64,000 nt of DNA from the NCBI RefSeq assembly GCF_900101095.1, contig NZ_FNFM01000012.1, forward strand, positions 62,001 to 126,000, given 5' to 3'. The translations under genes and the position numbers were made by a program. Positions 1 through 64,000 of this stretch are shown one piece after another (positions within the stretch are counted from its first letter, which is position 1; the number at the start of each line of letters is the position of its first letter). The notes under the pieces were generated by a model. That model saw only the letters and a program-made list of their open reading frames with translations, ran no database searches and was not told where the DNA came from. The DNA is from Actinopolyspora mzabensis. GTDB lineage: Bacteria > Actinomycetota > Actinomycetes > Mycobacteriales > Pseudonocardiaceae.

Positions 1-192
1 ATCTTGGAGCTCCGACGCGATGGCACGAGCACGGGTGTCGAGCTCGATACTGGTCAGAGTCCGTCCCGGATACTCGCCCGAGGACAAAAACCGCAACGCC
101 ACCGCGTGTGGATCGCGCTCGGCGCGCTCGCGGACGACGTCGAGCAGCGATTCGGACCGGCTGTGCGGGGCACGCTCGGCGAGGTCGGTCAT
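1..192 (-). CDS. Fatty-acyl-AMP ligase (FAAL), N-terminal part, cut by window edge
   Basis: The minus strand encodes 64 residues starting MTDLAERAPHSRSESLLD and running off the left edge without a stop. The stretch RFLSSGEYPGRTLTSIELD is typical of the N-terminus of adenylate-forming enzymes of the FAAL type, which activate fatty acids as acyl-AMP for loading onto a carrier protein. A GGGAG sequence lies about 6 nt before the ATG. The catalytic core and the FAAL-specific insertion are outside the window, so a fatty acyl-CoA ligase or another AMP-binding enzyme is not excluded. It is divergent from the methyltransferase at 459 and probably marks the near edge of a lipopeptide or polyketide cluster continuing to the left. 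Confidence 0.7.
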   Translation of the reverse strand, partial: MTDLAERAPHSRSESLLDVVRERAERDPHAVALRFLSSGEYPGRTLTSIELDTRARAIASELQD

Positions 193-458
193 GCTCGGCT
201 CCCGTATGGCGGTCTCGACGATGGAACGGAGGGGCGCTTCGGCAGGCAATGCTCGCGGCGACTCCACGAGCCGCGACATCCCCGAAAAGACCGCCCGAAC
301 GATCACACGTGGCACTACCCGTCCAGTCACCTCAATTCGGCGGTAGCCGACCGGGCACCTCACTCGGAGGAACCAGAAGATGACTCTGATTCGTGGCAAC
401 GATCGGCACCATGAGGCCTCGCGGCCGAATCACCGTGAGCCTGCGAGAGAGGGACCCG

Positions 459-1472
459 ATGGTCGAGCAAACACCGCAGACGGAAGCGTCCGCGCAATGG
501 ATCGTGGAGGACCTGTGGGCGGCTCGCGAAGCACAAGTCCTGATCGCAGGCACGGAACTGGACGTGTTCACCCACATCTTCCGAGGGGCACGGAGCGCCG
601 AGGAGGTGGCGACGGCGATCGGCGCCCCCATACGCGGTGTAGAACGCCTGCTGGATGCGCTTGTCGGGATCGAGTACCTGGACAAGCAAGACGGTCACTA
701 CACACTTTCGTCCTTGGCGGACAAGCTGCTGGTGCGCGACAAGGACACCTACGTCGGCGAGATGGTGCAGGAGATGAAGCTGTTGTGGAACAGCTGGTCC
801 AACCTGACCGAGGTGATCCGCACCGGGGAGCCGGTGCAACCGTGGGACGACGAGGAGACCGGACGACGGTTGTTCCCCAGCCTGGTGCGGGCGCTGTTTC
901 CGATGAGCTGGGGATCGGCTCGTGCCGCTGCCGCGGTCGCGCTGGAAGCCGACGATCGCGTCGAACGGATCCTCGACGTGGCCGCGGGATCGGGTGTGTG
1001 GTCAATCGCGTTCGCCCAGCAGGCACCGAGAGCGCGCGTGACCACGGTGGACTACTCCGAAGTGACCCCGCTGACCCGTGAATTCGCCGAACGTTACGGA
1101 GTTGTCGACAGGTTCGATCACATCGAGGGCAACCTGCGTGACATCGACTTCGGAGCGGAAAGCTACGACCTGGCGATACTGGGCTACATCCTGCAGACCG
1201 AAGGTGAGGACCGCAGCAGGGATCTGCTGGAGAAGTGCCACCGCGCGCTGCGTCCCGGTGGTCGGTTGTTGATCGCCGAGATGATCCCCGATGACGATCG
1301 AACGGGGCCCGCGGCGCCACTGGTGTACGCCATGGACATGGTGCTCTACACCGAGCACGGAGACGTTTTCACCATGACGCAATACCGGGACTGGCTGCAC
1401 ACCGCGGGTTTCCGGCGAGTCGAGACGATCGACATACCCGCCCCTTGGCCACTGGTCCTCGCCACCAAATAG
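459..1472 (+). CDS. SAM-dependent O-methyltransferase, dimerisation-domain family
   Basis: The product is 337 residues. An N-terminal winged-helix dimerisation region (about residues 10-90, with LWAAREAQVLIAGTELDVF) precedes a Rossmann methyltransferase domain. The SAM-binding glycine motif is visible as DVAAGSGVWSIAFA, followed by an acidic residue at the end of strand 2 (TTVDYSE) and the post-motif LRPGGRLLIAEM. These proteins resemble small-molecule O- or C-methyltransferases of secondary metabolism. I chose the ATG at 459 because GAGAGGG lies just upstream; an in-frame ATG at 393 has no good site. It lies 52 nt before the flavin reductase/dioxygenase ORF and is probably co-transcribed with it, so its substrate may be a chlorinated kynurenine or the final product. 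The acceptor cannot be read from the sequence. Confidence 0.82.
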   Translation: MVEQTPQTEASAQWIVEDLWAAREAQVLIAGTELDVFTHIFRGARSAEEVATAIGAPIRGVERLLDALVGIEYLDKQDGHYTLSSLADKLLVRDKDTYVGEMVQEMKLLWNSWSNLTEVIRTGEPVQPWDDEETGRRLFPSLVRALFPMSWGSARAAAAVALEADDRVERILDVAAGSGVWSIAFAQQAPRARVTTVDYSEVTPLTREFAERYGVVDRFDHIEGNLRDIDFGAESYDLAILGYILQTEGEDRSRDLLEKCHRALRPGGRLLIAEMIPDDDRTGPAAPLVYAMDMVLYTEHGDVFTMTQYRDWLHTAGFRRVETIDIPAPWPLVLATK

Positions 1473-1524
1473 CTCCGCGTTCGCCGGTGTCCACGGCGGA
1501 GCGCAGGATCGAGGTGTTCCACCG

Positions 1525-2892
1525 ATGACGAACGCGCCGAGCGGTCACGAGGACATGCCGGTGACCATCGATGTGTTCAAAGCTCTCATGAGCACTTTCC
1601 CGAGCGGTGTCGCCGTGGTAACGACCACCGACGTCGACGGCACTCCGCACGGTCTGACCTGTACGTCGCTCTGCGGAATCACCGACGAACCGTCCACCTT
1701 GGGCGTCTGTCTGCACAACCGTGGCGCGACGGTGCGGGCGGTGCGACGGCGCGAGAGGTTCGCGGTCAACTTTCTGCACACCGGTGGTCGTGCGGCTGCC
1801 GAACACTTCGCTTCGGGAGCGCCCGACCGCTTCGAACGCGTCGATTGGAGGACCGGCGAGTACGGTTTACCGCTTCTTCCGACGGCCTCGCACGGAATCG
1901 CCGAGTGCCGGGTTCGCGATCTGATCGTTTTCGGCAACCACACGATCGCGTTGGGCGAGATCGCGTCGGCCACCACCGGGACGGAAACGCCGCTCTTGTA
2001 CGGTGCTCGGCGGTTCGCGGCGTGGCCCCCGGATTCGGCGGAGCGATCTCTCAAGGACGCAAGCCAGCCAACATCGACCGACCCCACCACTCAATCTGAG
2101 GAGCGCCAAGTGTCCCGGAGCGTGGTTCCACCGGACCTGAACAGTCGTACCGAGCAAACCGAAGGCGCCAGTTACAAGAGCGTGCTACGACTCGACGAGC
2201 TGCTGCGCTTGCAGCAAGCTCCGGTAGAGCACGACGAGTTGATGTTCGTCGTGGTCCACCAGGTACACGAACTGTGGTTCAAGCTGATGCTGCACGAACT
2301 CGAAGAAGTCCGCGACCTGCTGTTGGACGACCGTGCCGAAGCCGCCACTCACCTGGTCGAACGATGCGCGACGATCCAGAACGTACTCGTCAGCCAGTGG
2401 TCGGTGCTCGATACCATGCTCCCCGCCGATTTCCTCGCATTTCGCGACGGTCTCGAAGGCGGCAGCGGCTTCGAGTCCGTACAGTACCGCGAGATCGAAT
2501 ATCTCGCCGGCTTGAAGGACGAAACCTATTTGGAGCGAGCCGTGCTCACCGACGAGGAGCACAAACAGCTACGGACCCGGCTTGAGGAGCAAAGCGTTCG
2601 TGAGGTCTTCCTGGACCTGGTGCGACGAAGGGGATTCGGTTCACCGGCGGAGTTGAGCAGCAATCGCTACCGCGACCAACCCGCTCGGGATTGGGACCTG
2701 CTGCGGTTGGCCGAGAAGCTGCTGGATCTGGATCAAGCGTTCGCGACCTGGCGAGCCCGGCACACGCTGACGGTGGAACGTCAGATCGGCACCAAATCCG
2801 GCACAGGGGGTTCCTCGGGAGTGAACTACTTGCGATCGAGGATGAACGCACGATTGTTTCCCGAACTTTGGGAGCTGCGTGGCGAGCTGTGA
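1525..2892 (+). CDS. Flavin reductase fused to tryptophan 2,3-dioxygenase
   Basis: One 455-residue frame carries two complete enzymes. Residues about 12-170 are a flavin reductase of the type that supplies FADH2 to flavin-dependent halogenases (FPSGVAVVTTTDVDG near the start, ALGEIASA and RRFAAWPP near the end). Residues about 205-455 are a heme tryptophan 2,3-dioxygenase: distal histidine region VVHQVHELWFKLML, proximal histidine region WRARHTLTVERQIG and substrate loop GTGGSSGVNYL. The dioxygenase half is of normal length. The joining segment (about residues 172-200) is rich in Ser, Thr, Gln and Asp and has lower third-position GC. A GTG at 2110 preceded by GAGGAG could start a free 260-residue dioxygenase. 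With the halogenase at 3187-4728, the expected product is chloro-N-formylkynurenine. No formamidase is seen in the window. Confidence 0.88.
   Translation: MTNAPSGHEDMPVTIDVFKALMSTFPSGVAVVTTTDVDGTPHGLTCTSLCGITDEPSTLGVCLHNRGATVRAVRRRERFAVNFLHTGGRAAAEHFASGAPDRFERVDWRTGEYGLPLLPTASHGIAECRVRDLIVFGNHTIALGEIASATTGTETPLLYGARRFAAWPPDSAERSLKDASQPTSTDPTTQSEERQVSRSVVPPDLNSRTEQTEGASYKSVLRLDELLRLQQAPVEHDELMFVVVHQVHELWFKLMLHELEEVRDLLLDDRAEAATHLVERCATIQNVLVSQWSVLDTMLPADFLAFRDGLEGGSGFESVQYREIEYLAGLKDETYLERAVLTDEEHKQLRTRLEEQSVREVFLDLVRRRGFGSPAELSSNRYRDQPARDWDLLRLAEKLLDLDQAFATWRARHTLTVERQIGTKSGTGGSSGVNYLRSRMNARLFPELWELRGEL
2098..2112 (+). promoter_or_regulatory. Possible internal ribosome binding site and GTG start
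   Basis: GAGGAG at 2098-2103 stands six bases before an in-frame GTG at 2110 inside the reductase-dioxygenase ORF. Starting there gives a 260-residue protein, the usual length of a bacterial tryptophan 2,3-dioxygenase. This suggests either that two separate genes became joined by loss of a stop codon, or that both a fused and a free dioxygenase are made. Confidence 0.5.
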
Positions 2893-3034
2893 AGCTCGCT
2901 CGCATCTCACGACGGCCAGCTGTTTTCCCACGCGTCGATCCAGCCACGGCTGTTGTCTTCTTCCCGTTGCGGTACTACGAACCGCACGGTCGCAGCCGTC
3001 GATCGGCGCCGAAAACCGGACCGACAAGCCCGCC

Positions 3035-3061
3035 GGTCAGCGCCGAGTTCCGGCGCTGACC
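3035..3061. terminator. Bidirectional hairpin between convergent genes
   Basis: GGTCAGCGCCG and CGGCGCTGACC form a perfect 11-bp stem with a 5-nt loop. There is no U tract, as is usual for actinomycete terminators. It lies between the 3' ends of the reductase-dioxygenase ORF and the halogenase. Confidence 0.75.
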
Positions 3062-3186
3062 ATCGCGCACTACGCACTGGTCCCGTTCGAAGCGGTTATC
3101 GGGCCGCCGTCGTCGACGTCGCATGCGAAGCAGAACTCACTCCACCGCTCGACCCCGCATGCTGCTCGGGCACCGGAGGACGAGGA

Positions 3187-4728
3187 TCAACGCATGCCGG
3201 CCAGGTACTCGTACTGGCTGGGCAACGTATTCACGAGCTGTTCGGCCTCGGCCCTGACCCGTTCGAACTCGGCGCGCGCAGCGGCGCTGTCCAGACCACG
3301 CAGCGCCGGATGCGGATAACGCGGCCGTTGCCCCAACCCCAGCAGCATGACAGCGTAGGAGTAGGGCTCGAAACCGTGGTAATCGGCGATCACGGAGCCC
3401 GAGTCGGGCAACCGGGACTTCCACAACTCCATGCGATCGGCCATCCCCGGCGGCAGCGGCAACTCGTTGATCGCCTTCCAGTACGGGGTGTCCTCACGGC
3501 GCGCTGCCCGATAATGCAACACCAGAAATTCACGCACGCCGTCGAAGCAACCGGCCATCAACCTGTTGTAGTTGTCCCGTAGTGCTGGACTGCGATCAGG
3601 GCCCGGGAAGTGGCGCACGAGCTGTTCGATCCCGTACTGGATAAAGAAGATCCCGGTGGATTCCAACGGTTCCACGAACCCTCCGGAGAGTCCGATGGCC
3701 ACACAGTTGCGCATCCAGAAGCGCTCGTTGCGTCCGACGCGCATTCGGATGTGATTGGCTTCCACCTCGTCGGCTGCCGGCCCCACATGGGCCCGCAAGT
3801 CGGACTCCGCCTGCTCCGGAGTGGTGAACTCCGAGGAGTAGACGTATCCGGTCCCGATGCGATCGTACAGCGGGATCGTCCAGGCCCATCCCGCGTCCAT
3901 TGCCGTGGCGGTGGTGTACGGAGCGATGCCCTGGCTCTCCCCATCGACCGGAACCCGCAGCGCCACCGCACGGTCGTTCGGCAACACGTCCTGAAACGAC
4001 TCGAACCGCGCGCCCAGCGTCTGGTTGATCAGTAATCCACGGAAACCGGTGCAGTCGATGAACAGATCACCGTAGATGTCACCGTGCTGCTTCGTCACGA
4101 GATGATCGATCGCACCGGTCTCGTCCTGGACCACACGCTCGACATCGTCGAGCACTCGGTGAACCCCGCGTCGCATCCCGAGATCAGCCAGGAAGTGGGC
4201 GAGCAGCGTGGCGTCGAAGTGATACGCGTACGGAAACTGGGTGTCGGCTCCGTTCATGACTTCGCGTCGAGGTAGATCGCCGCCGTCGTGCAGGTTCCGG
4301 TCGAACAGTGCCCCGCCGGCTCTGTTCGGAGAGCGTCGAGCTTCGCAGAGAGCGGCCAGTACGAAGCTTTCCCGATCGAACGCCTCGGATCCCACTTTCA
4401 GCCACCAGTCGGCGAGAGTACATCCGTCGACGTGGCGGGGACGTTCGAAGGGATGGTAGAAGTGCTCGTTCTCCCCACCCCAGTTCTGGAATCGTATGGC
4501 GAGTTTGTAAGCGGCACTACAATGCGGCATCCACTCGTGTTCGCGTAGACCGATATAGTGAAAGAAGTGGCGAACAGTGCTGAAGGTAGCCTCGCCCACT
4601 CCCACGGTCGGCAGATTCGGTGATTCGACGAGTGAGACGGTTACTTGATCACCAAAGGTCGCGTTGAGGTAGGTGGCTGTCATCCACCCGGCAGTGCCAC
4701 CACCGACGATCACCACGTTGTCGACCAT
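3187..4728 (-). CDS. Flavin-dependent tryptophan halogenase
   Basis: The 513-residue product matches the usual length of FADH2-dependent tryptophan halogenases. The FAD-binding GGGTAGW motif is at residues about 8-14, the catalytic lysine lies in AAYKLAIRFQNW, the halogenase signature WxWxIP is present as GWAWTIPL, and the glutamate region FVEPLESTGI is conserved. The enzyme uses reduced flavin, oxygen and chloride (or bromide) to halogenate the indole ring; the ring position cannot be decided by eye. Start ATG at 4728 is supported by GGAAAGG upstream; an earlier in-frame ATG at 4866 gives an unrelated basic extension. The reductase that should feed it is encoded convergently at 1525. In the taromycin pathway a halogenase, a reductase and a tryptophan dioxygenase make L-4-chlorokynurenine, so the same logic is likely here. 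Confidence 0.95.
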   Translation of the reverse strand: MVDNVVIVGGGTAGWMTATYLNATFGDQVTVSLVESPNLPTVGVGEATFSTVRHFFHYIGLREHEWMPHCSAAYKLAIRFQNWGGENEHFYHPFERPRHVDGCTLADWWLKVGSEAFDRESFVLAALCEARRSPNRAGGALFDRNLHDGGDLPRREVMNGADTQFPYAYHFDATLLAHFLADLGMRRGVHRVLDDVERVVQDETGAIDHLVTKQHGDIYGDLFIDCTGFRGLLINQTLGARFESFQDVLPNDRAVALRVPVDGESQGIAPYTTATAMDAGWAWTIPLYDRIGTGYVYSSEFTTPEQAESDLRAHVGPAADEVEANHIRMRVGRNERFWMRNCVAIGLSGGFVEPLESTGIFFIQYGIEQLVRHFPGPDRSPALRDNYNRLMAGCFDGVREFLVLHYRAARREDTPYWKAINELPLPPGMADRMELWKSRLPDSGSVIADYHGFEPYSYAVMLLGLGQRPRYPHPALRGLDSAAARAEFERVRAEAEQLVNTLPSQYEYLAGMR

Positions 4729-5077
4729 GCTCAGCCTTTCCACTATACGCCGTTCCCACGAGGACGCGGGCGAACCGAGCCACGCGACGTTCACGCGGCT
4801 GGAACGCGACGTCGCACGTTCCGCGAAGCACGGAACCGGTGCCCACACACCGGCACACTGCCGCACAATGCCCGCGGATCCCGCTACCCGAGCGGACGGA
4901 TAGGGCGGGCATGTCCGAGCGCGCCGGATGGAGTAGCCGTTCGGGGGGTGTCAACCACACCGGCGGGCATCCCCGAATCGGCGCCGAAGCGGGGATCGGC
5001 ACGAAGCGCTCGGTGTGGTCGACTCGTAACCATCCGGCAAAAACGGAACGACAATTTTCCGATGGGAGGTGGAGCTG
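4729..5077. other. Intergenic region upstream of the halogenase
   Basis: About 350 nt with no convincing ORF on either strand. It should contain the halogenase promoter and holds the hairpin at 4969-4996 that probably ends the LuxR-family gene. Confidence 0.5.
4969..4996 (-). terminator. Hairpin downstream of LuxR-family gene
   Basis: ATCCCCG and CGGGGAT form the outer stem, followed by a two-base mismatch and a 5-bp inner stem TCGGC/GCCGA. It lies about 80 nt beyond the stop of the regulator at 5078 and ahead of the halogenase start, so it should separate their transcripts. Confidence 0.55.
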
Positions 5078-5791
5078 TTACTTCGCCGTGCCCAACAAGT
5101 TGTCGCGCACCGCGAGCGCGGCGGCCGTGGTTCTGTTCGGGCAGTGCAGCTTGGCCAGAATGTTGGCGACATGACGTTTGGCACCGTGATCGGATATCGA
5201 TAATCGGCGGGCTATCTGCTTGTTGCTCAGCCCCTCGGTGAGCAGTTCCAGTACCTGCATTTCACGTGCGGTCAGTGGTGCCGTTTGGTTTTTGCCCGAC
5301 TGGTCCTGGCCGTTCCGTGACAAGAGCTCACGGGCGAGGCTTGTGGGCAGCGGCATCTCGCCCCTGCGCAGCAATGTGAAAGCGTGTTCGAGATGATCAG
5401 CCGTGAGACCGTTCTCCGCGAGATAGCCGTCGACGTTGGGCCCCGATGGTGCGATCAGATTCGGATCCGACGAGGACAGCAGCACGAGAACGGCGATGCC
5501 CTGGTCCCGAGCTTCGGAGATGGTCGCACAGATGAGGTCGATATCGCGGTCCTGCGGTGGCGGCACGATCAGCACATCCGGCTCCGCAGCCGCCAACCTC
5601 GTGCGCAGCTCCCGTGGCTCGTGGCTGGTGTCGATCAGCCCGGTACAGGAGACGTTGCGCAACATCGTCGTAAGCCCGCACCGCACCATCTCATCGGGAT
5701 GGAAGACCATGACGGTCAGACTGGCACCATCGTTGAGGGTGGCCGCGGCACTTGATGATCGCCCGTCGTACTGTTCGAACATCTCTTTCAC
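5078..5791 (-). CDS. LuxR/NarL-family regulator with degenerate receiver domain
   Basis: The 237-residue protein has an N-terminal receiver-like domain (about residues 25-140) and a C-terminal LuxR helix-turn-helix (about residues 168-232, LTAREMQVLELLTEGLSN then KQIARRLSISDHGAKRHV). At the usual phosphoacceptor position after the third strand the sequence is PDVLIVPPPQ, without the expected aspartate, so it is probably not controlled by ordinary phosphorylation. Such atypical regulators often act as pathway-specific activators in antibiotic clusters and may respond to end products. The start is a GTG with GGGGA upstream; an ATG three codons later is possible. It points toward the halogenase, making it the likely regulator of the chlorotryptophan genes; that role is inferred. 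Confidence 0.85.
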   Translation of the reverse strand: MKEMFEQYDGRSSSAAATLNDGASLTVMVFHPDEMVRCGLTTMLRNVSCTGLIDTSHEPRELRTRLAAAEPDVLIVPPPQDRDIDLICATISEARDQGIAVLVLLSSSDPNLIAPSGPNVDGYLAENGLTADHLEHAFTLLRRGEMPLPTSLARELLSRNGQDQSGKNQTAPLTAREMQVLELLTEGLSNKQIARRLSISDHGAKRHVANILAKLHCPNRTTAAALAVRDNLLGTAK

Positions 5792-6114
5792 AGCAGTTCC
5801 CCGTTCGTACCGCCGACGACCCGCCGGATCGGTGGGCGTCGCTTGGACTCTTGCTCAACCGTGAGTCGGTCCTGCCTGTCGTGCCGGCCGGCCACGTTGA
5901 CAGGCTGCGTCTGGTGAGATCGATCTCAGCCGCCCGTTCGCTGGAGGGAATCGGGCTGATCGGTGGCGAGTGCGGGTATGGTTCGCGCACCAACCAACGC
6001 TTGAACGTGTTCACGGCCATCTCGTAGATCATGTGATCGTTTCACTGTCGAACGGAATGGTCGGTGACCACATTTTCTGTTGTGGATAGTTGGTCTCCGC
6101 CGCTTGGCTGACGG
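5792..6114. other. Intergenic region, no gene recognised
   Basis: About 320 nt between the glycosidase 3' end and the start of the LuxR-family gene. Minus-strand reading frames here have no recognisable domain. It should carry the regulator promoter. Confidence 0.4.
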
Positions 6115-8028
6115 TCACGTGACGTTCGGCTGTCGCCTGCCGTACAGGTACTCGACCACTGCCACCGATGCCGCTGCCGCCCAAGCCTGCGGTGAGCACG
6201 CCGAAGGGTACGGCAATGGAGGTCCTCCGTCCTCGTTTCCGGTGCCTGAGAACAGTTCCGGCATCCGATAATTGAACCGACCGGCCGCTCGCACCAGGTT
6301 GTTGGCGAGTTCTCGCGCCTGCCCGTGGTGCCCTTCGGCCGCCAGTCCCAGCACCGCGATCGCCGTGTCGTGCGGCCACACGCTGCCGCAGTGGTATCCG
6401 AACGGGTTGTAAGCCTCGGTTCGAGCTGACAGCGTTCGAAGTCCATATCCGCTGCACATACCGGGGTCGGCTAGTTGCCGAGCCACCGCTTCAGACTCCC
6501 CGCGGTCCAGCATTCCGGTGCCCAGCAGGTGAGCCATGTTGGAGGCGGGGCCTGCAACCGGCTGCTTGTCCCCGTCCAGCGCGATGGCCGGGTAATGGCC
6601 GAACTCGTCGTCGATCCAGAACTCACGGCGGAAGCGCCGCCGCAGCTCGCCTGCCCACTCGCGCCAGGGTTGTCCGTGCGAGCCGAATCGGTCGAGCAAC
6701 TCGGCCCCGGAAATCGCCGCCGCGTACGTGTACCCCTGTACTTCGCACAACGCCAACGGTTGGCACGCCAACGAACCGTCGGGCCATTTCACGCCGTCCG
6801 GTGAGTCCTTCCAGCCCTTGTTGACCAAACCGGCCCGCGCCCCCCGCGAGTACTCGCAGAAACCGTCACCGTCAGGGTCACCGAACTCGGCGATCCAGTC
6901 CAGCGCAGCACGCAACGCGGGAAGCAACTCTCGAATCTGCTCCTCGGGCAGCCCCGCGCGCCATGCCTCGTGCAACAAACACACCCAAAGCTGGGTCGCA
7001 TCGATCGTGCCGTAGTACAACAACGGCAACCTCTGCGACGTGGGACCTGAGAGGTCCATCGGTGTGCGCCGCAGTTCGTGCGGTATCTTGCCCGGCTGCT
7101 CCTCGGTGCTCGGATCTTCCTCGCTACCTTGCCGTGCTGCCAGTGCCCGCAAGGTGTCACCCGCCAGCTCCAGGTTCGCCGGGAGGAGGAACCGCGCGGC
7201 CCATATGGCGTCCCGTCCGAAAAGAGTGAGAAACCACGGACTTCCCGCCGCCAGAAAAACGCGATCCCCGTCGGAGTCCGACAGCGTGAGCCCTTCCAGA
7301 TCGTCGAGACTTCTGCGCAGCAGCATCGCCGAACGATCGTCGGCGTGCTCGATCCGCGGTCCGCGCAGTTGCATCGCCGGAGTGGGGTGATGTGGCGAGA
7401 AGGCATGGCAGGTGTCGGTTTCCTCGTGCTCGACTCCCAATCGCAACGACCACTGCCCGTGTTCGGTCAGCCGGACCGTCCACTGCCACTCGACTCGATC
7501 GTGGTTGACGGAGATCGCGGAAGCGGCACGATCAGGACGCAGGCGGATACGGCTGTCGTCAAAGGACCACTCGGCACCTCGCCCCGTCAGCCACGGTGAC
7601 AGGTAGCCCCGACTTCGACCACTCTTGACCCGCGACATGCTCTCGAAGTCGCACGCAGTGAAAACGCTGAGCGTGATCGTGCGCGACGACGGCGACGAGT
7701 TGTACAGCGTCCATGTCTCGGTCAACGAATCCGAACCGGTATCGCGATCGTGGACGTAGTACAGCGTCGGGTCAGGGGCATCGTCGACGTCCTCGACCAC
7801 CACACCGTAGAAGCTGATCTCCCCGGAACCACGCCGGGTACTGCCGAGGTGGTGCAGACAGCCGTCGGCGACGTCGTACTCGAGTCCGCGGAGGATACGT
7901 CGATCGTGGCGATAGGCACCTTGAGTCCCGGTCGGACGTATCTGACCATCGTTTTCACTTATGGTAACTACGGGTGCGCATACAGCGGTGGTCAACTCGT
8001 GCAGTTGTGGGGACCGCTTATCAGACAC
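6115..8028 (-). CDS. Glycogen-debranching (amylo-alpha-1,6-glucosidase) family protein
   Basis: The 637-residue protein has an N-terminal beta-rich debranching-type domain (about residues 15-215, including YRHDRRILRGLEY and YYVHDRDTGSDSL) and a C-terminal (alpha/alpha)6 barrel. Conserved barrel segments include WFLTLFGRDAIWAARF, NKGWKDSPDGVKWPDG, QGYTYAA and NPFGYHCGSVWPHDTAIA. Enzymes of this architecture hydrolyse alpha-glucosidic bonds in glycogen-like polymers or small glucosides; the precise substrate is uncertain. No signal peptide is seen, so it is likely cytoplasmic. It is divergent from the LacI-family gene at 8310 with 281 nt between them, which suggests control by that sugar-responsive repressor. 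Confidence 0.85.
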   Translation of the reverse strand: MSDKRSPQLHELTTAVCAPVVTISENDGQIRPTGTQGAYRHDRRILRGLEYDVADGCLHHLGSTRRGSGEISFYGVVVEDVDDAPDPTLYYVHDRDTGSDSLTETWTLYNSSPSSRTITLSVFTACDFESMSRVKSGRSRGYLSPWLTGRGAEWSFDDSRIRLRPDRAASAISVNHDRVEWQWTVRLTEHGQWSLRLGVEHEETDTCHAFSPHHPTPAMQLRGPRIEHADDRSAMLLRRSLDDLEGLTLSDSDGDRVFLAAGSPWFLTLFGRDAIWAARFLLPANLELAGDTLRALAARQGSEEDPSTEEQPGKIPHELRRTPMDLSGPTSQRLPLLYYGTIDATQLWVCLLHEAWRAGLPEEQIRELLPALRAALDWIAEFGDPDGDGFCEYSRGARAGLVNKGWKDSPDGVKWPDGSLACQPLALCEVQGYTYAAAISGAELLDRFGSHGQPWREWAGELRRRFRREFWIDDEFGHYPAIALDGDKQPVAGPASNMAHLLGTGMLDRGESEAVARQLADPGMCSGYGLRTLSARTEAYNPFGYHCGSVWPHDTAIAVLGLAAEGHHGQARELANNLVRAAGRFNYRMPELFSGTGNEDGGPPLPYPSACSPQAWAAAASVAVVEYLYGRRQPNVT

Positions 8029-8309
8029 CTGCTCCCACCTGTTCCGCGTGCTCGATCCGGTGCGCTCTCAGCGGGTGTGGCGACCACTACGAGAGACAGT
8101 CGTGCGAGCTCACGCCGTCGTAATCGTACGCATGCCACCCCAACGGGCGCTGTTCAACATCCGGGTGACGAAGGACAACGCTGTTGTGACCTTCATGTGA
8201 ACGTTCAAACCGCCAAGCATGTACTGTTGTGAGCTACTCGACGAGATCGGAGTCTCGCACGAGCCCTCGATCCGACGCCAGAGCGCCTTGAAAGGTATTC
8301 GCGATCCAC

Positions 8310-9314
8310 ATGCACCGCGAGACAACTTTGGAAGAGGTCGCCGAACGTGCCGGTGTGTCGCGGCAAACCGTGTCCAACGCCCTGAACGCTCCGCACAAGC
8401 TCCATGAACGAACACTCGGCCACGTACGTGAAGTGATAGCGGAACTGGGATATCGTCCCGATGCTCGGGCACGTGGCCTACGTACCAACACGAGTTCTCT
8501 GATCGGCTACTGCCTGCCGTCCGACGATGTGGCTGGTTCCGTCAACGCCGTCATGGACCAGTATCTGCACGCGCTGAGCGTGGCGATAGAACGAACCGGC
8601 AGGCACCTGCTGTTGTTCACCCGTGCTACGCACGGTTCTGAGCTGGAGGTCTACCGTGAACTGCTGGCCGCGCACTCTGTGGACGGGTTTTTGCTCAGTG
8701 ACATTCGTACTCACGACCCGAGACCACAATGGTTGGCCGAGCGTGCGGTGCCGTTCGTATCGTTCGGCCGCACCGGAGACGAGCAGCAACGCGGGCCGTG
8801 GGTGGACGTGGACGGAGCCGCCGGGGCAGACCAAGCCGTTCGACACCTGGTGCACGGCGGCCACACACGCATCGGTTTCCTCGGATTGCCTGCGGGAAAC
8901 CGCGTAGGCGACGATCGCGCGCGAGGCTGGTTGCGTGCCTGCGCGGCCGCAGGACTGGGCGACTGCGAGCGAATGCTCGTCCACTGCGCGGACGAGCACC
9001 ACGACAACGGCGATTCCGCTCGGCGTGCCCTGGCACTGCCTGAGTCCCCCACCGCGCTGGTCGCGGCGAACGATGCCCTCGCGCTCGGCTCCTATGCGGC
9101 CTGCGCGGAACGCGGTCTCCGGATCGGAGAGGACATCGCGGTGATCGGTTTCGACGACAGCCCCACGGCCACCAAGGTCCACCCCGCGTTGACGAGCCTT
9201 CGTCAACCCGTCGAACACATAGCACAACGCCTCGTCGCACGACTGGACTCAGCTGAGCCGGGCGGTGAACTGTACGAACCGGAACTCGTGGTACGGGCCA
9301 GCAGTGCCCCCTGA
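8310..9314 (+). CDS. LacI-family transcriptional regulator
   Basis: The 334-residue protein begins with a LacI helix-turn-helix (TLEEVAERAGVSRQTVSNAL, residues 5-24) followed by the hinge region and a periplasmic-binding-protein-like ligand domain to the C-terminus (PWVDVDG, GHTRIGFLG, ALVAANDALALG, VIGFDDSPTA). Full length is normal for the family. It is divergent from the debranching-type glycosidase at 6115-8028 and probably represses it in the absence of a sugar inducer. I did not find a clear LacI-type palindrome in the 281-nt divergent region. Confidence 0.92.
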   Translation: MHRETTLEEVAERAGVSRQTVSNALNAPHKLHERTLGHVREVIAELGYRPDARARGLRTNTSSLIGYCLPSDDVAGSVNAVMDQYLHALSVAIERTGRHLLLFTRATHGSELEVYRELLAAHSVDGFLLSDIRTHDPRPQWLAERAVPFVSFGRTGDEQQRGPWVDVDGAAGADQAVRHLVHGGHTRIGFLGLPAGNRVGDDRARGWLRACAAAGLGDCERMLVHCADEHHDNGDSARRALALPESPTALVAANDALALGSYAACAERGLRIGEDIAVIGFDDSPTATKVHPALTSLRQPVEHIAQRLVARLDSAEPGGELYEPELVVRASSAP

Positions 9315-9894
9315 CCGTTGAGTTCCGCCTCGGGTGAGCGCTCCAACGTGGTAGCTACTACCAGGTGAAATATCCGGAATCTCTGGCGATCAAGCCGCTC
9401 CCACACCGAAGCGTACTCGCCGAAGAGCGGACACTTGGTTACCGAGCAATCCGAATTATCGGTGATCAGGAACGTGCACTCGCACAATCTCATCAACAAC
9501 GATTCGACGGGCGTAGATCAACCGCGCGGCGAGGGGTGAGTCGGCGCTTCGCCGCACTGTGAGACACGTAGCGTAATTGACCTACCCCACTCGTCCCGCT
9601 GTCCTGCCGCGAATCCGATTCGGCAGCCGGCCCCGGAGCAAGCCTCGAACGGATCGGGCCGAATCCGGTAGTGGCCTTCACCGACAGCGCGCGCCCCGTA
9701 GCTCCCGACTCCGGCTTTCGGTTCGGAGAGCTTCCAGCGGCCACACCAGCACCACACCTGTACCATCGGACATCGTACTACTGCAGCCGGCTCAGAAACC
9801 GGCTCCGCACGGCCCAACACCTTTCCAACTCGACAAGTGATCGCAACTGTCTCGACCGTGAAGTTCTCCGGCCGACCGAGCAATTGGGGAGACG
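9315..9894. other. Intergenic region, no gene recognised
   Basis: About 580 nt between the LacI gene and tspO. Reading frames on both strands are short and low in recognisable composition. A long minus-strand frame that enters here from 11490 is an antisense shadow. Confidence 0.4.
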
Positions 9895-10395
9895 ATGTCG
9901 ATGCCGATATCGACCAGGCACGCGTTGCGTGACTTCACCGGTGCCGTGGTTTTCGGTGGTTGTGTAGCGGTCGTGGCCGTGGTGGGGGCACTGGCAGCGG
10001 GGGCGGCCGGACAGGAGTACGCGGCGCTGCGCGCACCGTCCTGGGCACCTCCCTCCTGGTTGTTCGGACCCGTCTGGACCGTCCTGTACGTGATGATCGC
10101 CCTGTCCGGCTGGCTCGTGTGGCGCCGCTCCGGTTCGGTGCGGCGAGCACGTATCCCGCTCGGGGTCTACGCGCTGCAGCTGCTGCTGAACCTGTCCTGG
10201 ACCCCGTTGTTCTTCGGAGCGGGGCTCTACGGCACGGCATTCGCAGCCATCATCCTGTTGCTGGTCAGCATCGTGATCACGATCGTGCTGTTCGTTCGCG
10301 TTCATGTACCGGCTGCGCTGCTGCTCCTCCCCTACGCGGGCTGGACGTTGTTCGCCACCGCGTTGAACGGATCGATATGGCTGCTCAACGCGTGA
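9895..10395 (+). CDS. tspO: TspO/MBR family membrane protein
   Basis: The 166-residue protein has five predicted membrane helices and the aromatic-rich family signature APSWAPPSWLFGPVW at residues about 48-62, followed by NLSWTPLFFG in the fourth helix. TspO proteins bind porphyrins and related tetrapyrroles and are linked to stress and redox responses. ATG at 9895 has GGGGAGA just upstream; a second ATG two codons on is also possible. The gene stands alone, with a hairpin downstream at 10529. Confidence 0.93.
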   Translation: MSMPISTRHALRDFTGAVVFGGCVAVVAVVGALAAGAAGQEYAALRAPSWAPPSWLFGPVWTVLYVMIALSGWLVWRRSGSVRRARIPLGVYALQLLLNLSWTPLFFGAGLYGTAFAAIILLLVSIVITIVLFVRVHVPAALLLLPYAGWTLFATALNGSIWLLNA

Positions 10396-10528
10396 ACGGT
10401 CCGGTTCTCCCACTCGGCACGGCGGTCGCCGATCCGCTGGGTTCGACCCAGTGGAACCTGACCGTCGCCTCCCCTCTCGGCCAACGGTAGTGTCCGGCTC
10501 GTTGCGGTTCGGGAGTACGAGCACGACG

Positions 10529-10547
10529 CCGCACGTCGTCCGTGCGG
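10529..10547. terminator. Short hairpin after tspO
   Basis: CCGCACG and CGTGCGG form a 7-bp stem with a 5-nt loop, about 130 nt beyond the tspO stop. It could be a weak terminator or a regulator site for the AraC-family gene that follows. Confidence 0.35.
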
Positions 10548-10644
10548 TAACCAGGTAGCGGTCACCACGGTTCTCGCAGTGCCCTCTGCGGGGGAGGTTT
10601 GGCTCGACAGCGGGTTGCTCGACAACGGGAGGGAATCGGCCGAG

Positions 10645-11370
10645 ATGGGTTTGCTCGTCGAGAGTCGGGCGTCGGAGTCGCGGTGGATCGAGCGAGTGTG
10701 GCGCAGCCGCAGTTTTGCTGCGGTCTCGATGATGATGTCGGTCGCGACCTCCCGACCGGAGCTGGTGATTTGGCAGCAGCACGGCCGGGTGAACGTGGCT
10801 GTTCGCGGGCCCGAGTCGAAAGCGAGCCGAGCCCCGGTGCCCGTGGACACGACGTTCTTCGGAATCGTCTTCGCGCTCGGCACGTCGATGTCGCATCTTC
10901 CCACCAGCAGACTGGTCGACAGCTCGGTGGAGATTCCCGACACGACGAGCGCTTCGTTCTGGCTCAAGGGCGGGTGGTGGTCGCTTCCCACCTACGACAA
11001 TGCCGAGGCGTTCGTGGCGCGGCTGGTAAGCCAGGGTGTGCTGGCCGCGGATCCGCTCGTGGTGGGTGTGCTCGGTGGGAACTCGCCGAAGGTGTCCGAA
11101 CGGACCCTCCAGCGGCGCTTCGTGGCTGCGACCGGGCTGACTCGCGGCGGCGTCCGGCAGATCGACCGTGCCCGGCAGGCGGCGGCACTGCTCCAGGAGG
11201 GTAGCTCGGCCCACGACGTGATCGATCGGCTCGGCTATTTCGATCAACCGCACCTGACCCGCTCGTTGAAGCGATATGTCGGGCGGAGCGCGACGCGGTT
11301 GCGTCCCGCGGCGGAACCGGACGAACCGCTGTCGCTGTTGTACAAGACGGAAACGTGGGCAAGCGCATAG
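10645..11370 (+). CDS. AraC-family transcriptional regulator
   Basis: The 241-residue protein has an N-terminal sensing region (about residues 1-135) and a C-terminal AraC-type pair of helix-turn-helix units, with ERTLQRRFVAATGL and RLGYFDQPHLTRSLKRYVG as the two recognition regions. ATG at 10645 follows GGGAGGG, and the protein then starts MGLLVESRASESRWIERVWRS, as is common in this subgroup; the upstream in-frame GTG at 10579 has no site. It lies 48 nt before a DHFR-like reductase gene, a frequent pairing in actinomycetes, so it probably controls that gene. Confidence 0.88.
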   Translation: MGLLVESRASESRWIERVWRSRSFAAVSMMMSVATSRPELVIWQQHGRVNVAVRGPESKASRAPVPVDTTFFGIVFALGTSMSHLPTSRLVDSSVEIPDTTSASFWLKGGWWSLPTYDNAEAFVARLVSQGVLAADPLVVGVLGGNSPKVSERTLQRRFVAATGLTRGGVRQIDRARQAAALLQEGSSAHDVIDRLGYFDQPHLTRSLKRYVGRSATRLRPAAEPDEPLSLLYKTETWASA

Positions 11371-11418
11371 CCTCTCGAGCGCGACACAGGGCTCAAGCAC
11401 GAGGAATCGGGGAAGAGT

Positions 11419-11973
11419 ATGCGCAGGATAGTCTCGAGTTTGTTCGTCTCGCTCGACGGCGTCGTCGAATCGCCGGACCAATGGCAGCACGACTTCGACG
11501 AGGAGATGGGCGCGTCGCTGGCCACCACCCTGGAGACCACTGACACGGTGCTGCTGGGGAGGGTGACCTGGACCGAGTGGGCCGGGTACTGGCCGTCCTA
11601 CGACGAGGGGGACGAGGACTCCGAGTTCGCCCGGTGGATCAACGGTTCGCCCAAGTACGTCGCTTCAACCACCTTGGACAGTGTCGCGGAGTGGCCGAAC
11701 AGTTTTCTGCTCGAAGCCGATCTGGCGAGCGCCGTCAAGGAACTCAAAGCCGCTCCCGGGAAGGGGATCACCGTGGCGGGCAGCCCCGGTCTTGTCGTGT
11801 CCCTGTTGGATCGGGGTCTGCTCGACGAGCTGCAGCTGCTGATTCATCCGGTGATCGCCGGTGGCGGCCGCAGGAAGTTGTTCGCCGACAACAGTCCGTT
11901 GCAGAATCTCGAGCTGGTGGATTCCAGTTCGACCAGCAGCGGCACGATCATCGCCACCTATCGACCGAAGTGA
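11419..11973 (+). CDS. DHFR-like reductase (RibD C-terminal domain family)
   Basis: The 184-residue protein belongs to the dihydrofolate reductase/RibD-C fold. It opens with MRRIVSSLFVSLDGVVESP and has the NADPH-binding segment KGITVAGSPGLVVSLLDRGL and the closing strand HPVIAGGGRRKLFAD. Its natural substrate is unknown; family members are small-molecule NADPH reductases rather than the essential folate enzyme. It follows the AraC-family gene closely and has a paralogue at 13192-13800 in opposite orientation. Confidence 0.88.
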   Translation: MRRIVSSLFVSLDGVVESPDQWQHDFDEEMGASLATTLETTDTVLLGRVTWTEWAGYWPSYDEGDEDSEFARWINGSPKYVASTTLDSVAEWPNSFLLEADLASAVKELKAAPGKGITVAGSPGLVVSLLDRGLLDELQLLIHPVIAGGGRRKLFADNSPLQNLELVDSSSTSSGTIIATYRPK

Positions 11974-12224
11974 TGAGCTCCCGCTACGAATGCTCGGGAA
12001 CGTCGACGGCTTCTCACCTCCGGGGAGCCGGAAGTAGCCCGTTCACACCGCGGTCTGACCGCGATCGCTCCGTTCGCGTCGCAGGTTGGCACAGACCGTC
12101 GATCGCAGTCCCGGTGGGCGCACGTCGAGTGGAGCGCGGGCTCACGGGATGGGCGCTCCTTCACATGGATTCAAAGATGTGAACCGGATGGCGTGACTTC
12201 GGACCACTGCCTGGTACGCGAAAC

Positions 12225-12905
12225 GTGCTCGTGCTACTACCTGTTGACGTGCTCTCCCCGGGACGGGACTTCCGGAACAGCGATGCGCATGGGAGTGACG
12301 TGGAGTCGCACGTTTTCAACCGAAGGAACCCGTTGCGCTCCTCGGCCGCGCTCGGCGCGACAGGTGCCGGACAGAGCGTGGGCTCGCCCGACCCGGCAGC
12401 GTCCGAGACGGCCCCTGGCGACCGAGCAGCCCACCCGGAGTACGTCATCGAGGTCTTTCGCACTTTGCACAGCCAGGTAGGCGGCTACGGTTTCGCGCCG
12501 GCGGGCACACGCACCGAACCGCCTCGAAAGCCGACCAGGTTGCGCGACCTCGTCGAAGGTGGTTCGCTCGCTTACCAGATCACCGTCGGAGACCGCCTGC
12601 CAGTCGTGTTCCTCAGCGGCACGGCCGATTTCGCCGAACGGGAGGTAGCAGGCGCCCACCCGGATGTGCTGGTCCTGGGAGCAAGCGGTCACGCGACCGT
12701 GCACGACTACTATCGGCGTGTGCTCACCACCCTGGACTGGCCCGAGGTCGTCATCCCCACTCACCACGACGACCTGAGCACGCCACTGACCTCACCGGAC
12801 ATTCACGACACGGTCGATCGCGAGCAAACTCGTGCGCTGCAGGACCTGATTGGTAAGCATGGCATCGCTCTCGACCCCCGCCATCTCGAACCGATCCACC
12901 TGTGA
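12225..12905 (+). pseudogene. MBL-fold metallo-hydrolase remnant lacking its metal-binding half
   Basis: The reading frame of up to 226 residues ends like a family of Tat-exported metallo-beta-lactamase-fold hydrolases: VIEVFRTLHSQVGGYGFAP, LRDLVEGGSLAYQITVGDRL, PDVLVLGASGHATVHDYY and VIPTHHDDLSTPL. The region that should carry the HxHxDH zinc motif is missing. Just before the conserved half is a twin-arginine-like stretch RRNPLRSSAALGATGAG, so the gene looks like an exported hydrolase with an in-frame internal deletion of about 150-200 residues. No convincing ribosome site precedes the ATG at 12225. It is most likely non-functional as a hydrolase. Confidence 0.6.
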
Positions 12906-13191
12906 GCTACGAGTTCCGTACCGCCGGGAAGTCTCAGCCTGCCACGGCCGTGGCGAGGGCCTCCGAAGCGCGTTGCGGCCGAGCGCTTGCTCGTCACTCC
13001 CCTGGTGTCCTCAACCCCGGAAGCCCCTCGGAACCCCCACTGGTGCGATAAACACCAGCGTTGTTGCGGAAGCGCTGTCCGCGCCGAGGCGCGAGGAGTG
13101 GTCACCGCCGACCACGAGTGGAGACCACCTGTTCCGACGAGGCCCGGGAGTTCGCTTCCCCACCCGGCGGATATCCGGAATTCGGACCCGG

Positions 13192-13800
13192 TCAGCACGA
13201 GCCGGTGCGCACGTTCCCGCCACGTTCGTAACTCGCCACGAGGACGCCGCTGCTCGTCGGTGAGGACGTGGCCAGCCGCAGGCCGGTCGGGACCGTGCCG
13301 TCGGCGAACAGTCGTTTCCCGCTGCCGAGCAGCAGCGGGAAAGTCATCAACCGCAGTTCGTCGACCAGGTCGTGTTCCAACAACGTCTGGACGAGGCCGT
13401 GACTGCCGTGCACCTGCAGTTCACCACCGTCGTGGTTCTTCAGTTGCTCGACGGCGCCCACGACGTCGGGCCCCAGCAGGGACGCCCCCTTCCAGTCGAC
13501 CTGCCGCAGCGTCCGCGACGCGACGTGCTTGGGACGTGTGTTCAGCGCCCGGGCGATGGCGTCCTCCTCGTCGCCCACATAGGGCCAGTAGGCGGCGAAG
13601 ATCTCGTAGGTTCCGCGTCCGAACAGGAAGTCCTCGGCCCCGGCGAACCACTCCTCGATCCGCCTGCCCAGGTCATCGTCGAAGTAGGGAACTACCCACC
13701 CGCCGTGGTCGAACCCCCCTTCCCGGTCCTCTTCCGGACCACCGGGGGCCTGCATCACTCCGTCGAGACTAACGAATGTGGTTACCACCAGTTCGCGCAT
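13192..13800 (-). CDS. DHFR-like reductase (RibD C-terminal domain family)
   Basis: The 202-residue protein begins MRELVVTTFVSLDGVMQAPGG and contains the conserved FGRGTYEIFAAYWP, ELQVHGSHGLVQTLLEHDL and LLLGSGKRLF segments of this NADPH-dependent reductase family. It is a diverged paralogue of 11419-11973. The substrate is unknown. It is transcribed alone and away from the crotonase gene at 13997. A 528-residue plus-strand frame that overlaps it is antisense and has no domain. Confidence 0.88.
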   Translation of the reverse strand: MRELVVTTFVSLDGVMQAPGGPEEDREGGFDHGGWVVPYFDDDLGRRIEEWFAGAEDFLFGRGTYEIFAAYWPYVGDEEDAIARALNTRPKHVASRTLRQVDWKGASLLGPDVVGAVEQLKNHDGGELQVHGSHGLVQTLLEHDLVDELRLMTFPLLLGSGKRLFADGTVPTGLRLATSSPTSSGVLVASYERGGNVRTGSC

Positions 13801-13996
13801 GAGCAGTCCTGGCTCTCGGGATCGGGAACCAACCGGGCAGGCCGCGACGAGCCCGGTTCGATCAGTCGACGACTTTCACCGGTCACCCCCGATTCTGCCG
13901 CCCACCGGCGTTACCCCGCACACCGAGGAGGTCGCCGCGGGCCTCGGATAAGAGCACACTCGACCGCAGCAGTGGCGCGCCCCGAGGAGCCGTTCG

Positions 13997-14746
13997 ATGA
14001 GCACCGGATTCGAAGAAGTACCCCCCGTGGCGGTGCGGCGACCCAGCTCAGAAGTCGTCGAACTGACGGTCGGCGACGCCACGAAACGCAATGCGCTCGA
14101 CCGGGCGGGCTGGGACCTGCTACGGCACGCCGTCGAGCGGATCGGCACCGACGAAACCGTGCGTGTGGTGGTGATTCGCGGCCGCGAGGGCACCTTCTGC
14201 GCCGGATCGGACATGACCGAATGGGTCGATGCCGACATGGACTCGGTGGAGGATTCCTTCTCCCGGATGGAAGCGGCCTTCCAAGCCGTCGAGCGATGCC
14301 CTGTACCGGTGATCGCCGAGATCACCGGCGTCGCGGCCGGAGCCGGATGTCAACTCGCTCTCGCCTGCGATCTGCGGTACATGAGCACCTCCGCCCGCAT
14401 CGGCATGCCCATCATCCGACTCGGCATCAACACCAGCCCGGCGTTCGCGAAACGGCTGGTCGTGCTCGTGGGTCCGGCACGGGCGCGACGGCTGCTGTAC
14501 ACGGGAGAACTGCTCGCCGGCGTGGCCGCCGTGCACGAGGGGCTGGTCGAGCGCGCGGTCCCCGAGGCGGAGTTGACCGAACGCACCGGGGAACTGCTCA
14601 CCACGATCGTCGAGAAACCACCGGCTGCCATCCGGGCGGCGAAGACAGCCGTCGCCACGGCACTGGAGCACCCACCGTCCAACGACACCCCGGCCGTGGA
14701 TCCCGAGACGTTTCCGGCGAGCATCAAGGGATTCCTCGGGGTCTGA
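13997..14746 (+). CDS. Enoyl-CoA hydratase/isomerase (crotonase) family protein
   Basis: The 249-residue protein has the crotonase fold: oxyanion-hole segments [12 protein letters not shown] and [19 protein letters not shown]. At the two positions where classical enoyl-CoA hydratases carry catalytic glutamates it shows Gln (GCQLAL) and Ile (GMPIIRLG). It is therefore unlikely to be a standard hydratase and may be an isomerase, thioesterase, dehalogenase-like or hydrolase member of the superfamily. Its last 23 nt overlap the 3' end of the convergent CoA-transferase subunit gene. Context suggests acyl-CoA or keto-acid catabolism. Confidence 0.85.
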
Positions 14747-15389
14747 TCCCGCTCGGGCTCCGTTGCCGAATCCGGGCCCGTGTGCTGTCGCGGACCTGCT
14801 CCTCGGGGACGCCGGGTGCGAGCGAGACCAGCTCCAGGCCGTCCGGGGTCACGTCGAGCACCGCCAGATCGGTGATGATCCGGTTGACCACTCCCGAACC
14901 CGTCAGCGGCAGCGTGCACTCCTCGACGAGCTTCGGGCTTCCGTCCTTGGCCACGTGATCGGTGAGCACGACGATCCGCCGGGCACCGACGACGAGGTCC
15001 ATGGCGCCACCCATGCCCTTGACCATGGCGCCCGGGATCGTCCAGTTCGCCAGATCACCGTTCTCACCGACCTGCAGGGCTCCCAGGACGGCGATGTCGA
15101 TGTGCCCGCCGCGCATCATTCCGAACGAGAACGCCGAGTCGAAGTAGCTCGCGCCGGGAGTGACCGTCACGGTCTGCTTGCCCGCGTTGATGAGATCGGC
15201 GTCCTCGGCCCCCTCCCCCGGGAACGGCCCGAGGCCGAGAATGCCGTTCTCGCTCTGCAGCGTCACCCGCACGTCCTCGGGGATGTGGTTGGCGACCAGC
15301 GTCGGGATACCGATCCCGAGATTGACGTAGTCGCCGTCGCCGATCTCGGCGGCGGCGAGTTCCGCCATCCTGTCGCGGCTCCAGGCCAT
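14724..15389 (-). CDS. 3-oxoacid CoA-transferase, subunit B
   Basis: The 221-residue protein carries the subunit B signature: [15 protein letters not shown] near the start and the catalytic glutamate in [11 protein letters not shown], followed by [14 protein letters not shown] and [12 protein letters not shown]. With subunit A upstream it moves CoA from succinyl-CoA to a 3-oxoacid (acetoacetate or 3-oxoadipate); the sequence alone does not settle which. The C-terminal 20 residues are basic and atypical. The start follows GAGG (GCAGGAGGTAGCC reading on the minus strand). It lies 146 nt after subunit A in the same direction and overlaps the end of the convergent crotonase gene. Confidence 0.92.
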
Positions 15390-15535
15390 GGCTACCTCCT
15401 GCTCGAAGTTTTCCGGTCGGGTTGTCGGGATGTTCGCTCGGCGGAGCCCCTGCCGGCTCCCGCTCCGGGCGGCCCGACGTCGGGTAGGTGGTTCGAAGGG
15501 GCATGTTCAGCCCCGCGAGCGCTTTGCGGGCCCGG

Positions 15536-16237
15536 TCAGCGCATCGGAGTCCGCACGGTGCGCTTCTCGATGTCCTTGACGCGCGGTTCGGCGCGAACCA
15601 GGCGGTCGACGTAAATCCCGGGGGTAACCACCAGCTCCGGGTCCAGGTACCGCTCGCCGGGGTTCTCGACCTCGACCACGGTGACTCTTCCGCAGGTCGC
15701 CACAACCGGATTGAAATTCCGTGCGCTGGCCCGATAGGTGAGATTGCCCGCGGGATCGGCGGTGTGGGCGTGCACCAGCGCGAGGTCGGCGACGATTCCC
15801 CGCTCCTGGACGTAGGTCCGCCCGTCGAACTCGGCCGAGGGCTTTCCCTCCGCCACCGGGGTTCCCACTCCCGCCCGGGTGTAGAACGCGGCGATCCCGG
15901 CACCGCCCGCTCGCAGCCGTTCGGCCAGCGTCCCCTGTGGCGCGAACTCCACGGCCAGCGTCCCGTCCAGGTACTGCTGGGCGAACAGCTTGTTCTCACC
16001 CACGTAGGAGGCGATCACCCTGTCCACCTGGCGGTCCTCCAGCAGCAGGCCGAGCCCCTTTCCGTCGATCCCCATGTTGTTGGACACCACCGTCAGACCG
16101 GTGACCCCGCTGTCACGGACGGCCTCGATCAGGTCGTTCGGAACGCCGCACAACCCGAAGCCACCGACCGCGATCGTCATTTCGTCCGTGAGCGACCCGG
16201 CCAGTGCCTGTCGCGTATCGGTACACAGCTCGGACAA
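15536..16237 (-). CDS. 3-oxoacid CoA-transferase, subunit A
   Basis: The 233-residue protein has the subunit A motif AVGGFGLCGVPNDLIEAV and later AFYTRAGVGTPVAEGK and NPVVATCGRVTVVEVE. It pairs with subunit B at 14724-15389. I chose the TTG at 16237 because GAGGTG lies just upstream and the protein then has the normal family length; a longer in-frame ATG at 16318 adds 27 atypical residues. It is divergent from the IclR-family gene at 16390, a usual arrangement for regulators of aromatic or keto-acid catabolism. Confidence 0.9.
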   Translation of the reverse strand: MSELCTDTRQALAGSLTDEMTIAVGGFGLCGVPNDLIEAVRDSGVTGLTVVSNNMGIDGKGLGLLLEDRQVDRVIASYVGENKLFAQQYLDGTLAVEFAPQGTLAERLRAGGAGIAAFYTRAGVGTPVAEGKPSAEFDGRTYVQERGIVADLALVHAHTADPAGNLTYRASARNFNPVVATCGRVTVVEVENPGERYLDPELVVTPGIYVDRLVRAEPRVKDIEKRTVRTPMR

Positions 16238-16389
16238 GTCGTCACCTCGCGATCTCGGTTCCACTGAGCGGACAGGCGGCAGTAAAAGGGTCACCCGCTT
16301 TCCGCCGCAACAATTCACGACGAACGAGACCCGAATCGCTCACCGATCGACCATCGCACCGACAGTGCGTCCACTCCGCGAACGCTAGG

Positions 16390-17184
16390 ATGGCGGCCGT
16401 GACCGACGTCCCGAACGCCCACCTGGTCCCCCGGATCGGCTCCGTGCTGCGCGCGTTGTCCGCCACCAACGAGGTGGGCGCGGCCACCAGCGACCTCGCC
16501 AGGGCGACCGAGCTGCCGCGACCGACGGTGCACCGACTGCTCAGCTCGCTGGCCGAGGAGGGATTCGTCGATCGCGACCGCCGAACCGGGCGGTGGTTCC
16601 TGGGGCCCGAGCTCTACCTGCTGGGCCAGACCGCGGGCACTCGCTACGACGTGACGCACCACGCCCGTGCCTGCGTGCACCGACTGGCGGCCCGAACCGG
16701 CGAGAGCGCGTTCTTCTCGGCGCTGCGGGGTGAGGAAACGGTGTGCCTTCTCCGGGAGAACGGCGACTTCCCGATCCGCTCGTTCGTACTGCACGAGGGA
16801 GCCCGGTTCCCGCTGGGAGTCGTCTCGGCGGGGCTGGTCCTGCTGGCTTTCCTGGACGAAGCAGAGATCGACAACTACCTCGGTCGTACCGATCTGACCG
16901 CCCGGTGGGGCCGGTCGCACTCCGTCGAGGCGGTCCGGGAGCGCATCGCCCGCACGCGTCGCGACGGCTACGCCGTCAACCCCGGACTGGTGGTCGAGGG
17001 AAGCTGGGGAATGGCCGCGGCCGTCTTCGACCGGTCCGGCCGCCCCGCTTGGGCGCTGACCCTGACCGGTATCGAGACCCGATTCCGTCCGGAACGCCGC
17101 CCCGAGCTCGGGGCCCTGCTGCTGCACGAGGCCCACAACCTCGGCCGCACGCTCGACGTCCCGGAGGACCGGACAGCGCGCTGA
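16390..17184 (+). CDS. IclR-family transcriptional regulator
   Basis: The 264-residue protein has an N-terminal winged helix-turn-helix (about residues 12-70, TSDLARATELPRPTVHRLL) and a C-terminal IclR ligand-binding domain (LHEGARFPLGVVSAGLVLL, GYAVNPGLVVEGSWGMAAAVFD). The start is ATG at 16390 or GTG at 16399; longer starts are atypical. It is divergent from the CoA-transferase genes with about 150 nt between, so it probably controls them in response to a pathway intermediate, as PcaR-type regulators do. Confidence 0.9.
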   Translation: MAAVTDVPNAHLVPRIGSVLRALSATNEVGAATSDLARATELPRPTVHRLLSSLAEEGFVDRDRRTGRWFLGPELYLLGQTAGTRYDVTHHARACVHRLAARTGESAFFSALRGEETVCLLRENGDFPIRSFVLHEGARFPLGVVSAGLVLLAFLDEAEIDNYLGRTDLTARWGRSHSVEAVRERIARTRRDGYAVNPGLVVEGSWGMAAAVFDRSGRPAWALTLTGIETRFRPERRPELGALLLHEAHNLGRTLDVPEDRTAR

Positions 17185-17265
17185 CCCGGAAACGCGGCTC
17201 GCGACATCGGCGGAGGGCGTGCACACCGGCTTGTATACTGAGCTGTATCCCAACCGAGGAGAGCG

Positions 17266-17976
17266 ATGTCGTTCGGTAAGACCCAGGCTGTCTACCTGCG
17301 CCTGCGAGAGCTGATCGAAAAGATGGAACTACCGCCCGGGGCGCAGCTGAGCGAGACGAGCCTGGCGGAGCGCCTCGCGGCCTCCCGCACGCCAGTACGG
17401 GAGGCGATCCGACAGCTCTCGCACGAAGGGCTGATCAGCTTCACCCCGGGCTCGGGCGCGCGCGTCGCACCGATCTCGCTGCACGGTGTGCGGACGTTGT
17501 TCGAGTTCCGCATGATCCTGGAGCCCGCGGCCGTGCGGATGGTCGCCGAGGACGGCCGGACCCGCCCCGAGCTGCTCACCGAGTTCAGCGAAATAGCCGT
17601 CGAGCTCGACGCCCTGGCCGAACGGATCGAAACGACACCGCACGCCGAGCTGGCACCGCCCTTCCACCGGCTGACCGAGCGGTTCGACCTGGCCATCACC
17701 GCCGCCTGCCACAACCAGCAGCTCGCACGGACGATCGATCACCAGCGTGGCCAGTCCGCACGGCTGCTCGAAGTCGCGCACTCGGCGACCCAGCGGCTGC
17801 CCGGATCCGCGCGCGAACACCGGCGGATGTGCCGTGCGGTGCTCGACGGCGACGCCGAGGAGGCCGCGGCCACACTCACCGCGCACCTCTCCCGCACACG
17901 GGAGGCGATCATCGAGCAGCTCACCACCGGGATCGACGCGGGCACCTTCGACGTCGAGATCGGCCCGACCGCGTGA
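17266..17976 (+). CDS. GntR-family regulator, FCD-domain subgroup
   Basis: The 236-residue protein has a winged helix-turn-helix at residues about 8-70 (LSETSLAERLAASRTPVREA) and an all-helical FCD ligand domain to the end, with FRMILEPAAVRMVAE, FHRLTERFDLAI and EHRRMCRAVLDGD contributing likely metal or ligand histidines and acids. The ATG is preceded by GAGGAG. The last four bases overlap the start of the MFS gene (GTGA), so both are one transcript and the regulator probably responds to the transported compound. Confidence 0.92.
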   Translation: MSFGKTQAVYLRLRELIEKMELPPGAQLSETSLAERLAASRTPVREAIRQLSHEGLISFTPGSGARVAPISLHGVRTLFEFRMILEPAAVRMVAEDGRTRPELLTEFSEIAVELDALAERIETTPHAELAPPFHRLTERFDLAITAACHNQQLARTIDHQRGQSARLLEVAHSATQRLPGSAREHRRMCRAVLDGDAEEAAATLTAHLSRTREAIIEQLTTGIDAGTFDVEIGPTA

Positions 17977-19199
17977 GCACGACGAGAACGAAGGGCGTCT
18001 CGCTCCCGAAGGGCCTATCGCCGCAACTGGCGCTGCTGCTCGTGTGCGTCGTCTGCACCCAGACCACCCTCAACCTGGCCCGGCCGCTGATCTCGTACCG
18101 CACCATCTCCCTCGGTGGCGGCGAGGTCGCGGTCGGACTCATCACGGCTGCCTACGCGATGCTGTCGCTCGTGGTGGCGTTACCGCTGGGCCGCTACACC
18201 GACCGACACGGCGGAACCGTGCCGGTGCTGCTCACCGGAACCTGCCTGCTCGTCGCGGCCCCGCTGTGGTTGGCGAGTTCGACGTCGCTGCCGGGGGTGA
18301 CCGTCGGGTCGGCCGTGCTCGGCCTGGGGCACATCGTGTTCATGATGGGTGGTCAGCGCTTCATCACCACGGTCTCCGCCGATGACGCGCTGGACCGCAA
18401 CTTCGGCCTGTTCACCGCCGCCGTGTCGGTCGGCCAGATGCTCGGCCCGCTGGGCTCGGGTCTGCTGCTGGGGCAGGCCTCCGGGGATGCGTTGACCGGG
18501 GCGACGAGCGAGGCGTTCCTCGTCGGGGCGCTCACGGCCGCCGTCGGTGTGCTGCCCGCGCTGCTGCTGCGTCGCGGCACTTCCGGCACTCCCCCAGCCC
18601 CTGATTCCGGCGAGCAGCGGGGCACGCTCAGCCTGCTGCGCAGGCCGGGGATGGCCACCGGATTGTTCACCAGCCTCGCGCTGCTCGGCGCGGTCGACCT
18701 GCTCACCGCCTATCTACCGCTGATCGCCGAGAACCGCGGCATCGCTCCCGCCCTGGCCGGTACGCTGCTGGCGGTGCGATCGGCGGCCTCGATCCTGTCG
18801 CGACTGGGGTTGGGGTATCTGGCGGCGCGGTGGCAGCGACGCACTCTGATCGTCACCAGCTGCCTCGGCGCCGGGACGTGCCTGACACTGGTCACCGCAC
18901 CCGGGTTGGGAGTGGTGGCGATGGCCGCCGCGCTCGGAGTCGGCGGATTCCTGCTGGGAATCGGTCAACCGCTGACCATGACCGCGGTGGTGCGCACGGC
19001 GGGTGCGGCCAACCGTGGTTCCGGGCTGGCGCTGCGGCTGTGGACCAACCGCGCGGGGCAGGTGGCGCTGCCCGCCTGCGCCAGCGCGGTGTCCGGTTCA
19101 CTGGGGGCGGCGAGCGCCCTGCTGTTCGCCGCGGTGTTGCTGCTCGCCACCGGCGGACTGGCCCGGTTCGGGGGCGGCGAGCTCCCCGCAGCGGATTGA
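17973..19199 (+). CDS. Major facilitator superfamily transporter
   Basis: The 408-residue protein has about twelve hydrophobic helices and MFS landmarks, including LPLGRYTDRHGGTVPVLL between helices 2 and 3. I chose the GTG at 17973 because it overlaps the stop of the GntR-family gene by four bases and yields a normal N-terminus; an earlier in-frame ATG at 17829 is inside the regulator gene. Substrate is unknown; the neighbouring IclR/CoA-transferase genes suggest an organic acid, but a drug-like exporter is possible. Confidence 0.88.
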   Translation: MSTTRTKGVSLPKGLSPQLALLLVCVVCTQTTLNLARPLISYRTISLGGGEVAVGLITAAYAMLSLVVALPLGRYTDRHGGTVPVLLTGTCLLVAAPLWLASSTSLPGVTVGSAVLGLGHIVFMMGGQRFITTVSADDALDRNFGLFTAAVSVGQMLGPLGSGLLLGQASGDALTGATSEAFLVGALTAAVGVLPALLLRRGTSGTPPAPDSGEQRGTLSLLRRPGMATGLFTSLALLGAVDLLTAYLPLIAENRGIAPALAGTLLAVRSAASILSRLGLGYLAARWQRRTLIVTSCLGAGTCLTLVTAPGLGVVAMAAALGVGGFLLGIGQPLTMTAVVRTAGAANRGSGLALRLWTNRAGQVALPACASAVSGSLGAASALLFAAVLLLATGGLARFGGGELPAAD

Positions 19200-19241
19200 G
19201 CCACGGCTGGCGAACCGAAGAGCGAGCAGACCGGCTCCGGA

Positions 19242-20129
19242 TCAGTGAACGATGGCTACCGGGCACTCCGCGTAGTTGACCACCGCGTGGCTGACCGAAC
19301 CCAGCAGAGCAGCGCGGACGATTCCTCGGCCGTGAGTTCCGACGATGAGCAGGTCGGCGTGCCCCGCGGCCTCGAGCAGCGGATCGGAGACCCTCCTGGC
19401 CGTCGTGACCTCCTGGCGGACCACGACATCGGGATACTGCTCGCCCCAACCCGCCATCGCCTCGGCGAGCTCCCGTCGACCGGTCTCGATCGGATTGGGT
19501 TCTGCTTGTTCTCGTTCCCCTCTCCGACCGGTTTCGGGATGCACCAGCAGAGCGGTCAGCTCGGCTTGGTGCCGCGCGGCGAAGTCGTGCGCGAAGGCGA
19601 TCGCCCGCAGGCTGTGTGTGGAACCGTCGACCCCGACGACCACGCGTTCGAGTACAGGTACCCCTTCTCCCTGATTATTCTCGGTCTCACCTCGGACGGT
19701 GATGACGGGAACGTGTGCCCGGCGTACAAGCTCGGCGGCGGTCGAGCCGAGCAGAACCCGCTGCGCCCTGCTCGGCTCCGGGGGCCCCAGCACGAGAACG
19801 CTCGCCCGCAGCGAAGCGTCCAGCAGTACGTTCGCAGGATGGCCTACGAGGGTTTCGGTCCGCACCCGTAGATCGGGCAACTGTTCTCGACATTGCTCGG
19901 CCATCCGCGTGATCTCCTCGTCCGCCACACTGTGGGGGGAGTCGAAAACGATCGGTTCGGTGGGCAAGTGGATCCGTGTCAGTTCCTCCAGCGGCATGGT
20001 GAAGGCTTGGACAAGCAGTAGCGGTCGTGAGCGGGTTACCGCTTCCGACGCCGCCCACCAGACGGCCCTGCGGGACTCGGCGGAGCCGTCGTAGCCGGCG
20101 ACGACCGTTTCCGTTTCGAGCACGCTCAT
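19242..20129 (-). CDS. Tandem universal stress protein
   Basis: The 295-residue protein consists of two UspA domains (about residues 5-146 and 160-295). The second has the ATP-binding loop GTHGRGIVRAALLGS and the closing strand CPVAIV; the equivalent in the first is degenerate (GPPEPSRAQRVLLGS). Such proteins bind ATP and are induced in hypoxia, stationary phase or osmotic stress. It is the first of several stress genes (CBS, DUF3303, Hsp20) in the same direction, each with its own ribosome site. Confidence 0.93.
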   Translation of the reverse strand: MSVLETETVVAGYDGSAESRRAVWWAASEAVTRSRPLLLVQAFTMPLEELTRIHLPTEPIVFDSPHSVADEEITRMAEQCREQLPDLRVRTETLVGHPANVLLDASLRASVLVLGPPEPSRAQRVLLGSTAAELVRRAHVPVITVRGETENNQGEGVPVLERVVVGVDGSTHSLRAIAFAHDFAARHQAELTALLVHPETGRRGEREQAEPNPIETGRRELAEAMAGWGEQYPDVVVRQEVTTARRVSDPLLEAAGHADLLIVGTHGRGIVRAALLGSVSHAVVNYAECPVAIVH

Positions 20130-20261
20130 ACCAGTCGACCTTCGCGACGATGTACTGGGTCGGCTCGTAGTGTCCGGCTACCCCGGAGCGAGCGCAGTGC
20201 GGAACGGAGCGTCACCGATCTCGTCAGTCCCACCGGATGGGGTGTATACCGGTCGTAGCCG

Positions 20262-20633
20262 TCATGTCCACGCCTCGACCGCGAGGACATCTCGCATCGA
20301 GATCACTCCGATGACCATGCTGTCCTGCACGACGGGCAGGTGCCGAACTCCCGCGTCGAGCATTCGCCGCGCGACGGTCATGGTGTTCTCGTCCCGTTTG
20401 GCGGTCTCGACATGTTCGGTGGCGAACATCTCGGCCGTCGCCGTCGACGTATCCGTACCGTGGGCGACCGCTCGTGCGATGTCTCGTTCCGAGATGATTC
20501 CGACGATCATGTTCCCGTCGAGCACGGCAAGTACACCGGTACTGTTCTCCAGCAGTTCACGCGCGACGTCTACGAGCGGATCGTCCGTCTCGCAAGTCAG
20601 AGCTCCCGGCCGGAAAGCCTCCGCCACCTGCAT
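20262..20633 (-). CDS. CBS-domain protein
   Basis: The 123-residue protein is two CBS motifs in tandem (about residues 8-60 and 70-122; VLDGNMIVGIISERDIAR and VVQDSMVIGVISMRDVLA). CBS pairs bind adenosyl nucleotides and usually sense energy state. The protein resembles the hypoxia-response proteins of mycobacteria. The ATG at 20633 follows GGAGGGG, which rules out the longer frame starting at 20762. It lies beside universal stress protein, DUF3303 and Hsp20 genes. Confidence 0.92.
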   Translation of the reverse strand: MQVAEAFRPGALTCETDDPLVDVARELLENSTGVLAVLDGNMIVGIISERDIARAVAHGTDTSTATAEMFATEHVETAKRDENTMTVARRMLDAGVRHLPVVQDSMVIGVISMRDVLAVEAWT

Positions 20634-20992
20634 CGAGCACCCCTCCAATATTCGGCGAGTACCTGCCCGGAAAGATTTCCGAACAGGTATACCTCGCTTG
20701 GACGTAGCGGCGTTTCGCTCATGCTCGTCATCTCGGACGGTTCGCACGTGCACCGGCACCACCCGAAGATCCGACGAGCGCGCCTCGTCGGGAGCAGTTC
20801 ACGATCCATGGGCGAGCGAGCCGTCGAATCGCGGTCCGGCTTCGCCTCTCCGGGAATGCGAAGCAGCCTACACACTCCAGGTGCCGGTGGCATGCGGTTT
20901 CCGGTCACTCCGCTTTGCCCACGACGCCGCGTATCGGCCGCGACGACTTCCCGCCGGAAACGATTTCGCCGCGATCTTGGCTGCCGAACTCA
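20634..20992. other. Intergenic region between CBS-protein and DUF3303 genes
   Basis: About 360 nt with no gene seen. It contains the hairpin at 20771-20791 and, nearer 20634, the ribosome site and promoter zone for the CBS-protein gene. Confidence 0.45.
20771..20791 (-). terminator. Hairpin downstream of DUF3303 gene
   Basis: CCGACGAG and CTCGTCGG form an 8-bp stem with a 5-nt loop, about 200 nt beyond the stop at 20993 on the minus strand. Confidence 0.5.
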
Positions 20993-21289
20993 TCAGGCGC
21001 TGACCTGCAGCTGCTTGCGGATTTCCTCGATCATCCGGCCGTAGGGGAGTTCGTACACCGCGTGCACGTCCCAGCTCACGAGATCCATGTAGGGCTGCAG
21101 CAGATCGGTCACTTCGTGCGGCGAGTCCGACTCGATCAGCAGGAAACCCGCTCCGCCGCCGACGAGGTTGTACCAACCGCGGATCTTGTCGGCCTTGTTG
21201 TTGCCGAGATCGTGTTGTTCCAGGACTCGACGACGCACATCATCGGCTCGAGTGTTCTCGTGCCACCGGAAGCGGCAGTACCACAACAT
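20993..21289 (-). CDS. DUF3303 family protein
   Basis: The 98-residue protein starts MLWYCRFRWHENT and contains KADKIRGWYNLVGGGAGFLL and VHAVYELPYGRMIEEI, typical of the small DUF3303 family, probably a dimeric ferredoxin-like fold of unknown function. The ATG at 21289 has GGGGGGA very close upstream. It stands between Hsp20 and CBS-protein genes; the perfect palindrome ACGGGCCCGT about 30 nt upstream could be a regulatory site. A stress-related role is inferred only from location. Confidence 0.8.
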   Translation of the reverse strand: MLWYCRFRWHENTRADDVRRRVLEQHDLGNNKADKIRGWYNLVGGGAGFLLIESDSPHEVTDLLQPYMDLVSWDVHAVYELPYGRMIEEIRKQLQVSA

Positions 21290-21440
21290 AGTCCCCCCGT
21301 CAGAATGAAGCGGTGCCGAATACGGGCCCGTGTGAACCACGCTAGAACGTCGTCCGGTTCATCGCAGTTCGCGACCGGGTGTGGCGGCCGGATATCACCG
21401 CAGTCTCACGGGAGCACCCCACGCGGAAGGCGGCGGATCA

Positions 21441-21920
21441 CTACGCGTTCGCGGTTTCCTCTCGCTCCGCGACTCGCTCGTCACGAACGTTCTCGGAACT
21501 GAGCTGTTGCGGCACCTGCTCGCCGGAGGCGATCGGCACCTGACGAGGTTTGCTCTCCTCCGCGACCGGGACGGTCAACGTCAGTACGCCACCCTCGTAG
21601 TTCGCCGTCAACTTACCCAGGTCGAGGTTCTCACCCAGGAACAGCTGCCGGGAGAACGTCCCCTGCGGGCGTTCGTCGACGAGGAGCTCGTCGCTTTCTC
21701 GACGCGCGGTGCCGCGCTTGGCGCTGATACTCAGTACATTGCGTTCGACAGTCAGCTCCACGTCCGCGGGATCGACTCCTGGAAGGTCGAGGTGAATCAT
21801 GAACTGGTCGCCGTGCCGGTAGGCCTCCAGCGGCATCGCCCTGGGTGACCGACTTGCCGCGGCCAGTTGTTCGGCCAGTCGGTCCATGTCCCGAAATGGA
21901 TCGAACCGCATCAGAGTCAT
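21441..21920 (-). CDS. Hsp20/alpha-crystallin small heat shock protein
   Basis: The 159-residue protein starts MTLMRFDPFRDMDRLAEQL and has a full alpha-crystallin domain (about residues 42-135): MIHLDLPGVDPADVELTVER, FSRQLFLGENLDLGKLTA and the family signature YEGGVLTLTVPV. It is an ATP-independent holdase for unfolding proteins. The start at 21920 follows a GGGGG run; the longer frame starting at 22130 is not conserved. The C-terminal tail (about 20 residues) is charged and lacks a clear IXI motif. Confidence 0.95.
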   Translation of the reverse strand: MTLMRFDPFRDMDRLAEQLAAASRSPRAMPLEAYRHGDQFMIHLDLPGVDPADVELTVERNVLSISAKRGTARRESDELLVDERPQGTFSRQLFLGENLDLGKLTANYEGGVLTLTVPVAEESKPRQVPIASGEQVPQQLSSENVRDERVAEREETANA

Positions 21921-22638
21921 CGTCGAACCCCCTGTTCGAAAACACTCATCCCTTTTCAAAACCGTCGTCGGCGGTCCACGACCGATGTCCGGTTCCCGCT
22001 GCCGCGCAGCAGCTGCACCAAGTCTCGGCCCGTCCACCTCGCACGTACAGTGCCTAACGTCCCTTGCTCGCCCTGAGCGCGAGAAGCTCCTCGCCCGAGC
22101 CGGGTGCTTACGGGCCCCGCTGCGCTGCACACAGCGCGAGAACGCCGCCGGCGGGTACTAGTTGCCAGCGGTTCCGTGTGGTTTCTCGCGGTCGACGCCG
22201 TCGTCGGCTGCACAGCCACCCGAGGAGACCAGTGGCGATCTCGGCAGACATCGGAGCGAGCGCAGCCCGTGTGTAGTGTTCACCGACCTACCGAACGCTC
22301 AACGTGCTCACCACAGGGTGAAAGAAAACGACGAGTCTTATCGTCGGTCAGGACAAGCATCGAGTGGGCGTCCCGGCCGGACCGGGCGTTGTTCGTCATC
22401 GCGCAGCCACGAGTTCCAGCGAGGAGTCCGCGGTGAGGGATTGTTCGACCGCAGGAGTGCCTCGGGTAACGGACTCCACGAGGACCTCATCGGCCGCGGC
22501 AGGTCGGCTCCGACCAATGCACCCGGTCGCTGTCGGCCGGCCACGCGATGCGCTTCCCACAGGAGCGCCTTCGGTCGTGCAGCTGAGATAACACGCGCCC
22601 CGTTCCTTCAGTTCGTCGAAACTCGAGGAGGGCCAGGT
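21921..22638. other. Long intergenic region between hsp20 and phosphoketolase genes
   Basis: About 720 nt separating divergent genes. Frames on both strands are arginine-rich shadows without domains. It should contain both promoters. I see no tRNA and no IS element. Confidence 0.4.
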
Positions 22639-25035
22639 ATGCGATCGACCACCACGGGGAAGCCGCCGATCGAGGAAGTCCTCGCCGGCGAGGAAAGCCG
22701 CCGTATCGACGCCTACTGGCGGGCGGCGAACTATCTCTCGGTCGGCCAGATCTATCTGCTCGACAACCCGCTGCTGCGCGAGCCGCTGCGGCCGGAGCAC
22801 GTCAAACCCCGGTTGCTGGGGCACTGGGGGACAACCCCGGGGCTGAACTTCTGCTACGCGCACCTGAACCGAATGATCAACCAGCACGACCTGAACATGA
22901 TGTACGTGATCGGCCCAGGGCACGGCGGACCGGCATTGCTGGCCAACACGTGGCTGGAGGGCAGCTACACCGAGGTGTACCCGAACGTCCCCCGTGACGA
23001 AGCCGGTATGCACGAGCTGTTCCGGCAGTTCTCCTTTCCGGGAGGGGTACCCAGTCACGTCGCCCCCGAGGTTCCCGGCTCGATCCACGAGGGCGGAGAG
23101 CTCGGCTACTCCTTGGCTCATGCTTACGGCGCGGCCTTCGACAACCCCGATTTGATCGTGGCCTGCGTGATCGGTGACGGCGAGGCCGAAACCGGCCCGC
23201 TTGCGAGCAGTTGGCACGCCAACGCCTTCCTCTCCCCCAAACAGGACGGGGCCGTGCTGCCGATTCTGCACCTCAACGGCTACAAGATCGCGAATCCGGC
23301 CGTGCTCGCCCGGCTGCCCCGGGAGCAGCTGGACTCGCTGTTGCGAGGACACGGCTACACCCCGTACTTCGTGGAAGGAGACGATCCCGCACCGCTGCAT
23401 CAGCGGATGGCGGCCGCACTGGAGAACGCGCTGGCCGATCTCCGCACCGTCCAACACCGCGCCCGCACCGGCTCCGAGCATTTCGAGCCACTCCGGTGGC
23501 CGATGATCGTACTGCGCACCCCCAAGGGCTGGACCGGTCCAGCACATGTGGACAGACTCCCCGTGGAAGGCACGTGGCGCGCGCACCAAGTACCACTGTC
23601 GGCCGTGCGGGAGAATCCGGAACACCTGCGGATCCTGGAGAGCTGGATGCGAGGCTACCGCCCGGAGGAGCTCTTCGACGAGCGCGGTCGTCCCGCCCAG
23701 GACATCACCGCTCTGGCCCCTTCCGGAACCCGGCGTATGGGATCGAACCCGCACGCCAACGGTGGAACGCTGCTCAAAAATCTGGCCCTGCCGGATTTCC
23801 GGGACTACGCGACCGAAGTAACCGGACACGGCTCGGACCTCTCGGAACCGACCCGCGCACTGGGACGCATGCTCGGCGATGTCATCCGACTCAACGGGCA
23901 CGAACGCAACTTCCGGCTGTTCGGGCCCGATGAGACGGCCTCGAATCGATTGGACGCCGTCTACGAGGCGACCGACAAGCAATGGGGAGCCGAAACTTTT
24001 TCGACAGATGAGCATCTGGCCCGGGAAGGACGAGTCCTCGAGGTGCTGTCCGAACACCTCTGCCAGGGGTGGTTGGAAGGCTATCTGCTTACCGGTCGGC
24101 ACGGGGTGTTCAACTGCTACGAAGCGTTCATCCACATCGTGGACTCGATGTTCAACCAGCACGCCAAATGGCTCAAGGTCAGCCACGCCCTGCCGTGGCG
24201 GCGACCGATCGCGTCGTTGAACTATCTTTTGACCTCGCACGTGTGGCGACAGGACCACAACGGGTTCTCCCACCAAGATCCCGGGTTCATAGATCACGTG
24301 GTCAACAAGAAGGCCGAGATCATCCGGGTATATCTGCCACCGGACACCAACACCCTGTTGTCGGTGGCCGATCATTGCCTACGCAGCCGCGACTACGTCA
24401 ACGTCATCGTCGCCGGGAAGAACGCGAGCCCCGACTGGCTGGGCATGGACGAAGCGGTCCCGCACTGCACACGTGGTGCGGGAATCTGGGAGTGGGCGGG
24501 TACGGAGGGGCCGAGCGAGGAACCCGACGTGGTGCTGGCATGCGCGGGTGACGCCCCCACCCTCGAAGTGGTCGCCGCGGCGGCACTGCTGCGTGAGCAC
24601 CTGCCGAACCTGCGGGTACGGGTGGTCAACGTGGTCGACCTGATGCGACTGCAACCGGTCACCCAACATCCGCACGGCATGCCCGATGCCGAGTACGACG
24701 CCCTGTTCACCACCGACCGTCCGATAATCTTCGCCTACCACGGCTATCCGTGGCTGATCCATCGACTGATATACCGACGCACATCACATGACCGCACCCA
24801 CGTGCGTGGCTACCAGGAGGAAGGAACCACCACCACACCCTTCGACATGCTCGTGCTCAACGACATGGACCGCTTCCGCCTGGTCATCGACGTCGTCGAC
24901 CACGTGCCCGGGCTGGGCGCGAGGGCCGCCCGGCTGCGCCAGCTCATGCGGGACAAGCGCATTCAGCACCGAGCCTGGATTCGCTCCCACGGCGAGGACC
25001 TCCCCGAAGTGCGCGACTGGCGATGGCCCTACTGA
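22639..25035 (+). CDS. xfp: Phosphoketolase (xylulose 5-phosphate/fructose 6-phosphate)
   Basis: The 798-residue protein has the normal length and motifs of Xfp: [38 protein letters not shown], the thiamine-diphosphate site [17 protein letters not shown], and a C-terminal region with [14 protein letters not shown]-type sequence (here [15 protein letters not shown]). It splits xylulose 5-phosphate or fructose 6-phosphate with phosphate to acetyl phosphate plus a triose or tetrose phosphate. ATG at 22639 has GAGGAGGGCC upstream; longer starts run into non-conserved sequence. The convergent acetate kinase gene would turn the acetyl phosphate into acetate and ATP. Confidence 0.97.
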
Positions 25036-25444
25036 CACGTCGTGGCCGAGCGCGCGGTCACTTCGAGTCCACACGAGCGGCTGCCGCCATCGAACCAGGA
25101 CGAGAGCACGGCGGCTCACCGGTGGACGGTCTACCCGCGCTCACTCGTCACACGGCTGGCAGGGTGCTCTCCCGGTAGTCACACGCACCACGCGAAACGT
25201 GAGAAGATCTCGTCGGGGCGCGTTCGGACCGACATTTCGGCAACAGATTCGGTACCGGAGGTCGAGCTGCCCGAGAGGCTTTCTGACAGCCGCGGCTGTC
25301 ATACCTTCTCGTGAAACGTTGCGCTCGGAGGGGGCATACCTGCTTCTCCCGTGGCCCCTCGGTTTCGGAGCGCTCGGTAAACCGACTCGAATCGGTCGGG
25401 TCGCCCGGAACTGTGGCCGGGGCGGGAGTCGGGCCGGCTGTTCG
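25036..25444. other. Convergent intergenic region between xfp and ackA
   Basis: About 410 nt with no gene seen; it contains the perfect palindrome at 25284-25301 that probably ends both transcripts. Confidence 0.45.
25284..25301. terminator. Perfect 18-bp palindrome between convergent genes
   Basis: TGACAGCCGCGGCTGTCA is a perfect palindrome lying between the 3' ends of xfp and ackA, so it most likely acts as a bidirectional hairpin terminator. Confidence 0.6.
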
Positions 25445-26545
25445 CTACCGATTTCCGAGAACGGTTCGGGAAGCTTGTGCGATCTCGAGGTCTTCACGGG
25501 CGTTGATCATGAAAGTGCGTACCGGGGCCTCGCGAGCGCTGATATCGGCGTCGGCAGCGGCTGTCCGGTTGTGCTCAGCGTCGAGTTCGACCCCCAGGTA
25601 TCCCAGCCCCCGCACAGCGCCTGAGCGCACTTCTGGGGAGTGCTCTCCCACGCCCCCGGTGAACACCAGCGCATCCAATCCACCGGCCGCCGCTGTCATC
25701 GCGGCCAACTCACGTCGCAACCGATGCAAATAGACCTCGAAGGCCAGAGTCGCCGCCGGGTCGGCCGCGGCGACACCTCGCAGGACCTCGCGCATGTCCC
25801 CACTGCCAGCGGTCATGCCGGCCAATCCCGAACGTTGTTCCAGCACGTGTGACAGCTCAGCAGCGGTCGCCCCGGTGCGGCACTGCAACCAGAGCACGAG
25901 TCCCGGATCGACGCTACCGCTGCGAGCTGCCATCACCAGCCCCTCCAGGGGAGTGAAGCCCATGGTGGTGTCGACCGACCTTCCCCGGACGGTGGCGGCG
26001 AGGGACGCGCCCGCACCGAGGTGGCAGGTGATGACCCGCACCTCGGAGACCGGGCACCTGAGCAAGGTGGCCGCCCGCCGTGAGGCGTAGGCGTGCGACA
26101 GCCCGTGAAAGCCGTACCGTCGCAGGTTCCACTTCTCGTTCCACTCACGTGGCAGTGCGTACAGTGCTGCCGCCTCGGGCAACGTGGCGTGAAAAGCGGT
26201 GTCGAAACACGCAACGGCCGGTACGTGCGGCAGGACAGCCGAGAAGGCGTCGATGCCCGACACTCCGCGAGGCTGATGCAGCGGGGCCAGTTCGGCCAAC
26301 TCCGAGATTCGGTTCCGAACATCCGTGTCGATAAGTACCGGCTCTCGAAAATTCGCGCCGCCGTGCACGATCCGGTGCCCCACGGCGTCGATTCGAGGAG
26401 CCCCCGCCACGAATTCCCGCAACGACCCGATCTCCTGTTCTCCGGACCACTCGTCGAGGTCCAACGAGGCGGCCAGCTCGTCCCGGGGATCGAGCAGCCG
26501 CAGCTTCAAGCTGGACGATCCGGCATTGACCACCAGGACGTACAT
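25445..26545 (-). CDS. ackA: Acetate kinase
   Basis: The 366-residue protein has the acetate kinase motifs: VVNAGSSSLKLRLLD at the start, GHRIVHGG, the catalytic aspartate region CFDTAFHATLP, YGFHGLSHAYA and the phosphate-stabilising ITCHLGAGASL, with FTGGVGEHSPEVR near the end. It makes ATP from acetyl phosphate. It is convergent with the phosphoketolase gene, which supplies the substrate, giving a short ATP-yielding bypass of glycolysis. At 366 residues it is slightly shorter than typical (about 400). Confidence 0.96.
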   Translation of the reverse strand: MYVLVVNAGSSSLKLRLLDPRDELAASLDLDEWSGEQEIGSLREFVAGAPRIDAVGHRIVHGGANFREPVLIDTDVRNRISELAELAPLHQPRGVSGIDAFSAVLPHVPAVACFDTAFHATLPEAAALYALPREWNEKWNLRRYGFHGLSHAYASRRAATLLRCPVSEVRVITCHLGAGASLAATVRGRSVDTTMGFTPLEGLVMAARSGSVDPGLVLWLQCRTGATAAELSHVLEQRSGLAGMTAGSGDMREVLRGVAAADPAATLAFEVYLHRLRRELAAMTAAAGGLDALVFTGGVGEHSPEVRSGAVRGLGYLGVELDAEHNRTAAADADISAREAPVRTFMINAREDLEIAQASRTVLGNR

Positions 26546-27293
26546 GTGGCACCCCAGGGAAGCCGATTGCGATCACGGACGTGTCAGTCGTTCCCAGCCT
26601 CATCCCGCTTCCGCCCCTGGAGCAAGCGCGCCGCCCACACGCGGCGAGAACCTCACCGTGCTCACCACTCCAGCATCCGCGTAACGTGCCCCCGCACCCG
26701 TGCAGGCGATTGCAACTGCTCCCCGAGAACCGCTCGGATTCGAGAGAGCACTCGCACGCGGCGCAGCTTCCCGGTACCGGCTACCACACTCGACAAAAAG
26801 TTTCGGATAAGGCAACGCGTTGCGTAGTGCGCGCAATATCCTTATCTTATTTTTGTGCGTCTTGTCACAACTACTTGTCAGGCTTCGGGTGCTCGCCAGC
26901 CGACCGGTCCGGCCGAGTTCGAGTCCTGGCACCAAAACACGCCCATTCTCAACAGCGGGGCGTACCCCATGTACCCGAAACCGGTTGATCACTCCGCGAA
27001 CACGACCGGGGGAAGCACGCTCATCACGTTGCGGACGGGACCACGCACCACGCGCGCCTATGCGCCACCTTCGAGGACCACAACGTTCCCACCACGCGGA
27101 CGCGGTTTCCCGCGCTCCACCGGCTCAGCTGACTCGAGGAATCCCTCGGCGACCACGGCGATCCGCTCACCGCTCCCACCGAAAGCAATGCCGCGTCGGG
27201 GCTCCCGCACGAGCACGTCGCCGCACTCGGACAAGAGAACAGATCGGTGATCCAGCACAGCCAGACTCACCCGACAACCCGATTGGAGTCCCC
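26546..27293. other. Long intergenic region upstream of the DMGDH/ETF operon
   Basis: About 750 nt without a convincing gene. It contains a locally AT-rich, symmetric segment at 26806-26846 that may be the operator of the downstream operon. A T-loop-like sequence near 26921-26930 is not part of a tRNA. Confidence 0.4.
26806..26846. promoter_or_regulatory. Nested inverted repeats, candidate operator
   Basis: GATAAGG at 26806 and CCTTATC at 26840 form outer arms. Inside lies the perfect palindrome CAACGCGTTG (26813-26822) and a second pair TTGCG/CGCAA. An AT-rich run (CTTATCTTATTTTTG) follows. The segment lies about 450 nt before the dehydrogenase gene and about 260 nt before the ackA start on the other strand, so it could control either. 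Confidence 0.4.
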
Positions 27294-29810
27294 ATGAGCC
27301 ACCTTCCCGACAGGGCCGAGGCCGTCGTCATCGGTGCGGGGATCGTGGGTAACTCCGTGGCCCATCACCTCGCGCAAGCCGGTTGGCACAACATCGTGCT
27401 GCTGGACAAAGGCCCCTTGCCCGACCCGGGAGGATCTACCGGCCACGCATCCAACTTCATCTTCCCCGTCGATCATTCCAAGGAGATCACCGCGATCACG
27501 GTGGACTCCATGCACCAGTACGAGAAGCTGGGCACGTTGGTCACCTCTGGCGGTGTCGAGATCGCCCGCACCGAGGCACGCGTCGAGGAGCTCAAGCGTC
27601 GCATGGCCTCGGCAAGAGCGTGGGGCATCGACTCCGAGCTCATCGGCCCCGAGAAGGTGGCCGAACTCGTGCCCTTCATCGACTCGAGCATCGTAAAGCT
27701 CGGTTTCTGGACCCCCTCGGTAGCGGTGGTCGACCCGCTGCGGAGCGGGGCGCTGATGCGGGAGCAGGCTCAGGCGCTCGGAGCGTTGACCGTGTCGGCC
27801 AACACCGAGGTCACCGGTATCGAAACGCGGCACGGCACGGTATCGAAGATCCGCACCGATCGCGGTGATGTCGAGACCGACACGGTCGTCGTCGCGTGCG
27901 GGGTGTGGAGTCCGCGCATCGCACGGATGGCCGGTGCCCGGATCCCGCTCACCCCGGCTGTGCACCAGCTGATCGACGTCGGCCCCATCCCGGAACTGGC
28001 CGAGACCCGCTCCGAGATCGGATACCCGATCGTGCGCGACATGGATCCGCTCATGTACGAGCGGCAGAGCGGTGCCGACCTCGAGATCGGCTCCTACGCG
28101 CACCGGGCGATCCTGCACGATGCCGACGACATCCCCTCCTACGAAACCGCGCAACTCTCGCCCACGCAGTTGCCGTTCACCCAGGAGGACTTCGACCCGC
28201 AGATGGAAGACGCCCTCGAACTGTTCCCCGAAATCCTGAACGCTCCCGGGGCGGGGATCCGGCACTCCATCAACGGCCTGCTGTCGATGACACCCGACGG
28301 CGCGCCCCTGCTGGGAGAGACCCCGGAGGTAAGGGGCCTGTGGTCGGCGGCCTCGGTGTGGATCAAGGAAGGCCCCGGGGTCGGCAGGTTGCTCGCCGAG
28401 TGGATGACCCACGGCAGCACCGAGATCGACCTGCACGGTGCGGACATCGCCCGTTTCTACCCGAACCAGCGCACCACGACACACGTTCGGGCACGTGCCC
28501 GCGAAGGGTTCAACAAGATCTACGGGATCGTGCATCCCCAGGAGCAGTGGGAATCCAACCGCGGGCAGCGGCTTTCCCCCTTCCACACCCGCGAAGTGGA
28601 GCTTTCGGCGAAGTTCTTCGAAGTCGGCGGGTGGGAGCGGCCGCACTGGTACGAGTCGAACAGCCCGCTGCTCGAGCAGTACGCCGATCGCATCGGCAAC
28701 CGCCCGCACGAGTGGGACGCTCGCTGGTGGTCGCCGATCATCAACGCCGAGCACCTCGCGATGCGCGAGCGGGTCGCTGTGATCGATCTGACCGCGTTCG
28801 CGCAGTTCGACGTGTCCGGCCCGGGTGCTCTCGATTACCTGCAGCGCATGGCGGTGGCCCAAGTGGACAAGGACGTGGGCAGGATCGTCTACACACCGGT
28901 CCTGGACCGCTCCGGCGGTTTCCGCAGCGATCTGACAATAGTCCGGCTGGGCACGGAATTCTTCCGCGTCATCGCCGGTGGTGCCGACGGCGCGCGCGAC
29001 AGGAAGTGGTTCAGCGACCACCTTCCCGAGGACGGATCGGTCACGTTCACCGACATGACCTCGGCGGTGTGCACCCTCGGTCTCTGGGGACCGCGCGCTC
29101 GCGACGTGCTGTCCTCGGTCACCGAGGCCGACCTCTCAGCCGGAACTTTCCCCTTCGGCACGGCACGACACATCGATGTGGACGGAGTGCCCGCCCTCGC
29201 CGTCAAGATCTCCTACGTCGGGGACCTCGGATGGGAACTGCACGCCCCCTTCGAGCAGGGAATGAAGCTGTGGGACACGCTGTTCGAAGCGGGCCGGGAG
29301 CACGGCATCGTGCCCGCCGGAATCGGCGTGTACGGCACGACGGGGCGGTTGGAGAAGGGTTATCGGCTCATGGGTGCCGAGCTCGAGGGCGAGTACGACC
29401 CGGTGGAAGCGGGACTGGCGCTGTCGAAGGTGAAATCGCCCGACTTCATCGGGAAACAGCCCTACCTCGAGGCGAGGGAGCAGGGTCCCGCCGCCACGTT
29501 GTGCACGCTTTCGCTGGTAAGTAACACCGACTCCGCGGGCGTGGCCCGGTATCCGCAGGCCCACTCGCCGATCCTGACCACGAGCGGTGATCGGCTCGTC
29601 GACAGCAAGGGACGGGGCAGCTACGTCACCAGCGCTGGATCGGCGCCCTCACTCGGCGAATACCTGCTCATGGGATATCTGCCCGCGGTTTACGCGGTGG
29701 AGGGAACCGCGCTGCTCGTCGAGTACATGGGCGAGCGCTACCCCGTCAAAGTCGCGCGAGCGGGGCGCACCCCGCTGTTCGACCCGGATGACGAGCGGAT
29801 GAAGTCCTGA
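27294..29810 (+). CDS. Dimethylglycine dehydrogenase-like FAD/GcvT protein
   Basis: The 838-residue protein joins an N-terminal FAD-dependent amine oxidase domain (dinucleotide motif VVIGAGIVGNSVAHHLAQAG, residues about 11-30; covalent-FAD histidine likely in STGHASNF) to a C-terminal GcvT-like folate domain (from about residue 430; MRERVAVIDLTAF, FRVIAGGADGARD, LGLWGPRARDVLS, GWELHAPFEQG). This is the layout of dimethylglycine and sarcosine dehydrogenases/oxidases that demethylate N-methylglycines and pass the one-carbon unit to tetrahydrofolate. GGAG stands before the ATG. The two ETF genes immediately downstream indicate a dehydrogenase passing electrons to ETF rather than to oxygen. The exact substrate is inferred. 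Confidence 0.88.
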   Translation: MSHLPDRAEAVVIGAGIVGNSVAHHLAQAGWHNIVLLDKGPLPDPGGSTGHASNFIFPVDHSKEITAITVDSMHQYEKLGTLVTSGGVEIARTEARVEELKRRMASARAWGIDSELIGPEKVAELVPFIDSSIVKLGFWTPSVAVVDPLRSGALMREQAQALGALTVSANTEVTGIETRHGTVSKIRTDRGDVETDTVVVACGVWSPRIARMAGARIPLTPAVHQLIDVGPIPELAETRSEIGYPIVRDMDPLMYERQSGADLEIGSYAHRAILHDADDIPSYETAQLSPTQLPFTQEDFDPQMEDALELFPEILNAPGAGIRHSINGLLSMTPDGAPLLGETPEVRGLWSAASVWIKEGPGVGRLLAEWMTHGSTEIDLHGADIARFYPNQRTTTHVRARAREGFNKIYGIVHPQEQWESNRGQRLSPFHTREVELSAKFFEVGGWERPHWYESNSPLLEQYADRIGNRPHEWDARWWSPIINAEHLAMRERVAVIDLTAFAQFDVSGPGALDYLQRMAVAQVDKDVGRIVYTPVLDRSGGFRSDLTIVRLGTEFFRVIAGGADGARDRKWFSDHLPEDGSVTFTDMTSAVCTLGLWGPRARDVLSSVTEADLSAGTFPFGTARHIDVDGVPALAVKISYVGDLGWELHAPFEQGMKLWDTLFEAGREHGIVPAGIGVYGTTGRLEKGYRLMGAELEGEYDPVEAGLALSKVKSPDFIGKQPYLEAREQGPAATLCTLSLVSNTDSAGVARYPQAHSPILTTSGDRLVDSKGRGSYVTSAGSAPSLGEYLLMGYLPAVYAVEGTALLVEYMGERYPVKVARAGRTPLFDPDDERMKS

Positions 29811-29823
29811 CGGAGGAACGGCC

Positions 29824-30588
29824 ATGAAGATACTCGTCTGTATCAAGCGGGTACCCGCTCCGGGTGGGAAGCTGCCGCTGACCGAGGACGGCACGGACAT
29901 CGACACCCGCCACATCGGATTCACCATCGGTCCTCACGAGGAATGCGCCGTGGAAGAGGCGGTCCGGCTCGCCGACGAACACGGCGGTGAGGTAACAGTT
30001 CTCAGCGCGGGCCCGCCCGACGTGGCACAGCAACTGCGCTACGCGCTGTCCATGGGTGCCCACACCGGAGTGCTCGTCGAACAGACCACGCAGGCACCGG
30101 AGACCACGGCCGTCGTGCTGGCGGAAGCGATCGGGACGTTGGAGGCGGAGAAGGGAACCTTCGACCTCCTCCTTTTCGGCAACGAATCCGCCGACGCGGG
30201 CAATTACCAGGTAGGCATTCGGGTCGCGTGCGCGCTGGGCCGCCCCGTGGTCGGCGGCATCAAGGGCATCCGGATCCCCGACGAGAGCACCCAGGTGTTC
30301 CTGCGTCGGGAGGGTGCCGACGGCATCGAGACCTACCAGGCGCCGCTACCCGCGGTGGCCGCCGTCAAAGAGGGGCTCAACCTGCCGCGGTATCCCACCA
30401 TCAAAGGCAGACTCCGAGCCAAGAAGGCGTTCCTGCGCACCATCCGTCCGGAGGTCTCGCCGGGGAACCTGCGCACGCTGCGACTGCGACAGCCTCCTGA
30501 GCAGGAACAGGAGACCGTCGTACTCGGGCACGGAACCGACGCCGCCGAATCCGTTGTCGATCTCCTCACGCGGAAGGGACTGGTGTGA
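29824..30588 (+). CDS. Electron transfer flavoprotein, beta subunit
   Basis: The 254-residue protein starts MKILVCIKRVPAPGGK and has the EtfB features FTIGPHEECAVEEAVRLADE, a nucleotide-binding FGNESADAGNYQVG segment and ALPAVAAVKEG-type loop (here APLPAVAAVKEGLNLPRYP). Spacing to the dehydrogenase is 13 nt with GGAGG before the ATG, and the alpha subunit follows after 3 nt, so all three form one operon. It binds AMP in classical ETF and, with the alpha subunit, accepts electrons from the dehydrogenase. Confidence 0.93.
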   Translation: MKILVCIKRVPAPGGKLPLTEDGTDIDTRHIGFTIGPHEECAVEEAVRLADEHGGEVTVLSAGPPDVAQQLRYALSMGAHTGVLVEQTTQAPETTAVVLAEAIGTLEAEKGTFDLLLFGNESADAGNYQVGIRVACALGRPVVGGIKGIRIPDESTQVFLRREGADGIETYQAPLPAVAAVKEGLNLPRYPTIKGRLRAKKAFLRTIRPEVSPGNLRTLRLRQPPEQEQETVVLGHGTDAAESVVDLLTRKGLV

Positions 30589-30591
30589 AGC

Positions 30592-31575
30592 ATGCTGCTC
30601 GTCCTCGTCGAAGACGAAGCGGGAACCGTTTCCGACGCTTCCCGCGAGACGCTCACTCTCGCCCGCGAGCTGGCGACGAAGCTGGATGTCCCCGTGCACG
30701 CCGTGACGTTCAGCGCCGATGACGGGTTCACGAGCGCGCTCTCCGCTTACGGCGCCGCCAAGCTGCACCGGATCGAAGGACCGTTCGCCGACGAGCAATC
30801 CCCCGAATGCCGGGGCCTCGCTCTCGCGGAGCTCGTCCAACACGTCCGAGCCACCGGTGTCGTCGTGACGGCAGGCGAGTGGGGCAATGAGATCACGGCT
30901 CACGCTGCCGCACGTACGGGTGAGGCATTCGCCAGCAACTGCGTAGCTGTGGAGGCGGGTGAGCTGTGGAGTCTGACCCGGCTCCGCGGGGGCGGGATGC
31001 TGCTCGAGGACGCCGAGCTGGCCGGGGCGGTCAAGTTCGTCAGTCTGGTTCCCGGTTGCGTCGAACCGGCCGAGGTCGCCGTGCCCGGAGACATCGCCAC
31101 CGACACTTTCGTACCCGAACACGCCGACGAACTGGTCCACAGCAGGCTCGTCGAACGCACGGCGCCCGGCGGTACCGGTGTCTCGCTTGCCACGGCCAGG
31201 GTGGTCGTCTCCGGAGGTCGCGGAATCGGCAGCGCCGAAGGCTTCTCGACCTTGGAAGAACTGGCCGAACTGCTCGGCGGGGCGGTGGGCTGTTCCCGAG
31301 TGGCCACGAACAGCGGGTGGCGACCGCACAGCGACCAGGTCGGCCTGACGGGCACGAAGATCGCCGCGGATCTCTACGTCGCGTGCGGTATCAGCGGTGC
31401 GACCCAGCACTGGGTGGGGTGTATGGGCGCCAAGACCATTCTCGCGATCAACACCGATCCCGAAGCACCACTGGTCACACGCGCGGATTACGCGGTCATA
31501 GGTGACGTGCACGAAGTTCTGCCCGCCGTGCTCGAACGGGTACGAGCTAGCAAGCAGGCCCGGGGAGCCGCGTGA
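30592..31575 (+). CDS. Electron transfer flavoprotein, alpha subunit
   Basis: The 327-residue protein ends with the FAD-binding ETF-alpha domain: VVVSGGRGIGSAEGFSTLEE, a conserved arginine-like site in NSGWRPHSDQVGLTG, CGISGATQHWVGCMGAKTIL and AINTDPEAPL. It starts three bases after the beta subunit stop. With EtfB it should carry electrons from the dimethylglycine-type dehydrogenase to the respiratory chain; no ETF-quinone oxidoreductase gene is in the window. Confidence 0.93.
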   Translation: MLLVLVEDEAGTVSDASRETLTLARELATKLDVPVHAVTFSADDGFTSALSAYGAAKLHRIEGPFADEQSPECRGLALAELVQHVRATGVVVTAGEWGNEITAHAAARTGEAFASNCVAVEAGELWSLTRLRGGGMLLEDAELAGAVKFVSLVPGCVEPAEVAVPGDIATDTFVPEHADELVHSRLVERTAPGGTGVSLATARVVVSGGRGIGSAEGFSTLEELAELLGGAVGCSRVATNSGWRPHSDQVGLTGTKIAADLYVACGISGATQHWVGCMGAKTILAINTDPEAPLVTRADYAVIGDVHEVLPAVLERVRASKQARGAA

Positions 31576-31655
31576 TCAAGGATGCCGATCGGGATCGATC
31601 GCGAGCGAGCGTGCAGCCCCGCTCCCCCCTCCGGCGCACCGTGCTCCCCGTTCCT

Positions 31656-32042
31656 TCAGGACACGAGCACCAGTCGCTGTTCGGCCTCGATCGCTTGCAG
31701 CAACTCGGAACGCATGATCGCCCGCGGTCCGCACTCGCACGCGGCGGGCAGCTCGTCCTCGGCCGTGGCGTCGGTACCGGTGTCGAGGAAGTCCACCACA
31801 TCCACCCCGTGCTCCGAATCGTGGTGGGCGACATCGACAAAATCCTTCGAACCGTGGGAATGCAGTCCGCTGCGCGCGGTGTAGACGAGCCCGGCATCAG
31901 TGGTGTAGACGCTCGCCACGCGGTGGTTGGCCGCGCATCGCACCCGCACTTTCACATCGCGGTCGTGTCGCTCCAGTTCGCGCAGCGCGGCACGTGCGGC
32001 CGAGCGCCTGGCCGCGGGCGTCGCGAAGCCCCTCTTGCTCAT
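31656..32042 (-). CDS. Conserved hypothetical protein
   Basis: The 128-residue protein starts MSKRGFATPAARRSAARAA with a basic helix, followed by a beta-rich part with CAANHRVASVYTTDAGLVY and ACECGPRAIMRSELLQAIEA. Cysteines at RCAANH and CECG could bind a metal, but no family function is known to me. ATG at 32042 has GGAGG six bases upstream, and longer starts are not credible. It sits between the ETF operon (convergent) and a broken DUF2267 gene. Confidence 0.7.
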   Translation of the reverse strand: MSKRGFATPAARRSAARAALRELERHDRDVKVRVRCAANHRVASVYTTDAGLVYTARSGLHSHGSKDFVDVAHHDSEHGVDVVDFLDTGTDATAEDELPAACECGPRAIMRSELLQAIEAEQRLVLVS

Positions 32043-32384
32043 GGACGCCTCCGAGTGTCGACGGAACTCACACGAGTGCTCGCAGCGGCGGACGGCGCCG
32101 GTCACTCCCGGAGACCGTGCACGCGGCTCCGCAAAGGGCGAGCCCGGGATTGCCGTTTCCGAGTCCCCGTTACGGGCTCGGTTGTCGTGGGTACGGTGAT
32201 GGGCCCCGGGTGACGGGATACGTGAACTCGCGGGTACGACCGGTTCGGGCCGCGACGTTAGACCGCACCCACCGGACTCGCGGCATGCTCGAAGCGATTC
32301 ACCGGTCGGTTCGGCGGCCATCCTTAACCTAACCGGAGAATCGGCTTACCCGGCAAGAGCGACTGTCGAGTTCTTCCGGTCGAC
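32043..32384. other. Intergenic region, no gene recognised
   Basis: About 340 nt between the hypothetical gene and the DUF2267 pseudogene. No domain-bearing frame was found. Confidence 0.4.
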
Positions 32385-32826
32385 TCAGCTACGTTGCTCC
32401 CACCGGGGCCTGCGGCTGAAGAATCGCACGAATCCCCGCGGCGACCGGCCGAGTACTTTGTCCAACTGTCCGGGAGACAGCTGCCGGACAACGATCGCCG
32501 TTACGGCCGGGGCCACCCGATGTACGTCCGCAATCGAGATATCGGCTTCCCGCGCGAAACGCGAGACGAATTCCTTCGCGTCGTACATCTCGGGACAGCG
32601 GTGGGGTTTCCCCTCGTAGTAGACATCGCGCAGCGGCTCGGGAAGCTGTGCGGCGAAGTGTGCCGCACTCTCCACCGATTGGCGATCACGGAGTGTGCAT
32701 CCAGGCACGCAACACCCGGTAGGCGAAATGTCGACGGTCGGTGTCGAACTCCCGACAAACGTCCTGCACCCGCTTGGTTGCCATCTGCACGGCGTGGTCG
32801 AGGATGGTGGTGTTCGTCGTCGGCAC
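32385..32826 (-). pseudogene. DUF2267 family gene broken by a frameshift
   Basis: Read on the minus strand from GTG at 32826 (GGGGGG just upstream), the product begins MPTTNTTILDHAVQMATKR and continues to RVLRAWMHTP, where a TGA interrupts it. In another frame the DUF2267 sequence resumes at once with LRDRQSVESAAHF, AAQLPEPLRDVYYEG and QLSPGQLDKVLGRSPRGF. The two parts are offset by one extra base or, more likely, by a 2-nt deletion in the codon after MH, since related proteins usually have an extra residue before LRD there. DUF2267 proteins are common in actinomycete stress islands; function unknown. A sequencing error cannot be excluded. Confidence 0.8.
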
Positions 32827-33035
32827 GGTTACCCCCCTTCACCCGGACCACCCCAGAATCCGCTTCGGTGTCGGAGTCGCTGTAGAGACGGAAGTCCATC
32901 GACCTTCCCGATGCTGGCTCCCGGCGTCGGTGGAAGCGGCTCACGTCTTTCGGACCCGCTGAGAAGTCCTGCCGAAGGCCGGGGAGGCACGAGCCGTCGG
33001 GCCGGGTTCACACCTCTGAAGTCGAGCGATTCGGG

Positions 33036-33461
33036 TCACCGAACGACGACGACGGGCCTGTCAGCGTGGTTCACCAGGTGCTGGCTCACCGACCCGAGCA
33101 GAACACTGGCGAAACCACCGTGACCACGGTTGCCCACAACGATCAGCTCGGCACCGGATTCATGAGCGACGTCGAGCAGCGCTCGTGTCGGATGTCCACG
33201 GGAAACCGACCTGTCGATAGGTGCAGTGCTGTCACCAGCGACTTCCCGCACGGTTTCCGCGAGCGACTTTTCGGTCTCCTCGCCGAGATTCTGCAACCCG
33301 GGCATGCTCCAGTCGTAGGATGTCGGCACGTCCCAGGTCTGTACTGCTTTGATACGTCCGCCGAATTTGTTCGCATGACGAACAGCCCAACGCAGGGCGG
33401 CCTTGGACGGTTCCGAACCGTCCACGCCGACCACAACGGTATAAGTATGCGGACTCGTCAT
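33036..33461 (-). CDS. Universal stress protein
   Basis: The 141-residue single UspA domain starts MTSPHTYTVVVGVDGSEPSK and has the ATP-binding loop GNRGHGGFASVLLGSVSQ followed by DRPVVVV. ATG at 33461 has GGAGGGAGC upstream; the longer frame from 33650 is not conserved. It belongs with the tandem universal stress protein, CBS, Hsp20 and DUF2267 genes of this region. Confidence 0.95.
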   Translation of the reverse strand: MTSPHTYTVVVGVDGSEPSKAALRWAVRHANKFGGRIKAVQTWDVPTSYDWSMPGLQNLGEETEKSLAETVREVAGDSTAPIDRSVSRGHPTRALLDVAHESGAELIVVGNRGHGGFASVLLGSVSQHLVNHADRPVVVVR

Positions 33462-33676
33462 CGTGCTCCCTCCCCCGCAATGTCGCCCTGCCCATACTGG
33501 TTTCGTTCCCACTCCTCCGCCCGATGACCAACGGCCGCTTGTCGTCGAACCCCACTCACCGGAGAGCTCGAGACGGGAACATGCCGAATGGCGGCACGAG
33601 GCCACAGGTAACCCGCGTGGCGAACAGTGCAGGACGCCGTAAGCCGCCACGCCGAACCCGACCTGCGCAACCGCCG

Positions 33677-34552
33677 CTACCGCGACGGGTCACCACCGTT
33701 CGAGTCACTTCGACAACCCGAACGATCCGCGAGTGGGGTGCTCATCAGACCCCGCATCGGCAGGAAAACGCCGCGGACCACGATGAAGACCACGCACGCG
33801 GTGAGCACGACCGCGGGGCCGGAGGGCAGGTCGAACGTGTAGGAGGCGCTCAATCCTCCGAGGGTGACGAGAACGCCCACCGCGACGGTGGCTGTCATCA
33901 TGCTCGCGAGCGTGCGGGTGAACAGTCCCGCGGTCGCGGCGGGGATGGTCAGCAGTGCGATGAGCAGGACCACACCGACCAGTTGGATGAGCACCACCAC
34001 GGCCAGCGCGATGGCCGCCAACAGCACCAGTTCCAGCGGGAAGACCGGCAGGTTGCGGCTCAGCGCGAAATCCCGGTCGAAGGAGTGGACCAACAGCGGC
34101 CGGTAGTACAGCACGACGAAACCGACGAGCACCGCTGCGACCGCGCCGAGCAGCGGAAGGTCGCCGCGTGGGATCGACAGCAGCGAGCCGAACAGGAAGC
34201 TGCGAGCGTTGGCGGTGTACCCCGGGGTGAGCTGGACGAAGACCACTCCCAGCGACATACCGACGGCCCACAGCATCCCGATCAGGGTGTCGTTGCGTTG
34301 CCGAACGTAACGCCGCAGCACACCCATGATCACAGCGGCGACGACACCGAAGAGCATGGCCGTCACGGCCGGGTCGAGCCCGAGCAGGAAGCCCAGCCCG
34401 ACTCCGCCGTAGGAGGCGTGCGCGATACCGCCGCCCACCAGGACCTCCCGGTTGACCACCACGAGGGAGCCGACCACGCCGAGCACCACGCTGGCCAGTA
34501 CCGCCGCGGTGACGGCGTTCTGCATGAACTCCAGACGCAGCGCCTCGATCAC
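33677..34552 (-). CDS. Zinc/manganese ABC transporter permease
   Basis: The 291-residue protein has about eight hydrophobic helices and the ABC-3 family features GGGIAHASYGGVGLGFLLG, NDTLIGMLWAVGMSLGVVF and LIALLTIPAATAGLFTR. It forms the membrane channel of a ZnuABC-type importer. Its start overlaps the ATPase stop by 4 nt (ATGA). The C-terminal 25 residues are polar and not conserved. Confidence 0.93.
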   Translation of the reverse strand: MIEALRLEFMQNAVTAAVLASVVLGVVGSLVVVNREVLVGGGIAHASYGGVGLGFLLGLDPAVTAMLFGVVAAVIMGVLRRYVRQRNDTLIGMLWAVGMSLGVVFVQLTPGYTANARSFLFGSLLSIPRGDLPLLGAVAAVLVGFVVLYYRPLLVHSFDRDFALSRNLPVFPLELVLLAAIALAVVVLIQLVGVVLLIALLTIPAATAGLFTRTLASMMTATVAVGVLVTLGGLSASYTFDLPSGPAVVLTACVVFIVVRGVFLPMRGLMSTPLADRSGCRSDSNGGDPSR

Positions 34553-35313
34553 ACCGAACCTCCGATCGCACCGGCGTGCTCCGGAAAGCGGCCATCGGTC
34601 TCGTCCGGTGGATCACCGACTCCTCGTGACGGCTCGTCCTGCCCCCCGTTGCCGGACCACGGGGTCAGGCCGTGGTCGACCGTTACGCCGCAGGTCGCCA
34701 GGGTGGCGATGCCCTCGATGTCGTGGGAGGCCACGACGACGGTCATGCTGCCGATCAGCGAGGACAACAGCTGTTGGAGCCGCTCGGCCGACTCGGCGTC
34801 GATCCCCGCTTCGGGTTCGTCCAGCACGAGCAGGTCCGGCTCGGTGGCCAGCGCCCTGGCGAGCAGCACACGTCTGCGTTGTCCGGTCGACAGGGCCGCC
34901 ACGGGGCGCGCGGCGAGCTCCGCGAGCCCGACCCACCGCAGGAGATCCGCCACCGCCGCGCGGTCGGCGGCACGCAGTCGTTGTGGTAACCAGGTCGAAC
35001 GGAGACGCCCCATCGCGGTGAGGTCGCGGACCGTCAGCGGGAACTCGAGGTCGAGCCGCGCTGCCTGGGGTAGGTAGCCGATGCGTCCCCGAGCCCGGCG
35101 CGGTGAGCTACCGTGGATCTCGACCTGCCCGGTGAACGGGCGCAGCAGACCGACGAGCAATCCGAGCAGGGTGGACTTTCCTCCGCCGTTGGGGCCGGTC
35201 ACCGCGAGACACTCACCCGATGCCAGTGTCAGGTTCGTCTCGGACAGCACGGGGGTGGCACCGTACCCCGCGCGCACCCCGGTCAGTGTCACGGCGTTCG
35301 CCCTCGGGCTCAT
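34549..35313 (-). CDS. Zinc/manganese ABC transporter ATP-binding protein
   Basis: The 254-residue protein has Walker A GPNGGGKSTLL, the signature region ALSTGQRRRVLLARALA and Walker B LLVLDEPEAGID, followed by the switch histidine in VVASHD. It drives metal import with the permease at 33677 and binding protein at 35310. ATG at 35313 overlaps the stop of the binding-protein gene by 4 nt; a longer frame from 35595 is antisense-like and rejected. The last 35 residues are an unconserved polar tail. Confidence 0.94.
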   Translation of the reverse strand: MSPRANAVTLTGVRAGYGATPVLSETNLTLASGECLAVTGPNGGGKSTLLGLLVGLLRPFTGQVEIHGSSPRRARGRIGYLPQAARLDLEFPLTVRDLTAMGRLRSTWLPQRLRAADRAAVADLLRWVGLAELAARPVAALSTGQRRRVLLARALATEPDLLVLDEPEAGIDAESAERLQQLLSSLIGSMTVVVASHDIEGIATLATCGVTVDHGLTPWSGNGGQDEPSRGVGDPPDETDGRFPEHAGAIGGSV

Positions 35314-36281
35314 CGGGAGCCGTCCCGCAAGGCGTTCGCGAGCTCGGTCGCGACGTGGCGCATGTTCTTCTCCCAGTCCCGTGCCAGCGGATCCAGCGGC
35401 TGCACCGTGGCTCCCACCTGGTTGGCGATGGTGCGCGCGTCGTCCTTCGAGAACTGGGGCTGGACGAACACGGCCCGGATGTCGCGGTTCTCGGCCCGCT
35501 CGACGATCTCGCGCAACCGCGCGGCGCTGGGTTCCTTGCCACCGGACTCGATGGGGAGCATCTTCAGGTCGTAATCGCCTGCGAAGTAGTTCCACGCCGG
35601 GTGGAACGACATGAAAGTGCTACCCGCGACAGGTTCGAGCTCGCGCGCGATGTCGGCGTCGACGGCGTCGACGCGCTCCTCGAACCGCCGCAGGTTGTTC
35701 CGATAGTCCGCCTCGTGCGCGGGGTCGATCCGGCTCAGCGCTGCCGCGATCGTCTCGGCCTGGGTCTTGACCCGGCGCGGTGACAACCAGATGTGCGGAT
35801 CGGGTTTGCCGCCCGCCAGTTGCCCGCGGTCGACGTTCTGCCAGGTCCGCACCCATCGCATGTCGTCTCCACCGGCCGCCTTGATCCGGTCGGTCATGGA
35901 GCGTTCGAAGGGCACGTCCACGCCGAAGTAGACGTCGGCCTCAGCGAGGGACCGCAGTTCGGACGGCTTGGGTTCGTACAGCGCGGGCGAGGCCGCGGGT
36001 GGCAGCAGCACGGTGGTGTCGACGTGCTCCCCGCCGATGTGCTCCACGAAGTAGCGCTGCGGGGGGATGCTCACGAACGCCCGTAACGGCTCGGAACCGT
36101 CTCCGGTGGAGCTTTGATCACTTCCCACGGTTCCGCAGGCACCGGCCAGCACACCGGACACCGCCAGCACGAGCGCCAGCGACTTCCGTGCGCCGCGGGG
36201 CTTTCCTCGTTGTTCGAACAAGTCTCGGTTCACCTCGAAGTTGGACACGTTGGGTAATCGGTCACGCAGGGTTTCCGACAA
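35310..36281 (-). CDS. Zinc/manganese ABC transporter substrate-binding lipoprotein
   Basis: The protein of up to 323 residues has a lipoprotein signal (LALVLAVSGVLAGACG, lipobox LAGAC at residues about 45-49) and the TroA/ZnuA fold: FVSIPPQRYFVEHIGG, PKPSELRSLAEADVYFG, the ligand histidine regions GKPDPHIWLSPR and SFHPAWNYFAGDY and the closing VFVQPQFS. Where many family members have a first ligand histidine (SPHxYEP) it reads SPALYEP, so metal coordination may differ. The start is uncertain: TTG at 36281 or GTG at 36233. It heads the operon, just downstream of a Zur-like dyad. Confidence 0.9.
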   Translation of the reverse strand: MSETLRDRLPNVSNFEVNRDLFEQRGKPRGARKSLALVLAVSGVLAGACGTVGSDQSSTGDGSEPLRAFVSIPPQRYFVEHIGGEHVDTTVLLPPAASPALYEPKPSELRSLAEADVYFGVDVPFERSMTDRIKAAGGDDMRWVRTWQNVDRGQLAGGKPDPHIWLSPRRVKTQAETIAAALSRIDPAHEADYRNNLRRFEERVDAVDADIARELEPVAGSTFMSFHPAWNYFAGDYDLKMLPIESGGKEPSAARLREIVERAENRDIRAVFVQPQFSKDDARTIANQVGATVQPLDPLARDWEKNMRHVATELANALRDGSR

Positions 36282-36296
36282 CCAGTGACATGAAAA

Positions 36297-36311
36297 TGAA
36301 AACCGTTACCA
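36297..36311 (-). promoter_or_regulatory. Zur-like box upstream of zinc ABC operon
   Basis: TGAAAACCGTTACCA is an imperfect dyad whose 7-nt arms match at five positions, similar in form to actinobacterial Zur boxes. It is embedded in AT-rich sequence (ATGAAAATGAAAACC) 16-30 nt before the most upstream start of the binding-protein gene. Zinc-dependent repression of the operon is the expected consequence. Confidence 0.5.
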
Positions 36312-37304
36312 ACAAGCTGTGTCAATCGCCCAACGGGCCCCAGGAATGTGGAAAAGATCACCGGACGGGGGAGTTGCGTGAAGCAACTTCGAGGGCAAGG
36401 GGTCACGATTTCGCTCGTCGACACCCGAGAGCGCGCGACGCCTCCTCCCCGAGGATCGACCCGCTGCTCGCGCGGGCTCGGACGGCTTCGGCCTCGACCA
36501 TCGCCGCTGTGGGAACCCGACGACGCTGCCCGCACCGAGCTCCAAGACGCGGGGGCACAGGCCTTCGACATGCTCGAGCTGATCCGTGACCTCGAACTCG
36601 TCCCCGACACCTACCGCCTCAACGACCTCGCCTCATCTATCAGCCACCCCGGCTCCGCTCGTACCGAAGATCTGAGGACGACCGTGGCCACGTCGGAACA
36701 ACACCCCGAACTCATCGGCACGCTGGAAGCCCATTTCCGAGTGCTCTCCTGGGGTTCAACCGCCGGGAATCCGCAGGTGCGTCCCAACACCGTCGACGGC
36801 CCGTCATTGCCGGCCGATCGAGGAAACCATTCCACATTCGGCCCCGGAACTCCGGGCGAACCACGGAATTCCTGCCATTTCGAGAAGCAACGATCGTCAC
36901 TCGCGCGGGACCCGGACCAGCACGCGCGAACCCTCTTTCCCGATCTGCTGCAGCATTCCGGGAGGAACAACGAGCCCCACTACGTCATCCGCAAACTCTC
37001 TCGCCCTCATAGCAGTTTGTCGCGGACTTTCCCGAAAAAAAGCACGAGGGCACGGCAGCTTCACGGTACGCGAGCAACTCCTGAGCAGCAGAACCCTCGC
37101 TCCGATTTCGGCTCGACGACGGAAGCAGGCCGACCAAGAACATTCCCGGCCTCGGCACCCGAGTACGCGGCACGATTCTCACCAGCACCACGCACCGAAA
37201 CCGGCAGGTTGTAACTGCACGACGATCCAGCTCGACGGGTGTCCGGATGAGGTGAGCCGCATCCACTCACGCCCGCATCCACTCACACTGCTCCTCCCGG
37301 AGAT
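36312..37304. other. Gene-poor decayed region
   Basis: About 1 kb with no intact gene. A 288-residue plus-strand frame covers most of it, but only a part near 36498-36797 resembles a known family. Sequence after about 36800 shows nothing recognisable. Confidence 0.45.
36498..36797 (+). pseudogene. Remnant of a PucR-type regulator C-terminus
   Basis: The frame reads AGAQAFDMLELIRDLEL, then VPDTYRLNDLASSISH, then HPELIGTLEAHF and finally VRPNTVD. This follows the order of the C-terminal part of PucR/CdaR-like regulators (YRLDDL, LLETL, HxNTVDYRL). The helix-turn-helix is disrupted right after NTVD and nothing of the N-terminal part is present. It is most likely a gene fragment; the similarity is by eye and moderate. 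Confidence 0.35.
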
Positions 37305-37793
37305 TTGCGCCCGGCTCCTGCACGCTTCGGCATCAGGCCAGTAGTCCAGGGCAGTTGTCAGGTCGCCCAGATCGAGATGCCCAGCTGGAGCAAGGGGCGG
37401 GTCGTGCTGCTCGGAGATGCCGGTTACGCCGTATCCCTGCTGGCGGGCATCGGCGCGTCGCTGGGCATCGCCGGCGCGTACCTGCTCGCCGACCAGCTGA
37501 CCCGAGCACGATCGATCGACGACGCCCTGGTCACCTACGAACGGCTGTGGCGCCCGGTGGTCGAGGAGAAACAACGGACCGGGCGTGGCACCGCACGCTG
37601 GTTCCTGCCCGCATCGAGGCTGCAGCTTCGGCTACGGCGTGCGATGCTGCGCCTCGCGCGGCTTCCCGTCATCGGCCGTTACGTGGCCACCACACTCACC
37701 GGCAAATCCACTTCCCTCATCGAGAAGCTGCGCCGGACCGGCGACTCACCGCGGTTGACCTCCACCGACCCGAGCCGGAAAGGAGATTCGTGA
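37305..37793 (+). pseudogene. C-terminal fragment of a FAD-dependent monooxygenase
   Basis: The 162-residue frame contains the FAD-binding GD motif and following helix of PHBH-type monooxygenases: WSKGRVVLLGDAGYAVSLL and GASLGIAGAYLLADQL, then a helical C-terminal tail. The N-terminal dinucleotide-binding domain and substrate domain (about 250 residues) are absent, and upstream sequence does not contain them in another frame. It is a 5'-truncated gene, in the same decayed zone as the PucR remnant. Confidence 0.75.
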
Positions 37794-38056
37794 TCCCGGT
37801 CCGAGGCAGCCATAAGCGACGCTCGCCACGGATCCGCGTCGTGATTGCACGGTGTCGTCACCACCGATTCGCGAACAAGAAGCGAGGCGATCCGCGGCTC
37901 CCCAGGGGAACGGCGTACTTCGACAGCTCCGCCCGTGGGGATAGCACTGCGGCGGCCGGGAAACCGGCTCTTCTCGTCGAACATCGTCCCACCTCGTCGA
38001 CCTGCCGCTCCGCGAGGAACCGGGCCGAGCCACGAGCGGCGTCGGAGAGGTCGGTC

Positions 38057-38515
38057 ATGTCCCCGTGGTCCACCCGAGACGAACCACTGCTGCTGCACAA
38101 CACGATGCGCATCGCCGAGGGCCACCTCGAGGAGTACAAGCGGGCGGTAACTCAGGCGGTGCAGTTCGTCGAACAACACGGTCCCCAACTGATGGTGCAG
38201 GTGTTCATCGACGAGGATCAGCTGCTCGCGCACAGTTTCCAGCTCTACCCGGACACGGCCGCGATGCTGCGGCACTGGGAACTGTCCGACCCGTACATCC
38301 GGGAGGTCATGCGACACTGCACCGTGGAACGACTCGAGATGTACGGCGAGCCCGACGGAGCCATGACGGGGATACAGGCCCCGGCAAGCAGCGATGACGG
38401 CTTCCGGGTCAACGTGCCCCGTCACATCGGCTTCCTCCGCACACCGGGAGGGTGGGCGACCACTTCCGGCTCATCGGACCGGGAGGGGACCGCCGACCCC
38501 GACCAACGACACTGA
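38057..38515 (+). CDS. Hypothetical protein, possible ABM-like fold
   Basis: The 152-residue protein starts MSPWSTRDEPLLLHNTMRI; residues about 10-100 (GHLEEYKRAVTQAVQFVEQ, VQVFIDEDQLLAHSFQLYPD) suggest a ferredoxin-like dimeric alpha-beta barrel of the antibiotic-monooxygenase type. I do not recognise a specific family. GGAGAGG lies six bases before ATG at 38057; a longer frame starting at 37355 is rejected. The C-terminal 40 residues look disordered. Confidence 0.6.
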   Translation: MSPWSTRDEPLLLHNTMRIAEGHLEEYKRAVTQAVQFVEQHGPQLMVQVFIDEDQLLAHSFQLYPDTAAMLRHWELSDPYIREVMRHCTVERLEMYGEPDGAMTGIQAPASSDDGFRVNVPRHIGFLRTPGGWATTSGSSDREGTADPDQRH

Positions 38516-38656
38516 ACTCTCGTCGCGGTGAGCATTCCCGGAATCGACCCCATCGGCACCAACTCGCACGAACGCTGTTCGCATCCGCCTCGGCAGTGGA
38601 GGAGCCAGGCTCACCGTCATCCTCGTACGTCCGTGTACCCACTGCATGGGACGGAC

Positions 38657-39325
38657 TCACTCGTTGCCGGCGCCCGGCGAGGAAGCCTCCCCACCACGGC
38701 GGCTGGTCCGACGCGGCGTGCTCGGTACGTAGAGGCCGAATCGCAGACCCAGCATTCGGATGACGAAGCAAACGGCCGCGGCGACCAATGCGCTGGCCAG
38801 GCCGTAAACTCCCATCCGCTCGGCGAGCACGGTCACCGCGCCCCCCACCATGGCGGGCACGACGTAGAAATCACTGCTCAACACCGTCGGAACGCGGCGG
38901 AGCAGCACGTCGCGTATCGTTCCGCCCCCGACGGCGGTGATCGCCCCGAGCAGAACCGCCTGCACCCCGTCCAGTCCGAATTCCAGGGCCTTGCTCGCCC
39001 CGGTTACGCAGAAAACGCTGAGGCCGACCGCGTCGAAGATCGTGATCAGCGCGGCGAACCGTTCCAACGGCAGACTCAGGAAGAACGCGAGCAACGCACC
39101 GGCCGCGGCCACTCCGAGATAGCTGATGGCGTTGAAGGTGGCCGGTGGAAGTGAGCCGATGAGAACGTCTCGAACGATGCCGCCGCCCAACGCGGTGACT
39201 ATTCCCAATGTGAGCACTCCGACGAGATCCAGCCGTACCGCGCGTACCGCGGTCAACGCGCCGTTGAGACCGAACGCGAATGTTCCGGTCAGGTCGAGGG
39301 CCAGCAGCAACGGTGTCTGGGTCAT
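38657..39325 (-). CDS. TRIC-type (UPF0126) cation channel family protein
   Basis: The 222-residue protein has about seven membrane helices in two repeats, each with the signature GGGxxRDVL (GGGIVRDVLIGSLPPA and GGGTIRDVLLRRVPTVL). Bacterial members are trimeric monovalent cation channels. ATG at 39325 is chosen since sequence before it is not conserved. The C-terminus is a charged tail. Confidence 0.93.
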   Translation of the reverse strand: MTQTPLLLALDLTGTFAFGLNGALTAVRAVRLDLVGVLTLGIVTALGGGIVRDVLIGSLPPATFNAISYLGVAAAGALLAFFLSLPLERFAALITIFDAVGLSVFCVTGASKALEFGLDGVQAVLLGAITAVGGGTIRDVLLRRVPTVLSSDFYVVPAMVGGAVTVLAERMGVYGLASALVAAAVCFVIRMLGLRFGLYVPSTPRRTSRRGGEASSPGAGNE

Positions 39326-39639
39326 TGCCCCAGTGTGCCGGGCACCTGGGGAGTTCCCGGTATCGCGGGCGAGGCGATTCCGAAACGTGAGAGAGGATTC
39401 ACATTTTCCGGAATTCGGCACGCGCGCCAACTCGCTCGCGAAAACCGCCGAAAAACGTGACGAAACGACCGACACACCGGTTTTACCGGGCATTCACCGA
39501 ATTTCTGGGAGTGACACACGACAAGGTGTGATGTGCGCGGTGAACCGGACTAGGCGCGGGCGAACCGGGCAATAATGGGAGTGAAACCCGAGCCGCGTCG
39601 AAAGTTCGAGCGGCGTACTCATGATCATCGGGAGGTGGA
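39326..39639. other. Divergent intergenic region
   Basis: About 315 nt between the TRIC and FUSC genes, which are transcribed away from each other. No gene recognised; both promoters should be here. Confidence 0.4.
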
Positions 39640-41619
39640 GTGTTCTCCGTCGGTGCGGTTACCCGACCACGGCCGTGGTGGAGCGGATTACTGTATCTAC
39701 TGCGAATTGTCGTGCCTTCCTGGCTGCGCAGAATGCTGCGTCCTGCCCCGATACCGGTGGACTGGAGCCGGGTCGGTGTGGCGGCACTGGGAATAGCCGG
39801 TCCGCAGGCGGTGGGGCTTGCGAGCGGACGGATCGCCGAGACGGTCCTGCTTTCGCTCGGAGCGCTGTGCATCAGCTTTTCCGACCTGACCAGCTCCTAC
39901 CGGTACCGGCTGCGCCGGGTGGGGCTGACCGTGGTCCTGGGGGGTATCGGCTTCGCCCTCGGTGTGCACGCACCCGGACCGTGGGTTGCCGCCGGTGTGG
40001 TGGTGACGGTCTCGGTGCTGTCGGTACTGGCGAGCCGGATGGGCGACCTCTGGGCGGCGGCTGGCACCCAGATGCTGACGTTCTGCATCGTGGCCACCGG
40101 CCATCCTGCCGAGACGATGAGCGCTGCCGGACAGCTGTGGTGGTTCGTGGCGGGTGAGCTGATGGCGTTCGCACTGATCGCCGCCACCTGGCCGTTCCGC
40201 CGCACAGCACCCGCGCGGCAGGCGGTGGCGCGGGTCTTCGACACCACCGTTCGAATGCTCACCGCGGAGAGCTCCCGGACCCGTACCGACGCGCGGCAGG
40301 CCCTGACCAGAGCACTGGACGAGGCGCACGACACCCTGATCACAGTCACGGCGGGAGCCACCGCCCGCAGCCGCGTGCACGACCGGCTCCACGTGGTGCT
40401 CTCGCAGGCCACACCGATGGTTGAGGCCTCGGTGGCCCTCGCACACGCGGGGAGCAGACCCCCGGAACGCACCCTGAGCACGATGCGCACCCTGGCACGG
40501 TGCGTGCGCTCCGGCGCGACTCCCCCACCCTCCCGAGCGACGACGCACGAGACCTCCACCGCCGTGCGTGCGCTGGAACAGTCCCTGGCGGGGTTGATCG
40601 ACTCACTGCGCACCGCGAAGCTCGCCGACCCCACCGAGCTGGATGACAACCGGGATCGCCGCGCCAGGTTCCGGGCCTGGCGAGAGGGCTTGGCCGTGGG
40701 GCGCAGCGGCTGGCTGCTGGCGTCGCGGATGGCGCTGTGTCTGGCCGTGGCCGAGGTGGTGGGACTGGCGCTGCCGCTCGAACAACCGTACTGGGTCGCT
40801 CTCACGGTGGCGCTGATCCTGAAGCCCAATTCGGGATCGGTCTTCGCGCGTACGATGCTGCGCGGTATCGGAAGCGTGGTCGGCGTGGTCGCCGCTGCCG
40901 CACTGCTGGCCCTCGTGCCGCACGGCTGGTGGCTGCTGCCGTTCATGGTGCTGCTGGCAGCGCTGGTGCCCGACTCGTTGAGCCGCCACTACGGTCTGTT
41001 CACCGGTGTGGTGACGTGCCTGGTGCTGCTGAAGATGGTCCAGGTGGAGTCGATACCGGCACTGCCCGCGGTACGACTGGTCGACTCGCTGCTCGGCTGC
41101 GCCATTCTGCTGGTGGTAGGTGTCCTCTTCTCCCCGCTGCAGCGGCAGGCTCCGCTGGCGCGGCGGTTCGCCGCGGCTGTGGAAACGGTTTCGGAATACG
41201 TGTCGCTGTCGCTGGCCGGAGTCGAGCAGGGACGGTCGGCAGCACGCCGTCGTAGCTACCGCCAGCTGTCCGAGCTGCGTACCGCGCTGCGCCAACGCCT
41301 GGTGGAACCCACCTCGGCCAGCACCGCGGAGCAGTGGTGGACCTCGATCATCGTGCTGGAACGACTCGTGGACGGCGCCACCGAGCGCGCCATTCACATC
41401 GAACGGGGCGACGAGGCGTTCAGCCTGCAACACACTCAACGGATCGTGTCGAGCATGCGATCGACGGCACGCCAGCTGCGGGAACTGGCCAGCACCGGGA
41501 CGGCGGAGCCTCCGGCCACCCTTCCCGACCGACTCGCCGAACTCGGCAACGAGATCAACGAGCGACAGCGGGAGTTACCCGGCCGACCGCGGAAGCGTGT
41601 CGAGGCCGCGCGCCGTTGA
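39640..41619 (+). CDS. FUSC family membrane protein
   Basis: The 659-residue protein has two blocks of membrane helices (about residues 45-170 and 365-490) separated and followed by long soluble helical regions, the layout of fusaric acid resistance/YccS-type proteins. The second block contains LEQPYWVALTVALILKPNSG, the typical FUSC signature. It is an integral membrane protein thought to export aromatic acids or to affect the envelope; substrate unknown. GTG at 39640 follows GGGAGGTGGA. Confidence 0.88.
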   Translation: MFSVGAVTRPRPWWSGLLYLLRIVVPSWLRRMLRPAPIPVDWSRVGVAALGIAGPQAVGLASGRIAETVLLSLGALCISFSDLTSSYRYRLRRVGLTVVLGGIGFALGVHAPGPWVAAGVVVTVSVLSVLASRMGDLWAAAGTQMLTFCIVATGHPAETMSAAGQLWWFVAGELMAFALIAATWPFRRTAPARQAVARVFDTTVRMLTAESSRTRTDARQALTRALDEAHDTLITVTAGATARSRVHDRLHVVLSQATPMVEASVALAHAGSRPPERTLSTMRTLARCVRSGATPPPSRATTHETSTAVRALEQSLAGLIDSLRTAKLADPTELDDNRDRRARFRAWREGLAVGRSGWLLASRMALCLAVAEVVGLALPLEQPYWVALTVALILKPNSGSVFARTMLRGIGSVVGVVAAAALLALVPHGWWLLPFMVLLAALVPDSLSRHYGLFTGVVTCLVLLKMVQVESIPALPAVRLVDSLLGCAILLVVGVLFSPLQRQAPLARRFAAAVETVSEYVSLSLAGVEQGRSAARRRSYRQLSELRTALRQRLVEPTSASTAEQWWTSIIVLERLVDGATERAIHIERGDEAFSLQHTQRIVSSMRSTARQLRELASTGTAEPPATLPDRLAELGNEINERQRELPGRPRKRVEAARR

Positions 41620-41826
41620 TTCCCGCGCGCCGCCGATCGAGATGCCGGTCCGGCGCCGGCCTCTCCGGTGGGCCGAACCTCCCAACAGGTCTCACCTCGG
41701 TAGGCCCGAGATCGCTCGACCGGCCTCCGGTACGGATCACCACGGCGGAGCCCGGCCGAGCGCTCCGGATGGCGGCTCAGCGAGCGACCAGCAAGGATGG
41801 AAGTGGGAGTCTCCGGAGGTGATGGC

Positions 41827-42924
41827 GTGAACGGTGCGCTCACACTGGGTGTGGAGGAGGAGTTCCACCTCGTCGACACCACCACCGGGCAGTTGTCCGA
41901 CGCCGGTCCCCGACTCGCGGGAGAACGCTTGACAGCCGTGGCGCCGGGACGGGTGGATCCGGAAATGCTGGCCTCGCAGATCGAGTTGTCCACCCCCGTG
42001 TGCACCGAACTGGCCGAACTCCACTCGGAACTGGTCCGACTCCGTGGTGAGCTGGTCACCGCGGCGAACGAATGGGAGAACAGTCTGATCGCCAGTGGCA
42101 CGTACCCGGGGAGCCAGCGGGTAACGGTCACCCCGAAGGCGCGCTACGAGGAAACGATGGCCAGGTTCGGCGTAGTGGCACGACAACAGCTGGTCTGCGG
42201 CTGTCACATCCACGTCGGGGTCGACGACCCGGAGGACGCCGTGGCGGTGATGAATCGTGTTCGCCCCTGGATGTCGGTGCTGCTGGCCCTTTCGGCGAAC
42301 TCACCGTTCTGGCGCGGTGAGGACACCGATTACGCCAGCTACCGGGCACAGATCTGGTGGCAGTGGCCGAGCGCCGGTATGCCGGGGCTGTTCGACTCCT
42401 ACGCCGATTACGTGGCCGCCACCCAGCGGCTGGTCGACGTCGGGGTGTTGCGCGACCGCGAGATGCTCTACTGGGACGTGCGCCCCTCGGAGCACCTTTC
42501 CACAGTGGAATTCCGGGTGTGCGACGTGGATCCGCGTCCGGAACAGACCGTGATGCTGGCCGGGCTCGCCCGAGCACTGACCGAGCGGTGTGTGGCGGAG
42601 CGGCGGGAGCGAGCACCCCAGCGCCTCCCCAGGCCGGAACTGGAGCACGCGGCTCGCTGGCGAGCTGCCCGTTCCGGGCTCTCCGGCGAGCTCGTCGACC
42701 CGATCTCGGCGCGTTCCCGGCCCGCCGCACAACAGGTACGACGCATGCTGGACTACTTGGACGCGCCGCTGCGCGCCCGCGGCGACGACGAGCGGGTTCG
42801 CGGTTGGATCTCCCGGCTGCTGAACGGGAGTACTAGTGCCGCCGCGCAACGACTCGCGTTCCGGAAACGGGGCAGTCTGAACGACGTGCTCACCGCGATG
42901 ACCGTCACCCGGGGCGAGGACTGA
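41827..42924 (+). CDS. Carboxylate-amine ligase of the GCS2/YbdK family
   Basis: The 365-residue protein begins with LTLGVEEEFHLVD, the ATP/metal-binding start of GCS2 enzymes, and has CGCHIHVGVDDPEDAV, LLALSANSPFWRGEDT and YWDVRPSEHLSTVEFRV. These are glutamate-cysteine-ligase-like enzymes; actual substrates of YbdK members are often not glutamate and cysteine. I chose GTG at 41827, which has CCGGAGGTGATGGC upstream; an ATG at 41797 is possible. It is in the same direction as the FUSC gene, 207 nt downstream. Confidence 0.9.
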   Translation: MNGALTLGVEEEFHLVDTTTGQLSDAGPRLAGERLTAVAPGRVDPEMLASQIELSTPVCTELAELHSELVRLRGELVTAANEWENSLIASGTYPGSQRVTVTPKARYEETMARFGVVARQQLVCGCHIHVGVDDPEDAVAVMNRVRPWMSVLLALSANSPFWRGEDTDYASYRAQIWWQWPSAGMPGLFDSYADYVAATQRLVDVGVLRDREMLYWDVRPSEHLSTVEFRVCDVDPRPEQTVMLAGLARALTERCVAERRERAPQRLPRPELEHAARWRAARSGLSGELVDPISARSRPAAQQVRRMLDYLDAPLRARGDDERVRGWISRLLNGSTSAAAQRLAFRKRGSLNDVLTAMTVTRGED

Positions 42925-43127
42925 GCGGGCGCTGCGGAAACCGTATCGGCGCGCGAGGTCCGGATGAACTCCGGCACCGACCGGGAAATTCCCATCGCCC
43001 GGAACGGGCTCACCGAAAACCACGAACAACACTCCGGGTGTTGACGCTGATTCGTCAGGTAACCGATCATCCCGCCGGATCGATCGCGATCATCCGCAAC
43101 AGGCCCACAAGGCACAGGAGGATCATC

Positions 43128-44378
43128 ATGAGTCCGGACGGGACGGAACGGAACACCGAGAGCGAACTCGCCCGGCGGAACTTCTTGAAACTGGGTACCG
43201 CGGGAGCCGCGGGACTCGCGCTGGCGGGAGCCACCACGAGCACGGCGACGGCATCCGCTCGGTCCGTTGCCACGCCCATCGCGGCCAACACGGCGGCTCC
43301 GGTGAACACGATGCCCGACCCCGCCCCGGTGGACCTGAAACAGGGTGGCGGAAAGACCTACCACGCCAGCCCGGGGGACACTCCGGAGTTTCACGTCAAC
43401 GACTTCGACGGGCTCAAGAACGCGCTGCAGAACGCGGGGGACGGCGACATCATCCGCGTGGCCGACGACGCGGCGATCGACATGACCGGGGCGGAGAACA
43501 CCCTCACGATCCGCACCGGTGTCATTCTTTCGGGGGGCCGTGGCAACAACGGCAGTCTCGGCGGGCTCATCTACACCAACAGGAACCGGAATCCGGTGGC
43601 GGACAAGCCCCTGCCCATGTTCAAGACCTACGGGGACCGGGTCCGGTTCACCGGCCTGCGGATCCAGGGGCCGCGGTTGGCCAACTACTGGGACCCGGAA
43701 GGCTACGACGGCGATCCTTCCGACGACACGGCCTACGACAACTACCTCATCGGCGGTATCCACTTCCTGGGAGACAACTGTCGGGTGGACAACTGCCAGC
43801 TGTACGGCTTCACCCACGCCGCCATCTCGGTCGGCGGCGGCAGTTACGTGGTCTCGGCACGGATCGACCACTCCAGCATCCACAACAACCCGATGGAGCA
43901 CTTCGGTTACGGTGTGAACCTCTACAACGGCGAATCCGTGATCGAGTGGAACTACTTCGACTACAATCGGCACTCCATCGCCGGGTACGGCTACGACACC
44001 AACGGCTACACGGCTCGTTACAACCTGGTCGGCGAGCATCCGATCAGTCACGCCTTCGACATGCACGGGCGCACCCAGAACGACGGCAGCGACACCGAAG
44101 TGGCGGGTGGAACCATCAACATCCACCACAACACGTTCCGGTTCACCACCGACGTCTATCCCGCGCACCGCGACCAGGAAGCCATCGCGATCCGCGGGGT
44201 CCCGGCGAACCGCTGCGACATCGACAACAACTGGTTCTACCACGACTCGAAACCCGTGGCGGTCAACAAGCAGGGCAACGCCTACCGCCAGGAGAACGAA
44301 CAATGGATGCACATGTGGGCCTCCGGCAACCACTTCGGCCGGAGCGAGCCCGCGAGTGACATCGGGCATCCCCGCTGA
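43128..44378 (+). CDS. Tat-exported right-handed beta-helix protein (pectate-lyase-like)
   Basis: The 416-residue protein has a twin-arginine signal (ARRNFLKLGTAGAAGLALAG, residues about 15-34) and then a repetitive right-handed beta-helix with many Asn/His turns: GGIHFLGDNCRVDNCQLYG, ISVGGGSYVVSARIDHSSIH, ESVIEWNYFDYNRHSI, and INIHHNTFRF. This is the fold of pectate lyases and related polysaccharide-active proteins, though I cannot assign catalytic residues with confidence. AGGAGG lies before ATG at 43128. It is a single gene with a strong terminator 100 nt downstream. Confidence 0.85.
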   Translation: MSPDGTERNTESELARRNFLKLGTAGAAGLALAGATTSTATASARSVATPIAANTAAPVNTMPDPAPVDLKQGGGKTYHASPGDTPEFHVNDFDGLKNALQNAGDGDIIRVADDAAIDMTGAENTLTIRTGVILSGGRGNNGSLGGLIYTNRNRNPVADKPLPMFKTYGDRVRFTGLRIQGPRLANYWDPEGYDGDPSDDTAYDNYLIGGIHFLGDNCRVDNCQLYGFTHAAISVGGGSYVVSARIDHSSIHNNPMEHFGYGVNLYNGESVIEWNYFDYNRHSIAGYGYDTNGYTARYNLVGEHPISHAFDMHGRTQNDGSDTEVAGGTINIHHNTFRFTTDVYPAHRDQEAIAIRGVPANRCDIDNNWFYHDSKPVAVNKQGNAYRQENEQWMHMWASGNHFGRSEPASDIGHPR

Positions 44379-44478
44379 TCGAAGTTTTCCGTTCGAGTGG
44401 GCGGGAGCTGCGCTCGGCGGAATCTCCCGCCGGTTCTCGCGCTCGGTGCCCGACACCGGGCAGCGACCCGAACGAGGT

Positions 44479-44511
44479 GTCCCGGCGCCGCGCCCGCCGC
44501 GGCGCCGGGAC
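44479..44511 (+). terminator. Strong hairpin terminator after the beta-helix gene
   Basis: GTCCCGGCGCCGCG and CGCGGCGCCGGGAC form a perfect 14-bp stem with a 5-nt loop, about 100 nt past the stop codon, with no U tract. Confidence 0.85.
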
Positions 44512-44615
44512 CTTCGGTCGGGTCCCGGCAGAGAGAACCTACCTGGCACGTGCCACGGGGTCGGAAACCGTCGACGGCCCCCGTGCGGTGAGAGGCGTTC
44601 AGTAATATTTCGCGG

Positions 44616-45338
44616 GTGACCGACGACCCCGCGCCCCCGAGCTCCGAAGCACAACCCACCTCCCCCACCGTGGTGACCGAACCGTCGTGGACGTATCCCG
44701 CGGTCGGAGTCGTGTTCACCGGGCTCGGTGCGGGACTGGGCTGGGGTGTGCGGCTGCTCGCCGACTGGTTGGTGGGGCTGCCTTGGGCACCGATGCGGGG
44801 GCCGGCGGAACTGGTGAACTCGTTGCCCGAACCGTGGGTGACTCTCGGCCTCGTCGCACTCGGAGCACTGGCCGGGGTCACGCTCGCGTTGCACGCCTAC
44901 CACGACAGTCTCACTGTGACGGTTTCCGCCGATCGGGTGGCACTGCACCGGCGAGGTAGCGCGCGGGAATGGCCCGGCGAGACCGTGGACATCGCGTGCC
45001 GCGACGGCAAGCAGCTCGTACTGCTGGATCGCGACACGGCGGAGCTGGCCCGTGAGGAGTTCGACTTCGAAGCCGAGAAGCTGGCCACCGCGTTCCGCTC
45101 CCACGGCTACCGCTGGGCCGACGAGGACCCCTGTGCGGACGAGTTCCGCCGCTGGGTACCCGATACCCCCGGCATGCCCACGGGTGCGGACGCGCTGCTC
45201 AAGGCCCGTGCGAAAGCACTGCGCCACAGCGATTCCAGCGAGGACACGCGAGAGCTGCGCGAGGAACTCGCCCGCATCGGCGTGGTGGTGCGGGATTCGA
45301 ACAAGAAGCAGTACTGGCGGCTCTCCCACGGCCGGTGA
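44616..45338 (+). CDS. Membrane protein with PH-like domain (YqeB-like)
   Basis: The 240-residue protein has an N-terminal polar part, two membrane helices (about residues 28-50 and 75-93) and a cytoplasmic part with SLTVTVSADRVALHRRGS, as in YqeB-like actinobacterial proteins. The C-terminal 100 residues are charged and helical (ADEFRRWVPDTPGMPTGAD, ELREELARIGVVVRDSN). Function is unknown. The start is a GTG. Confidence 0.75.
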   Translation: MTDDPAPPSSEAQPTSPTVVTEPSWTYPAVGVVFTGLGAGLGWGVRLLADWLVGLPWAPMRGPAELVNSLPEPWVTLGLVALGALAGVTLALHAYHDSLTVTVSADRVALHRRGSAREWPGETVDIACRDGKQLVLLDRDTAELAREEFDFEAEKLATAFRSHGYRWADEDPCADEFRRWVPDTPGMPTGADALLKARAKALRHSDSSEDTRELREELARIGVVVRDSNKKQYWRLSHGR

Positions 45339-45458
45339 CTCCCCTTCGGCTCCCCCGGAACCACCGAACTCCACCCCGCCGAGCCGTGGGACACGGGCGA
45401 CTTCCCCGCGTCGGCCCGCCCACGGCATCGGCGGAAGACGCTGTCAGCCTGCTCGCGA

Positions 45459-45668
45459 TCAACCGGTCTCGTCGGTCGCCGTTTGGTCGAGCCGCCGCAG
45501 CTGCTGGTCGTAGTCGCGCAGCAGCGCACGAAGCTCCTCCCGCGCCGATTCGGGCACCTCCGCCGAGGTCGCTTCCGCGACACAGCGCGCGGCGGTCATC
45601 AGCGTGGCCAGTTCGTGTGCGTGCAGCACCAGCCCCAGCACCGTCGGGCGGATCCGTTCCAGACGCAT
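45459..45668 (-). CDS. Small hypothetical protein, co-transcribed with AhpD-like gene
   Basis: The 69-residue protein (MRLERIRPTVLGLVLHAHEL at the start, then ELRALLRDYDQQLRRLDQ) is entirely helical in appearance. ATG at 45668 lies 4 nt after the AhpD-like gene stop with GGGGTTGAG upstream; a GTG at 45686 would overlap that gene by 14 nt. Function unknown; tight linkage suggests a partner of the carboxymuconolactone-decarboxylase-like protein. Confidence 0.6.
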   Translation of the reverse strand: MRLERIRPTVLGLVLHAHELATLMTAARCVAEATSAEVPESAREELRALLRDYDQQLRRLDQTATDETG

Positions 45669-45672
45669 GAGC

Positions 45673-46077
45673 TCAACCCCGGGCACCGAGGTAATCGCCC
45701 ATACGGGTCAGCTCCGCGGCGAAGTTGTCGTAGTCCTCCCGGATACCGTTCAGGTAGGCGCTCCAACCCAGGCTGCTCTTGGCGTAGTGCACCGCCTCCT
45801 GGATCTCCTCGTCACTGGCGCCGAAGAGTTTCGCCGCCTCGGTGTGGAACAGGGTGCAGTAGTAGCACTTGGTCTCGGCGTGCAGCGCGACGCCCATCAG
45901 TTGCTTGTACTTGTTGGGAATCAACGTCTGCTCGAGTTCCAGGCGCTTGAAGATCTCCCATTCCGCGGCGAGCAGCTCGTCGGGGATCCGGGAGAAGAAA
46001 GTGGGTACCAGACCGAGGGTGTCCCTGATGTCGGCCTCCACCTCGGCCCGGCTCAGAGTTGTTGTTGTGGTGGTCAT
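45673..46077 (-). CDS. Carboxymuconolactone decarboxylase/AhpD-like protein
   Basis: The 134-residue protein is an all-helical AhpD-like protein with the redox CxxC motif and following histidine in KCYYCTLFHTEAAKLFGASD. AhpD-like proteins reduce peroxides or act as small thiol oxidoreductases. Start is ATG at 46077 or the GTG three codons earlier (46086), which has GGAAAG upstream. It is divergent from the type II NADH dehydrogenase gene. Confidence 0.9.
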   Translation of the reverse strand: MTTTTTTLSRAEVEADIRDTLGLVPTFFSRIPDELLAAEWEIFKRLELEQTLIPNKYKQLMGVALHAETKCYYCTLFHTEAAKLFGASDEEIQEAVHYAKSSLGWSAYLNGIREDYDNFAAELTRMGDYLGARG

Positions 46078-46396
46078 GATCCGCACCTGCGCTTTCCGTC
46101 ACGTGGCCGGACCGCGGGCGAACCCCGCGCCGACGATGCGATGCCTCTGCCGCGTGGCTGCCGCGGCAACGCAACGGCAACGAAAGCACTGGACATCGCG
46201 GCGGATCGAGCCGCTCGCGACCGCTTCGACCCCTTCATCGTGCGGCCGGCTCCCCGACGGCACTAGAGTCTTCGGTCTTTCGGTGTCCGGGGCGACGGTT
46301 CCGAAGAACACTGCCGGTTCGGAGAGCGTTCCCGGTTTGATCGAGTCCTGCCTCGGGTAAGCGGAAACGGAGAGGAACCGACCAGTTGGGAACGCG
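46078..46396. other. Divergent intergenic region
   Basis: About 320 nt between the AhpD-like gene and the NADH dehydrogenase gene, probably with both promoters. No gene or clear palindrome seen. Confidence 0.4.
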
Positions 46397-47734
46397 ATGG
46401 GACGCAATCGAGTAGTGATCGTCGGGGGCGGTTTCGCCGGTTACCACGCGGCCAAACAGCTCGCCGAGAACACTCGACCGGATGAAACCGAGATCATCCT
46501 CGTCAACCCCACCGACTACTTTCTGTACCTGCCACTGCTACCCGAGGTCGCTTCCGGGATTCTCGACCCCCGCGCGATCACGGTCTCGTTGCCGGGCACG
46601 CTGCCCGCTGTTCGGCTGGTACTGGGCGAGGTGGACCGGATCGATCCGGAAGCAGGCTATCTCACCTACACCGATGCCGAGGACAACACGGGGTCGGTGA
46701 ACTTCGACAGGCTGATCCTGGCCGCGGGCAGCGTCAACAAGCTCCTGCCGATCCCCGGCCTGGCCACGCACGGACACGGATTCCGGGGAGTCCCGGAAGC
46801 ACTGTACTTCCGGGATCACGTCACCAGGCAGATCGAGCTCGCGGCCGCCACCAACGACCAGGCCGAACGGGACGCCCGCTGCACGTTCGTGGTGGTCGGA
46901 GCCGGCTACACCGGAACCGAGATCGCGGCACAGGGCCCCGATTTCACCCGCATCCTGGCGGAACGCCATCCTGAGCTGCGCGACCAGGAGATCCGCTGGA
47001 AGCTGCTCGACGTGGCGCCCCGGGTACTTCCCGGCCTCGACCGACGACTCTCCAGTACCGCGACCGAAGTACTCCGGGAGCGGGGTGTGGAGCTGCTGAC
47101 CGAAACCTCGATCAGCGAAGCCACCGAGAGCGGTGTCACCCTCGACAGCGGACAGCAGGTGGCGACGCGCTCACTGATCTGGTGCGTCGGTGTGCGCCCC
47201 GACCCGCTGGTGCAGTCGCTGGGCCTGGAGACCACGGAAGGCAGGATCACGGTCGACGCGACGCTGACCGTGCCCGGGTACCCGCACGTCTTCGCCTGCG
47301 GCGACGCCGCGGCTGTTCCCGATCGTGCCAACCCCGGGCAGCTCACGGCCATGACCGCCCAGCACGCCACGCGCCAGGGCAGGTTGGCGGGCAGCAACGT
47401 GCTCGCCTCGCTGCGGGGCGAGCGGCTCGACGAGTACCGCCACCGAGACCTCGGGTTCGTCGTGGACCTCGGGGCGCGCAAGGCAGCCGCCAATCCACTG
47501 CACATCCCGCTGTCCGGTTTTACCGCCAAGGCGGTCACCAGGGGTTATCACCTCATGGCGATGCCGAAGAACCGGCTGCGGGTGGCCATCGACTGGCTGC
47601 TGGAGGCCACCACCAAACGGCAGTGCGTACAGCTGGGACTGGTCCGTTCCGGCACAGTGCCGCTGGACACCTCCTCACCCGAGCTGCCGAACCTGCGTGG
47701 CGAGCAGGAGGCACAGAGCTCGGCCCGGACCTAG
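46397..47734 (+). CDS. ndh: Type II NADH dehydrogenase (FAD/NAD(P)-dependent oxidoreductase)
   Basis: The 445-residue protein has FAD-binding RVVIVGGGFAGYHAAKQLAE at the N-terminus, NAD-binding FVVVGAGYTGTEIAA in the middle and the flavin-binding VFACGDAAAVPD, then a C-terminal membrane-association region (GFTAKAVTRGYHLMAMPKNR). This is a single-subunit non-proton-pumping NADH:quinone oxidoreductase or a close relative. ATG at 46397 has a loosely spaced GGAG-like site. Confidence 0.88.
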   Translation: MGRNRVVIVGGGFAGYHAAKQLAENTRPDETEIILVNPTDYFLYLPLLPEVASGILDPRAITVSLPGTLPAVRLVLGEVDRIDPEAGYLTYTDAEDNTGSVNFDRLILAAGSVNKLLPIPGLATHGHGFRGVPEALYFRDHVTRQIELAAATNDQAERDARCTFVVVGAGYTGTEIAAQGPDFTRILAERHPELRDQEIRWKLLDVAPRVLPGLDRRLSSTATEVLRERGVELLTETSISEATESGVTLDSGQQVATRSLIWCVGVRPDPLVQSLGLETTEGRITVDATLTVPGYPHVFACGDAAAVPDRANPGQLTAMTAQHATRQGRLAGSNVLASLRGERLDEYRHRDLGFVVDLGARKAAANPLHIPLSGFTAKAVTRGYHLMAMPKNRLRVAIDWLLEATTKRQCVQLGLVRSGTVPLDTSSPELPNLRGEQEAQSSART

Positions 47735-47766
47735 CCGGACTCCGCCGCCGAGGTTCGCCGAGAAGC

Positions 47767-48513
47767 TCACTCGGTGAGGGCTTCCGCCCGATCCCGCTCC
47801 GCACGGCCCGACCTCGGAGAGGAGCCGGCGAACCGCCAGCTGGCGACGAAGTATCCGACTCCGTAGGGCGCGCTGTAGTCCAGCAGCTCACCGACCGGTG
47901 AACGTTCGGAAGCGGCTCCGGCGAGCACCTGCCAGGCCGGGCGCCCGGCCACCAGCAACCGCTCGGCGGTCTCCGGCCGCAACGCGGCGAGCGCGGTGGT
48001 GTCCCCACCGCGCAGCGCCTCGGCTATGTGGTCGTCGTAGGCGATCGCGTCCGGTTCCAGAAACCCCGGGGAGCGCTCCGTGCGACACGCCGAACCGTCA
48101 CCCAGCACCAGCAGTGCCACCTGTGTGGCGCGATCGGCGATCCGTTCCCCCAGTCGGAAGCACTCGGCCGGTGTGGCGTTCCAGGCCACCGAGTGGAATT
48201 CACAGGCCGCCCGATCGAGGTGTGACTCGAGCAGCCAGCGTCCGATCGTCAGCGACAACGGCAGTCGGGCACTTCCGTCCCCGAAGGTCGTGGCCTGTCC
48301 GTACGGGGCCAGTGTGCCCGTGACGTCCGAACCGTGGCACGCGGTGCGATCGTCCCCACCGAGCACCACGACCAGCTCGGGGTCGGCGTCGAACAGCCGG
48401 TTGAGAGCCAGCTCGCAGTTGGCTCGCGTCCCGTCGAGATCCGCCGACCGCTGCCCGGCCACACCGGGCACCAGCACCGGGGGGTGGGGGAATACTCCGG
48501 CCGCTACCAGCAT
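47767..48513 (-). CDS. Class III extradiol dioxygenase (LigB-like) family protein
   Basis: The 248-residue protein begins MLVAAGVFPHPPVLVPGVAG, with a histidine in the position of a LigB metal ligand, and contains LVVVLGGDDRTACHGSD and LLVLGDGSACRTERSPGF. It matches the mycobacterial LigB-like proteins of unknown substrate. It may be a non-haem iron dioxygenase, but the function of this branch is not established. It is convergent with ndh (33 nt) and lies upstream of nothing on its own strand. Confidence 0.75.
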   Translation of the reverse strand: MLVAAGVFPHPPVLVPGVAGQRSADLDGTRANCELALNRLFDADPELVVVLGGDDRTACHGSDVTGTLAPYGQATTFGDGSARLPLSLTIGRWLLESHLDRAACEFHSVAWNATPAECFRLGERIADRATQVALLVLGDGSACRTERSPGFLEPDAIAYDDHIAEALRGGDTTALAALRPETAERLLVAGRPAWQVLAGAASERSPVGELLDYSAPYGVGYFVASWRFAGSSPRSGRAERDRAEALTE

Positions 48514-48570
48514 GTTCGCCTCGTCTCAATCGTGCCTGTCAATCGTGCCCGGTGGAGAGCGCTGTCCTGC

Positions 48571-49566
48571 TCATCGCGTCGAATTCCGCCGCACGCTGCG
48601 CAACGGTGGACGCTCCGCGGTCGGAATCGGCTGCTCATGTGGCAACCACTCCGAGCCGGACTGGATGAACTGGGTGTAGGAGATCTCATCGCGCGAATCG
48701 TCCAGCACCTCGTCCGGGGCAGTGCGTCCCTCGGTGCGGGCCAGGGCGGCGGCCAGAATCTGCCGGGACATCACCCCGAGCTGCAGCAGTCCTCGGTTGC
48801 GGTGCTTGCGCACTCCGAGATTGACCTGGGCCAGCCCGTCGAGGCCGTGGCGATCGTAGGCGTCGATGAGCAGTCCGGTCTCCACTCCGTAGCCCGGGGC
48901 GAAGGGTACGGATTCCAGGAACTCGCGGGCGGCCGCGTACTCGCCGCCCAGGGGCTGGATCACGCCCGAGAGGTCGGGCCGCACGGCGGAGAGTACGGGG
49001 CGGGCAAGCAGCTCGGTGACGCGTCCGCCTCCCTCGGTCTGGCGCACACCTTCCCGCGGCAGCCGCAACGGTCGCCGGTAGAAACCCTTGACCAGTACCG
49101 GTTCGTCACCGGCGAGCAGGGGTCCGAGCAGTGCCGGCACGAAGCGGGCGTCGAAATCGACCAGGTCAGAGTCGAGGAACACCAGGAGATCGCCGGAAAC
49201 GGCAGCCAACGAGCGCCACAGTACTTCACCCTTGCCCGCTCGGGGCTCGAACTCGGGCAGCACGTCCTCGCGGGCCACCACGCGGGCGCCTGCGTGCCGG
49301 GCGTACTCGCGGGTGTGATCGGTGGAACCGGAGTCGAGCACCACGAGCTCGTCGACCAGGGCTTCTCCCGCACCGTCCGGTTCCGCCAGCGGCAGGAGCT
49401 CGGCGATGATGGGGGCGATCGTTTCCTGCTCGTTCAGCGCGGGCAGCACGACGCTGACGCGACGAGTGCCTTTCAGCCGTGTCAGTTCGTCCACCGACCA
49501 GGAGGGGTCCTGCCAGCTGCGCGCGGCGAACCACCGCTCGGCCTCGGGTGTCATGTTTCCGGTCAC
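48571..49566 (-). CDS. gpgS: Glucosyl-3-phosphoglycerate synthase
   Basis: The 331-residue GT-A glycosyltransferase has VSVVLPALNEQETIAPIIAE, LVVLDSGSTDHTREYAR, RAGKGEVLWRSL, the metal-binding FLDSDLVDFD and LARPVLSAVRPDLSGVIQPL. It transfers glucose from UDP-glucose to 3-phosphoglycerate, the first step toward glucosylglycerate and methylglucose lipopolysaccharides. As in mycobacteria it sits directly after folP2 in the same direction (68 nt). The product family also includes compatible solutes. Confidence 0.95.
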   Translation of the reverse strand: MTGNMTPEAERWFAARSWQDPSWSVDELTRLKGTRRVSVVLPALNEQETIAPIIAELLPLAEPDGAGEALVDELVVLDSGSTDHTREYARHAGARVVAREDVLPEFEPRAGKGEVLWRSLAAVSGDLLVFLDSDLVDFDARFVPALLGPLLAGDEPVLVKGFYRRPLRLPREGVRQTEGGGRVTELLARPVLSAVRPDLSGVIQPLGGEYAAAREFLESVPFAPGYGVETGLLIDAYDRHGLDGLAQVNLGVRKHRNRGLLQLGVMSRQILAAALARTEGRTAPDEVLDDSRDEISYTQFIQSGSEWLPHEQPIPTAERPPLRSVRRNSTR

Positions 49567-49634
49567 TGCTCCCAGCGGCTCGAATGCTTCCTACCGCCCC
49601 GAACACCTCGTTCGCGCGTGGAACGGCACCGCGG

Positions 49635-50513
49635 TCAGGCCAGTCCACGCACGGTCGAGGCGGGTTCCCGTTCGCCGGTGATGCCCGCGACCATGTCCAG
49701 CACCTGGCGCGTCTGCCGTACTTCGTGTACCCGGAACGCGGTGGCTCCGTCCCTGGCGGCCAGCGCGGTGGCGGCCAAGGTGCCCGTCACGCGTTCGGAA
49801 AGCTCGGTACCGAGGGTCTCACCGACGAAATCCTTGTTCGAAAGCGCCATCAGCACCGGCCAGCCCGTTGCGACCAGTTGGTCGGTGTGGCGCAACAAAG
49901 CCAGGCTGTGCCGGGTGTTCTTGCCGAAGTCGTGGGTCGGATCGATGAGGATGCCGTCCGTTGGTACGCCGATCTCGGCGGCGTGTTCGGCCTGCCGCGT
50001 GGTCTCGTCCACCACGGAGCGCACCACGTCCTCGTAGCGCACGCGGTGCGGACGGGTGCGCGGTGCGGCGCCGCCGGTGTGCGAGCACACGTAACCCGCC
50101 TGGAACTCGGCCGCGACCTCGACCAGCTTGGGATCGGCCCCGGCCCAGGTGTCGTTGAGCAGATCGGCTCCCTGCACGCACACCGCACGCCCCACCTCGT
50201 GTCGCCAGGTGTCCACGCTGATCACCAGATCGGGGAAGTTCCGCCGCACCTCCGTCACGAACGGAGCGGTACGCTCGATCTCCTCGTCCACCCCCACGAC
50301 GCTCCCCGGACCGGCTTTGACGCCGCCGACGTCGACTATGTCGGCGCCGTCTGCCACGGCTTCGTCGACGGCGGACAACGCGGCGTCGAACTCGAAGGTC
50401 CTGCCCCTGTCGTAGAAGGAGTCCGGTGTGCGATTCACGATCGCCATCACCAGTGGCCGCTGCGTGCCGAGCTCACGTCCCCGGAAGCGCACGGTCGTCC
50501 GCATATCCACCAA
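49635..50513 (-). CDS. folP2: Dihydropteroate synthase-like protein (FolP2 type)
   Basis: The 292-residue TIM barrel has PLVMAIVNRTPDSFYDRGRT, ADIVDVGGVKAGPG, VISVDTWRHEVG and LIDPTHDFGKNTRH. The N-terminal signature IVNRTPDSFYDRG and GGVKAG, with the gpgS neighbour, indicate the FolP2 paralogue rather than the folate enzyme FolP1, whose motifs read differently; the mycobacterial FolP2 is reported to lack dihydropteroate synthase activity. Its true role is unclear. Confidence 0.9.
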   Translation of the reverse strand: MVDMRTTVRFRGRELGTQRPLVMAIVNRTPDSFYDRGRTFEFDAALSAVDEAVADGADIVDVGGVKAGPGSVVGVDEEIERTAPFVTEVRRNFPDLVISVDTWRHEVGRAVCVQGADLLNDTWAGADPKLVEVAAEFQAGYVCSHTGGAAPRTRPHRVRYEDVVRSVVDETTRQAEHAAEIGVPTDGILIDPTHDFGKNTRHSLALLRHTDQLVATGWPVLMALSNKDFVGETLGTELSERVTGTLAATALAARDGATAFRVHEVRQTRQVLDMVAGITGEREPASTVRGLA

Positions 50514-50639
50514 TCCGCTTCCTCGGGGCCATCACCCCGCCCAATGTGCCACATCGAACGGGTCGGCCACGGTCTCGTTTGTCGTGGGCCACTCAAAACA
50601 GCGGTCCTCGGTTACTTCTACACCGCGGCACTGACGTGA

Positions 50640-51446
50640 TCAACACACCTCGTCCAGTCTGCGGAGCGCCTGTTGGGTGTAGTACCGCAGCAGCAGTGCG
50701 TCCTCAGCGCGCACGACCGAGCACAGCCGAAGTCTCCGGTGGGGATCCTCCACCAGGTCACTGACGATGCGCCCCGCCCCGGAGCCCGCCAGCACGGGCG
50801 AGACGGTCAGGCACACCTCGTCGACGAGACCGTTGCCGACCATTCCGCCGAAAAGCCCGGGGCCGCCCTCGCAGACCACGTGACGCCAGCCGCGCCTGCC
50901 GAACTCGGCGACGGTCCACGACAGGTCCACCTCCCACTCGCCTGCCACGAGTACCTCGGCGCCCGCGGCGCGGTAAGCCTGGAGACGTTCCCTGCCCGCC
51001 GTGGCACAGGTGACGACCACGGTTGGCACCTCGGTGTCGGTGAGCACCCCGGCGTCCGGCGGCAGAGCTCCGCGAGTGACCACCGCGAGCGGTGGCACGT
51101 CGGCGCGCCCCAGCGCACGTCGACGTCGCACACGCTCAGCGGTTCGGGACACACCGCTGTAGCCCTCCGCCACCGCGGTGCCCGCCCCGACGAGCACCAC
51201 GTCGGCGAGGTCCCGCACCAGTTCGAAGACGACCCCGTCCGCGGGATGTCCCAGCCCGCCGCTGCGCCCCTCGACACTGGAGGCACCATCGACGCTGGAG
51301 ACGAAATTGACCCTCGTCCAAGGGTGAGTCAACGACTCGGGATAGGCATAGCTCGAAGCGAGTTCCTCGACTTCGAGGTCGCGACTGCGTTCCACGTCCC
51401 GCACGAACACCGCGGCCCCTTTCCTCGGCACCTCCGTGCCGTTCAC
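50640..51446 (-). CDS. Pyrimidine reductase family protein (RibD C-terminal domain)
   Basis: The 268-residue protein has the RibD-C reductase fold: RVNFVSSVDGASSVEGRSGG, VVLVGAGTAVAEGYSG, RHVVCEGGPGLFGGMVGNGL and DEVCLTVSPVLAGSGAGR. It is a stand-alone reductase similar to the pyrimidine reductase of riboflavin synthesis, found in most actinomycetes. Start is uncertain: GTG codons at 51446, 51449 and 51455 are candidates and none has an ideal site. Confidence 0.88.
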   Translation of the reverse strand: MNGTEVPRKGAAVFVRDVERSRDLEVEELASSYAYPESLTHPWTRVNFVSSVDGASSVEGRSGGLGHPADGVVFELVRDLADVVLVGAGTAVAEGYSGVSRTAERVRRRRALGRADVPPLAVVTRGALPPDAGVLTDTEVPTVVVTCATAGRERLQAYRAAGAEVLVAGEWEVDLSWTVAEFGRRGWRHVVCEGGPGLFGGMVGNGLVDEVCLTVSPVLAGSGAGRIVSDLVEDPHRRLRLCSVVRAEDALLLRYYTQQALRRLDEVC

Positions 51447-51671
51447 CACCGACACGATCCTACTCGGAGACCGAACGAAAAGTTCGGTCGCTCGTGCGGT
51501 ATTCGAGAAAAGGGCATCACCGATGACCGATGCCGTCACGGGGAAAGGCTCGCCCGATCACGCAGCGGAATTCCGACAACACGATTCCCGGGCGGATCAC
51601 CTCCCGGAACATCCCGGTGAAACGGTACCGGGAACCGCGGCGGCCACGATTCCGGTGGCCGAACGCGTGAG

Positions 51672-51712
51672 AGCGGCGCCCACCGGGGGAGAACTCATCG
51701 GTGGGCGCCGCT
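51672..51712 (-). terminator. Hairpin terminator after the secreted-protein gene
   Basis: AGCGGCGCCCACCG and CGGTGGGCGCCGCT form a perfect 14-bp stem with a 13-nt loop, about 25 nt past the stop at 51736 on the minus strand. Confidence 0.8.
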
Positions 51713-51735
51713 GGACCGATCACGCGATCACCGCA

Positions 51736-52257
51736 TCAGTCGACCGAGACCTCGATCTGCTGGGTGTAGTGGGGGTAACCACTGTAAGGGGTGATGTCGA
51801 CGTCGATGTGCTTCTTGTTGGTGTTCTTGACCACGTGGTAGCCCTCGGTGTGGCTGCTCTTGATCTTCACCCAGCCCACCTTGGCGAAGTTCACCTTGAA
51901 CGAAGCGGAACGCTTGGCACACTTGCCACGTTCCTTCTTCTCGATGTACTGGCCCGGGCCGGACTCCGGGTAGCTTTCGTTGACTCCGTACCAGCCCTCG
52001 AAAACGCTGATGTTCGAGCCCTGCTCCCCGTCGTCGTAGAGGCACTTGACGTTGTTGATCTCGACGTGCTTGGCGCTGTAGCTCTCGTTGTGAACGCTCA
52101 TCAGCGCAGTGACTCCCCGCTCCGGGGAGGGCGGCCGCTCGGCGGTCTGCTCTGCGGTCTGCTCTGCGGTCTGCTCCGCGGCCTGCACGGCGGCCGGAGC
52201 GGTCAACGTCAGCGCGGCCAGACTCAACGCGCTCAGAGTCTTGGTGGTGATGGACAC
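51736..52257 (-). CDS. Small secreted protein of unknown function with TAEQ repeats
   Basis: The 173-residue protein has a Sec signal (TKTLSALSLAALTLTAPAAVQA, cleaving near VQA-AE), then three tandem TAEQ repeats and a proline-rich linker, then a compact domain with two cysteines (NNVKCLYDDGEQGSN, ERGKCAKRSASFKVNFAK) that could form one disulfide. The GTG at 52257 follows AGGAGG, which decides the start. I do not recognise the domain. The overlapping minus-strand frame at 51728-52336 is an arginine/glutamine-rich shadow. Confidence 0.8.
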   Translation of the reverse strand: MSITTKTLSALSLAALTLTAPAAVQAAEQTAEQTAEQTAERPPSPERGVTALMSVHNESYSAKHVEINNVKCLYDDGEQGSNISVFEGWYGVNESYPESGPGQYIEKKERGKCAKRSASFKVNFAKVGWVKIKSSHTEGYHVVKNTNKKHIDVDITPYSGYPHYTQQIEVSVD

Positions 52258-52720
52258 GAAAACCTCCTGTTGTCCGACTCTTCCCGAGCCACTCACAGAC
52301 AAACAGAATCCTTCTTTTCCCGCAGCGCGACCACATATTCTACACACTTTTCGGGGACAACGAACCAAAACAATTCATTCCTCGCCGCGCAAAATGACGC
52401 CATTTCACTTCCGCGATCACCGAAAACCTCAAGAACGAGAAAGACGCTCGAACACGAACAATCTATACCAAACCGAAACACGGCGAGCCGACAAAATCTT
52501 TCCACTGTTCCGCACAGGGCCGAGCACGGTCCCTAAGACGGAACGCGGAAACCCGCCACGAGCTCCGTACGGGGATGCCAGGACCCGCTCCGTCCGGTTT
52601 CAGGGGAGCTCGAAGGACTCGAGACTGGCCGCACGCCGAGCGGCCCGGCGGTGCGCAGCCCGTCGAACCGGTTCCGGAACGGTTCGTCGAACGACGAAGA
52701 GATCGGGGACAATCGAACGC
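52258..52720. other. AT-rich divergent intergenic region
   Basis: About 460 nt between the secreted-protein gene and the S4-protein gene; part of it (about 52310-52500) is clearly more AT-rich than the rest of the window. Probably promoters; no gene recognised. Confidence 0.45.
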
Positions 52721-52933
52721 ATGGAGGACGTGGAGATCGGCGAGGGCACCATTCGACTCGGTCAGCTGCTGAAGCTGGCGGGGCTGGTCGAGCACGGCGG
52801 CGAGGCGAAAAGCCTGATCCAGGACGGCGAGGTCCTGGTCAACGACGAGCCGGAGACGCGACGTGGCAGGCAGTTGTCACCGGGTGACCGGGTCAGCGTC
52901 GGAGCGGAGACCGTGCGGGTCACCTCGGTCTGA
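52721..52933 (+). CDS. S4-domain RNA-binding protein
   Basis: The 70-residue protein is essentially one S4 domain: IRLGQLLKLAGLVEHGGEAK, then LIQDGEVLVNDEPETRRGRQ and LSPGDRVSVG. Proteins of the YbcJ type bind structured RNA. The ATG at 52721 is chosen since upstream frame residues are not conserved. Confidence 0.9.
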   Translation: MEDVEIGEGTIRLGQLLKLAGLVEHGGEAKSLIQDGEVLVNDEPETRRGRQLSPGDRVSVGAETVRVTSV

Positions 52934-53035
52934 ATCGCAACGCTGTAACGAAGGCGACATCCCGGAACAACCGGGGCCCGCGGCCGTGTTCCCGACGCGG
53001 AAACCATTGTCCAAGCGCACCGAGAGGTCGGGTTT

Positions 53036-54124
53036 ATGCAGTTCGGAGTCTTCACCGTCGGCGACGTCACGCCGGACCCGACCACCAACCGAACTCCCAC
53101 CGAGCACGAGCGGATCAAGGCGATGGTGACCATCGCCCGCAAGGCCGAGGAGGTCGGGCTGGACGTGTTCGCCACCGGTGAGCACCACAACCCGCCGTTC
53201 GTGCCCTCCTCTCCCACGACCATGCTGGGGTATGTCGCGGCACGCACCGAACGGCTGATCCTGTCGACCTCGACGACGCTGATCACCACGGACGATCCGG
53301 TCAAGATCGCCGAGGATTTCGCCATGCTGCAACACTTGGCCGACGGTCGGGTGGACCTCATGCTGGGGCGGGGTAATCAGGCCCAGGTGTATCCGTGGTT
53401 CGGGCAGGACATCCGCCAGGGACTCGCGCTGGCCATCGAGAACTACCACCTGCTGCACCGGTTGTGGCACGAGGAGGTGGTGGACTGGCAGGGCGAGTTC
53501 CGCACCCCGCTGCAGGGTTTCACCGCCACGCCTCGACCGCTGGACGATCTGCCGCCGTTCGTGTGGCACGGCTCCATCCGCAGCCCCGAGATCGCCGAAC
53601 AGGCCGCGTACTACGGCAACGGCTTCTTCCACAACCACATCTTTTGGCCACCGGAGCACACCAAGCGAATGGTCGAGCTGTACCGGCAGCGGTTCGAGCA
53701 CTACGGGCACGGCTCGGCCGACCAGGCTGTCGTCGGTCTCGGCGGTCAGGTGTTCATGCGCCGCAACTCCCAGGACGCGGTGGCCGAGTTCCGGCCCTAC
53801 TTCGACGACGCCCCGGTCTACGGTGGCGGCCCCTCGCTGGAGGAGTTCACGTCGCAAACCCCGCTGACCGTCGGCAGTCCGCAACAGGTCATCGACCGAA
53901 CCCTGTCCTTCAGGGAGTACGTCGGCGACTACCAGCGCCAACTGTTCCTCATCGACCACGCGGGACTGCCGCTCAAGACCGTGCTGGAACAGCTGGACAT
54001 GCTCGGTGAGGAAGTGCTCCCGGTACTGCGCGAGGAGTTCGACGCGCTCAAGCCCTCCCACGTTCCCGAGGCACCCACGCACGAATCCAGGCTGCGTGCG
54101 CGCAGCGGCGAGGCGGTGCACTGA
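53036..54124 (+). CDS. Luciferase-like FMN-dependent oxidoreductase
   Basis: The 362-residue protein is a TIM-barrel LLM-class flavin oxidoreductase: MQFGVFTVGDVTPDPTTNRT, GLDVFATGEHHNPPFVPSSP, LSTSTTLITTDDPVKIAEDF, GRVDLMLGRGNQAQVYPWFG. It matches a conserved actinobacterial subgroup with unknown substrate, using FMN or F420. It is a single gene, about 100 nt after the S4 gene. Confidence 0.92.
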   Translation: MQFGVFTVGDVTPDPTTNRTPTEHERIKAMVTIARKAEEVGLDVFATGEHHNPPFVPSSPTTMLGYVAARTERLILSTSTTLITTDDPVKIAEDFAMLQHLADGRVDLMLGRGNQAQVYPWFGQDIRQGLALAIENYHLLHRLWHEEVVDWQGEFRTPLQGFTATPRPLDDLPPFVWHGSIRSPEIAEQAAYYGNGFFHNHIFWPPEHTKRMVELYRQRFEHYGHGSADQAVVGLGGQVFMRRNSQDAVAEFRPYFDDAPVYGGGPSLEEFTSQTPLTVGSPQQVIDRTLSFREYVGDYQRQLFLIDHAGLPLKTVLEQLDMLGEEVLPVLREEFDALKPSHVPEAPTHESRLRARSGEAVH

Positions 54125-54299
54125 GCATCACGTCCGACCGCTCCACACCGCACCGGGGCAGGTCACGCGTGGCCGGCTGGCCGATCATCCGCTCGGCACC
54201 GCTGTCCGGCCACGCGGACCCACGCGCGAGCTCGGGAACACCCCCGATTCGGCGGCCCCCCCTTCGGGAAACCCTCTCGGTTCAGGAAGCTCCCCCGGT

Positions 54300-54731
54300 T
54301 CAAGAAGCTCCGGTCAGTTTCGAACTCTCGATGTGTCCCAGCTGGGTGAGAATGCCCAGCTGGTCGTAGTAGACCTCGCCACCGATGACCCTGCCCTGCT
54401 GGTCATATCTCAGCGTCTCGCAGAAGGGGATGTCCATCTGCCGTCGCGTCGCGGGCAGTGACCCCATCGGGCCGTCGTTCTCACCACGCCCGTGGAAGTA
54501 GGCCACGGAGACGTGCTCGCCCTCGACGAAGGACTCGCCGAGCACGCGAGCGTCGGAGAAGGCGGTGGACCACTCCCGCATCCAGTCCTTGAACTCGTCG
54601 AGTGAGTGCATGGTGATTCCCCGGGCGTGGTCGATATAGGCGTACTGCTCACCGACGTAGGCGTCCATGTCGTCGAACCGACGCTCGTTGAACAGTTGGT
54701 GCAGCTTCAGGTGCGTCTCGGCGTGTCTCAT
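54300..54731 (-). CDS. SnoaL/NTF2-like protein
   Basis: The 143-residue protein has the NTF2-like cone fold: LFNERRFDDMDAYVGEQYAY, HSLDEFKDWMREWSTAFSDA and FCETLRYDQQGRVIGGEVYY. Members include polyketide cyclases and small isomerases; the function here is unknown. GGAGGAG directly precedes ATG at 54731; a longer frame is rejected. Confidence 0.88.
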   Translation of the reverse strand: MRHAETHLKLHQLFNERRFDDMDAYVGEQYAYIDHARGITMHSLDEFKDWMREWSTAFSDARVLGESFVEGEHVSVAYFHGRGENDGPMGSLPATRRQMDIPFCETLRYDQQGRVIGGEVYYDQLGILTQLGHIESSKLTGAS

Positions 54732-55055
54732 GACTCCTCCAGGAGCACACGGACCCCGGCGCCGGATTCCGTTCGCGCTCGCCGACCTGACACACGGCGT
54801 GGACGGCGCCGGGGAACATCCTCGACGGCAGCCCCGACGGCCCCGGTTCCGACCTTGCTCCTCTCGGGCGTTCCCCACCAGAGTCCAAAGACTCCTGCCA
54901 CTCCCCGCCTCGTTTCGCGCGCCGTTCGCGCCGTGCCCCGCTCTGCGGAACGCCCGATTCGGGCGCCGTGGGTTGACTCAGCGGTAAGCCAGTGACATGG
55001 TTACCCACATGACTAATGAACCAACCAACTGGTTCGCACGACGGTGGTGGACGTA
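54732..55055. other. Divergent intergenic region with GntR operator candidate
   Basis: About 325 nt between the SnoaL-like gene and the GntR/ABC operon. It contains a TTGACT sequence at 54973 and the inverted repeat at 55023-55034. No gene recognised. Confidence 0.4.
55023..55034. promoter_or_regulatory. Inverted repeat near GntR gene start
   Basis: AACCA-AC-TGGTT is a perfect 5-bp inverted repeat with 2-nt spacing, about 20 nt before the GntR gene start, and AACCA occurs once more at 55019. YtrA-type GntR regulators usually repress their own operon through such sites. Confidence 0.4.
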
Positions 55056-55415
55056 ATGGACGACGGTCGCCCGCTGTTCCTCCAGATAGCCGAGCAGATC
55101 GAGGGCTCGATCATCGACGGCTCACTGCCCGAGGAGACACGGGCTCCCTCCACCAACGAACTCGCCGCGTTCCACCGGATCAATCCCGCGACCGCGGCGA
55201 ACGGGATCAACCAGTTGGTCAGTGACGGGGTGCTCTACAAGCGAAGGGGGATCGGAATGTTCGTGGCAGGCGGGGCACGCGAGCAGTTGCTGGAACGCCG
55301 CAGGCAGGACTTCGGCCGGAAGTTCATCGCGCCGCTGCTCGGCGAGGCGCAGAAGCTGGGAATGGACGCCGAGGATCTGAAGAAGATGATCGACGCCTGG
55401 AGGGAAGAGGCATGA
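55056..55415 (+). CDS. GntR-family regulator, YtrA subgroup
   Basis: The 119-residue protein has a winged helix-turn-helix (about residues 8-72: PLFLQIAEQIEGSIIDGSLP, PSTNELAAFHRINPATAANG) and a short helical dimerisation tail, the layout of YtrA regulators that control ABC transporters. Start is ATG at 55056 or a GTG at 55044/55047. Its stop overlaps the ATPase start by 4 nt (ATGA), so it is the first gene of the ABC operon. Confidence 0.9.
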   Translation: MDDGRPLFLQIAEQIEGSIIDGSLPEETRAPSTNELAAFHRINPATAANGINQLVSDGVLYKRRGIGMFVAGGAREQLLERRRQDFGRKFIAPLLGEAQKLGMDAEDLKKMIDAWREEA

Positions 55416-56311
55416 CGGTAGCCGGTATGAGCGGGGTGAGCAAGCGCTACGGCGACTTCGTCGCGCTCGACGACGTGTCACTGGGATTCACCGAGAACCG
55501 GATTCACGGATTGCTCGGCCGCAACGGCGCGGGAAAAACGACGATCATGCAGATTCTCACCGGGCAGAATTTCGAGACCTCCGGAAATGTGGAGGTTTTC
55601 GGTGAACACCCCTACGAGAACGCCAGGGTGCTGCGCGACGTCTGCTTCATCAAGGAATCACAGAAGTATCCCGACATGTTCGCGGTCCACCACGCGCTGA
55701 CCGCGGCGAGCCTGGTTTACGAGAACTGGGACGGGGAGCTCGCCGAGGAACTCGTCGAGGAGTTCGCGCTGCCGCTCAAACGACGCATCAGGAAACTCTC
55801 CCGCGGCCAGATGTCGACGGTGGGCATCATCATCGGACTGGCCTCACGTGCACCGCTGACCTTCTTCGACGAGCCGTATCTGGGCCTGGACGCGGTGGCG
55901 CGGCACCGGTTCTACGATCGGCTGCTCGCCGACTACGCCGAACATCCGCGCACCATCGTGCTTTCCACACACCTCATCGACGAGATCAGTGACCTGGTGG
56001 AGCACGTCACCCTCGTGGAGAAGGGCCGAGTACTGCTCGACGAGGACACGGACGAACTTCGTGCCGGCACGGCCACGGTAACCGGACCGGCGCGGGCGGT
56101 GGAGGAGTTCGCGGCGAACCACACCGAGCTGCACCGTGAACAACTCGGTGGTCTTCTCCGGGTCACCCTCAGCGGCGCACTTCCCGAACGGAGCCCGGAG
56201 GACCTGCACGTGGAGCCGGTCTCCCTGCAACAACTCGTCGTACGGACCACCCGACAGGCGACCGGTGAGCAGTTCGTCGGTGCCACGAACGAAAAGGAAA
56301 CCCACTCATGA
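55412..56311 (+). CDS. ABC transporter ATP-binding protein
   Basis: The 299-residue protein has Walker A GRNGAGKTT, the signature LSRGQMSTVGIIIGLAS and Walker B LTFFDEPYLGLDAVA, followed by the switch histidine in VLSTHLIDEISDL. It resembles ATPases of small two-component exporters that shed antibiotics or peptides. It overlaps the permease start by 4 nt. Confidence 0.93.
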   Translation: MTVAGMSGVSKRYGDFVALDDVSLGFTENRIHGLLGRNGAGKTTIMQILTGQNFETSGNVEVFGEHPYENARVLRDVCFIKESQKYPDMFAVHHALTAASLVYENWDGELAEELVEEFALPLKRRIRKLSRGQMSTVGIIIGLASRAPLTFFDEPYLGLDAVARHRFYDRLLADYAEHPRTIVLSTHLIDEISDLVEHVTLVEKGRVLLDEDTDELRAGTATVTGPARAVEEFAANHTELHREQLGGLLRVTLSGALPERSPEDLHVEPVSLQQLVVRTTRQATGEQFVGATNEKETHS

Positions 56312-57006
56312 GGCGCCTGCTCAACGTCAGCCGAATCCAGCTGGTCAACGTTCCGGTCATGCTCGGTCTGCCACTGCTGGTACTCGGGTTGGCATTCCTC
56401 CTCAATGTGGCGATCTTCGCGATGATCAGCGACTCGGCCCGGGCGGGCGAACCGGTCAGCGGGGCGATGGTCTCGATCTACTTCGTCCTGCTGTCGGTGC
56501 ACCTGCAGACCATGACCCAGGTCTTTCCGTTCGCCGCCGGTCTCAGCGTCACCCGCCGTACGTTCTTCGGAGCCACGACACTGGTGGTACTGGGGCAGTC
56601 ACTGCTCTACGGAATCCTGCTGACCCTGCTGAAGCTGGTCGAAGCCGGCACCGACGGCTGGGGGCTGGGGATGCGGTTCTTCGGACTGCCCTTCCTGGTG
56701 CAGGACAATCCGCTGCTGCAGCTGCTGATCTACACCGCGCCGCTCCTGCTGCTGTCGTTCATCGGCGTCTGGGTCGGCATCGTGTTCAAGCGGTGGGGCC
56801 AGCCGGGGGTCTACACGGTCGTGATCGGCGTCGGATTGCTGGCCGTGCTGTTCGCCTTCCTGGCCACCTGGCGGGGATGGTGGGCCTCGATCGGAGCCTT
56901 CTTCGTCGAGCAGTCACCGCTGGCGTTGCTGTTCGCCTACCCGCTGGGTCTGGCAGCGGTGTTCGCCGCTGCCGGTTACCTGACGATCCGCCGCGCGATT
57001 CCGTAG
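56308..57006 (+). CDS. ABC transporter permease
   Basis: The 232-residue protein has about six hydrophobic helices and no clear soluble domain. It is the membrane partner of the ATPase at 55412 and ends the GntR-regulated operon; a hairpin lies 40 nt after its stop. The exported substrate is unknown. Confidence 0.88.
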   Translation: MRRLLNVSRIQLVNVPVMLGLPLLVLGLAFLLNVAIFAMISDSARAGEPVSGAMVSIYFVLLSVHLQTMTQVFPFAAGLSVTRRTFFGATTLVVLGQSLLYGILLTLLKLVEAGTDGWGLGMRFFGLPFLVQDNPLLQLLIYTAPLLLLSFIGVWVGIVFKRWGQPGVYTVVIGVGLLAVLFAFLATWRGWWASIGAFFVEQSPLALLFAYPLGLAAVFAAAGYLTIRRAIP

Positions 57007-57046
57007 GAACCGCCTCGGCGGGGCCCAACGGCGAAACCACCGAGGA

Positions 57047-57085
57047 CACCCGGTCCGGACCGAACGAGCACGGAAGGACCGGGTG
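57047..57085 (+). terminator. Hairpin after the GntR/ABC operon
   Basis: CACCCGGTCC and GGACCGGGTG form a perfect 10-bp stem with a 19-nt loop, 41 nt past the permease stop. Confidence 0.6.
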
Positions 57086-57164
57086 GCATTCGTCCGGAAT
57101 GCACGGTCGCACGACTCGTGGCAGCTTGGTCGCAACCGCACATCCACTGGGGGACGGTGACCAC

Positions 57165-58424
57165 GTGACCGCGCCGAACGGGATCAGCGCACGATACGAG
57201 GGTGCGGTGCTGATCGACGGCACCGGTGACGATCCGATCCCCGGCTCCGTGCTGATCGTCGACGGCGGGGGAACGATCACCTACGCGGGTGCGGCCGACG
57301 CGGCCCCGCCCCAGGACGCGACACCAGTGGTCGACCTGTCGGGGCTCACGCTGCTACCGGGATTTTTCGACTGCCACGTGCACTTCGGGCTGGGCGGGGA
57401 CATGATGTCGTCCCTGCGGAACATGGCGGCACCACCGAGCCTGCGGAGCTTCGAGACCGCCCACCGAATGCGGGAAACACTGCACGCGGGGATCACGACC
57501 GCACGCGACCTCGGCGGTATCGACGCGGGCTATCGGCAGGCCCAGCAACGAGGGCTGCTCGAAGGACCACGGCTGCGGGTCGCGGGCCGCATGTTGGGGC
57601 CTACCGGTGGGCACTCCGATTTCACCCTGCCCGACGGATCGTGCCCGGATCCGGGACTCGGAAGCGTCGTGGACACCCCGGAACAGGCCCGACGGGAATC
57701 ACGGACGCTGCTTCGCGACGGGGCCGACTGGCTCAAGGTCTGCGCGACCGGGGGAATGTCGACTCCCTCGGACGATCCGGAGGACGTGGGCTTGGACGAG
57801 GAAACCATCCGGATCGTGGTCGGCGAGGCAGCCGACCGCCGAAGGGACGGCGTGGCCGCGCACTCGCAGGGAACTGTCGGGATTCACAACGCGCTGCGCG
57901 CGGGGGTGACCAGTCTCGAGCACGGCTACGGACTCGACCGGCAGGGCAGCGAGCTGATGCTGCGCAACGGGACCGTGCTGGTGCCCACCCTCTCGGCGGC
58001 GCTGCGGATGCCGGAACGCGGCACCGTGCCGGACTACCTGTGGCAGAAGAAGCACCGCTGGGCGGACCGCTGCCGGTCCAACATCGCCGAAGCGGTGGCG
58101 GCCGGTGTCCCGGTAGTGCTGGGCACCGATTCCGGGATCGGTCCGCACGCGAACAACCTGGAGGAGTTGCGGCATCTCGTCGACGTCGGGTTGAGCCCGC
58201 TGGAGGCGATCAAGGCCGGCACCGGGGATTCGGCACGAGTGCTGGGGCTGCGGGACCAGGTGGGAACGCTGTCCGCCGGCATGCTCGCGGACTTCGTGGT
58301 TACCGACGTCGACCCGCTGCGCGACATCGCGGAGCTGGCCGATCCCGCCGCCGTGGTACTCGTCGCCCAGGCAGGTGAGATCCGCAAGAACACGCTCGGG
58401 AGCAGGGCCGCTTCCGTCTCGTAG
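57165..58424 (+). CDS. Metal-dependent amidohydrolase
   Basis: The 419-residue protein has the amidohydrolase metal site: HxH in FFDCHVHFGLGG, a lysine in ADWLKVCATGGMSTPSDD that is carboxylated in relatives, histidines in VAAHSQG and LEHGYGLD, and the final aspartate in VLGTDSGIG. It resembles imidazolonepropionase- and Xaa-Pro-dipeptidase-like members (hydrolysis of cyclic amides or dipeptides); substrate unknown. I chose GTG at 57165 (GGGGGA upstream); ATG at 57099 is possible but has no site. Confidence 0.9.
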   Translation: MTAPNGISARYEGAVLIDGTGDDPIPGSVLIVDGGGTITYAGAADAAPPQDATPVVDLSGLTLLPGFFDCHVHFGLGGDMMSSLRNMAAPPSLRSFETAHRMRETLHAGITTARDLGGIDAGYRQAQQRGLLEGPRLRVAGRMLGPTGGHSDFTLPDGSCPDPGLGSVVDTPEQARRESRTLLRDGADWLKVCATGGMSTPSDDPEDVGLDEETIRIVVGEAADRRRDGVAAHSQGTVGIHNALRAGVTSLEHGYGLDRQGSELMLRNGTVLVPTLSAALRMPERGTVPDYLWQKKHRWADRCRSNIAEAVAAGVPVVLGTDSGIGPHANNLEELRHLVDVGLSPLEAIKAGTGDSARVLGLRDQVGTLSAGMLADFVVTDVDPLRDIAELADPAAVVLVAQAGEIRKNTLGSRAASVS

Positions 58425-58495
58425 CGACAGTGGGCGGCATCGGCCACGCCCCGCGCGAGTGGCGTTCCGGCCACCACACCACGAAGACCCGGTGT

Positions 58496-59863
58496 TCACA
58501 CGTTCCCGGACATGGCCGGTTCCCGCGTGTCGTCCCGCTCCGCTTTCCGGCCGAGCTCGGCGGTCGGTACTCGGTGGGTTTCCTTCCCCGAAGCCACCGC
58601 GATCGCGTTGACCACGCAGAGCGCACCGACGAACATCGAGACACCGAACCAGCTCCGTTCACCGGAACCGGCCAGCCACACCGCCAGGCTCGGCATGAAA
58701 CCCGCGATGGCGAAACCGATCTGGGTTCCGATCGCCATTCCGGACAATCGCACCCTGGTGGTGAACATCTCCCCGTAGAAGGCGGGCCACACCCCGTTCG
58801 CGGCACTGTAGACAACCCCGAACATCACTATGCCGAACACCAGGATGAGCACCCTGTTGTCCACGGATATGGACCACAGGTAGGCGAACATGAGTACGCC
58901 ACTGCCCAACGAGCCGGCGATGAACACGGGTTTGCGTCCAATGCGGTCGGCCAGCTTCGCGCACAGTGGAATGGCGAACAGCGCGGTGATGTTGGCCAGC
59001 ACCCCCACCCAGAGCATGAAAGCGCGGTCCACGCCGAGGCTGACCGCGTAATCCAAGGCGAAGACCGTGAAGATCGTGCTCACCGAGGCGATGACGGCGG
59101 CGACCACGATGCGCAGCACGGCGGCCCAGTGATCCCGGAACAGCACCGCTGTCGGCAGTTGCGCGACCTCGCTGCCGGAAACCTCCTTCTTGAACTCGGG
59201 GGTCTCGTCGAGAGTCTGTCGAATGACGAAACCGATGAGCACGACCACGGCGCTGATCCAGAACGGGATTCGCCACCCCCATGCGAACAGCTGCTCCTCG
59301 GGAAGTGCCGCGATCGGCAGGAACACTGCCGTTGCCAGGATCTGACCACCCTGGGTGCCGCTGAGCGTGAAGCTCGTGTAGTAGGCGCGTTTGTTCTCGG
59401 GTGAGTGCTCGAGGGTCATCGAGTTGGCACCGGCCTGCTCACCGGCTGCCGAAACTCCCTGCAGCAATCGCAGCACGACGAGCGCGATCGGGGCGGCCAC
59501 TCCGATGTCGTTGTAGGTGGGAAGGCAGCCCACCAGGAACGTGGACATTCCCATCAACAGCAGGGTCAGGACGAGCACCCGCTTTCGCCCGAGCCGATCC
59601 CCCAAGTGTCCGAGGAACAGCGCGCCCAGCGGGCGGGCCACGTACCCCACCCCGAAGGTCGCGAGGGAAAGCAGGGTACCGGTCACCGGGTCGGCCTCGG
59701 GAAAGAAGATCCGCTGGAACACCAGAGCGGCCGCCGTGCCGTAGATGAAGAAGTCGTAGTACTCGAGTGCGCTGCCGATCCATCCCGCCAGTGCCGCTCT
59801 GCGCGGTCTTCCTGCCTTCGGGGTCATCCCTCGCTCCGTCGAGGCGTCCGCGTAATCGCTCAC
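58496..59863 (-). CDS. MFS transporter, metabolite:H+ symporter family
   Basis: The 455-residue protein has twelve predicted helices and the MHS-type signatures AALAGWIGSALEYYDFFIYG, GYVARPLGALFLGHLGDRLG and RKRVLVLTLLLMG. Members import organic acids such as shikimate, citrate or alpha-ketoglutarate. GTG at 59863 follows AAGGAG. The perfect inverted repeat at 60046 lies in its promoter region, and the adjacent TetR and shikimate-dehydrogenase-like genes suggest shikimate or quinate as substrate. Confidence 0.93.
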   Translation of the reverse strand: MSDYADASTERGMTPKAGRPRRAALAGWIGSALEYYDFFIYGTAAALVFQRIFFPEADPVTGTLLSLATFGVGYVARPLGALFLGHLGDRLGRKRVLVLTLLLMGMSTFLVGCLPTYNDIGVAAPIALVVLRLLQGVSAAGEQAGANSMTLEHSPENKRAYYTSFTLSGTQGGQILATAVFLPIAALPEEQLFAWGWRIPFWISAVVVLIGFVIRQTLDETPEFKKEVSGSEVAQLPTAVLFRDHWAAVLRIVVAAVIASVSTIFTVFALDYAVSLGVDRAFMLWVGVLANITALFAIPLCAKLADRIGRKPVFIAGSLGSGVLMFAYLWSISVDNRVLILVFGIVMFGVVYSAANGVWPAFYGEMFTTRVRLSGMAIGTQIGFAIAGFMPSLAVWLAGSGERSWFGVSMFVGALCVVNAIAVASGKETHRVPTAELGRKAERDDTREPAMSGNV

Positions 59864-60045
59864 GGTGGCTCCTTCGTCGCCGTGTCGCAGTGTGGCCGGC
59901 TGGGGACACGGTCCGGCCCTCTCCCGGTTTCGTGCCACGAGCTCCGGTTCGCCAGGGTGAGGCGCGAATTCGGCTCGTGCGCCGAGCCGCCGGTCCCGTG
60001 GTGACGGGACCCCGCACGACTCGGTTACAGGCCATGGGCTACGTA

Positions 60046-60061
60046 TTAACTAGTTAGTTAA
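60046..60061. promoter_or_regulatory. Perfect 7-2-7 inverted repeat, likely TetR operator
   Basis: TTAACTAGTTAGTTAA is a perfect inverted repeat (TTAACTA-GT-TAGTTAA). It lies about 180 nt before the transporter start and 60 nt past the tetR stop. A TTAACTA half-site recurs at 60996-61002, upstream of the shikimate-dehydrogenase-like gene, which suggests one regulator acts at both. Confidence 0.6.
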
Positions 60062-60124
60062 GTACAGCAGCGTGGGGCGGCTCACGCCCTGTGTCAAGCC
60101 CTCGTCGCCGCGACTCGCTCGCTT

Positions 60125-60799
60125 TCAGCGAGCGGTCAGATAGTCCAGCACCATGTCGCCGAGCATGGTGCGGTAGTGCGCGCGGTACCTCGGATCCAGC
60201 ATGTCGCGGTCGAAAATGGCCTTGAACGTGTGCCGGTTGGCGGTGCGGAACACGCAGAAGGCACTGATCATCATGTGCACGTCGAGGGCATCCACATCAT
60301 CGCGGAACTCACCTTCCGCGCGCCCGCTGCGCAGGATCTCGCTCAGCACTTCCAGCACGGGATCGGCCAGCCCCGGGAGGCTCTCCGACTTCGCGATGTG
60401 CTTGGCACCGTGGATGTTCTCGATCGTGACGAGTCGGATGAAGTGGGGATGCGACTCGTGATGGTCGAAGGTCAGCTCCGCCAACCGCCGGATGGCCTCC
60501 CGGGGGCCGAGCCCTTGGACGTCCACTTCCCGTTCGCTCGCCCTGATCATCTCGTAGGCGCGTTCCAGGGCAGCCAGGTAGAGATTCTCCTTGCTCTGGA
60601 AGTAGTAGTAGATCATCCGCTTGGTAGTACGCGTCTTGGCCGCGATCTCGTCCACTCGGGCTCCCGCATACCCCTGTTCGGAGAACTCGGTGGTGGCGAC
60701 GTCGAGAATGTCGGCCCGGGTACGGTCCGCGTCGCGTACTCGTTCGGCGGTGGGCGTGACCGCTTCCGGCTGTGGCTCGTCGAACGACGATGGATCCAC
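60125..60799 (-). CDS. TetR-family transcriptional regulator
   Basis: The 224-residue protein has an N-terminal TetR helix-turn-helix (about residues 28-75: ILDVATTEFSEQGYAGARVD, KTRTTKRMIYYYFQSKENLY) and a C-terminal ligand-binding domain (RRLAELTFDHHESHPHFIR, SGRAEGEFRDDVDALDVHMM). It lies between the transporter gene (same strand) and the divergent dehydrogenase gene, so it should regulate this catabolic module in response to an aromatic precursor. Confidence 0.93.
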   Translation of the reverse strand: MDPSSFDEPQPEAVTPTAERVRDADRTRADILDVATTEFSEQGYAGARVDEIAAKTRTTKRMIYYYFQSKENLYLAALERAYEMIRASEREVDVQGLGPREAIRRLAELTFDHHESHPHFIRLVTIENIHGAKHIAKSESLPGLADPVLEVLSEILRSGRAEGEFRDDVDALDVHMMISAFCVFRTANRHTFKAIFDRDMLDPRYRAHYRTMLGDMVLDYLTAR

Positions 60800-61075
60800 C
60801 GCTCCCCCTATACCGCCGCGAACATCGGGTTATCCAAGCCTAGTAGTGCTCCCTCGATCCCCGCCGTGCCCGTTCGGGATCGAACGTCGCCTCTTCGGGG
60901 GCGGAGCCCACCGCCCCCGAGAAGCACGCGAAAGGCCCGTCTCCACTGCGTATCGGAGAGTACTCCCACCGGAAACGCGGAAGCTCGTCATATTTTTAAC
61001 TATCTGGTACGTTCACTAGCGGGTTGGCACAGGCCCCGCAGAAGATCTGCGAACACCCCCTTGAGGAAGATCCGT

Positions 61076-61978
61076 ATGTCCGACACGCCCGGCCACCTCA
61101 CGGGACTGATCGGTTCCGGAATCGGGCCGTCGCTGTCCCCGGCGCTGCATCACCGGGAAGCGGACGCACTCGGGATCCGCTACCTTTACCGCCGGTTCGA
61201 TCTCGATCCGAGCGATCACCCCGGCGATGCGTTCGGCGAGCTGCTGCGGGCCGCTCGAGCTTGCGGCTTCGACGGACTCAACATCACTCATCCGTACAAA
61301 CGACTCGCGACGGCGCACCTCGACGAGCTCTCCCCGGACGCGGCGGCACTGAACGCCGTCAACACTGTCGTCTTCGGCAGCCACGGAGCCGTCGGACACA
61401 ACACCGACTGGTCCGGCTTCGCTCGCGCACTGGACAGCGGACTACCGGATGCTCCGCTCGGCACCGTCGTGCTACTCGGTGCGGGTGGAGCCGGCTCGGC
61501 CGTCGCACACGCGCTGTCGACACTCGGAGCCGGATCGATCCACATCGCCGATGCCGATCCGGACCGAAGTTCCGAGCTCGCCGAGGCCGTCAACGAACGT
61601 TGCTCCGGCATCCTGGCCCACAGCGAACCGATGGACCATGCGGGCATGCTGCCGAAGCCCCTACTCGATCGTGCTGACGGCCTGGTGCAGGCGACCCCCA
61701 CGGGAATGGCCGAACACCCGGGGATGCCGATTCCGGCCGAATCGCTGCGCGCCGGGATGTGGGTAGCCGAAGTGGTCTATCGCCCGCTGCGCACCGAACT
61801 CGTACGCGCTGCACTCGCCAGGGGATGCCGAGTGCTGGACGGCGGACGCATGGCGGTGTTCCAGGCCGCGGACTCGTTCCGCCTGTTCACCGGGGTCGAG
61901 CCCGACGCGGAACGGATGCTGCGTCACTTCGCGAGGCTAACCGAAACCGAAGGTACGAACACCCGTGTCCGCGGTTGA
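61076..61978 (+). CDS. Shikimate/quinate dehydrogenase-like protein
   Basis: The 300-residue protein has the shikimate dehydrogenase features: substrate-binding SLSP (GIGPSLSPALH), the catalytic lysine in NITHPYKRLA, the conserved aspartate in HNTDWSGFARAL and the Rossmann motif LLGAGGAGSAVAHALSTLG. The residue after the second strand of the nucleotide domain is acidic (HIADADPDRS), which favours NAD over NADP, as in quinate/shikimate dehydrogenases for catabolism. ATG at 61076 has GAGGAAG upstream. A housekeeping aroE is not excluded, but the neighbouring regulator and transporter suggest uptake and oxidation of quinate or shikimate. Confidence 0.92.
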   Translation: MSDTPGHLTGLIGSGIGPSLSPALHHREADALGIRYLYRRFDLDPSDHPGDAFGELLRAARACGFDGLNITHPYKRLATAHLDELSPDAAALNAVNTVVFGSHGAVGHNTDWSGFARALDSGLPDAPLGTVVLLGAGGAGSAVAHALSTLGAGSIHIADADPDRSSELAEAVNERCSGILAHSEPMDHAGMLPKPLLDRADGLVQATPTGMAEHPGMPIPAESLRAGMWVAEVVYRPLRTELVRAALARGCRVLDGGRMAVFQAADSFRLFTGVEPDAERMLRHFARLTETEGTNTRVRG

Positions 61979-62045
61979 GTACGTTTCGCACGGGAGCTCG
62001 CCGGTCGGTCGCACGTTCAACGGTGCCGCGCGAGTTTCCGTGAGA

Positions 62046-62207
62046 TCACTTGACGAGGTCGGCACGCCAGCGTCCGATCTCGGTGAACCAGGAGCGCGGC
62101 TGCCACGTGGAATCGATCCCGGCGTGGTCCGGCCCGGAAACCTCGGTTTCTTCTGGCGATCGGACCTCGGAAGAGACCGTCTCGCTCTGAACGTCCTGCT
62201 CGCGCAT
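62046..62207 (-). CDS. Possible small protein, unknown function
   Basis: A 53-codon minus-strand frame starts MREQDVQSETVSSEVRSP and ends WFTEIGRWRADLVK. Third-position GC is high as in real genes here, and GGTGAG stands six bases before the ATG. The acidic N-terminal part and a Trp/Arg-rich C-terminus recall precursor peptides, but no modification enzyme is nearby in the window, so its nature is open. Confidence 0.4.
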   Translation of the reverse strand: MREQDVQSETVSSEVRSPEETEVSGPDHAGIDSTWQPRSWFTEIGRWRADLVK

Positions 62208-64000
62208 CGTCGTCTCACCACTCCCAGGGCGGTCGGCCGCGACCGCCGAGCACCTGCCCCGGGCTCCGGCGGTCACAGTTCGTTGGCTCCGCCAACGATG
62301 CGGACGAAATCGCGGTAGCACAAGTGAATCTTTCTACATTATCTGGTAGCAAAACTTCAATTTTGATTTCGTGCTGGTCACGCCGTCGACACAGGTGGAG
62401 CACCCGGCGGGACGCCTCCGTTCGGAATGCGGATGACACGGCTGCCCACTCACCGCACCCGAGCCGGAGGCCGCCACGGAGAGCAGCCGAGCCAACCGCA
62501 CGGGATGCGCCCGGTAACCGCTCCCCTGCACACCCGCGCCGAGAGCAGGCGCCCGAGCTGTACCCGATATGCGGAGAATTCGGTTCGGAATACGAGGGGA
62601 CGGATTCACGCATCCGCTGCCACCCCTCCGGATCCTCCGGGGAGCTGTAGGATTTTCGGTTCGAATCCAACCAACAGGAATAACGATTCGATACCGGAAG
62701 CGTCGCAGGGGGGTTCTGCAGCCCAAAAACGGACAGCATTCCGCCGCCCGAACAGCCACGTGATGCGCGGCAAACACATCGAAACACTGCCGAGAAGAAC
62801 GTCGCAACGGGAGCACTCCATCCCGCATCACGTGGATCGCCTTTCGTCCCCAAGCCGCGACCGTGTGGAAATCGGGCTCGATGACTCATCGAAATCTGCC
62901 GCGGACCTGCGCGACGAGCTCTTCACGGAAAGTCCGCTCGGTAGATCAGCGCGTGGGATACTTGCCGACTCTCACCGCTGGAGACCGGATGCCGGGTTAA
63001 TCACCACGCCGTCTCGGAAGTCCCTCCCGAATGGAGATTCGGGAGAAGCCGCGGTAGTGCTGAGCGCGCCAGGGTTACTCGCGGAATGGCACGCCCGGCG
63101 GTCGGTTACCGGCACGCGAGTCGGAGCCTCGCCGCACTACGGACACATCCAGTAACCAACTGAGCCACGTGCCCAGTGTCCGTGCGATGGGGTCGACTCA
63201 CGCACCGGAACCACTCGACCGAATCAGGATGAACAGACGAACCAACCCGAGGTCCTCGAAGCCCGCTCGGTCCTGCGAGGATCCCGAGAGGGATGTTCGG
63301 TACTTCCGACACAGGAAGCGCCACGCCGGTCGGCTAGCCAACGAAAAACATCAGCCGGAAAAGAAACGATCGCTGATCGTCGTCGCACGCGCCCCCACGT
63401 CTGATCCTGACCGATGATGCGCGGTGTTCATCCGGACGGTAAATGTGTTCTCCCTGTAACCAGCGATGCTATAAACCGTGCAACATATGTTTACACCTCC
63501 TTCGCGGAATCACGCTGTTCCACCGTGCTCTCCGGTCAGCCATGCCCCGGCCAACGCCCGTTCCGACCAAAGCAAGGTCGAACCGGCACCGGTACCGACG
63601 AACACTACGGAAAGCTCGCATCGCACTCGCTGATCAAAAGCTTATACACCGAATGTGGACCTCGACAAACGCTCACTCCGGGAAACACACGAACGAGCTA
63701 CTAACACCGTAACGAAGATCCGGGGGCATCGCCCGGACAAAAATGACGAAATTAATTCACAACGCGGCGTAGTGCCTCCCCCGCGGCTCACCGACCGGGG
63801 GCATGCCCACTTCACGGCTCGACCCCACTTCACGGCTCGACCCGAGCTCCGAATCAGAGCCGACCACTACGTGTAGAGCGGCTCTTCGCGGGATACCCGA
63901 ATGGACAGGTCATTGGTGTGCCCGGGCCATACCTGGCCGAGGGATGCGGGGTTGAACCCACAGCCACGTCTTCCCGGGGATACACGGGGTGTTCTCGTTC
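62208..64000. other. Gene-poor right-hand end
   Basis: About 1.8 kb in which frames on both strands are short, arginine-rich and without domains. Parts are AT-rich (62330-62370, 63460-63500). It contains the 18-bp duplication at 63807. A GTTGAACCC sequence near 63950 is not part of a tRNA. It may be the flank of a gene outside the window. Confidence 0.5.
63807..63842. repeat. Tandem duplication of an 18-bp unit
   Basis: CCACTTCACGGCTCGACC occurs twice head to tail without mismatch in non-coding sequence. Two copies only; the role is unknown and it could be a simple slippage duplication. Confidence 0.85.

What the first reader, a model, noticed from the sequence alone, without database searches (positions are those of the whole stretch)
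1525..4728. Flavin reductase-tryptophan dioxygenase fusion beside a tryptophan halogenase
The sequence shows one uninterrupted frame with a halogenase-type flavin reductase followed by a complete tryptophan 2,3-dioxygenase, and a flavin-dependent tryptophan halogenase convergent to it. Known chlorokynurenine routes (taromycin) use separate proteins for these three steps. A fusion of the enzyme that feeds the halogenase with the enzyme that consumes chlorotryptophan is, as far as I know, unusual and would couple halogenation to ring opening.
Basis: partly seen in the sequence, partly recalled or inferred. Interest (0 to 1): 0.8.

Follow-up and report, generated by a model that had tools for sequence, protein, structure and literature searches.

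The report
Reductase-dioxygenase fusion in a chlorination cluster
One actinobacterium carries a single open gene joining two enzymes, a flavin reductase and a tryptophan ring-opening dioxygenase, that three relatives keep as separate genes, next to a tryptophan-chlorinating enzyme and a peptide-polyketide assembly line.

Summary
ORF 1525-2892 (+, 455 aa) joins a flavin reductase domain (residues 22-167) to a tryptophan 2,3-dioxygenase domain (209-455); a tryptophan halogenase (3187-4728, -) is convergent. In four partly overlapping draws of 390, 397, 394 and 396 genomes, only the window's genome shows a match across both halves among the rows listed. Three relatives (Amycolatopsis iheyensis, Amycolatopsis sp. 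CA-126428, Saccharopolyspora elongata) keep the two genes apart: halogenase beside dioxygenase, reductase beside a FAAL-like loading gene. The window's homologue of that loading gene begins about 1.3 kb from the fusion and heads a hybrid NRPS-PKS cluster. So the fusion arose inside a known kind of chlorotryptophan-to-chlorokynurenine gene set. "Couples halogenation to ring opening" is not shown: the halogenase remains a separate protein. Cautions: one assembly only; the dioxygenase keeps a weakened ribosome-binding site and GTG start at 2110; an out-of-frame TGA stands just before them and codon statistics in the linker are inconclusive; reductase signature motifs are altered (xxPP to DEPS, GDH to GNH). 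Verdict: new variant of a known kind, moderate interest.

The parts
1..192 (-). 5' end of a large NRPS gene whose N-terminus is a FAAL-like acyl-AMP ligase followed by a carrier domain (carrier read by eye and from homologues); it continues left of the window (C19:56064-62399). Start proposed at 192 by comparison with relatives; the open frame runs to 399
   Evidence: Contig ORFs; domains; FAAL models best but under their cut-offs, e.g. 442.8 against 775 bits; relatives' N-terminus MTDLA; their carrier domains
393..1472 (+). SAM methyltransferase (Methyltransf_2 with dimerisation domain), 52 bp upstream of the fusion ORF, same strand
   Evidence: Pfam; PDB hits include SibL, E 1.7e-20, behind others such as RedM, 1.8e-27; gap
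1525..2892 (+). Flavin reductase-tryptophan 2,3-dioxygenase fusion ORF, 455 aa
1588..2025 (+). Flavin reductase domain (residues 22-167); family motifs altered: TDEPS in place of (S/T/C)xxPP, GNH in place of GDH (the His is kept)
   Evidence: Pfam; alignment; residues; motif definition PMC11795597, passages
2026..2148 (+). Linker (residues 168-208); holds the dioxygenase's former or alternative start
   Evidence: weak and undecided coding signal
2098..2112 (+). GAGGAG-CGCCAA-GTG: ribosome-binding-site-like GAGGAG (2098-2103) and in-frame GTG (2110-2112), lining up with the start of the standalone relatives (GAGGAGGTT...GTG). An out-of-frame TGA lies at 2097-2099
2149..2889 (+). Tryptophan 2,3-dioxygenase domain (residues 209-455); F241, H245, F303, R307, H413, T427 and loop GTGGS 426-430
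   Evidence: loop rule from the PMC12312684 abstract
3187..4728 (-). Flavin-dependent tryptophan halogenase, 513 aa, convergent; GGGTAG, GWAWTIP and EPLEST present
5078..5791 (-). LuxR-type regulator, homologous to the LuxR beside the S. elongata pair (42%) and to one near the A. iheyensis FAAL (38%)

Best explanation
The 455-residue ORF is a genuine fusion, formed when the reductase and dioxygenase genes of a recurring chlorotryptophan gene set were brought together and came to read through in one frame. The free-standing halogenase chlorinates free L-tryptophan at C5 or C6 with FADH2 from the reductase domain. The dioxygenase domain opens the chlorotryptophan to chloro-N-formylkynurenine, which a formamidase encoded elsewhere deformylates. 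The chlorinated aromatic unit, possibly after kynureninase cleavage to chloroanthranilate, is activated by the FAAL-like loading domain and extended by the neighbouring NRPS-PKS line with its two heterocyclisation modules. Shown by computation: the open frame, both domains, conserved residues, and the co-occurrence of halogenase, dioxygenase, reductase and FAAL homologues in three relatives. Inferred: translation as one chain, enzyme activities, order of steps, FAAL substrate, and any benefit of the tether.
For: Both domains exceed Pfam cut-offs. The fusion frame is best in 36 of 36 windows of 25 codons. The fused TDO forms a 99/97-supported clade with the three halogenase-paired standalone TDOs. 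Halogenase 64-65% and TDO 61.5-64% identical in these relatives. Their best reductase match (50-53%) lies within about 1 kb of their best match (53-55%) to the window cluster's loading domain, in 3 of 3 genomes. The TDO has the GTGGS loop, not MarE's SLGGR. The TDO's own Shine-Dalgarno match is -7.8 kcal/mol here against -12.8 in 3 of 3 relatives, while the reductase start has -11.5, as expected if translation now starts upstream. Mycemycin's MymC, a TDO, opens 5-chlorotryptophan in vitro (PMC5867642, passages).
Against: One assembly only. The TDO start signal is not gone. In 4 of 27 short windows around the linker, the frame that ends in the out-of-frame TGA is marginally ahead. Reductase signature motifs are altered, so the reductase may be weak. 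Neither formamidase nor kynureninase was recognised by Pfam among the cluster proteins scanned, though a thioesterase-type alpha/beta hydrolase is there; candidates lie on another contig. No adenylation code clearly matches kynurenine (read by eye, recalled rules), so where the chlorinated unit enters is a guess.
Confidence: 0.52

Rival explanations
1. Mixed output: the ORF is open, but ribosomes also start at GTG 2110, so free dioxygenase is made as well as, or more than, the fusion; the tether is incidental.
For: GAGGAG and GTG at 2098-2112 line up with the start of the standalone relatives. Its Shine-Dalgarno energy is reached by only 33 of 375 start-like codons on the + strand of bases 21-9000, itself included.
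Against: The signal is weaker than in the relatives (-7.8 against -12.8). At least five of the other in-frame start-like codons of the ORF score as well: 1525 itself, 1573, and three close to the stop codon (2821, 2830, 2854).
Confidence: 0.2
2. Assembly or sequencing error: two ordinary adjacent genes appear fused because of a small indel in the linker.
For: An out-of-frame TGA (2097-2099) stands immediately before the dioxygenase's ribosome-binding site, the usual layout of a two-gene operon. In 4 of 27 windows of 15 codons (starts 2002, 2029, 2038, 2047) the frame ending in that TGA is marginally ahead. Only one assembly is available.
Against: The lead is about 0.14 per codon or less. Runs of three windows with the true frame not best occur at 73 of 3297 places in 11 ordinary genes of the contig, and a run of five lies inside the reductase domain itself. 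At 25 codons the fusion frame is best throughout. The three relatives have no TGA at the aligned place, so it may be chance.
Confidence: 0.15
3. The fused reductase mainly serves the dioxygenase: it reduces its heme (or supplies electrons for a side reaction), and another cellular reductase feeds the halogenase.
For: The tether is to the dioxygenase, not the halogenase. TDO and IDO need an initiating reduction of ferric heme (PMC5350241, passage). In mycemycin the reductase gene myeO was dispensable (PMC5867642, passage).
Against: Only a single initiating reduction is thought necessary (same passage). The relatives carry the two genes apart. The reductase is of the halogenase-partner type: best solved match ThdF, and four of the six aligned relatives lie beside halogenases.
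Confidence: 0.1
4. The TDO-like half does not make N-formylkynurenine but a 2-oxindole or other product, as its relative MarE does.
For: The superfamily includes MarE and PrnB (passages). The score is under the TIGR03036 equivalog cut-off.
Against: The GTGGS loop is canonical. The best PDB match is a TDO at 4e-52, while the two MarE entries match at about 5e-7. Five of five relatives tested miss the cut-off as well.
Confidence: 0.05

Closest known systems
Taromycin L-4-chlorokynurenine pathway (Tar13-Tar16; gene roles beyond Tar14 recalled)
   Same: Trp halogenase of the same structural group (Tar14 is recalled to be 6nsd, matched at 1.9e-190), then conversion of free chlorotryptophan to chlorokynurenine for an NRPS (PMC12615548, passages)
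   Different: Halogenase, reductase and dioxygenase separate and a formamidase in the cluster (recalled); a different NRPS product
Mycemycin clusters mym/mye (PMC5867642, passages and table)
   Same: PyrH-like halogenase, TDO (MymC) shown to open 5-chlorotryptophan, reductase MymO, a methyltransferase named as SibL homologue
   Different: Separate genes (MymC 269 aa, MymO 175 aa); the product is a dibenzoxazepinone
Halogenase-TDO and FAAL-reductase gene pairs of Amycolatopsis iheyensis, Amycolatopsis sp. CA-126428 and Saccharopolyspora elongata (found here)
   Same: Homologues of the same four proteins; their dioxygenases form one clade with the fused one
   Different: Reductase and dioxygenase unfused, about 23 kb apart in the two Amycolatopsis and on different contigs in S. 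elongata; halogenase and TDO divergent rather than convergent; ClpP paralogues in the loci read for A. iheyensis and S. elongata
Single-component halogenase AetF (PMC10306068, search listing only)
   Same: Another way to bring reductase function into one polypeptide of a halogenation system (recalled)
   Different: There the reductase function lies in the halogenase; here it is joined to the next enzyme of the pathway

Membership tests
Tryptophan 2,3-dioxygenase (PF03301 family) | PF03301 above gathering cut-off | tested here: met
   193.3 bits against 34.9
Tryptophan 2,3-dioxygenase (PF03301 family) | Distal His, substrate Arg, heme-ligand His, Thr of the GTGGS loop (residue roles in X. campestris TDO recalled) | tested here: met
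   H245, R307, H413, T427; Tyr113 of X. campestris TDO is Phe303 here
Tryptophan 2,3-dioxygenase (PF03301 family) | Active-site loop GTGGS, as opposed to SLGGR of MarE | tested here: met
   Residues 426-430 GTGGS; rule from the abstract of PMC12312684
Tryptophan 2,3-dioxygenase (PF03301 family) | Makes N-formylkynurenine | not testable with these tools
   Needs an enzyme assay
TIGR03036 equivalog (narrower TDO model of NCBIfam) | Curated cut-off 390.7 bits | tested here: not met
   234 bits for the whole ORF, 237.1 for the half alone; 5 of 5 standalone relatives also miss it, 218.9-240.2. I do not file it under this equivalog
HpaC-like short-chain flavin reductase | PF01613 above cut-off | tested here: met
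   108.7 bits against 27
HpaC-like short-chain flavin reductase | (S/T/C)xxPP and GDH motifs | tested here: not met
   TDEPS and GNH here; the six aligned relatives keep PP and the D and H of GDH; the His that contacts nicotinamide in ThdF is kept here. I therefore call it a PF01613 homologue that would work like such a reductase, not a proven typical member
Flavin-dependent tryptophan halogenase | GxGxxG, GWxWxIP motifs and EPLEST region (recalled) | tested here: met
   GGGTAG at 9, GWAWTIP at 280, EPLEST at 353; PF04820 472.5 bits
Flavin-dependent tryptophan halogenase | Regiochemistry (C5 or C6) | tested here: inconclusive
   Top three PDB matches are Trp-5, Trp-6 and Trp-5 halogenases with 687, 677 and 674 bits
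Chlorokynurenine pathway, taromycin type | Halogenase, reductase, TDO and formamidase in one cluster (formamidase recalled) | tested here: inconclusive
   First three present; no PF04199 among the cluster proteins scanned, the one PF04199 match of the genome is on contig C9; a thioesterase-type alpha/beta hydrolase in the cluster could in principle act
Separate-protein chlorokynurenine gene set | Reductase and dioxygenase in separate frames | tested here: not met
   One open frame in this assembly

The most novel reading that the evidence does not exclude
The tether is functional: a flavin reductase domain tuned by its DEPS and GNH changes, fused to a dioxygenase, forms a mixed oligomer that docks the free halogenase, so that NADH oxidation, chlorination and ring opening occur in one transient complex; or the reductase keeps the dioxygenase heme ferrous, a self-activating TDO. 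Neither design is known to me for heme tryptophan dioxygenases.
Probability: 0.14. Interest if true: 0.65.

Novelty: new variant of a known kind. Interest (0 to 1): 0.43.

Why it matters
If translated as one chain, it would be, as far as the searches here reach (and the ten literature searches), the first natural reductase-TDO fusion, and a candidate tool for making chloro-N-formylkynurenine from tryptophan. It offers a direct test of whether flavin transfer in two-component halogenases can be shaped by tethering the reductase to a downstream enzyme. The recurring FAAL/reductase/halogenase/TDO set in four Pseudonocardiaceae also marks clusters for which I found no product in the literature searches listed.

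Tried and rejected
Considered and set aside: (1) the TDO half as a MarE-type monooxygenase (loop GTGGS and PDB ranking speak against it). (2) The window TDO as the housekeeping enzyme: a second TDO, 36% and 47% identical in its two aligned pieces, is on contig C15, and frames of similar length and distance lie in congeners G001 and G005. (3) Frameshift artefact: the corrected codon scan neither supports nor excludes it. (4) Kynurenine-specific adenylation domain: codes read by eye look Cys-like for the two Cy modules (about DLWNWSSIW and DLWNLSLVW), Gly-like for the last (DILQACLVW) and unassigned for the third (DVFSIAMVH); code rules are recalled, so this is weak. (5) ClpP-based self-resistance as suggested by relatives: best ClpP match on contig bases 1-126000 of 229,522 is E 0.54.

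Corrected on checking: one search's training set held one gene out of frame (40 stops). replace it. The mended result is less favourable in the linker, so I raised the artefact rival from 0.08 to 0.15 and lowered the best explanation from 0.58 to 0.52, the novel case from 0.15 to 0.14 and the interest from 0.45 to 0.43.

Led nowhere: structure prediction was not accepted, so no fold evidence is given. Alignment A1 mixed a reductase row with dioxygenases and was discarded. The DUF6875 family search rang nowhere, so it says nothing. H1 of the plasmid search carried no annotation. They cover open-licence PMC papers only, list at most 20 each, and term searches can miss it.
Full report
WHAT IS THERE. 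The window is bases 62001-126000 of contig C19 (229,522 bases) in a 5.0 Mb, 24-contig genome. The species is unknown to me. ORF 1525-2892 on the plus strand, 455 codons, is open. Pfam finds a flavin reductase domain at residues 22-167 (E 3.9e-31) and a tryptophan 2,3-dioxygenase in two stretches, the best at 209-361 (E 9.9e-57). The tryptophan halogenase (PF04820, E 1.9e-141) lies on the other strand, convergent, stop at 3187 and ATG at 4728, 294 bp from the fusion. Upstream on the same strand, 52 bp away, is a methyltransferase (393-1472); its PDB matches include SibL at 1.7e-20 but stronger ones to others, such as RedM at 1.8e-27. A LuxR regulator lies at 5078-5791.

QUALITY OF THE TWO HALVES. 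The dioxygenase half matches TDO 2nox at 4e-52. It keeps the positions that I recall as catalytic or ligand residues: H245, R307, H413 and T427, with Phe303 where X. campestris has Tyr. It carries the loop GTGGS, which the abstract of PMC12312684 gives as the TDO type, against SLGGR in the oxindole-forming MarE. The two MarE structures (codes confirmed in passages of PMC11904535) match at about 5e-7 only. The score is below the TIGR03036 equivalog cut-off, 234 against 390.7 bits; 5 of 5 standalone relatives tested miss it too, at 218.9-240.2 bits, so this does not single out the fusion. The reductase half matches ThdF, the partner of the Trp halogenase Thal, best (8.5e-44). Of the two motifs given for the HpaC-like family (PMC11795597, passages), it has TDEPS for (S/T/C)xxPP and GNH for GDH, while the six aligned relatives keep the PP and the D and H of GDH. 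The histidine that contacts nicotinamide in ThdF is kept. This leaves reductase activity open.

IS THE FUSION REAL? My first codon-usage scan had one training gene out of frame. Redone with the 10 in-frame genes, the fusion frame scores best in 36 of 36 windows of 25 codons, and in 23 of 27 windows of 15 codons around the linker. The four exceptions (starts 2002, 2029, 2038, 2047) all favour, by about 0.14 per codon or less, the frame that ends in TGA 2097-2099. As calibration, the true frame is not best in 212 of 3319 such windows of 11 other genes of the contig, and runs of three occur at 73 of 3297 places; in the fusion ORF it is not best in 13 of 147 windows, including a run of five inside the reductase domain. 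So the linker is undecided: a read-through linker, an older intergenic stretch, or a sequencing indel would all fit. Inside it lies GAGGAG-CGCCAA-GTG (2098-2112), which lines up with GAGGAGGTT...GTG at the start of the standalone dioxygenases in 3 of 3 relatives. The match to the 16S tail is -7.8 kcal/mol here, -12.8 in the three relatives and -11.5 at the reductase's ATG. I read this as an ancestral start that has weakened since translation came to begin upstream. It proves nothing alone: 33 of 375 start-like codons score as well, itself included, and so do at least five other in-frame codons of the ORF. No second assembly of the species was reachable, so a sequencing error cannot be excluded.

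HOW RARE IS IT? The 455-residue protein was searched in four draws: 390 family genomes (E up to 1e-30), 397 of the order (1e-60), 394 of the class (1e-60) and 396 of the phylum (1e-62). The draws overlap in part, mostly only the best 4 candidates per genome were scored, and one search did not list all its matches. Among listed rows, one, the window's own, spans both halves. In the others, dioxygenase matches begin at residue 149 or later (a few reach a little way into the reductase domain's end) and reductase matches end by residue 195. Of 194 plasmid records with a match (72,556 searched), none covered 80% of the query in one place. The scan of 84,980 species genomes with six short peptide patterns gave 61 candidate stretches and 5 relatives: four match the dioxygenase half and one the reductase half. 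That scan reaches close relatives only and may leave out the window's own species. Of 99 loci held, 68 had a dioxygenase match (several are copies of one place) and 5 of these a reductase match, all five the window's own place. Genomes outside Actinomycetota were reached only.

WHERE IT CAME FROM. In A. iheyensis (L015/L053), Amycolatopsis sp. CA-126428 (L016/L054) and S. elongata (L017/L052) a halogenase 64-65% identical and a dioxygenase 61.5-64% identical stand head to head, without a reductase match in those fetched stretches. In all three genomes the best reductase match (50-53%) lies within about 1 kb of the best match (53-55%) to the window cluster's loading domain. In the two Amycolatopsis the reductase and dioxygenase share a contig, about 23 kb apart; in S. 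elongata they are on different contigs. A tree of 52 dioxygenases puts the fused one with these three at 99/97 support. So homologues of the same set exist unfused in relatives, and the fusion, if real, is a derived state in the window's lineage.

THE SURROUNDING CLUSTER. Left of the window, C19:35468-62399 on the minus strand carries, from right to left: FAAL-ACP-Cy-A-Ox-PCP; KS-AT-ACP-Cy-A-PCP; C-A-PCP; C-A-PCP-reductase; FAD monooxygenase; acyl-CoA dehydrogenase; thioesterase; methyltransferase; DHA2-type efflux pump. Ox is the nitroreductase-like domain; Cy is my assignment from D-x4-D-x2-S motifs at 910 and 1182 of the two proteins; FAAL rests on NCBIfam models that score best but under their cut-offs (442.8 against 775), and the ACP behind it on my reading and on the homologues. 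The right-hand border is taken at the LuxR gene, since a glycogen-debranching-type enzyme and a LacI regulator follow. One kynureninase above cut-off and one PF04199 gene (a family that includes kynurenine formamidases, recalled) are on contig C9, 281 kb apart, so the later kynurenine steps, if needed, would be borrowed from elsewhere in the genome.

MOST LIKELY MECHANISM. Free L-tryptophan is chlorinated by the halogenase with FADH2 from the fused reductase, and the fused dioxygenase opens the ring. There are precedents: MymC converts 5-chlorotryptophan to 5-chloro-N-formylkynurenine (PMC5867642, passages), and Tar14 chlorinates free tryptophan, which is then converted to chlorokynurenine (PMC12615548, passages). 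What the fusion adds is unknown. It ties FADH2 supply to the second enzyme, not to the halogenase. In one mycemycin strain the cluster's reductase gene was dispensable, so a neutral fusion is a fair null hypothesis. The alternative that the reductase serves the dioxygenase heme is weakened by the statement that dioxygenases need only a single initiating reduction (PMC5350241, passage).

VERDICT. This is a new domain fusion inside a known kind of pathway, not a new pathway. The strongest remaining doubts are the single assembly, the undecided linker, and whether one chain is what the cell makes.

Noticed in passing
L024 880-2271; L021 811-2280; also L023, L026 (congeners G007, G001, G003, G005): Four congeners carry a different dioxygenase fusion: Pfam gives DUF6875 followed by Trp_dioxygenase in L024, and the DUF6875 part is 59-62% identical in the other three loci. 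In L021 and L024 it follows an arylamine N-acetyltransferase-like gene (my reading). The four dioxygenase parts form one long-branched clade apart from the window's.
   Followed up: partly
L092 774-1346 and 1395-2087; L088 5114-5722; L017 9882-10454: ClpP paralogues lie near the FAAL/reductase or halogenase/TDO genes of A. iheyensis and S. elongata (PF00574), a hint that those clusters could make ClpP-targeting compounds; no credible ClpP match on the window's contig bases 1-126000 (best E 0.54).
   Followed up: partly
window 1-192 and C19:35468-62399 to its left: Hybrid NRPS-PKS line with two heterocyclisation-type modules, one oxidase domain and a terminal reductase domain: perhaps a thiazole-bearing peptide aldehyde or alcohol with an unknown starter (product is my inference).
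   Followed up: partly
G000 contig C15, bases 8249-8824: Second tryptophan dioxygenase in the genome, 36% and 47% identical to the fused one in two aligned pieces; frames of similar length and distance in G001 and G005 suggest a housekeeping copy.
   Followed up: partly
L022 1498-3487: In congener G002 a flavin reductase is followed by a halogenase 42% identical to the window's over 408 aligned residues: a separate halogenation locus in the same genus.
   Followed up: no
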